Shown here: positions 1-32,965 of the stretch, piece after piece
How positions within the stretch are numbered: position 1 is the first letter of the stretch
Layout of the letters: every line of letters starts with the position of its first letter
Source: Ramlibacter sp.
GTDB taxonomy: Bacteria > Pseudomonadota > Gammaproteobacteria > Burkholderiales > Burkholderiaceae_C
Assembly: GCA_028292195.1 (NCBI GenBank)
Contig: JAQGMU010000071.1
Coordinates: 1-32,965, forward strand
DNA length: 32,965 nucleotides
Direction: 5' to 3'
Position numbers and translations under genes: made by a program
Notes under the pieces: generated by a model
What the model saw: only the letters and a program-made list of their open reading frames with translations
Told to the model about the DNA's origin: nothing
Database searches by the model: none

Positions 1-170
1 AGCCGCAACCGGTGTATTACGAGTCGGCCCCGGTCTACTACCAGCCGCAGCCGGTCTACTACGGCAATCACCACCGCTCGCATGACTGCCGTGGGGCCTG
101 GGGCGATGCGGACCGCGACGGCGTGCCGAACCGCTACGACCGCGCGCCGAACAACCCGTACCGTCGCTGA
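1..170 (+). CDS. C-terminal fragment of a protein with PVYY repeats and a DADRDGVPNRYDRAPNNP (thrombospondin type-3-like, Ca-binding) tail; 5' end outside the window
   Basis: Frame 3 reads PQPVYYESAPVYYQPQPVYYGNHHRSHDCRGAWGDADRDGVPNRYDRAPNNPYRR* with stop TGA at 168-170. Confidence 0.7.
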   Translation, partial: PQPVYYESAPVYYQPQPVYYGNHHRSHDCRGAWGDADRDGVPNRYDRAPNNPYRR

Positions 171-259
171 GATCGGGCTTCACATGGCCGCACGTCCCAA
201 CCGACGTGCGGCCAGCCGGGCGGATATCCTCGTGCCATCCGCCACTTCCCTTCGTCCTG

Positions 260-859
260 ATGCGCTGCGAAGACATCGCCTCGAACCCTGACTTTCGCCA
301 CCTGTCGACTGTCCGCAACCTCGCGGTCGACCTCCGCTATGCGAGCCTCGACAACTTCGTCGGGCGCGACCTGTACGGCTCGCTGGACTGCGCGTGGCTG
401 CACCATCTGGCCGCCTCGGGACTGGAGCGCGCTGTGACGCTGCTCGCCCGCGAAGCGCCCGGCCATCGCCTGCTGGTGCTGGACGCGCTGCGGCCGCACC
501 GCGTGCAGATCCAGCTCTGGGACCACCTCGAAGGCACCGACCTGCGCCAGTACGTGGCCGACCCGGCACGCGGGTCCATCCACTCGTTCGGCATGGCCCT
601 GGATGCCACGCTGATCGACCCGCAGGGCCGTGAGCTAGACATGGGCAGCGGCTACGACGAGATGACGGAACTGTCGCACCCGCAGCTTGAAGCGAAACAC
701 CTGGGCACCGGCGAGCTGGCGCCGGCCCAGCATCGCAACCGCGAGCTGCTGCGCCGCACTCTTTGCCAAAGCGGCTTTCGGGGCATAGACAACGAGTGGT
801 GGCACTTCGAAATGCTGGACCGCCAGCACGTGCGGCAGCATTTCACGCGGGTCGAGTGA
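260..859 (+). CDS. D-alanyl-D-alanine dipeptidase (VanX/DdpX-like, M15D)
   Basis: LVLDALRPHRVQ, SIHSFGMALDATLID and NEWWHFEM motifs; ATG at 260 in the ORF frame. Confidence 0.85.
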   Translation: MRCEDIASNPDFRHLSTVRNLAVDLRYASLDNFVGRDLYGSLDCAWLHHLAASGLERAVTLLAREAPGHRLLVLDALRPHRVQIQLWDHLEGTDLRQYVADPARGSIHSFGMALDATLIDPQGRELDMGSGYDEMTELSHPQLEAKHLGTGELAPAQHRNRELLRRTLCQSGFRGIDNEWWHFEMLDRQHVRQHFTRVE

Positions 860-901
860 TTCACGTCCGCGCCGTCCGGGCTCGTCGCCCACTGCTGCCG
901 G

Positions 902-1480
902 CTAGATCTTGCGAGCGCGCGCTTTGGAACTGGATGTTGCGGCTGCGTTGGCGATAAGCCCATCCAGCAGCGCGACCAGATGCTCCGTCGAAACCGGGGC
1001 CCGGAGATAGTCATCCGCCCCGGCGTTCTGGCCCGCTGCCTTGTCATGCTCCTCGACGTACACCGCCGAGATGTGCACGATCGGCAGCGCCTCGGTCGCC
1101 GGGCTGCTTCGAAGAAGCCTGCACACCTCCAGTCCATGCACGTCCGGGAGGTCCACGTCGAGGACGACGGCCGAGGCCTGCCCCGCGAGAAGCAGCGCCT
1201 CGGCACCTCCCGCTGCCACCAGCGTGTCGTATCCCGCGGCCCGCAGCGCACGACCCAGGGCGTACCGTCCCGCCGGCTGATCGTCGACCACCAGCACGCT
1301 GTGCTTGGATCGCTCTGGCTTGACCTGGGCATTGGGCTGCTGGCCGGACACCGACTTGCGCTGCGCGTCTTGCGCGAGGTGGGGCCACAAGCTATGCGCG
1401 CCTGTCCCGGACCGTTCCCCGGGCTTGGAGTCTGCGTATTCCTCCGGGACGTCCGAATCAGAACTTGAATGATCAGGCAT
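902..1480 (-). CDS. Response regulator receiver protein (stand-alone REC domain with N-terminal extension)
   Basis: SVLVVDDQPAGRYALGRAL...VVLDVDLPDVHGLEVCRLLR...GADDYLRAPV; ATG on minus strand at 1480. Confidence 0.8.
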   Translation of the reverse strand: MPDHSSSDSDVPEEYADSKPGERSGTGAHSLWPHLAQDAQRKSVSGQQPNAQVKPERSKHSVLVVDDQPAGRYALGRALRAAGYDTLVAAGGAEALLLAGQASAVVLDVDLPDVHGLEVCRLLRSSPATEALPIVHISAVYVEEHDKAAGQNAGADDYLRAPVSTEHLVALLDGLIANAAATSSSKARARKI

Positions 1481-1711
1481 GTACTGCACTCCTGTTATGC
1501 ACCCTGGGATTTCATCAGGGCGGATGGGCTGAAAAGTGTAGGCATCTTCAGGTGGCAAGGCAAGTCGCTCAACGGGGTCATCGATGAGGCATGCCGGACC
1601 ACGGGCAGGCGGTTGCGCCATCTTTGCGGCCAGGCCCGCAATCACCACACAAAATCGCGCAGCCTGTGTAAACTGCGCCGCGTAAAACACTGCCGCAAGG
1701 CTAACAAGAGG

Positions 1712-1731
1712 TCCGTGCCAATGGGCACGGA
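1712..1731. repeat. Perfect 8-bp inverted repeat TCCGTGCC-AATG-GGCACGGA upstream of the PQQ dehydrogenase gene
   Basis: Read directly from sequence. Confidence 0.8.
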
Positions 1732-1761
1732 ACACCGGGTCGCGTTTCCAACTGGGGTTCT

Positions 1762-3534
1762 ATGTTGAGGCGTACCTTGTGGGCCATCACGGCCGTACTG
1801 CTGGCTGCCCCGGTGTGGGCGCAGCCCTCCGCGGATGAGGGCGACTGGCGCGTTGCCGGCAAGGATCCGGCCAACACCCGCTTCAGCAGCCTCGCCGAAA
1901 TCACCGCCGCAAACGCGGCACAGCTGAGGCTCGCGGTGAGCTTCGACACTGGCCAGGACCGGGGCCAGGAAGCGGCACCCATCGTCGCGGACGGCATGAT
2001 GTTCGTCGTCGGGCCGTATCCCAATCCGGTGTTCGCCTTCGACCTGGCCCGGCCCGGCTTCCCGCTCAAGTGGAAGTTCGAACCCGCGCCCGAACCCAGC
2101 GCGCAGGGAGTGGCCTGCTGCGACGTCGTCAACCGGGGCGCGGCCTATGCCGACGGCCGCCTGTTCTTCAACACGCTGGACAACCAGACCATCGCGCTCG
2201 ATGCGAAGAGCGGCAAGGAGCTGTGGCGGGCCAGGCTCGGCGAGATCAAGCTGGGCCAGAGCATGACCATGGCGCCCCTGGTCGTGAAGAACAAGGTGCT
2301 GGTCGGCAACAGTGGCGGCGAGTTCGGCGTGCGCGGCTGGTTGACGGCGCTGGACGCAGCCACCGGCAGGATCGCCTGGCGCGCCTACAGCACGGGTCCC
2401 GACCAGGACGTCTTGATCGGCCCCAACTTCAGGCCCTTCTACGCCGGTGACCGCGGCGCCGACCTCGGCGTGAAGACCTGGCCTCCAGACGCCTGGAAGA
2501 TCGGCGGCGGCACGGTGTGGGGCTTCCTGTCCTATGACCCGGAGCTGGACCTCGTGTACTACGGCACGGCGAATCCCGGGCCGTGGAACCCGGACCAGCG
2601 CCCCGGCGACAACAAGTGGACCTCGGGCGTGTTCGCGCGCCGCCCCGACACCGGCGAGGCGATCTGGTACTACCAGCTGAGCCCGCACGACCTGCACGAC
2701 TACGACGGAGTCAACGAGAACATCCTGGTGGAACTCGATTGGCAGGGCGGCCGCCGCAAGCTGCTGCTGCATGCCGACCGCAACGGTTATGTCTACGTGA
2801 TGGACCGCAGCACCGGGCAGGTGCTCTCCGCCAACCCCTTCGTCTACATCACGACGTCGACCGGCGTCGACCTGCAGACCGGCGCGCTGCACTACAGCCC
2901 CGCGAAGGACCCGCGCGGCGGTGAACCCATTCGCAGCATCTGCCCGGCATCGCCCGGCGGCAAGGACTGGCAGCCGGCGGCCTTCTCGCCGCGCACGCGC
3001 CTGCTCTACATCCCCCACCAGAACCTGTGCCAGGACGCCGTCACCTACCAGACCAGCTACATCGCGGGCACCCCCTTCGTCGGCGTCGACCTGAAGATGT
3101 ACCCGGGGCCGGGCGGGCACCGCGGCGTGTTCACCGCCTGGGACCCGGTGGCGGGGCGCAAGGCCTGGGAACGCACCGAGAACTTCCCGGTGTGGAGTGG
3201 TGCCCTGGCGACGGCCGGTGACGTGGTCTTCTACGGCACCATGGAAGGCCTGTTCAAGGCGGTCGACGCACGCAACGGCAAGCTGCTGTGGCAGTTCCAG
3301 GCGGCATCAGGAATCATCGGCCAGCCGGTCACCTTCCGCGCGCCCGATGGCCGCCAGTACGTCGCGGTGCTGGCTGGCGTCGGAGGCTGGGCGGGCGCCA
3401 TCGTCTCGGGCAAGCTCGACTCGCGTGACGGCACCGCCGGCGGCGGTTTCGTCTCGACCATGCGCGACCTGCCGCAGGCCACGCGCAAGGGCGGCATGCT
3501 CTACGTGTTCGCGCTGCCGACGGGAGCCAGGTGA
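1762..3534 (+). CDS. PQQ-dependent alcohol dehydrogenase, XoxF-like with lanthanide-type DYD motif
   Basis: Signal peptide; adjacent CC (ACCDVVNRG); beta-propeller W-motif repeats (ALDAKSGKELWRA, AVDARNGKLLWQF); HDYDGVNENIL. Confidence 0.9.
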   Translation: MLRRTLWAITAVLLAAPVWAQPSADEGDWRVAGKDPANTRFSSLAEITAANAAQLRLAVSFDTGQDRGQEAAPIVADGMMFVVGPYPNPVFAFDLARPGFPLKWKFEPAPEPSAQGVACCDVVNRGAAYADGRLFFNTLDNQTIALDAKSGKELWRARLGEIKLGQSMTMAPLVVKNKVLVGNSGGEFGVRGWLTALDAATGRIAWRAYSTGPDQDVLIGPNFRPFYAGDRGADLGVKTWPPDAWKIGGGTVWGFLSYDPELDLVYYGTANPGPWNPDQRPGDNKWTSGVFARRPDTGEAIWYYQLSPHDLHDYDGVNENILVELDWQGGRRKLLLHADRNGYVYVMDRSTGQVLSANPFVYITTSTGVDLQTGALHYSPAKDPRGGEPIRSICPASPGGKDWQPAAFSPRTRLLYIPHQNLCQDAVTYQTSYIAGTPFVGVDLKMYPGPGGHRGVFTAWDPVAGRKAWERTENFPVWSGALATAGDVVFYGTMEGLFKAVDARNGKLLWQFQAASGIIGQPVTFRAPDGRQYVAVLAGVGGWAGAIVSGKLDSRDGTAGGGFVSTMRDLPQATRKGGMLYVFALPTGAR

Positions 3535-4322
3535 TGCGGCTCATGCTGTTCGCGTTGGCCCTGCTCAGCGCCACGGCGCAGGCCCAGCCGCCAGCGCTTC
3601 GGGTGTGCGCGGACCCCGACAACCTGCCGTACTCGCGCCAGGACGGCAGCGGCTTCGAGAACCGCATCGCGCAGCTGATCGCGAGCGATTTCGGGGTGCC
3701 GCTGGAGTACGCCTGGTTGCCGGACCGCCGCGGCTTCGTGCGCAAGACCATGGGCGCGGGGCTGTGCGACCTGGTGGTGGGCGTGCCGGCGGAGTTCGAG
3801 CGCACCGCCAACACCAGGCCCTACTACCGTTCCGCCTACGTGCTGGTGGAGGCCGCCGGTGACATCGCGCCGCCGCGCGACTTTGCCGACCCGCGCTTGC
3901 TCCAGTGGCGGCTGGGTGTCCAGCTGGTGGGAGACGACTTTGCCGCCACGCCCCCCGGCCACGCGCTGGCGCAAGCCGGTGCGGTGAACAACGTGGCCGG
4001 CTTCCCGATTGCCGGCGAGCAGCCCGCAGCGGAGCGTATCGTGCAGGCGCTGGCCCGCGGCGAGCTCGATGCCGCCTTCATCTGGGGTCCGCAGGCCGGC
4101 TACTACGCGCTGCGTTCGGCACGGCCGCTGCAGCTGCACTACCTGGCGCCGCCTGCCAACCTGCATGACCAGCCCTTTGCCTTCGACATCGCGATGGGCG
4201 TGCGGCGCGGCGACCAGGCCCTGCGCGAGCGGCTCGACGACTTCATCGTCCGGCGGCAAGCGGAAATCGACCGCATTCTCGCGGAGTACGGCGTGCCGCG
4301 GCTGGAAGGGGGCGCGCCATGA
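3534..4322 (+). CDS. Quinoprotein dehydrogenase-associated periplasmic substrate-binding protein (XoxJ/MoxJ-like)
   Basis: Signal peptide then LRVCADPDNLPYSRQDGSGFENRIAQLIASDFG...GLCDLVVGVPAEFERTANTRPYYRSAYVLV; starts within the stop codon of the PQQ dehydrogenase. Confidence 0.85.
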   Translation: MRLMLFALALLSATAQAQPPALRVCADPDNLPYSRQDGSGFENRIAQLIASDFGVPLEYAWLPDRRGFVRKTMGAGLCDLVVGVPAEFERTANTRPYYRSAYVLVEAAGDIAPPRDFADPRLLQWRLGVQLVGDDFAATPPGHALAQAGAVNNVAGFPIAGEQPAAERIVQALARGELDAAFIWGPQAGYYALRSARPLQLHYLAPPANLHDQPFAFDIAMGVRRGDQALRERLDDFIVRRQAEIDRILAEYGVPRLEGGAP

Positions 4323-4873
4323 AGGCCCTGGCGGGCGCCGCGGTGCTGCTGCTGGCGCTGGCGCTCACGGGCTGCGAGCGCGACAAGCGCTACTTCAGCC
4401 CGCCGGCGGAGAACACCACGCCGGCGCCGGCCGGCGCGCGCATGAGCACCAACCAGCCTGCGATGGCGCAGGAGGGCGGCGTCAAGACGGCGGCGAAGAA
4501 CTACAGCATGTACGACGGCAACGCGTCCGCGGTGAACCAGGGGAAACGCCTCTACCACTGGTACAACTGCAGCGGCTGCCACGCCGCCGGCGGCGGCTCC
4601 ATCGGCCCGGCGCTGATGGATGCCGAGTGGAAGTACGGCAGCGACCCGGCCAATATCTTCGCCAGCATCACGCAGGGCCGGCCCGACGGCATGCCGTCCT
4701 TCGGCGGCCACATTCCCGAAGACCAGGCCTGGATGATCGTCGCTTACGTGCGCTCCATGAGCGGCGGCCTGCGCAAGGACGTGGCGCCCTCGCGCTCGGA
4801 CGGCCTGTATCCCGGCGACCCGGAGAACGCCCGCGAGGAACGGCCGGCGCGGCCGGAAGGGAAGCAGCAATGA
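4319..4873 (+). CDS. Cytochrome c, single heme, predicted lipoprotein (XoxG-like position)
   Basis: Lipobox-like LALTGC, heme motif CSGCH, distal DGMPSFGG; ATGA overlap with the previous gene. Confidence 0.85.
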   Translation: MKALAGAAVLLLALALTGCERDKRYFSPPAENTTPAPAGARMSTNQPAMAQEGGVKTAAKNYSMYDGNASAVNQGKRLYHWYNCSGCHAAGGGSIGPALMDAEWKYGSDPANIFASITQGRPDGMPSFGGHIPEDQAWMIVAYVRSMSGGLRKDVAPSRSDGLYPGDPENAREERPARPEGKQQ

Positions 4874-5838
4874 ACTGGGGCCTGCACGACGCGCTGCAGG
4901 CGATGGGGCCGCAGGCCGGCCACATCGTCGACCTGTGGCGCATCTTCCTGGTGCTCTGCACGCTGGTGTTCGCCGCCATCCTGGCCGCCCTGCTGCTGGC
5001 GCTGAAACGGGCGCCGCGGGTTCGCACCGGCGCGCCGCCGGACCTGAGCACGGTCAACGTGCCCGAGCCCGGGCCGCGCCGCAGCGTCGTCACCGCCGTC
5101 ACGGCCTCGATCCTGCTGCTGCTGGTGCTGCTGGCCGCCAGCGTGTTCACCGACCGGGCCCTGGCCCGGCTGCCCCTGCAGGACGCGGTCAACATCGAGG
5201 TGGTCGCGCACCAGTGGTGGTGGACCGTGCGCTACGTCAACGGACCGGTGACCGAGACCTTCGAGACGGCCAACGAGATCCACGTGCCGGTGGGCCGGCC
5301 GGTGGTGATCAAGCTGTCTTCCGAAGACGTGATCCACAGCCTGTGGGTGCCCAGCCTGGCGGGCAAGCGTGACCTGGTCCCGGGGCGGACGGCGACCATG
5401 GCCTTCCAGGCCGACCAGCCGGGGCTGTACCGCGGCCAATGCGCGGAGTTCTGCGGCTACCAGCACGCCTTCATGGCCTTCGAGGTGCACGCGCAGCCGC
5501 AGGCCGAATACGACGCCTGGCGGCAGCAGCAACTGGCGCCGGCCGCGGAACCCGCCGACATGAACGCGCAGCGCGGCAAGCAGCTGTTCCAGTCCGTCAG
5601 CTGCGCGCTCTGTCACTCGATCCAGGGCACCCTGGCGCAGGGCAGGCACGCGCCTGACCTCACGCACCTGGCGGGACGCCGCACGCTGGCGGCCGGAACG
5701 CTGCCCAACACCCCCGCCTCCCTGGCCAGCTGGATCGCCGATCCGCAGAAGCTCAAGCCCGGAGTCAACATGCCGGCCACGCCGCTTTCGGGCGAGGACC
5801 TGGGTGCCATCGTCGCTTACCTGGGGACCCTGAAATGA
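4870..5838 (+). CDS. Cytochrome c oxidase subunit II with fused C-terminal cytochrome c domain (caa3-type)
   Basis: VAHQWWWTVRY, CuA site GQCAEFCGYQHAFM, C-terminal heme motif CALCH; ATGA overlap with the previous gene. Confidence 0.95.
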   Translation: MNWGLHDALQAMGPQAGHIVDLWRIFLVLCTLVFAAILAALLLALKRAPRVRTGAPPDLSTVNVPEPGPRRSVVTAVTASILLLLVLLAASVFTDRALARLPLQDAVNIEVVAHQWWWTVRYVNGPVTETFETANEIHVPVGRPVVIKLSSEDVIHSLWVPSLAGKRDLVPGRTATMAFQADQPGLYRGQCAEFCGYQHAFMAFEVHAQPQAEYDAWRQQQLAPAAEPADMNAQRGKQLFQSVSCALCHSIQGTLAQGRHAPDLTHLAGRRTLAAGTLPNTPASLASWIADPQKLKPGVNMPATPLSGEDLGAIVAYLGTLK

Positions 5839-7796
5839 GGACCGGACCGCTGGGCGAACAGCCCGATCCGCAGAAGGGCCAGCTGAAGGACGGGCTGGCC
5901 GGCGGCGAGCACGTGGCCGCGGTGCTGGACCAGACCTGGTCGGACCCGCCCGGCCTGATCGGCTGGTTCTCCGCCATCAACCACAAGACCATCGCACGCC
6001 GCTTCATCGTCACCACGCTGGTGTTCTTCGCCCTGGGCGGCCTGCTGGCTGGCTGGATGCGCCTGCAACTGGCGCACTCGGGCAATACGCTGATGGGACC
6101 GGACCTGTACAACCAGGTCTTCACCATGCACGGCAGCACGATGATGTTCCTGTTCGCCGTGCCGGTGATGCAGGCCGTGGGCATGTACCTGGTGCCGCTG
6201 ATGGTGGGCGCGCGCAGCGTCGCGTTCCCGCGCATGAATGCCTACGCCTACTGGATCTTCCTGTTCGGCGGGATCATGCTGTACGTGGTGTTCCTGCTGG
6301 ATGCGGGGCCCGACGCCGGCTGGTTCGCCTACGTGCCGCTGTCCGGCCCCGACTACGGCGCCGGCAAGCGCAGCGACTTCTGGGCGCAGATGATCACCTT
6401 CACCGAGGTGTCGGCGCTGCTGGAAGCGGTGGTCATCGTCTGCACCGTGTTCAAGATGCGCGCGCCCGGCATGACGCTCAATCGCATCCCGCTGTACGTG
6501 TGGGCGATGCTGGTCACGGCCTTCATGATCATGTTCGCCATGCCCGCCGTCGCCCTGGCTAGCACGCTGCTGATCATGGACCGCCTGGTCGGCACGCACT
6601 TCTACAACCCGGGCGAGGGCGGCGACGCGTTGCTGTGGCAGCACCTGTTCTGGTTCTTCGGCCATCCCGAGGTCTACCTGATCTTCCTGCCGGGCCTGGG
6701 TTTCATCTCCGCCATCATCCCCACCTTCGCGCGGCGGCCGATGTTCGGCTACACGGCGATGGTGCTGTCGGTCATCGCCACCGGCTTCCTGTCCTTCGGG
6801 CTGTGGGTGCACCACATGTTCGCGACCAATATCCCGGAGCTCGGCAAGACCTTCTTCACCGCGGCCAGCCTATTGATCGCGGTGCCCACCGCGGTGCAGA
6901 TCTTCTGCTGGATCGCGACGCTTTGGACCGGCAAGCTGAACCTGAAGACACCGCTCCTGTACGTGCTGTCCTTTTTCTTCATCCTGGTGATGGGGGGCAT
7001 GACCGGGCTGATGCTGGCCTCGGTCTCGCTCGACACGCAGGTGCACGACACCTACTTCGTCGTGGCGCACCTCCACTACGTGCTGATCGGCGGCGCGGTG
7101 TTCCCCCTGTTCGGCGCCTTCTACTACTGGTTCCCGAAGTTCGTCGGTCGCATGATGTCCGAGCGGCTGGGGCAGTGGAGCTTCTGGCTGATGTTCGCCG
7201 GCTTCAACCTCGCCTTCTTCCCGATGCACCTGCTCGGGCTGCAAGGGATGCCGCGGCGCATGTACACCTACCCCGCCGGCATGGGCTGGGACAACCTGAA
7301 CCTGCTGTCCACCATCGGCGCCATCGTCCTGACCTTCGGCATCCTGCTGACGCTGGTCAACGCGGTGCGCAGCGCGCATGCCGGCGAGCGCGCGCCCGCC
7401 GACCCCTGGGGCGCCGGCACGCTGGAATGGGCGGCCGCCTCGCCGCCGCGCCCGTGCAACTTCGCCGCCATTCCGGTCGTGCATGGCCGCGATCCCCTGT
7501 GGCAGGGCGTGCCGGCCGGGGCGGCGAGCCATGTTTCCGGACTGGCCGCCGACCTGCGCGAGGTGCTGACGACGACGGTGGCCGAAGCGAAGCCGGACGC
7601 GCGCGCGATGTTCCCCGACCCGTCGCCCTGGCCCTTCCTGGCAGCGGTGGCGACCACGGTGCTGTTCATCGGGTCGATCTTCACGCCGTGGGCCGTGGTC
7701 TGGGGTGCGGTGCCGGTGGTGATCACGCTGGTGGCCTGGTTCTGGCCCCCTCAGCGCGAAGCCGCCGAGGAGCTGGCGCTGGAGAAGGTGGCATGA
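5835..7796 (+). CDS. Cytochrome c oxidase subunit I (caa3-type) with C-terminal transmembrane extension
   Basis: WFFGHPEVYLIFLPGLG, HDTYFVVAHLHYVL, TMHGSTMMFLFAVPVM; C-terminal hydrophobic extension; ATGA overlap. Confidence 0.95.
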   Translation: MRTGPLGEQPDPQKGQLKDGLAGGEHVAAVLDQTWSDPPGLIGWFSAINHKTIARRFIVTTLVFFALGGLLAGWMRLQLAHSGNTLMGPDLYNQVFTMHGSTMMFLFAVPVMQAVGMYLVPLMVGARSVAFPRMNAYAYWIFLFGGIMLYVVFLLDAGPDAGWFAYVPLSGPDYGAGKRSDFWAQMITFTEVSALLEAVVIVCTVFKMRAPGMTLNRIPLYVWAMLVTAFMIMFAMPAVALASTLLIMDRLVGTHFYNPGEGGDALLWQHLFWFFGHPEVYLIFLPGLGFISAIIPTFARRPMFGYTAMVLSVIATGFLSFGLWVHHMFATNIPELGKTFFTAASLLIAVPTAVQIFCWIATLWTGKLNLKTPLLYVLSFFFILVMGGMTGLMLASVSLDTQVHDTYFVVAHLHYVLIGGAVFPLFGAFYYWFPKFVGRMMSERLGQWSFWLMFAGFNLAFFPMHLLGLQGMPRRMYTYPAGMGWDNLNLLSTIGAIVLTFGILLTLVNAVRSAHAGERAPADPWGAGTLEWAAASPPRPCNFAAIPVVHGRDPLWQGVPAGAASHVSGLAADLREVLTTTVAEAKPDARAMFPDPSPWPFLAAVATTVLFIGSIFTPWAVVWGAVPVVITLVAWFWPPQREAAEELALEKVA

Positions 7797-8401
7797 ACGA
7801 CACCTCCGCCCGCGCCCTCGACGTCGCGGAACTGCCCACCGTCGTCTTCTCGCACCGCAGCCTGATGTGGTGGGGCACCCTGGGCATGATGGCGATCGAG
7901 GGCACTTTTTTCGGCCTGGCGCTGATGGCCTATTTCTACCTGCGCAGCCACCAGGCCACCTGGCCCATCACCTCGCGGCCGCCGGACCTGCTGTGGGGCA
8001 CGCTCAATACGGTGCTGATGCTGGCGAGCTTCGTTCCGGCGCACCTGGCAAAACGTGCCGCGGAGCGCCTGGACCTGCAGGCCGTGCGCCTGTGGCTGGT
8101 GGTCTGCGTGGCCTTCGGCCTGGCATTCGTCGGCGTCCGCGCGCTGGAGTTCGCCGCGCTCAACGTGCGCTGGGACAGCAGCGCCTACGGCTCCGTGGTG
8201 TGGCTGCTGCTGGGGCTGCACACCACGCACATCGTCACGGACCTGATCGACACGATGGTCCTGACCGCGCTGTTCTATCGCGGCCCGCTGGATGGCAAGC
8301 GCTTCGTCGATGTCAGCGAGAACTGCTTCTACTGGTATTTCGTGGTCGCCACCTGGCTGCCGTTCTACCTGGTGATCTATTGGGGCGCGCGGGCGCCGTA
8401 G
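7793..8401 (+). CDS. Cytochrome c oxidase subunit III-like protein
   Basis: Multi-TM; MAIEGTFFGLALMAYFYLR, LLLGLHTTHIVTDLIDT, CFYWYFVVATWLPFYLVIYW; ATGA overlap. Confidence 0.9.
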   Translation: MNDTSARALDVAELPTVVFSHRSLMWWGTLGMMAIEGTFFGLALMAYFYLRSHQATWPITSRPPDLLWGTLNTVLMLASFVPAHLAKRAAERLDLQAVRLWLVVCVAFGLAFVGVRALEFAALNVRWDSSAYGSVVWLLLGLHTTHIVTDLIDTMVLTALFYRGPLDGKRFVDVSENCFYWYFVVATWLPFYLVIYWGARAP

Positions 8402-8403
8402 GC

Positions 8404-8745
8404 ATGAAAAGCTGGCTGGGACTCGTGCTCGGACCGACCATCGCGCTGGCGGCGCAGAGCGTCATGTATTCGATGGTGACGCCCGCGTGCAGCGCGCAGA
8501 CCCGCCTGACGCTGCACCTGGCGGCGGCCGTGGCGCTGCTGCTGGTGCTCGTGCTGGCGGTGTTTGCCTTCGCCGAGTCTTCGCTGCGCCGGCGCGAACC
8601 GGCCTCCCCGGACAGCGACGAGGCGCGTCCCCCCGTGCCGCGCCGCTTTCTCGCGGACGTCGCCGCGGCGGTGGCGAGCCTGTCGGCGCTGGTGATCCTC
8701 GCCATGTGGTTCACGCTGTGGGTGCTGTCGCCGTGCGCGCCCTGA
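8404..8745 (+). CDS. Small membrane protein of the caa3 oxidase operon, unknown function
   Basis: 113 aa, about three hydrophobic helices; sits between CoxIII and CtaG, overlapping the latter by 13 bp. Confidence 0.75.
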   Translation: MKSWLGLVLGPTIALAAQSVMYSMVTPACSAQTRLTLHLAAAVALLLVLVLAVFAFAESSLRRREPASPDSDEARPPVPRRFLADVAAAVASLSALVILAMWFTLWVLSPCAP

Positions 8746-9617
8746 TCCTCGCGCTGGCGGCGGCGGCGCCCCTGCTGGCTGGGGCGCACACGCCGGAAGC
8801 GGTGGTGCCTGCCGCCTCGTTGTGGCGCTGGAACCTCGCGCCCTGGCTGGTGTTCCTGTTGCTGGCCGCGGCGGCCGCCTACGGCGTCGGCCTGCGGCGC
8901 CTCTGGCGCAACGCCGGCCGCGGGCGCGGCGTGTCCTGGCAACAGGCGGGCGCCTTCGCGGTCGGCTGGCTGGCGCTGGTCGCCGCGCTCGTCTCGCCGC
9001 TCGACCCGCTGGGTAGCCGCCTGTTTTCCGCGCACATGGTGCAGCATGAGCTGCTGATGGTGGTGGCCGCGCCGCTGATGGTGATCGGCCGGCCGCTGGC
9101 CACCTGGACCTGGGCCCTGTCGCCTGCGCAGCGGCGAATCGTCGGCCGCTGGTTCCAGGCCCGGGGCTGGGCCGGCCTCTGGTCCGCGCTGACGGACCCG
9201 CTGGTGGCGTGGGCGCTGCACGCGCTGGCCTTGTGGGCCTGGCACATTCCCGCGGCCTTCGACGCCGCGCTGCTGCACGAGGGATGGCACATCCTGCAGC
9301 ACGTGAGCTTCCTCGGCACCGCGCTTTTCTTCTGGTGGGCGGTCCTTGGCCATGACCCGCGGGGCCGCTACGGGCCGGGGCATTCGGCGGCGTATCTCTT
9401 CACGACGATGCTGCACACCGCCGCGCTCGGCGCGCTTTTGAGCCTGGCGCCCACGCCCTGGTACGCGCGGTACATCCCGCTGACCGGCGCCTTGGGCTTC
9501 GATCCGCTGGAGGACCAGCAGCTCGGAGGCCTGGTGATGTGGGTGCCGGCCGGCCTCGCTTATGTCATCGCGGCGCTGGCGGTGATCGGCCAGATGCTCA
9601 CCCGGGTGCGGGCGTAA
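8733..9617 (+). CDS. CtaG/caa3-type cytochrome c oxidase assembly factor
   Basis: GTG start; AHMVQHELLMVVAAPLMVIGRPL, HILQHVSFLGTALFFWWAVLG, DQQLGGLVMWVPAGLAY. Confidence 0.88.
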   Translation: MRALILALAAAAPLLAGAHTPEAVVPAASLWRWNLAPWLVFLLLAAAAAYGVGLRRLWRNAGRGRGVSWQQAGAFAVGWLALVAALVSPLDPLGSRLFSAHMVQHELLMVVAAPLMVIGRPLATWTWALSPAQRRIVGRWFQARGWAGLWSALTDPLVAWALHALALWAWHIPAAFDAALLHEGWHILQHVSFLGTALFFWWAVLGHDPRGRYGPGHSAAYLFTTMLHTAALGALLSLAPTPWYARYIPLTGALGFDPLEDQQLGGLVMWVPAGLAYVIAALAVIGQMLTRVRA

Positions 9618-9635
9618 CGCCGCCCCGCATGGGCT

Positions 9636-9662
9636 CTTGAAAACGGCTCGCGCGCCAATATT
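9636..9662 (+). promoter_or_regulatory. Putative sigma-32 (RpoH) promoter upstream of tandem hsp20 genes
   Basis: CTTGAAA at 9636-9642, then about 12 nt to CCAATATT; resembles CTTGAAA-N11-16-CCCCATnT. Confidence 0.5.
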
Positions 9663-9713
9663 CTGGTGCTCGGCGCGGCGCCGCCGCGCTCGAACCCCAG
9701 CAAGGAGCGCAAC

Positions 9714-10163
9714 ATGTTGCACACATCGTTCCGGCCTGCCGCGGAGGCTTTCGGCGACATCAGCCGTCTGCAAAGCCTCCTCGACCAGGTCTTCCGGCCG
9801 CTGGAGCGGTCGAGCATCCGCGCGTTGGCGGACCAGGGCTTTCCCGCCGTCAACGTGGGGGTCACACCCGAAAGCATAGAGATCCTGGCGCTCGCGCCGG
9901 GATTGGACCCCGGTGCCCTGCAGGTGACCGCCGATCGCGGGCTGTTGATCATTGCAGGCGAGCGCCAGGCCCAGCGCCCACCGCGCCAGGACGGCACCAG
10001 CGTCTACGCCCAGGAGCGCTTCGCCGGCGCGTTCCGGCGGGTGGTCAACCTGCCCGAAGAAGCCGATCCGTCGAAGATCGATGCCAGCTACCGGGAGGGC
10101 ATCCTGCGCGTCAGCGTCGCAAAGCGCGAGTCTTCCAAGCCGCGCCGCATCGAAGTCCGCTAA
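9714..10163 (+). CDS. Hsp20/alpha-crystallin family small heat shock protein
   Basis: PAVNVGVTPESIEILALAPGLDPGALQVTADRGLLIIAGER...FRRVVNLPEEADPSKIDASYREGILRVSVAKRE. Confidence 0.88.
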   Translation: MLHTSFRPAAEAFGDISRLQSLLDQVFRPLERSSIRALADQGFPAVNVGVTPESIEILALAPGLDPGALQVTADRGLLIIAGERQAQRPPRQDGTSVYAQERFAGAFRRVVNLPEEADPSKIDASYREGILRVSVAKRESSKPRRIEVR

Positions 10164-10177
10164 CCAGGAGGAAAGCC

Positions 10178-10573
10178 ATGACCAACGAAATGCAGACCCA
10201 GGCCCGCGCCGCAACCGGCAGCAAGCAAGTCCAGGGGGCGCCATACATCGTGCCCCCGGTCGACGTCTTCGAGGACGAGGTGGCCATCACCTTGCTGGCG
10301 GATCTGCCAGGCGTCAGCCGCGACAGGCTGGCGGTGCGAATCGACGGCGACAACATGGTCATCGAAGGCTGGGCGCAGGTGCCGGCCAGTGAAGACCTTG
10401 AACTGGTCCACGGCGAGGCACCGGTGCCAGCCTATCGCCGCGAATTCACCCTCAGCCGGGAACTGGACGCCTCGCGGATCGAGGCCGGGCTCAAGGACGG
10501 CGTCCTGTCGCTCAGGATTCCGAAAGCCGAACATGCCCGTCCGCGCCGCATCGAGGTGAAAGTGAGCGAATGA
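10178..10573 (+). CDS. Hsp20/alpha-crystallin family small heat shock protein (second copy)
   Basis: PPVDVFEDEVAITLLADLPGVSRDRLAVRIDGDNMVIEGWA...FTLSRELDASRIEAGLKDGVLSLRIPKAEHARPRRIEVKV; SD-like AGGAGG upstream. Confidence 0.9.
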   Translation: MTNEMQTQARAATGSKQVQGAPYIVPPVDVFEDEVAITLLADLPGVSRDRLAVRIDGDNMVIEGWAQVPASEDLELVHGEAPVPAYRREFTLSRELDASRIEAGLKDGVLSLRIPKAEHARPRRIEVKVSE

Positions 10574-10600
10574 GCCTGCGCGGCGCAGCGTAGGCCCACG

Positions 10601-10640
10601 GCGTCGCCAGCGGGTTGCCACGGCACCCGGCTGGCGACGC
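10601..10640. terminator. Hairpin between convergent genes, possible bidirectional terminator
   Basis: GCGTCGCCAGCGGGTTGCC / GGCACCCGGCTGGCGACGC form a long stem with one indel and one G-T pair; no clear U-tract. Confidence 0.5.
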
Positions 10641-10642
10641 AG

Positions 10643-10834
10643 TCAGGTGGCACCGCCGGTTCTGGTCCGAGGCTGCTGAGAGTTGGTGGGGTGGTCCTCC
10701 GGGGCAGGCTTGTCATTGCTCTGCTGCTGCCTGTTCAAGTGCGGCAGGATGCTCGCCGCGCCCCTCCCCGAATGTCCATGGGAAGGGGGACTGTCCGTAT
10801 CTTGCCGCGCCGGTTCCTCTCTGTTGGCTGTCAT
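10643..10834 (-). CDS. Short hypothetical protein (63 aa, polar, low complexity)
   Basis: MTANREEPARQDTDSPPSHGHSGRGAASILPHLNRQQQSNDKPAPEDHPTNSQQPRTRTGGAT with GGAGAG upstream of ATG. Confidence 0.4.
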   Translation of the reverse strand: MTANREEPARQDTDSPPSHGHSGRGAASILPHLNRQQQSNDKPAPEDHPTNSQQPRTRTGGAT

Positions 10835-10967
10835 GGCACTCTCCAGTTGTTTGCCTGGGAAGTTACGTCGACGCAGGGCGAAAAAAGTAGGCCCGATTTG
10901 TCGATGCGCGCCGGAAAAAACTCGCGCACCTATCGGCCCATTGGCCGACGCTCTGCCAGAACGACTC

Positions 10968-12938
10968 TCATCGGTCCTGAGCTCCACCCTCCGGGGCGTG
11001 ACACCACTGTTCCAGCCAATCGACGATTCGTCCGGCGGCGTCCTCCCGGCACGCCGGAGCGCCTTCGCCGAGAAAGCCGTGGGACTCACCCGGATACAGC
11101 ACCATTTCGGCCGGCGTGTCGCCCGCGCGCATCAGGCTGACGAACAGCTCCTCGGACTGGCACTTGGGACAGCGCTCGTCGTCCTTCCCCTGCAGGAACA
11201 GCGTCGGGGTCCGGGCCCTTTCGACGTGCTGCAGCGGGGACAGCGCGCGCGCCAACTTGCGGTCGAAGTCAGGCGCCGTGCGCATGTACAGCGGATCGGC
11301 GTAATAACCTCCATCGGAAGTCCCGTAGTGCGTTTCGATGTTCCCCACCGGCGCCATCACGACAGCGGCCTTGAACATTTCCGTGTGGCCGATGGCCCAG
11401 GCGCTGAGATAACCCCCGTAGGATTTGCCCGAGATGGCCACCTTGTCGCTGGCGAGGCCTTCTCTTTGCAGTTGCTCGATGGCGGCCACGTGTTGCGGCA
11501 GGTCAAGTTCTCCCCAATGCCCCGAAAGCCTCGTGCAGAACGCGCGCCCATAGCTGCCGGAGCCGACCGCATTCAGCGCCAGGACCGACCAGCCCCTGGA
11601 ACACAGCACCTGCCAGAACACGTTGGTATCGAAATCCAGCAGCGCCATGCTGGCCGGGCCTCCATGCACATCGTTCAGCAAAGGCAAGGCGCCCTGGCGC
11701 CCCTCTGGCCTGAGCAGCCATCCCTGAATCGTCTCGGTCCCGCCCCGGCCGTCGGGAACCTCGAACCGATGCAACTCCGATCGGAGGGGTGTGCGGTCGC
11801 GCCACCAGGGATTGAGGTCGCTCAGTTGCCGCTCGCCATCGCCATCCGCCCTGCAGGCGTAGAGTTCGCACGCCTGGGTCGGCGTTTCGACCGAATACGC
11901 GAACAGCTCGCCGTTGCAGCCCACCGCGCCGAACTGGCGCGGCCCGGCCACCAGCGACCGCAGTTCGCCGTCGGGAACCGACACCGAAACAATCTCATGG
12001 CAACCTCGGCGGGCCAGAACGCAGGTCAGGCTTCTCGAGTCCCGGGACCACGTGACGGACTCCGCGTCGGCTACCTCATGGTCGTCGCTGCCGAGGACCA
12101 TGCCTTTCCCGGTCTCCGGATCGACCAGCCAGAGGTTGACCTGGCTGTCGCCCTCCTTCTCATTGCCGGTAAAGGCGATCCAGTGGGCGTCCGGGGACCA
12201 ATGGGGCGCCATCACGATCGGGTTCTGGCGCGTCAGCTGCTGCGCGTTGTTGCCCGCGTGGTCGCACAACCAGAGGTCGGTGAGGTGCGCAAACCTGCCT
12301 TCGCGGGTTCGGGCGTACGCGATGCGCTTGCCGTTGCGCGAGATGTCGAAGGCCTGCACGTCGAATGGCCCCTTCGTCAGCTGGTTCACCTCGCCGCTGC
12401 CCACATCGACCTGGAAGAGGTGGATCTGGCGGCCCAGCAGATAGCCGACCCCGTCGGCTTTGTAGGGAAGCCGCCAGGCCAGTTCCGGGCCTCCTTGCTT
12501 CGAGTCAGCTTCCTTGCCGCCAGGCTTGCCGCGGCTATCCGGATGGACGCCGACACTCGCAATCACATAGACCTGTTGACCCGAGGGATGCCACTTCAGG
12601 GCCGTGACGCCCCTGGCGAAGTTCGTCAGCTGCCGGGCTTCGCCGCCGCTTCGCGGCAGAACGAAGACCTGCGGGACACCTGCGTTGCGGTCGGAGACAA
12701 AAGCCAATTCACTGCCGTCCGGCGACCAGCATGGAGAGCTGTCCTGCCCCGGGCCGCGAGTGAGTTGGACGGGCCTGGCGCCGTTCAAGTCATGGTCCCA
12801 CAGGCACGAAACGTACTTGTCGTCATCCCGGTCGACCGAACGGACGACTGCCGTGATCCGCGTGTCCCCAGGGCGGCACGCGAGCTCGGTCACCTTCCGG
12901 TGCAAATACAGGTCTTCGACACTGAATTGCTTTTTCAT
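10968..12938 (-). CDS. S9 family prolyl oligopeptidase / dipeptidyl aminopeptidase
   Basis: WD40-like propeller (CWSPDGSELAFVSDRN) plus catalytic GKSYGGYLSAWAIG, FLQGKDDERCP, YPGESHGF. Confidence 0.92.
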   Translation of the reverse strand: MKKQFSVEDLYLHRKVTELACRPGDTRITAVVRSVDRDDDKYVSCLWDHDLNGARPVQLTRGPGQDSSPCWSPDGSELAFVSDRNAGVPQVFVLPRSGGEARQLTNFARGVTALKWHPSGQQVYVIASVGVHPDSRGKPGGKEADSKQGGPELAWRLPYKADGVGYLLGRQIHLFQVDVGSGEVNQLTKGPFDVQAFDISRNGKRIAYARTREGRFAHLTDLWLCDHAGNNAQQLTRQNPIVMAPHWSPDAHWIAFTGNEKEGDSQVNLWLVDPETGKGMVLGSDDHEVADAESVTWSRDSRSLTCVLARRGCHEIVSVSVPDGELRSLVAGPRQFGAVGCNGELFAYSVETPTQACELYACRADGDGERQLSDLNPWWRDRTPLRSELHRFEVPDGRGGTETIQGWLLRPEGRQGALPLLNDVHGGPASMALLDFDTNVFWQVLCSRGWSVLALNAVGSGSYGRAFCTRLSGHWGELDLPQHVAAIEQLQREGLASDKVAISGKSYGGYLSAWAIGHTEMFKAAVVMAPVGNIETHYGTSDGGYYADPLYMRTAPDFDRKLARALSPLQHVERARTPTLFLQGKDDERCPKCQSEELFVSLMRAGDTPAEMVLYPGESHGFLGEGAPACREDAAGRIVDWLEQWCHAPEGGAQDR

Positions 12939-13024
12939 CGCGAAACTCCACGACACGACCGGGCGCTGCCGGTCGACAATTGGCGTCATGAATGGGCGGC
13001 TGCGGTGGCAGCCGCGGAACGACT

Positions 13025-13513
13025 TCAGGCTTCCGCAGTCTGTCCCATCAGCTCGGTCTTGCGCGCTTCGAGCTGGTCGCGCAATGCCACCAGGTCAAGG
13101 CGCTTCGCCCCGCGCGCCTTGGGGAACATTTCATTGCGCTCTTCCTTGACGTGGTGGTCGATGTACTCACCGAGTACCGTGACCTTCGCGTCGAACATGG
13201 GGTCGTTTGGATCCGCGGCCTCGATCTGGGCGATGAGATCCTTGGCCGAGGCGTGCTCCACTTCGGCTTCGTTCATCAGGTCGTCGTCCTTGATGGCCGC
13301 GCGAACAGCGGGGTAGAAGATCTCTTCCTCGATGGTCGCGTGGACGGTCAGCTCCTGGCAGATTTGCTGCGCGAGCTGCTGCTTCTTCGCCGACGCGGAC
13401 CTGGCTTTCGACTCCGTCAGAGTCTCGTATTCCTTGAACATCTTCTTGACCTTCTTGTGGTCGTCGTCAAGGAGGTCGCATGCATCTTTTTCCCGGCGGG
13501 TAGCGGTAGCCAT
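13025..13513 (-). CDS. Hemerythrin HHE cation-binding domain protein
   Basis: DDDHKKVKKMFKEY, VHATIEEEIFYPAV, EVEHASAKDLI, IDHHVKEERNEMFPKA. Confidence 0.9.
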   Translation of the reverse strand: MATATRREKDACDLLDDDHKKVKKMFKEYETLTESKARSASAKKQQLAQQICQELTVHATIEEEIFYPAVRAAIKDDDLMNEAEVEHASAKDLIAQIEAADPNDPMFDAKVTVLGEYIDHHVKEERNEMFPKARGAKRLDLVALRDQLEARKTELMGQTAEA

Positions 13514-13718
13514 GTTGTCTCCAGTGAATAAGGACAAGTGGGGTGCAAGTTAAGGGGAACGAGGACATTTCCAGCTTTCGGCTTCCTCCAGTAGCGCGAA
13601 CTTGGCTGTATGGATAAATTTATCTTCAAACCTCCGATTCGTGTCGGCTCGGACGAGACTTTCGGTGCCGTCCTACACCGGCGAAGGCAAACCGGGGAGA
13701 CCGTTCCTCGCGCGGCCT

Positions 13719-14723
13719 TCAGCCCAGTCTGTCCTGCCAGCTTTCCAGTACCCGCTTCCACGCGGCCATGCGATCGCCGGCAGCCGTGCCGGCCGCCCCC
13801 GAATTGGTGGCGATGAGCCGGTCGACCGCGGCCTCCTGCTGCAGGCTGAACACCTCCGGAAACACCGGCGCCACCGTGACGAAACAATCCGCGGCCGCGC
13901 CGTCGTCCTGCCAGGGGAGTCCCGCGCCCCTGATGCGATAGCTCAGGTGGCCGCGCCTGAGCCGCATCTGCTGCAGGCCGCGCGGCGTCGGCACTTCGAT
14001 CCAGCGGTTGGCCATCCAGGCGAAGCCATCGACCGGGACCTCGCACTTCACGCTGCCGTCTGCCTCGAACGCGAAGAACGCGTGGTTCTGGAGCTCCACA
14101 CGCACGCGCAGCGCCTGCTCGCCCGCGCGCTGGCCGCCCGTGACGCGGGCCTTGGCATCCAGCAGGTCCCCGGCGCGCGCACCGGCCGGAATCTGCACAC
14201 GGCAGCGGTACTTCCGCGCCGCAGTCTTGCCGGTGGCTGCGCAGGAGGCGCAAGCCTTGCGCGTCACCCCCTGTCCCTGGCAGGTGCTGCAGGTGACCGC
14301 AGCCGCGATCCAGGCGAACCAGAGGCGCTGCCGCACCTGGCCGGAGCCGGCACACTCGCTGCACCTGGTCGCCTGCGGTTGCAGTCCGCTGCCGGCGCAC
14401 TCGGCACAGTCCTGCACCACCTTGCCCTGCAGTTCCCGGGTGCAGCCGGTCACCACCTCCTCGAGCGTGATGCTGACGGTGTGCTCCACGCCCGGTTCCG
14501 GGCTGGACTCCTCCTCCTCTTCGACTGCGCCAGGCGCCTCCTCCCTGGCCCGGCGGATCTCCTCCAGCGCGCGGTTGATGCGCTGGATCTTTCGCAGCGC
14601 ATGCGGGCTGTTGTTGCGATCGGGGTGCCAGCGGGCAGCCAGGCGGCGCCATGCCGCCTTGACCTCGGCGTCCGTGGAATCCGGCGCCAGGCCGAGTTCG
14701 TGGTACGAGTCGTCGACGTTCAT
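13719..14723 (-). CDS. Divergent DnaJ-family chaperone (J domain, Cys-rich zinc-finger domain, C-terminal domain)
   Basis: YHELGLAPDSTDAEVKAAWRRLAARWHPDRNN; CAECAGSG, CSECAGSG, CSTCQGQG, CASCAATG. Confidence 0.85.
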   Translation of the reverse strand: MNVDDSYHELGLAPDSTDAEVKAAWRRLAARWHPDRNNSPHALRKIQRINRALEEIRRAREEAPGAVEEEEESSPEPGVEHTVSITLEEVVTGCTRELQGKVVQDCAECAGSGLQPQATRCSECAGSGQVRQRLWFAWIAAAVTCSTCQGQGVTRKACASCAATGKTAARKYRCRVQIPAGARAGDLLDAKARVTGGQRAGEQALRVRVELQNHAFFAFEADGSVKCEVPVDGFAWMANRWIEVPTPRGLQQMRLRRGHLSYRIRGAGLPWQDDGAAADCFVTVAPVFPEVFSLQQEAAVDRLIATNSGAAGTAAGDRMAAWKRVLESWQDRLG

Positions 14724-14969
14724 GGGGCCTCCGGGACCGGGCAATGCTGCAATGCAACATGGTAGCGGACGCCAAGTCGTGGGCGGCCGCATACCACACC
14801 GTGCCGCACGGAGACTTCGCGAAATCCGTGGAGAAAGCTGTGGAAAAGTCTGTGGAGCCCGGCCGAGAGGCGCTCCAGCGCTGGCCCCGCAGGCAGCGCC
14901 GCAAGAAGAGGCAGGCGCTGTCAGCAAGCTGACGTGGGGCGAGGACTGTTCGCGGCCAGCCGGGATCCG

Positions 14970-15203
14970 TCAGTCGCCGGCCGCGCCAGCCGCCTTGGCA
15001 TGCCGCCGGTGGTTGCACGTGCCATGGCTGATGGCCAGGTTCTCGAGGTGGCTGCTGCCGCCGTCCGACAAGGGCGTGATGTGTTCCAGCGTCGCGTCAG
15101 CCGGCGCCACCGGCTCACCGCAGATCCAGCAAGGCACCACGCCGTGCAACTGGCGGGCGACCGTACGGTAGATCTTGGTACGGGTCAGGGACAGGCGGCT
15201 CAT
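14970..15203 (-). CDS. Small HNH endonuclease
   Basis: CWICGEPVAPADATLEHITPLSDGGSSHLENLAISHGTCNHRR; ATGA overlap with the upstream MscS gene. Confidence 0.8.
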   Translation of the reverse strand: MSRLSLTRTKIYRTVARQLHGVVPCWICGEPVAPADATLEHITPLSDGGSSHLENLAISHGTCNHRRHAKAAGAAGD

Positions 15204-16018
15204 CAAACGAGTTGCTGCACCCTGCTGATGCTCACCGGCGTCGGCGCCGGCCAGCCGGCTTCCTTGCCGGTGCGCACGATGGCCTCGTTGGTGTCGAAGT
15301 AGACCTGCCAGTAGTGGTCAGGGCGGCAGTAGGGGCGCACGGCGAGCACCGGCCCGAGCAGGTTCAGGTCGAGCAGGTTCACTTCCGGCGGCGGCGAGGC
15401 CATCACGTTCGGGATGCGCGCCACGGCGTCGCGCAGCCTGGCGCTGGCCTCGGCGGGATCCACCGCGCCGGAGAGTTGTGCCGTGCGGTCCACGCGGCGC
15501 AGGGGCAGCGCCGAGAAGTTCTGGATGGTGTCCCCGAACACCTTGCCGTTGCCCACCAGGGTCATCACGTTGTCGGGCGTGATGAGGGTGGTGCCGAACA
15601 AGCCCAGTTCATGCACCGTTCCCGTCACCCCGGCCACGCTGACGAAGTCCCCGACCTTGAAGGGCCGCAGCACCAGCATGAACGCCCCGGCCGCGAAGTT
15701 GCCCAGCAAGCCGCTCCAGGCCGCGCCGATCGCGAGCCCGGCGCCGGCCAGCAGCGCGGCGAAGGAGGTGGTCTGCACGCCGAAGTAGCCCAGGATGCCG
15801 ATCACCAGCGCGATGTTCAGCGTGGCGTTGATGATCGTGCCGAGGTACTTGCTGAGGGTCGGGTCCAGCTGCTTGCGGTCCATGGCCGCCTTCACCAGCG
15901 CGATCACGCGCACGATGATCCAGCGCCCGACCACCCAGAAGGCGATGGCGGCGAGGATCTTGAGCCCGAGCTGCAGCGCGGTGACCCGGAGGAAGGTTTC
16001 GACGGCGGTGATGTCCAT
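15203..16018 (-). CDS. MscS-family small-conductance mechanosensitive channel
   Basis: FAALLAGAGLAIGAAWSGLLGNFAAGAFMLVLRPFKVGDFVSVAGVTGTVHELGLFGT. Confidence 0.92.
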   Translation of the reverse strand: MDITAVETFLRVTALQLGLKILAAIAFWVVGRWIIVRVIALVKAAMDRKQLDPTLSKYLGTIINATLNIALVIGILGYFGVQTTSFAALLAGAGLAIGAAWSGLLGNFAAGAFMLVLRPFKVGDFVSVAGVTGTVHELGLFGTTLITPDNVMTLVGNGKVFGDTIQNFSALPLRRVDRTAQLSGAVDPAEASARLRDAVARIPNVMASPPPEVNLLDLNLLGPVLAVRPYCRPDHYWQVYFDTNEAIVRTGKEAGWPAPTPVSISRVQQLV

Positions 16019-16062
16019 TGGCAAGCTCCTGGCGTACGCCGGAACGAGTATAGGACGCGCGC

Positions 16063-17133
16063 CTACTCGCCCCCGCTGCCGGCCATGGGCAGCGTGACGA
16101 CGAAGCGGCTGCCGAGGCCGGCGCCAGGGCTGGAAGCCGACACCGTGCCGCCATGCGCCTCGACCAGTTCACGCACCACGGTCAGCCCGAGGCCCAGCCC
16201 CACGCCGTTGAACACCGTCGCATGCAGGTCCTGCACGAAGGGTTCGAACACGCGTGGCAGCGCTTCGGCAGTGATGCCGATGCCGCTGTCGGAAACGGCG
16301 ATCACGACCCACGCGTCCACCAGGTCGACGGACAGCCGGATCTGGCCGCCGTGGGGCGTGTACTTGGAAGCGTTGTCCAGGAGGTTGCTGAAGACCTGCG
16401 CCAGCCGCCCGGGGTCTCCGTCCATGGCCAGGCTGGCAGGCAACTCGGGCCCCGTGAACTCCTGCACGCGCGCGTCCATCGCCGGCCGGCAGGCCTCCAG
16501 CACCTCCGCGAGGATGCCCACCAGGTCGATGCGCTGGCGCTCGATCCGCAGCTTGCCGGTCGCCACGCGCGTCGAATCCAGCAAGTCGCTCACCAGCCGC
16601 GCCATGTGCTTGACCTGCCTTTCGATGATGGCCTGTATCCGGCCCAGGACCAGCGGTTGCTCCGGGATGCGTCCCAGGATGGCGGCGGCGTTGCGGATGG
16701 GCGCCAGGGGGTGGCGCAGCTCGTGCGCCACCAGGGCCAGCAATTCGGTCTGGCGCTGCTGTGCCTGTTCGGCGGCGGCCTGCAGTTCCTGCGCACCGAT
16801 GGCGGCCAGCACCAAGTGCTCGTTGGCTTCGCTCAGCTGCGCGTACCGGCTCTGGTGGTCTGCCAGCGCGCGCTGCCGGGCGGACAGCGTGGCTTCCTGC
16901 ACCGAGCGCGCGCCATCCTCGGCATCGATCTGGGCGCGCAGCGCGGCCAGCACCAATTGCTGGTTGACGGCCAGCAAGGTGCCGCTCGCGCCAAAGCGGC
17001 CCTGGGTCTGCGCGATCTCCGCCTGGAGCCGCGCGAGCTGCTCCTGTGCCTGGCTGATCTGCTCCCGCAGCTGCGTGAGTTCGCGCTGCGCGTCCACCCG
17101 CGCCGTGTCGTCGGGGGTGGACGGGGTGCTCAC
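16063..17133 (-). CDS. Sensor histidine kinase (N-terminal coiled coil)
   Basis: H-box LVAHELRHPLAPIRNAAAIL; N-box QVFSNLLDNASKYTPHGG; VSDSGIGI and GLGLGLTVVRELVEAHGG; GTG start overlapping the stop of the KaiC-like gene. Confidence 0.9.
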   Translation of the reverse strand: MSTPSTPDDTARVDAQRELTQLREQISQAQEQLARLQAEIAQTQGRFGASGTLLAVNQQLVLAALRAQIDAEDGARSVQEATLSARQRALADHQSRYAQLSEANEHLVLAAIGAQELQAAAEQAQQRQTELLALVAHELRHPLAPIRNAAAILGRIPEQPLVLGRIQAIIERQVKHMARLVSDLLDSTRVATGKLRIERQRIDLVGILAEVLEACRPAMDARVQEFTGPELPASLAMDGDPGRLAQVFSNLLDNASKYTPHGGQIRLSVDLVDAWVVIAVSDSGIGITAEALPRVFEPFVQDLHATVFNGVGLGLGLTVVRELVEAHGGTVSASSPGAGLGSRFVVTLPMAGSGGE

Positions 17134-18629
17134 TCTACCGGGTCGGTCCGACCCGTGGCGGCATCCCTGCCTTTGCTCCGGCCGCCAATAGCGGGCGTCG
17201 GCCGGCCGCCCAGCAGGCCCTGCTGGCCGATGAGCATGGCGCCCACCCGCAAGCCGCCGTCATCGATGGTGTACTCGCGCAGCTCATTGGAATGCCTGCT
17301 GCTGCGCACCTTCACCACAGCGATCATGCGGCGCAGCCGGCTCTCGAGTTCGACGTAGCGCTGCACGATGATGGCGTCGGTCAGGAAGGCGGTGCCATAG
17401 GGACTGAAGCGCAGGTCGGTGTACCGGTCTTCCAGCTCGGAGGTCAGCACCACCGTGACGCCGGTGGCCGTCAGGGCCGCCACCAGTCGTGCCAGCTCCT
17501 CGCGGAAGTCCTGGCGGAAGGAGGGCGCGATGGCCAGCTCGAACCCCGACAGCGAGTCGATCACCACGCGGCTGGCGCCCAGGCGCCGGATTTCGGCCAC
17601 CATCAGGCGCAGGATCTCGTCGATCGACAGGTCCGAGGGACGGACATCCACCAGGCTGACGCGCCCCGACTGGATCAGGTCGGCCACCACCGCATTGCGC
17701 GCCCGGTCGGGGCGCTGCTCGAACGCGGCGATCACACCGGTTTCGCCGCAGCGGGCGCCTTCGGCCAGGAAGGCCGCCGCCAGGATGCTCTTGCCCGAGC
17801 CCGACGGGCCGGCGATCAGCAGCGAATAGCCGCGCGGCAGGCCGCCGCCCAGCATCTCGTCCAGGGTGGGCACGCCCATCAGCAGGCGATCGCCTGGCGG
17901 CGCCAGGCGCGGCACGGCGGGGGTGGCAGCGCCGGCCGGGGGGAACACCTCGATGCCGGCCTCGGACATGCGGAAGGTGTACAGGCCCGGCAGCGAGGCC
18001 TGGCCGCGCATCTTCATCACTTGCATCTTGCGCACCATGGAGTTGCGCTCCACGCTCTGGCGCAGCCAGATCAGGCCGTCCGCCACGGTGAACACCGGGT
18101 TGGCATCGGTCTCCACGAAATATTCGCCGATCAGGAAGGTAGTGGCCTGCCAGCTGGTCATCAGCATGCCCAGCTGCTGCACGAAATGCTGGAGGCTGTT
18201 GTGCGTATTGCCCCCGGCGGCGTCGGCCAGCATCACGGAGCGGAAGGAATCGACGAAGACGAAAGCGGGGTTGTGCGCCTCCACCTCGGCCACGACGCGG
18301 GCCAGCACCTTCTCCAGGTCGCCGCTGAGCGTTTCGTCGGCGAGGTTGATGAAACGAACTGACCGGTTGAGTTCTTCGGCTTTGAAGAAGCCGAACTGCT
18401 GCTGGTAGCGCAGCATCTTCAGCGGCGGCTCGCCCAGCACCGTGAGGTAGAGCGCCGGGCGCTCGGGCGTGGCCAGCGAAAACATGATCTGGTGGGCCAG
18501 CGTGGTCTTGCCGCTGCCAGGCTGGCCGGCGATCAGGTTGAACGACAGCTCCGGTAGCCCGCCGCCCAGCACTTCGTCGAAACCCGGGACCCCCGTAGGC
18601 AATCGGTTGATGGTCACTCTGGTGCTCAT
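17130..18629 (-). CDS. KaiC-like double-domain RecA-fold ATPase
   Basis: Two Walker A motifs (GQPGSGKTTL, GPSGSGKSIL); TGVPGFDEVLGGGLP and GVPTLDEMLGGGLPRGYSLLIAG. Confidence 0.92.
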   Translation of the reverse strand: MSTRVTINRLPTGVPGFDEVLGGGLPELSFNLIAGQPGSGKTTLAHQIMFSLATPERPALYLTVLGEPPLKMLRYQQQFGFFKAEELNRSVRFINLADETLSGDLEKVLARVVAEVEAHNPAFVFVDSFRSVMLADAAGGNTHNSLQHFVQQLGMLMTSWQATTFLIGEYFVETDANPVFTVADGLIWLRQSVERNSMVRKMQVMKMRGQASLPGLYTFRMSEAGIEVFPPAGAATPAVPRLAPPGDRLLMGVPTLDEMLGGGLPRGYSLLIAGPSGSGKSILAAAFLAEGARCGETGVIAAFEQRPDRARNAVVADLIQSGRVSLVDVRPSDLSIDEILRLMVAEIRRLGASRVVIDSLSGFELAIAPSFRQDFREELARLVAALTATGVTVVLTSELEDRYTDLRFSPYGTAFLTDAIIVQRYVELESRLRRMIAVVKVRSSRHSNELREYTIDDGGLRVGAMLIGQQGLLGGRPTPAIGGRSKGRDAATGRTDPVE

Positions 18630-19057
18630 GGAGGCGGGTCCTGCGCGGGCGAACCGCTGAAAAACTTGACCCACACCCCGCCGAGCAACTGCCCGGAAAG
18701 CGCGGGACCGATCAGGCTGCCCACCAGGCCGTGGAAGGACAGTAAAAGTGCGGCGCCGGCCGCCGCTGCTTCGGTGCCGCTGCGCCGGACGAGTTCGGCC
18801 CGCAGTGCAGCAAGGTTCATTTCGGCGAGGCTGCCAACGTCCTGGGCCGCAGCCAGCCAGGGATGCGGCGCCGTGGCCAGATGCAGACTGCGCTTGTAAA
18901 GCGCGGCGACACCGCGCTGCCCTATCACTGGGGCCAGGGCGGCGACGATCTGCCGCCAGGCCGAATCGACCATGTCCGCCACCTGGCCCGCGCTGGCGCC
19001 TTCCCTGACTCGCTGCGAGAGGAAACTCTGGATGGGAGGCGCGGCTGGGCTATCCAT
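18626..19057 (-). CDS. Unknown protein, first gene of the KaiC-like / histidine kinase operon
   Basis: 143 aa; ATGA overlap with the KaiC-like gene. Confidence 0.75.
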   Translation of the reverse strand: MDSPAAPPIQSFLSQRVREGASAGQVADMVDSAWRQIVAALAPVIGQRGVAALYKRSLHLATAPHPWLAAAQDVGSLAEMNLAALRAELVRRSGTEAAAAGAALLLSFHGLVGSLIGPALSGQLLGGVWVKFFSGSPAQDPPP

Positions 19058-19206
19058 GAAGCTCGAAACCCTTCAAGCGGTGCGCGGTCAGGCCGGTAGG
19101 CGAGCCGGGCTGCAATGCCGCCGACTGTACGCCAACGCACAGCCAAATTGAAACGGGGGGCGTAACATGCAACCGCTAGTCAACCAAACCGACCGCCAAG
19201 CCCCCT

Positions 19207-19422
19207 GTGTCCTCCACCGAACATTTTGCGCATGCGTGCACGGAATGCCGCAAGCTCATCGCCCAGCAGCTGGAAGTGCGCGAACAGCTCCGGAGGGCGC
19301 TTGCGCAGTCGCCGGACGGGTCGGCGGTTGCCGTGCTGCGCGACAAGGTTCGCAAGCTGACGGCCGACACCGAACGGCAGTTCCTCAAGGCGATGAACGC
19401 AATGCCGGTCGGCCGGTCCTGA
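19207..19422 (+). CDS. Small hypothetical protein with CTEC motif and helical region
   Basis: VSSTEHFAHACTECRKLIAQQLEVREQLRRALAQSPDGSAVAVLRDKVRKLTADTERQFLKAMNAMPVGRS; GTG start. Confidence 0.5.
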   Translation: MSSTEHFAHACTECRKLIAQQLEVREQLRRALAQSPDGSAVAVLRDKVRKLTADTERQFLKAMNAMPVGRS

Positions 19423-19459
19423 GGCGACACCCCGCCCCTGAGGGCGGGCGCGGGAAGCC

Positions 19460-19710
19460 TCAGATGCCGTGCAAACCCATGGACACCGTCGGGGCGAAGG
19501 CGTCGTCCGCCTCATCAGCCGGCGCCTGCAGGTCCGCGTTCCACAGCCGGTAGAACGAGCCCGGGCAGGTGGCAGCCCACAGCGTGAGGCCGAACCGCGG
19601 GACGATCGACCTTGCGCGCTGCTGCTTGAGGTGCGCCATCATCCTCCTGGTGCCCTCGCTGATGCGTCCGTCGTCGGGACGCGCAACATGTATGCGCTTG
19701 GTCTGGAACA
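19460..19710 (-). CDS. Small hypothetical protein
   Basis: MFQTKRIHVARPDDGRISEGTRRMMAHLKQQRARSIVPRFGLTLWAATCPGSFYRLWNADLQAPADEADDAFAPTVSMGLHGI. Confidence 0.5.
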
Positions 19711-19817
19711 TGGTGACCTTGTTGTGTTCACTTCGAACCGTCCCATTGTTGAGGCGAATTGCAAAAGCAGGGCTAGGGCATTGGCCTAGCCCGCGCCACT
19801 CGCCGCAGCAGGGCCGC

Positions 19818-22091
19818 CTAAGCGCCTGCCGGCGCCGCCGCCGTGATGCGCCACCACGCCGGCAGCAGTTCCCGCACCGCGGGCCGGGCAAAGCGGTCGT
19901 CGATCAGGTAGACGATGCCCTTGTCCTCCTGCGTCCGGATCACGCGGCCCGCCGCCTGGACCACCTTCTGGATGCCCGGGTACAGGTAGGTGTAGTCGTA
20001 GCCGGAGCCGAAAACCCCTTGCAGGCAGGCCTTGAGCTGCTCGTTCCTGGGATTCACCTGGGGCAGTCCCAGGGTGGCGACAAAGGCGCCCACCAGCCTG
20101 TCGCCGCGCAGGTCGATTCCCTCGCCGAAGCTGCCGCCCAGCACCGCGAAGCCGACACCCGCCCCGCCGGGCGCGAAGCGCTCGAGAAACCCCTGGCGCT
20201 GGCCCTCGTCCATGCCGCGCGCCTGCGCCCACATCGGGACGGTGGGGAAACGCTGCGCGAATTCCGCTGCCACCAGGTCGAGATAGTCGAAGCTGCTGAA
20301 GAAAGCCAGGTAGTTGCCGGCCTGCGCTTCGAACTGGTCCGCGATGAGCCTGGCGATGGGCGTGGCGGAGCGTTGCCGATCGGGATAACGCGTGGAAATC
20401 CTGCTGACCACGTGCACCTTGAGTTGATCGGCGCTGAAGGGCGAGTCCACGTCGATCCAGGCGGCATTGCCAGGGAGGCCCAGCATGTCCATGTAGTAGC
20501 GCGGCGGGCTGAGCGTTGCTGAAAACAGCGTGACCGACCGTGTGGCGGCGAAGCGTTGCTTCAGGAAAGGCGCGGGAATCAGGTTCTGGATGCGAACCGT
20601 AGCCGCGGGCTTGCCGAGGGCGCCGGCCTGGTCCGTCCATTCGAGCACCGAATGGGAGCCGAAGGATTCGGCGAGACGCTGGAAACCCAGGATGTCGAAG
20701 TAGGCCTGCTGCAGCGGGCCGTCGGCCGAGCCGGGCGCTGCTTCGGCGAAATGGGTCTCCAGCGCGGTACCGGCTTGCTTGAGCGCCGTCATGAAGGCGG
20801 CCGGCAGCGCGTCCAGCATGCCGTCGGCCTGTGCCTTGCGCAGCACGTTCCAGCCGCGGTTGACCTTGTCCAGGGCCGTCCGGACGGCCGCCGGCGCCAG
20901 CGATCGCACGGCGCGCAGCGAGGCCTGGCTGAGGCCCGCCGAGTACATCGCGCGGGCCCGCTCGACCAGGTTGTGCGCTTCGTCGACCAGCACGCCGACG
21001 CGCAGCTCGTTGCCCACCGTCATGGCGTGCAGCATGGCGCTGCCATCGAAGAAGTAGTTGTAGTCGCCGACGACCAGGTCCGCCCAGCGGGCAACTTCCT
21101 GGCCGAGGTAGTAGGGACAGACCTGGTGCCGCAGGGCCACGCCGCGCAGCGCCGCGCCGTCCATGACGCCCGCCTCCAGGCTTTCGCTGCGCGCGGCCGG
21201 CAGCCGATCGTAGAAGCCCTTGGCCAGCGGGCAGGAGTCGCCATGGCAGGCCTTGTCGCGGTGCTCGCAGGCCTTGTCCCGCGCCGTCAGCTCCAGCACC
21301 CGCAGGCCAGGTGCGGCGGCGCTGCTTCCCATCAGCGCCGCAGCATCCAGTGCCATCCGCCGGCCGGTCGACTTCGCCGTCAGGTAGAAGACCTTGTCGA
21401 GGCCGTGGGGCTTCGCGGCCTTGAGCATGGCGAACACGGTGGCGGCGGTCTTGCCGATGCCGGTGGGCGCCTGGGCCAAGACGCAGCGGCCCGTGGCGGC
21501 GCCCCGGTAGACCGATTCGGCGAGCTCGCGCTGCCCGGTGCGGAAGGTCGGATGCGGAAAGGCCAGCGCCGCCAGGGCCTGGTCCCTGCCGCCGCGGTGT
21601 TCCAGTTCCCGCTCGGCCCATGCCAGGAAGTCGCGGCAGCGGGCTTCGAAGAAATCCCGCAGGGATTCGGCGGAGTGGGTTTCGACGAAGGTCGTCTCCT
21701 GCTGGGTGGCGATGTCGAAGTACACCAAGGCCAGGTTCATTTCGCCCAGGCCGCGCGCCTGGCAAAGGAGCCAGCCGTAGACCTTCGCCTGGGCCCAGTG
21801 CAAATGGCGATGGTTGGCCGGCTGCTTGCCCAGGTCGCCGCGATGCGTCTTGATCTCCTCCAGGCGATTGGGCACCGGGTCGTAGCCATCGGCGCGGCCG
21901 CGCACCGCTAGGTGCTCGAATTCTCCCTGCAGGCTGATCTCGGTCTCGTAGAGCGGGCCGCGGCGGCCGGCGACCAGCAGGTGGCCTGCCATGCCCTCCT
22001 GCGCGCTGGGCGTGGGGGTGAACCGCAGATCCAGGTCGCCGCGCCTGGCGGTGAACTCGCACAGGGTGCGAACGGCTACGGAATACGGCAT
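19818..22091 (-). CDS. XPD/DinG-type Fe-S DNA helicase with N-terminal PD-(D/E)XK (RecB-like) nuclease domain
   Basis: GRADGYDPVPNRLEEIKT and HWAQAKVYGWL (QxxxY); Walker A APTGIGKTAATVFAML; four Cys (ACEHRDKACHGDSC...VCPYY); DEAH; QAAGRVIRTQEDKGIVYLIDDRF. Confidence 0.88.
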   Translation of the reverse strand: MPYSVAVRTLCEFTARRGDLDLRFTPTPSAQEGMAGHLLVAGRRGPLYETEISLQGEFEHLAVRGRADGYDPVPNRLEEIKTHRGDLGKQPANHRHLHWAQAKVYGWLLCQARGLGEMNLALVYFDIATQQETTFVETHSAESLRDFFEARCRDFLAWAERELEHRGGRDQALAALAFPHPTFRTGQRELAESVYRGAATGRCVLAQAPTGIGKTAATVFAMLKAAKPHGLDKVFYLTAKSTGRRMALDAAALMGSSAAAPGLRVLELTARDKACEHRDKACHGDSCPLAKGFYDRLPAARSESLEAGVMDGAALRGVALRHQVCPYYLGQEVARWADLVVGDYNYFFDGSAMLHAMTVGNELRVGVLVDEAHNLVERARAMYSAGLSQASLRAVRSLAPAAVRTALDKVNRGWNVLRKAQADGMLDALPAAFMTALKQAGTALETHFAEAAPGSADGPLQQAYFDILGFQRLAESFGSHSVLEWTDQAGALGKPAATVRIQNLIPAPFLKQRFAATRSVTLFSATLSPPRYYMDMLGLPGNAAWIDVDSPFSADQLKVHVVSRISTRYPDRQRSATPIARLIADQFEAQAGNYLAFFSSFDYLDLVAAEFAQRFPTVPMWAQARGMDEGQRQGFLERFAPGGAGVGFAVLGGSFGEGIDLRGDRLVGAFVATLGLPQVNPRNEQLKACLQGVFGSGYDYTYLYPGIQKVVQAAGRVIRTQEDKGIVYLIDDRFARPAVRELLPAWWRITAAAPAGA

Positions 22092-22112
22092 CGGCAAATG
22101 GTATTCGATGGC

Positions 22113-22367
22113 TCAGTCGGGAACGTAGCGCGAACGGAACTTGACCGCGTCGGCCTCCAGTTCGAAGGTCACCAGCTGGCCGTTCTTGCCGTCGGCCAGG
22201 CGATGCGCGGCGAACAGGGACCACTGGCCCCGCAGGTTGTAGCTGGGCGGGTCGACCAGGGCATAGGGATCCGGAACGAAGACCTCGTGCTCGAAGATCT
22301 CGCGGACGCGGTTGCGCGGCGACGGGAAGAGCTTGTAGAGCTCGGTGGTGATGGTCTTTTCGGGCAT
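22113..22367 (-). CDS. Hypothetical protein
   Basis: MPEKTITTELYKLFPSPRNRVREIFEHEVFVPDPYALVDPPSYNLRGQWSLFAAHRLADGKNGQLVTFELEADAVKFRSRYVPD. Confidence 0.6.
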   Translation of the reverse strand: MPEKTITTELYKLFPSPRNRVREIFEHEVFVPDPYALVDPPSYNLRGQWSLFAAHRLADGKNGQLVTFELEADAVKFRSRYVPD

Positions 22368-22403
22368 GGCTGCACTGTACGTCGTGGCGTGGAACACATG
22401 CGG

Positions 22404-22688
22404 TCAGCGACCGCGTTCTCCAACGGGGTGAGCGAAGAAGGCCAGCTTCCCGGCCCGCGGCAGCGCCTTGAGCAGGAGCTCGGCACGCAGCGCGTCGCCT
22501 TTCGACCCGTACTCCCGGGCGGCGAGGAGACGCAGGGGCGGCCACGCGCGGGTGAACTTTGCGCCCCGGCCGAACAAGTGCTGGAAGTAGCGCTGCTCCA
22601 CGTCGACCGCGATGCCTGCGTAGTAGCGGCCGCCTTCGCATTCGAGGAGGTACAGCCAGTACGGGAGCGCCGGCGTACGGACGCTCAC
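22404..22688 (-). CDS. GIY-YIG nuclease superfamily protein (YhbQ/UPF0213-like)
   Basis: WLYLLECEGGRYYAGIAVDVEQRYFQHLFGRGAKFTRAWPPLRLL...GSKGDALRAELLLKAL; GTG start overlapping the upstream stop. Confidence 0.8.
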   Translation of the reverse strand: MSVRTPALPYWLYLLECEGGRYYAGIAVDVEQRYFQHLFGRGAKFTRAWPPLRLLAAREYGSKGDALRAELLLKALPRAGKLAFFAHPVGERGR

Positions 22689-23314
22689 TGTTCGCGCAAG
22701 GCCTGGAAGTAGCCCTGGATCGCCTTGGGCAAGGCCTTGCGCTGGCACCGCTGCAACTTCATCAGCAAGCCGTGCGGGGCGTCGTCGACCTCGTACTCCC
22801 GCCGGATGTCACCCTGGATCCGGGACAGCAGCGCGGCGGCCACCTCGGCGTCCGCCATTGCCCGGTGAGCCCGTCCCGCGGAAGGAAGGGAGTGAAAGGC
22901 CGCCAGCGACCCGAGGCGATAGCTGCCGGCCTGCGGATAGAGCCGGCGCGACAGCAGCATGGTGCAGGCGAACGAATGATCCGTCTTCGCGTCCTCGCCC
23001 AGGCGCCCCAGTTCCGCGGCCCAGAAGCGCTGGTCGAAGGAAGCGTTGTGCGCAACCAGCGGCGCGTCCTGCACGAACCGGGCCGCCTGCCCCATGACCT
23101 CGGCGGCCGGCGGCGCGGCCCGGACCATCTCGTTGCTGATGCCGGTGTAGTCCTCGATGAACCGGGAGATGCGCACTCCCGCGTTCATCAGCGACTGGAA
23201 CCGGGCAACGACTCTCGTTCCCTCCAGCAGCACGATGGCAATCTCGGTCGCCCGGTCGCCCATGGAAGGGGACAAGCCGGTGGTCTCGAAGTCGATGACG
23301 GCAATGGGGTGCAT
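22685..23314 (-). CDS. DEDDh 3'-5' exonuclease (DnaQ-like)
   Basis: AVIDFETTGLSP, VAHNASFDQRFW, HRAMADAEVAAALL. Confidence 0.88.
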   Translation of the reverse strand: MHPIAVIDFETTGLSPSMGDRATEIAIVLLEGTRVVARFQSLMNAGVRISRFIEDYTGISNEMVRAAPPAAEVMGQAARFVQDAPLVAHNASFDQRFWAAELGRLGEDAKTDHSFACTMLLSRRLYPQAGSYRLGSLAAFHSLPSAGRAHRAMADAEVAAALLSRIQGDIRREYEVDDAPHGLLMKLQRCQRKALPKAIQGYFQALREQ

Positions 23315-23336
23315 GCGGGACCGGGTTCCTGAAGTT

Positions 23337-24638
23337 CTAGCGGCTCGCGCCGGCCAGCGTCGCGGACAGCTGCCTGGCCGATCGGGCCGTGACCGCCTTG
23401 CCGGTGATGGCCAGCGCCGGACTGTGTTGCAGCATCCGCTCGAACACCGCCCGCACCTCGTCCGCGGTGATGGTTTCGATCATGGCGATCGTTTCGTTCG
23501 TGGACGTCACCGATCCGCGCAGGAAGAGCTCTTCGACGGCGCGCTCCATCGTGGCGTAGGTCCGTTCCGAGGACCGCACGCGCGATACCGCCAGCTGGTT
23601 CTTCGCCCGCTCCAGATGGACGGGGTCGATCTCGCGTGCGTGGTCGCGCAGCAGCTTGCCCGTGACGGCCATCAACTGCTCCAGCTTGTCCGGCGTGGTG
23701 ACGGCGTGGACCAGGAAGGCGAACCAGACATCGCCGCCCTCCGCGGTGGACTCCGCCGTGTAGGCCAGGCCCAGCCGCTCGCGGATGGTGTCCGTCAGCG
23801 GTGCCGACATGCCGCCGCCGAACAGCAGCGCCGCCACCGATGCGGCAAGCCGCCAGCGCTGGTCCTGCGCGTGCTCGCCCGGCGCCGGCGCTACGGGATA
23901 GGCCAGGTTGACGAAGACCTGCGACACCTGGCTGAAGCGCTGCCCCATCGCGCCGCCGATGTATTGGGCCGGTTCCACCGGCTGCGGCGCCGTCCCTTCG
24001 GGGAAGCCGGGCATGCCGGCAAAGAGCCGTTCGCCGAGCGCGAGGAAGGCGGCGACGTCGAAGTTTCCCGCCGCGGTGACGACGGTGTTCGCGGCGACGT
24101 AATGCCGCTGCACGTGCGCAACGAGGTCCGCCCGGGTGAAGCGTTCGATGTTCTCCACCGTGCCGATCACCGGCATGCCCATGGGGTGGTCGCCCCAGAT
24201 GGCGCGGTCCAGCAGTTCGCTGGAGCTCTCCTGCGGATCCTCCAGGTACTCGATCGCCTCCTGGCGGATCACGTCCAGCTCGCGCCCCAGTTCGGCCTCG
24301 GGAAAGGTGCTGTTCAGGACGATGTCGGCCGTCATCTCCAGGAACCGGTCGGCGTGCTTGCCCAGGCCCGTCATGAAGTAGCCGGTGGTGTCCTTGCTCG
24401 TGAAGGCGTTGACGTCGGCGCCGAGCCGCTCCGCATCGAGGTTGATCGCCTGCACGGATCGCGTGGCGGTGCCCTTGAAGGCCATGTGTTCAAGCACGTG
24501 GCTGATGCCGCTGTTCTGCGGTGTCTCGTCGCGCGAACCCACCCGCAGGAAGACGCCGACGCTGGCGCTCTGGACATGGGGCAGCGGGATGGCCAGCAGC
24601 CGCACGCCGTTGGCCAGGATCTTGACGACGGGCGTCAT
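23337..24638 (-). CDS. M16 family (pitrilysin-like) zinc peptidase
   Basis: Inverted zinc motif HVLEH in NSGISHVLEHMAFKGT; ELDVIRQEAIEYLEDP. Confidence 0.93.
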   Translation of the reverse strand: MTPVVKILANGVRLLAIPLPHVQSASVGVFLRVGSRDETPQNSGISHVLEHMAFKGTATRSVQAINLDAERLGADVNAFTSKDTTGYFMTGLGKHADRFLEMTADIVLNSTFPEAELGRELDVIRQEAIEYLEDPQESSSELLDRAIWGDHPMGMPVIGTVENIERFTRADLVAHVQRHYVAANTVVTAAGNFDVAAFLALGERLFAGMPGFPEGTAPQPVEPAQYIGGAMGQRFSQVSQVFVNLAYPVAPAPGEHAQDQRWRLAASVAALLFGGGMSAPLTDTIRERLGLAYTAESTAEGGDVWFAFLVHAVTTPDKLEQLMAVTGKLLRDHAREIDPVHLERAKNQLAVSRVRSSERTYATMERAVEELFLRGSVTSTNETIAMIETITADEVRAVFERMLQHSPALAITGKAVTARSARQLSATLAGASR

Positions 24639-25315
24639 GGGCGGTGCTCACCTTCGAAATAGGGCAGCAGTGCCTTCGCGGCCGCGATGCGCAGATGCAG
24701 TTCCACGGAACTGTCGTTCATGACCTGGAGCAGGAAACGCCTGGGCTCCAGCCCCTCGGCAACCGATGTGTCGCCCGTGCGGGCTTCAGCCAGGGGCAGG
24801 AGGCGCTCCGACGCCCGCCGGAAGTCTTCGGGTTTCATGCTTTGCAGTTGGGACAACAGGTTGGCCTGCGCATCGTCGCTGGGCGGCAGGTCCAGCCAGG
24901 GCTCGTCGTCGAACAGTGAGGCCAGGTCGGGCGCCAGGAACGCCGCCCAGTGCCGGGGTGCGGCCTCGACGGGAGGCACCCGCGCAGGCTGCGCGATGGC
25001 GATGCGCTCGCGCGCGACGCCCCCGAGATAGCGCGTCCGCAGCGCGGCGAGAAAGGCGGTCGCCTGCGCCACCGGCACGGGCTCGCGCAGCGAGAACCAG
25101 AGCTGGTGGCCGTGCATGCCGGACACCGCGATGGCAGGCGCGGGCAGATCGAGATCGGCCTGCACGCCTTGCCAGACCTTGGAGAGCGCCGCCCAGCTGG
25201 TGGGACCCGCAAGCTCCAGAACCATGGCCCGGACCCGGCCACCGGGGCCTGCGGCTATCCCCTCTTGGTCGGGCGTAAGGTAGAGGCGCAGGATCTCGGA
25301 TTGGAGTCGGGTCAT
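24635..25315 (-). CDS. Unknown protein with SGMHGHQLWFSL motif (possible degenerate primase-polymerase fold)
   Basis: 227-aa ORF overlapping the M16 peptidase start by ATGA; AIAVSGMHGHQLWFSLREPVPVAQA. Confidence 0.7.
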   Translation of the reverse strand: MTRLQSEILRLYLTPDQEGIAAGPGGRVRAMVLELAGPTSWAALSKVWQGVQADLDLPAPAIAVSGMHGHQLWFSLREPVPVAQATAFLAALRTRYLGGVARERIAIAQPARVPPVEAAPRHWAAFLAPDLASLFDDEPWLDLPPSDDAQANLLSQLQSMKPEDFRRASERLLPLAEARTGDTSVAEGLEPRRFLLQVMNDSSVELHLRIAAAKALLPYFEGEHRP

Positions 25316-25542
25316 TGAAGCGGGCTGTGGACACGTTCGTAGCGCCTGTCCGACTCTACCCTGTCCGGCCTCGGGCGAAGACCGGGCGGCGGCTACACGG
25401 GACGACTTCTGCGCACAACGCATTCGGAAAGATCTAACTGTTCGTCATTGTGCCGTTCCACAAGTGGGGGGATACAGCGTTGATAGCGAGAGCCATCGCT
25501 GCGGGTAGGATGTGGCGCTGATCGAACACACCGGATGCCGCC

Positions 25543-25947
25543 TTGAAAACCGCCTGCATTCTTGCGCTCCTCTGTGTCGCTTGCGGGCCTGGCGCAGCGC
25601 AGGACGTGGGGGCTGAAATCCGGTGCAGTTCCATGGGCACGCAGTTGGAGGTGAATGGGTGCGCGCGACGGAAATTCCAGGCCGCCGACGCGACGCTGAG
25701 CATTGCCTACGGGAGCGTGATGGAGCGGCTGTCGACCGAAAAGCGAGCAGTACTGCGCAGAGAACATCGGGCCTGGTTGGCCAGCCGAGACCCAGTTTGC
25801 AAATCGAAGCTCAGGCAAGCTGAGGGTGGCTCCACCTGGGAGCTGGAGTTCTACTCCTGCCTGGAAGTGTCCACGCGCCGGCGTACAGAGGAAGTCAAGG
25901 CATCGATGGAACGTGCTGTTCAGGACACCCGCGGGCCATCCAGATGA
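25543..25947 (+). CDS. Secreted LprI/DUF1311-like protein
   Basis: TTG start, signal peptide, conserved Cys; NGCARRKFQAADATLSIAYGSVMERL...REHRAWLASRDPVCK. Confidence 0.7.
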   Translation: MKTACILALLCVACGPGAAQDVGAEIRCSSMGTQLEVNGCARRKFQAADATLSIAYGSVMERLSTEKRAVLRREHRAWLASRDPVCKSKLRQAEGGSTWELEFYSCLEVSTRRRTEEVKASMERAVQDTRGPSR

Positions 25948-26372
25948 ACTCCCTTCTTCCCCTGGCCGTGAGCTCCGTCTTCGTCCTGCTTGCCTTGTGG
26001 CACGTTCGGATGGCGTTCGGTTCCATGAGCGGCGAGTCCGGGACGGTGCCCACCGTGGGCGGCAAGCCGCTGTTCATGCCCTCTCGCAAATCCACGCTGG
26101 GCGTCGCGGTGGTATTGCTTCTCTTTGCCGTCCTGGTGGCCGCAACGGCTGGCGCGCTGCAGCTGGGAGTCCCCCGTCGCGTTCTCTCCTGGCTTTCCTA
26201 TGCACTGGCGCTTGGCTTGCTGGCCCGGGCGATCGGGGAATTCAAGTACGTCGGGTTCTTCAAACGCGTGCGGGGCAGCAGGTTCGCCCGCTACGACACG
26301 CTGGTCTACTCCCCGCTCTGCCTCTTGTTGGCCGCTGGTGTGGCGGCAGTAGCCTCCGGGAATGGCATCTAG
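25944..26372 (+). CDS. DUF3995-like integral membrane protein
   Basis: Four hydrophobic segments; ALWHVRMAFG and GEFKYVGFFKRVRGSRFARYDTLVYSPLCL; 4-bp overlap with the previous gene. Confidence 0.75.
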   Translation: MNSLLPLAVSSVFVLLALWHVRMAFGSMSGESGTVPTVGGKPLFMPSRKSTLGVAVVLLLFAVLVAATAGALQLGVPRRVLSWLSYALALGLLARAIGEFKYVGFFKRVRGSRFARYDTLVYSPLCLLLAAGVAAVASGNGI

Positions 26373-26477
26373 CGGGTCAGTCTCTGGCGCGGCCGGCACC
26401 ACGACATGCTGCAGATTTCGCTGCTCCGGAGGGACTGGGATGCACGAGATGGCGGAACCTGAAGGCTCCGCCCCAGT

Positions 26478-27092
26478 TCACCGCCCCGCGGCAGCCACCG
26501 TTTCTCCCCGCACCAGCGCCGCGTAGGGGTTGAGCGCCTCGCCGCCCCACCATCGGCCCTTGCGCTCCAGGACCAGCACCGCGAAGTGCAGGTGGGGCGC
26601 GCTCTCGGGCGCATTGCCGCTGGTGCCGACATAGCCGATCACGTCGCCGCGGCGCAGCGGCTGGCCGTCGTGCAGGTGCTCCGCGTAGTGGTCGAGGTGG
26701 GCGTAGTAGTAGACGATGCGTCCGGACGGGTCGACCTGGTAGATGGAGAGGCCCCCCGCCTTGTTGCTCGAGATCTTCGCAACCTCCCCGTCGTCGGCGG
26801 CCAGCACCGGCGTGCCGCGCGGCGCCATGATGTCCAGGGCCTTGTGCTTGCGGCCGCGCCCGCGTTCGTCGCTGAAGGTGTCGCGCAGCTGTGAGCGGCG
26901 GATGCCCTGCACGGGAACCGCCAGCGTCCGTGCTGCCAGGGGGTCGGCCGCGGCCAGCGGGGCCGCATGGCCCGGCCCGGCTTGCAGACGCGCCGTCAGG
27001 GCCTCCAGGGCGAACGGGCGCACGCCGCTGCTGGCATGCAGCAGCAGTGCAACGCTGCACAGCAACAGAACGCGCGGGCCGGTTCGATCCAT
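26478..27092 (-). CDS. M23 family metallopeptidase (LytM-like)
   Basis: RGRKHKALDIMAPRGTPVLAADDGEVAKI...YYYAHLDHYAEHLHDGQPLRRGDVIGYVGTSGNAPESAPHLHFAVLV. Confidence 0.92.
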   Translation of the reverse strand: MDRTGPRVLLLCSVALLLHASSGVRPFALEALTARLQAGPGHAAPLAAADPLAARTLAVPVQGIRRSQLRDTFSDERGRGRKHKALDIMAPRGTPVLAADDGEVAKISSNKAGGLSIYQVDPSGRIVYYYAHLDHYAEHLHDGQPLRRGDVIGYVGTSGNAPESAPHLHFAVLVLERKGRWWGGEALNPYAALVRGETVAAAGR

Positions 27093-27182
27093 GTGCCAAG
27101 GTAGGCAGTCGCCCGGCCGATGCGGGTCGGATGAGGTAGCGCAAACGCGTCAGCGGTAGCGCTGCCGTGCAGAATCGCCTGC

Positions 27183-27824
27183 ATGCTTGCTTCCCGACGT
27201 GCCCTGCTGGTTTCGTTCGCATCGCTGGCAGCACTCGTCGCCTGCGGGCGTAAGCGCAAGCTCTCGGCGGTGCCGGCCGGCGCCACCGTGCTGGCACTGG
27301 GAGATTCCATCACCTTCGGGACCGGCACGACGCCGGAGAGCAGCTACCCCTCGGTGCTCGCGCGCCTCACCGGCTGGAACGTCGTCAATGCGGGCGTACC
27401 GGGCGACACGTCCGCCGACGCGCTGGCAAGGCTGCCCGGACTGTTGCAGGAACATTCGCCGCAGCTGGTGCTGGTGAGCATCGGCGGCAACGACTTGCTG
27501 CGCAGGCTGCCGGTCGCCGAGACCCGCGCGAACATCCGCGCGATTTGCCAGCAGGCCGCCGCGGCGGGCGCACAGGTCGTCCTGATCGCGATCCCGGAGG
27601 CGAGCGCGGTGGCGGCGGCCATGCGCTCGCTGGGCGACCATGCCCTGTACGGGGAGATCGCCACCGAAATGAAGCTGCCGCTGCATTCCTCCGGATGGTC
27701 CAGGGTGCTCGGCGATCCGGCCATGCGCTCCGACCCGATCCACGCCAATGCACAGGGCTACGAGGCATTCGCACGCGGCCTGGCGGAGCGCCTGCGCGAG
27801 CTCGGACTGGCCGCCGCGCGCTAG
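27183..27824 (+). CDS. SGNH/GDSL hydrolase (TesA-like arylesterase), predicted lipoprotein
   Basis: Lipobox-like LVAC; LALGDSITFGTGT, NAGVPGDTSADAL, VSIGGNDLLR, DPIHANAQGY. Confidence 0.92.
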   Translation: MLASRRALLVSFASLAALVACGRKRKLSAVPAGATVLALGDSITFGTGTTPESSYPSVLARLTGWNVVNAGVPGDTSADALARLPGLLQEHSPQLVLVSIGGNDLLRRLPVAETRANIRAICQQAAAAGAQVVLIAIPEASAVAAAMRSLGDHALYGEIATEMKLPLHSSGWSRVLGDPAMRSDPIHANAQGYEAFARGLAERLRELGLAAAR

Positions 27825-27854
27825 CCTGGCGCAGCATGCGGCGACAATCGCGGC

Positions 27855-28124
27855 ATGGCCCAAGGCAAACGCATTTCCGCGGACATCGGGGGTGACGCCC
27901 TCCAGGCAATCAAGGACATGGGCGCCGCGGCCAGGCTGGCGCGCACCGGTGCCGGCGAGGGCCAGGCAGTCGCCGCCGCCCGGCTGGGCGTCCACGTCCA
28001 GACGATCGCCCGCATCGAATCGGGTGAACCGGGTGTCGCGATCGGGCACGTGCTGGGGCTGCTTGCCCTCTACGGCATCACCGCGAAGCTGCTGCAACCG
28101 GACGGCGGCCCGCCCGGCTCCTGA
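27855..28124 (+). CDS. XRE-like helix-turn-helix transcriptional regulator
   Basis: [40 protein letters not shown]. Confidence 0.7.
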
Positions 28125-28189
28125 GGCGCCGCACCGGGGCGAAACCGGCCATACTGCTTGCCCAACATCCGCCACGACAGGAGAGAACC

Positions 28190-28396
28190 ATGTCGAATCA
28201 CGTCTACAAGACCCTCGAACTCACCGGCTCGTCCGCCACCGGCATCGAAGATGCGGTGAGCGCCGCGGTCGCCAAGGCGCACGAGACCGTCCGCAACATG
28301 CAGTGGTTCAAGGTATGTGAAACGCGCGGCCACATCCGCGACGGCAAGGTGGCCCACTGGCAGGTGACCATCCAGATCGGCTTCACGCTGGAGTAA
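28190..28396 (+). CDS. Dodecin family flavin-binding protein
   Basis: [64 protein letters not shown]. Confidence 0.92.
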
Positions 28397-28910
28397 GCGG
28401 CGGCCCAGCCGCTTTCCGCACGGTGTCCCACGTGCGGGTCGTCACGTCCTTGCCGAAGGTCTTCTCGATCAGCGTCATGAACACCGGCCCTTTGGCCCCC
28501 GGCACATAGGCGCTGAAGACCTCGCGGCCTTCCACCGCCAGGATGCGGGCGCCGTCCAGTTCGACCGGCAGCTTGGGCACCGTGGCCGGCGCGGCTGGCA
28601 AGAAGGTGATCACGCGCTTGGCGCCCGGCTCCAGCTTGAACTTCGCAAAGGGGTCCGCTTCCAGCAGCGCCTGCAATTCCTCGACCGGGCGGACAAAGGT
28701 CATGAACACCTTGTCCAGGTGCTGCTGCATCGCGGCTTCGGCCTTCTTCCGGATCGTCCGCTCCGTTCCGGTGGCGTTGAAGACGACATTGCCGCTGGAA
28801 AGCAGCGTGCGGACCTCGGTGAAGCCGGCGGCCTCGAAGGCCGCGGCCAGTTCCGGCATCTTGCAGTTCATGGGGCTGACACCCCTCAGGAAGGCGGCAT
28901 GGCGTTTCAT
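28383..28910 (-). CDS. DUF1697 family protein
   Basis: [40 protein letters not shown]. Confidence 0.85.
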
Positions 28911-29027
28911 GCCACTGGACTATAGCGGCCGCGGCTCGTCCTACTCCGTCCCCTCCCCTTCTCCCACGCCGGCGCAGGCACGACGCTGCCAAGAATGGTG
29001 GCTGATCCATTGCCCGAGGAGACGCCC

Positions 29028-29426
29028 ATGACCATTCGATTTCTTACCCTGTCCGCACTGGCCCTTGCCATGGCTTGCTCCCTGGCCCCCGCGCAGTCCG
29101 CCTCGTCGCGGGCCGGCTTCCGCTGCGGCGGGGTCGGCCTCGATGAACAGCAGCAGTTCAAGGCCGAAGCCGCGCGCCACCATGCGCTGCTGACTTTCGC
29201 GCTCTCCAGCGGCGCCTACCTGAGCGACGTCGACTTTCGAGTCGCCGACGGCCGCGGCAACGTGGTGCTGGAAGGCCGCTGCGACGGCCCCCTGATGCTG
29301 CTCGACCTGCCCGGCCGCGGCAGCTACCAGGTGACCGCCACCTACGAAGGCAAGGCGCAACGCAAGACCGTGGCGGTGGGCACCAAGCCGAGTCGCGCGA
29401 CCTTCGTCTGGCCTGGCCCCGCCTGA
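29028..29426 (+). CDS. Secreted hypothetical protein (carboxypeptidase-regulatory-like fold possible)
   Basis: Signal peptide; DVDFRVADGRGNVVLEGRCDGPLMLLDLPGRGSYQVTATYEGKAQRKTVAVG. Confidence 0.65.
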   Translation: MTIRFLTLSALALAMACSLAPAQSASSRAGFRCGGVGLDEQQQFKAEAARHHALLTFALSSGAYLSDVDFRVADGRGNVVLEGRCDGPLMLLDLPGRGSYQVTATYEGKAQRKTVAVGTKPSRATFVWPGPA

Positions 29427-29438
29427 GGACGCCCCTGC

Positions 29439-29798
29439 TTAGGCGAGGTCGAACGCCTGCCGGAAGGCCTCACAGAAACCGCGCGTGCCACCGAGGGTCA
29501 GGCTCAAGGTGACGCGCGGCGGGCCGGCCGCGCCGGCGCCCAGCTGCAATCGGCCCGGCGCATAGTCCACGGCCAGCGGGGTCGCGACTTCCTGCACGGC
29601 CTGCAATTCGTAATGCCAGTCGCCGCCCTCTTCCGGCGCCAGCGGAGCGCCGAAGCCGCGGTGCGCCCAGTCGAGCACGCGCACCACCTCCGCTTGCAAG
29701 GCCGGCAACTGCGCCGGCGCGGCGGCGGCCATGGCGTCGAAACTGCCGATGCCCTCCGCGTCCTCGCTGTAGTCAAACTCCAGCCAGTCCAGCGCCAT
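29439..29798 (-). CDS. Hypothetical protein
   Basis: MALDWLEFDYSEDAEGIGSFDAMAAA...QAFDLA; lies just downstream of the CDF transporter gene. Confidence 0.65.
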   Translation of the reverse strand: MALDWLEFDYSEDAEGIGSFDAMAAAAPAQLPALQAEVVRVLDWAHRGFGAPLAPEEGGDWHYELQAVQEVATPLAVDYAPGRLQLGAGAAGPPRVTLSLTLGGTRGFCEAFRQAFDLA

Positions 29799-29803
29799 GG
29801 CCG

Positions 29804-30787
29804 TCAGACCACGTGCTCGGGCGCCAGCGCGCAGGGGAGGGCGGTGTCGGCCATTTCGATCTGCACGGTGCAGTGGTGGATGTCGAAGGCCTGCTGCAAC
29901 TCGTCTCCCAGCTGCTGCAGGAAGGCGTCGCCCGGATGGCCTGCGGGAATCACCAGGTGCGCGGTCAGCGCGTTCTCGGTGGTACTCATGGCCCAGATGT
30001 GCAGGTCGTGCACTTCGGACACGCCGGGCAGCGCCGCCAGCTTCGCCCGAACCGCGGCGGCGTCGATGCCTGCAGGCACCGCCTGCAACGCGAGCTGCAG
30101 CGACTGCTTCAGCAGGTCCCAGCTGCTCCAGACGATCACCACCGACACCAGCAGCGTCGCCAGCGGGTCGAGCCAGTCCCAGTGCGTCAGCAGCACCACG
30201 CCGCCGGCGATGGCCACGGCCAGCGAGACGGCGGCATCGGCCGCCATGTGCAGGTAGGCCCCGCGCACGTTCAGGTCCTTCTGCGCGCCCCGCATGAACA
30301 GCCAGGCCGTGAAGCCGTTGATGGCCACGCCCAGCAACGAGACGATGATCACCAGCCCGCCGGCCACCGGCTCGGGGTCCGACAACCGCCGCACCGCTTC
30401 CCAGGCCAGGCCGCCGGTCACCAGCATCAGCGCCAGTGCATTCAGCAGGGCTGCCAGGATCGAGCTGCCGCGCAGGCCGTAGGTGAAGCGGCCGCTCGGG
30501 CGGCGCTGCGCCAGCCAGATCGCGCCCCAGGCCAGCAGCAGGCTCAGCACGTCGCCCAGGTTGTGGGCGGCGTCGGCCAGCAGCGCAAGCGAGTGCGCCG
30601 CGATGCCGCACAACCACTCGACCACGACGAAGCCCGCGTTCAGGGCGATGCCGATGGCGAAGGCTCGGCCGTAGCTGGCCGGCGCGTGGACATGGCCGTG
30701 GCCGTGATGGGACCCGTGGTCGTGGCTGTGCCGTTGCCCGTGGTCGTGGCCGGTGTGGTCGTTGTCGTGCTGGTGGGAAGGCGCCAT
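29804..30787 (-). CDS. CDF-family cation efflux transporter (CzcD/ZitB-like) with His-rich N-terminus
   Basis: HQHDNDHTGHDHGQRHSHDHGSHHGHGHVH; SLALLADAAHNLGDVLSLLLAW; VRGAYLHMAADAAVSLAV; EVHDLHIWAMSTTENALTAHLVI. Confidence 0.92.
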   Translation of the reverse strand: MAPSHQHDNDHTGHDHGQRHSHDHGSHHGHGHVHAPASYGRAFAIGIALNAGFVVVEWLCGIAAHSLALLADAAHNLGDVLSLLLAWGAIWLAQRRPSGRFTYGLRGSSILAALLNALALMLVTGGLAWEAVRRLSDPEPVAGGLVIIVSLLGVAINGFTAWLFMRGAQKDLNVRGAYLHMAADAAVSLAVAIAGGVVLLTHWDWLDPLATLLVSVVIVWSSWDLLKQSLQLALQAVPAGIDAAAVRAKLAALPGVSEVHDLHIWAMSTTENALTAHLVIPAGHPGDAFLQQLGDELQQAFDIHHCTVQIEMADTALPCALAPEHVV

Positions 30788-30821
30788 GCCGCAATGGTAC
30801 GGCGTGGCGCCCGACCCGCAT

Positions 30822-30856
30822 TTCATAAACCAGTTTATAATCTGCCCGTTTATGAA
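30822..30856. promoter_or_regulatory. Probable MarR operator and bidirectional promoter: ATAAAC-CA-GTTTAT palindrome, TTCATAAAC...GTTTATGAA outer repeat, TATAAT -10-like box
   Basis: Palindrome 30825-30838; outer arms 30822-30830 and 30848-30856; TATAAT at 30836-30841. Confidence 0.7.
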
Positions 30857-31322
30857 AATCGCCTTCGACCGCCGCTTCGGCTTCCTCGTCTCCGAGGTGG
30901 CACGCCAGTACGGCCAGCAGTTCGACCGCGCCGCCCGCGAGAAGCTGGGCCTGTCGCAGGCCCAGGTCCGCCTGCTCGCCGTGCTGGCCGCGCACGAGGA
31001 CGAGCAGGCGCTGTCGCAGGCCGACCTGGCCCAGCGCCTGGGCCTGACGCCGATGGGCGTGGCCAGCCTGTGCGACCGCATGGCGGCCGCCGGCTGGATC
31101 GAGCGCCGGCCGCGCGCCGACGACCGCCGCATCAACGAGCTGCACATGGCCCCCAGCGCGCGCAAGGCAATGGAAAAGGCGATGGCGATCGGCGACGACC
31201 TCACCACCGCGGCGCTCGCCGGCCTCAGCGCCGCGGAACGCACGCAGTTGCTGGCGCTGCTCGGCAAGGCGCGCGAGGGCCTGCTGCGGCTGGCCAACGG
31301 GGACACGCAGGAAGAAACATGA
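30852..31322 (+). CDS. MarR family transcriptional regulator
   Basis: LSQAQVRLLAVLAAHEDEQALSQADLAQRLGLTPMGVASLCDRMAAAGWIERRPRADDRRINELHMAP. Confidence 0.9.
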   Translation: MKIAFDRRFGFLVSEVARQYGQQFDRAAREKLGLSQAQVRLLAVLAAHEDEQALSQADLAQRLGLTPMGVASLCDRMAAAGWIERRPRADDRRINELHMAPSARKAMEKAMAIGDDLTTAALAGLSAAERTQLLALLGKAREGLLRLANGDTQEET

Positions 31323-32851
31323 GCGCCGCCCAGCAGCATGACTTCCCGCACCGCGGGATGATCACCCTGTCCATCATGCTGGCCACCATCATGCAGGCGC
31401 TGGACACCACCATCGCCAACGTGGCCCTGCCCCACATGCAGGGCAGCCTGCAGGCCTCGCAGGACCAGATCACCTGGGTCCTCACCTCCTACATCGTGGC
31501 CTCGGCCATCGCGCTGCCGCTCACGGGTTGGCTGTGCGCCCAATGGGGCCGGCGCAAGGTCTTCATCGTCTCGGGGGTGGGCTTCACCATCGCCTCGGCG
31601 CTGTGCGGCATGGCCACCTCGCTCGGCGGCATCGTCGCCGCGCGCCTGCTGCAGGGCATCTTCGGCGCCGCGCTGGTGCCGCTGTCGCAAGCGGTGCTGC
31701 TGGACATCAACCCGCCGCAGAAGGTCGGCCAGGCGATGGCGATCTGGGGCGCCGGCATCATGGTCGGTCCCATCCTTGGCCCGCTGCTGGGCGGCTGGCT
31801 GACCGAGAACTTCGACTGGCGCTGGGTGTTCTTCATCAACCTGCCGGTCGGCCTGTTCGCGCTGTGGGGCATCGTCCGCTACCTGCCGGAGAACAAGCCG
31901 GCGGCGCAGCGCCTGGACGTGTTCGGGCTGGTGTCGCTGTCGGTGGCCATCGGGCTCTTGCAGCTGTTGCTGGACCGCGGCGAGCTGATGGACTGGTTCG
32001 ACTCCTGGGAGATCCGGCTGGAGGCGGCCGGCGCGGTGGTGGCCTTCGCCTTCTTCGCCGTGCACACGTGGACGGTGCAGGGCACCTCGTTCTTCAACCG
32101 CGACCTGCTGCGGGACCGCAATTTCGTCACCGGCATGTTTTTCGGCTTCATCGTCGGCATGGTGCTGTACGGCACCATGGCGCTGCTGCCCACCTTCCTG
32201 CAGACGCTGATGGCCTACCCGGTGGTCTACACCGGCATGGTGACGGCGCCGCGCGGCATAGGCACCATGCTGGCGATGATCGCGGTCGGGCGGCTGGTGG
32301 GGAAGGTCGACCTGCGGCTCATCATGGCGACCGGCTTCATGCTGACGGCGTTCTCGCTGTGGCAGATGACGCACATCACGCTGCAGATGGATTCCAGCCT
32401 GATCGTCTGGTCCGGCTTCATCCAGGGCCTGGGCATAGGCTTCACCTTCGTGCCGCTGTCGGCCGCCGCCTTTGCCACGCTGGCGCCGCGCCTGCGCAAC
32501 GAAGGCACGCCCATCTTCAGCCTGCTGCGCAACATCGGCGGCGCCGTCGGCATCTCGATCGTGCAGGCCCTGCTGACGCGCGGCGTGGCGCAGAACCATG
32601 CGCAGCTCGCTTCGTTGGTGGGGCCGGACAACCAGGGGCTGGTGGGGCTGCCGGCCGCGCTGGACCCCGGCACGGCCGCCGGCCTTGCCATGCTGAACCT
32701 GGAAGTCACGCGGCAGGCTTCGCTGCTGGCCTACATCAATGACTTCTGGATCATGATGGCCGTGACGGTGCTGGCGATTCCGCTGTTGATGTTGATTCGC
32801 GCGCCGAAGCGGACAGCAACGGCCGCCGCCGGCGGCGACGTGCCGCATTGA
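31319..32851 (+). CDS. DHA2/EmrB-type MFS drug efflux transporter
   Basis: IMQALDTTIANVALPHMQGSLQASQDQITWVLTSYIVASAIALPLTGWL; GPILGPLLGGWLTENFDWRWVFFINLPVG; ATGA overlap with the MarR gene. Confidence 0.95.
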   Translation: MSAAQQHDFPHRGMITLSIMLATIMQALDTTIANVALPHMQGSLQASQDQITWVLTSYIVASAIALPLTGWLCAQWGRRKVFIVSGVGFTIASALCGMATSLGGIVAARLLQGIFGAALVPLSQAVLLDINPPQKVGQAMAIWGAGIMVGPILGPLLGGWLTENFDWRWVFFINLPVGLFALWGIVRYLPENKPAAQRLDVFGLVSLSVAIGLLQLLLDRGELMDWFDSWEIRLEAAGAVVAFAFFAVHTWTVQGTSFFNRDLLRDRNFVTGMFFGFIVGMVLYGTMALLPTFLQTLMAYPVVYTGMVTAPRGIGTMLAMIAVGRLVGKVDLRLIMATGFMLTAFSLWQMTHITLQMDSSLIVWSGFIQGLGIGFTFVPLSAAAFATLAPRLRNEGTPIFSLLRNIGGAVGISIVQALLTRGVAQNHAQLASLVGPDNQGLVGLPAALDPGTAAGLAMLNLEVTRQASLLAYINDFWIMMAVTVLAIPLLMLIRAPKRTATAAAGGDVPH

Positions 32852-32855
32852 TCGG

Positions 32856-32936
32856 TGGTGGGGTCGCTGCGCGAACCCACCCTACAGCTCGCATTCGTAC
32901 GCCGTGTAGGGTGGGTTCGCGCCAGCGACCCCACCA
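32856..32936. repeat. Near-perfect long inverted repeat (31/32 nt arms, 18-nt loop) after the MFS gene
   Basis: TGGTGGGGTCGCTGCGCGAACCCACCCTACA (32856-32886) and TGTAGGGTGGGTTCGCGCCAGCGACCCCACCA (32905-32936) are reverse complements except for one inserted base. Confidence 0.9.
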
Positions 32937-32965
32937 TGCAGCGCGCGATCAAGCGACGGTGAACA

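Follow-up and report, generated by a model that had tools for sequence, protein, structure and literature searches.

A likely EndoDinG-type repair helicase-nuclease in Ramlibacter, with relatives paired to FAN1 in other Pseudomonadota

What does a protein that joins a nuclease domain to an XPD/DinG-type Fe-S helicase do in Ramlibacter, and does it serve DNA repair or defense? We analyzed one such gene in a stretch of 32,965 nucleotides (the window), where it occupies 19818..22091 of the minus strand, the strand of every window feature given below. It begins with an ATG at 22091, ends with a stop codon at 19818-19820, and encodes 757 amino acids. The initial annotation had placed an open reading frame at exactly these coordinates; there is one open frame, with its ATG exactly at that base, ruling out an error of frame or start. 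The closest GTDB homologues are from Ramlibacter (81 to 83% identity), and the protein falls within a Ramlibacter clade in our tree. In our judgment the protein is likely a chromosomal EndoDinG, a helicase-nuclease of DNA repair.

Residues 187 to 757 (19821..21533) form an XPD/DinG-type SF2 helicase, recognized both by Pfam (DEAD_2, 2e-14; Helicase_C_2, 5e-36, the latter at residues 586 to 748, 19848..20336) and by fold. In an alignment of 110 relatives, the Walker A motif (APTGIGKT, residues 208 to 215, 21447..21470) and the DEAH box (residues 370 to 373, 20973..20984) are intact. The four cysteines previously picked out as Fe-S candidates, C275, C282, C287, and C325, lie in a putative Fe-S domain (21117..21269), and each is invariant (110/110); by analogy with the family, they would bind an Fe-S cluster. 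A full-length model (pLDDT, 89.8; pTM, 0.88) aligns with PDB entry 9KQH across almost its full extent (E, 1e-61; TM, 0.82/0.84), and its best matches after that entry are XPD, Escherichia coli DinG, and CasDinG.

The N-terminal region was examined by structure prediction, one of the checks that had been proposed for it. Pfam returns no match within residues 1 to 188 of the window protein; of the 62 aligned members, 6 match its PDDEXK_1 family (best, 1.8e-5), and a relative from Acetoanaerobium does so above the cutoff. An AlphaFold2 model of residues 1 to 188, built with 62 sequences, has a pLDDT of 89.7 and helices and strands ordered as in PD-(D/E)XK nucleases, a fold that spans residues 1 to 175 (21567..22091). 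Foldseek searches of the PDB with this model place 9KQH at the top (2.5e-15) and the Cas4 protein SSO0001 next (7e-7), with further matches to human EXO5, E. coli RecE, AddAB, and lambda exonuclease. For the nucleases other than 9KQH, TM scores of about 0.5 indicate moderate similarity, the level to be expected between remote members of the PD-(D/E)XK fold.

The catalytic motifs agree with this fold. The D / ExK / QxxxY pattern originally read from the sequence is present as GRADGYD (residues 65 to 71, 21879..21899) with predicted catalytic residue D68, EEIKT (residues 78 to 82, 21846..21860) with predicted catalytic residues E79 and K81, and QAKVYG (residues 101 to 106), whose QxxxY portion, QAKVY, covers residues 101 to 105 (21777..21791). 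These residues (D68, E79, K81, Q101, and Y105) show no variation among the 110 aligned relatives, nor do H37 (21981..21983) and E51 (21939..21941), two nuclease-site residues with roles described in PMC11981726 that were missing from the initial annotation. All seven are kept in Bacillota and Legionella relatives at 27 to 38% identity, and both the nuclease residues and the cysteines are kept in relatives from Acetoanaerobium, Enterococcus, and Legionella and in a sequence from a fecal "phage" record. Such invariance, together with the fold, rules out a nuclease motif that arose by chance. Sequence and both models bear out a RecB/Cas4-type PD-(D/E)XK domain ahead of an XPD/DinG Fe-S helicase, and the structural outcome named at the outset as a refutation, an N-terminal domain lacking that fold, was not seen.

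Genomic context in other taxa hints at a pathway. Among 398 genomes sampled across Pseudomonadota, the gene is present in 52 and FAN1 (detected by FAN1_HTH) in 66; 41 of the 52 carriers have both, and in 40 of these 41 the immediate upstream gene, in the same orientation, is FAN1. This neighbor is identified as FAN1 by its three domains, FAN1_HTH, FANC_SAP, and VRR_NUC. The co-occurrence has an odds ratio of 48 (p, 2e-28) in a Fisher test that ignores relatedness, with 20 of the 41 genomes coming from one family; even so, about eight families have the pair. FAN1 is also next door at 50 of the 67 loci from GTDB that lie outside the Ramlibacter clade (L022 and 49 others among L016 to L082, from Pseudomonas and other Pseudomonadota), and 39 of these 50 show a 4-nt overlap between the stop codon of FAN1 and the first aligned codon of the nuclease-helicase gene, as in L022:4349-6004 (FAN1) and 6001-8271 (nuclease-helicase). 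Such an overlap is the usual sign of translational coupling, and EndoDinG is probably cotranscribed with FAN1 in most of the sampled Pseudomonadota carriers. Ten Pseudomonas genomes in which the two genes are apart still have one of each, several Burkholderiales carry the nuclease-helicase without FAN1, and nearly all sampled genomes hold the gene in one copy and in one place. Biochemical studies have addressed bacterial FAN1 as a nuclease that unhooks crosslinks (by the titles of Gwon 2014 and Jin 2018, as cited in PMC12796719). Our literature search, among papers available without subscription, found no report of a FAN1-EndoDinG pair, and we claim no priority for it. The conserved overlapping pair offers a direct, cheap genetic handle on FAN1 and EndoDinG.

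The window's own genus differs in this respect. FAN1 is found in 0 of 59 Ramlibacter genomes, VRR_NUC, sought as a sign of FAN1, is absent from the window's own genome (82% complete), and FAN1 directly upstream is not seen in the window or its genus. Since Ramlibacter lacks FAN1, the enzyme has to be capable of working in its absence. The gene itself was found in 36 of 59 genomes of Ramlibacter, which makes it dispensable, and its neighborhoods vary among Ramlibacter species and are poorly conserved. With FAN1 absent from the genus and the neighborhood so variable, the repair partner is taken from other genera. Long Bacillota branches leave the root of the tree unsure, and gain and loss of the FAN1 linkage are therefore left unordered.

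Upstream of the helicase gene in the window, on the same strand, lie an 84-amino-acid open reading frame of no assigned family (22113-22367, directly upstream), a GIY-YIG protein (22404-22748), and a DEDD exonuclease (22685-23314). We do not claim that these three genes and the helicase form a functional operon; the set is not conserved in other Ramlibacter. The 84-amino-acid frame recurs near the helicase gene, in a different order, at Ramlibacter/Caenimonas loci (L003:5938-6189, L117:421-672, and L010:1250-1501). Downstream of the helicase, a KaiC-like ATPase (17130-18674) has two matched stretches and two P-loops. Promoter and terminator scans gave the same counts as in shuffled sequence.

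A distant relative (27% identity) is carried by the Legionella lytica plasmid pLlyPCM2298_2 (L125), where it sits between Ku and a fused DEDD-exonuclease/GIY-YIG protein directly downstream (L125:5426-6988), with two Y-family polymerases also beside it. The L125 genes form a compact repair-like cluster (UdgX, Ku, the helicase-nuclease relative, the DEDD-exonuclease/GIY-YIG protein, DinB, and a Y-family polymerase). The likeness between the Legionella and window loci in their DEDD-exonuclease/GIY-YIG neighbors may be coincidence.

How might such a protein work? XPD/DinG motors move 5′ to 3′ on single-stranded DNA, and Cas4/EXO5/RecB nucleases cut single strands. On this family background, 5′-to-3′ polarity and endonuclease activity would be expected: the motor, braced by its Fe-S cluster, would travel 5′ to 3′ on single-stranded DNA and open forks, flaps, or damaged duplex, and the Cas4/EXO5-like PD-(D/E)XK domain would cut the strand that the motor exposes. 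FAN1 substrates are 5′ flaps and interstrand crosslinks, and the linkage suggests that the main ones of EndoDinG in Pseudomonas and its relatives overlap them, while in Ramlibacter EndoDinG may act alone or with other nucleases. Because its relatives appear to be cotranscribed with a nuclease able to unhook interstrand crosslinks, EndoDinG probably has a role in crosslink or flap repair, of which we infer the crosslink part. In eukaryotic crosslink repair, FAN1 and the XPD-family helicase FANCJ belong to one pathway. Our tentative suggestion is that EndoDinG and FAN1 could be a parallel to it, a module of two genes for crosslink repair in bacteria: FAN1 would incise and EndoDinG would unwind and trim, with Ramlibacter keeping the helicase-nuclease half alone. 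As for the proposal of "repair or defense" made at the outset, the FAN1 operon in related genera and the distant relative beside Ku and a DEDD-exonuclease/GIY-YIG gene favor repair; no feature near the window gene suggests defense, and csf2 was not found in its genome.

Defense would mean an anti-phage or anti-plasmid factor whose helicase unwinds invading DNA and whose nuclease shreds it, like other helicase-nuclease defense proteins. Such a role would suit the gene's patchy occurrence in the genus and varied neighborhoods, the presence of some relatives on plasmids or in phage-labeled records, and a weak fold likeness to the defense protein Hna (TM, 0.4). The PADLOC typeIV_DinG model also matches the helicase part (376 bits), but the match covers only the shared DinG core, and csf2 (TIGR03115) was not found in the window's genome (82% complete), which led us to reject the CasDinG/type IV CRISPR identity that the match had brought up. 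No defense gene was recognized among the neighbors examined, the phage-labeled matches are unannotated records whose source is possibly host DNA, and the fixed single-copy placement, typically in a FAN1 operon, further argues against defense, which we consider improbable. Slightly less probable again is that the PD-(D/E)XK domain no longer cuts and now helps the helicase as a DNA-binding or positioning module. Where the window protein has D68, 9KQH, the only solved relative, carries alanine; this alanine is more likely an engineered change, however, and aspartate occupies the position in every other relative examined, distant ones included. The catalytic positions are all invariant in the 110 relatives, and a dead domain would not keep them. 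Endonuclease activity has also been reported, as unpublished data only, for the Bdellovibrio protein (PMC11981726).

A general end-resection or fork-processing enzyme, like Dna2 or AddAB and with no special link to crosslinks, is a more serious candidate than either of these, if still a rather unlikely one. The nuclease fold is nearest those of Cas4, EXO5, RecE, and AddAB, the gene occurs without FAN1 in Ramlibacter as in several other Burkholderiales, and Ku is among the Legionella neighbors, all of which would fit such an enzyme; the tight association with FAN1 seen across several families instead suggests a more specific substrate. Compared with EndoDinG as a DNA-repair helicase-nuclease, these alternatives are less well supported or differ in pathway alone.

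Nuclease-helicase fusions of this kind are already known, both as a named subgroup, EndoDinG, and as a solved homologue, 9KQH. E. coli DinG and YoaA share the XPD-family Fe-S helicase core with the window protein (fold match to 6FWR) but, unlike it, have no N-terminal nuclease, and the window protein scores well below the NCBIfam full-length cutoffs of these canonical families (YoaA, 99.9 of 680 bits; DinG, 69.3 of 598 bits). ExoDinG (Staphylococcus aureus DinG, 8ZEF) likewise combines an N-terminal nuclease with a DinG-like helicase. That nuclease is a 3′-5′ exonuclease (PMC12345164), of DEDD/DnaQ type by NCBIfam naming and unrelated in fold to the PD-(D/E)XK domain found at the N terminus here. 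CasDinG of type IV CRISPR systems has the same DinG-type helicase core but is CRISPR linked and lacks the four-cysteine cluster, whereas the window protein has four cysteines.

EndoDinG is among the ten DinG-like subgroups named in a recent review (Cheng 2025, PMC11981726), which describes it as having an N-terminal PD-(D/E)XK domain, in which H, E, D, E, and K are conserved, and a four-cysteine Fe-S helicase. The PD-(D/E)XK domain, four-cysteine Fe-S domain, and DinG-type motor of its representative, the DinG of Bdellovibrio bacteriovorus HD100, are common to the window protein, which shows every EndoDinG feature that we tested in sequence and fold. The review makes no mention of a FAN1 linkage ("VRR" occurs 0 times in its text), and our literature search found no published cellular role for EndoDinG. 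Entry 9KQH, released on 2025-12-03, is a crystal structure of Finegoldia magna DinG with single-stranded DNA and ADPNP; we found no relevant paper on it or on Finegoldia DinG. This Bacillota protein is a full-length homologue of the window protein (E, 3e-105), nuclease domain included, at about 30% identity. As an architecture, the window protein thus adds one member to a named and structurally solved subgroup, and the FAN1 linkage, found outside this window, is the lead worth following.
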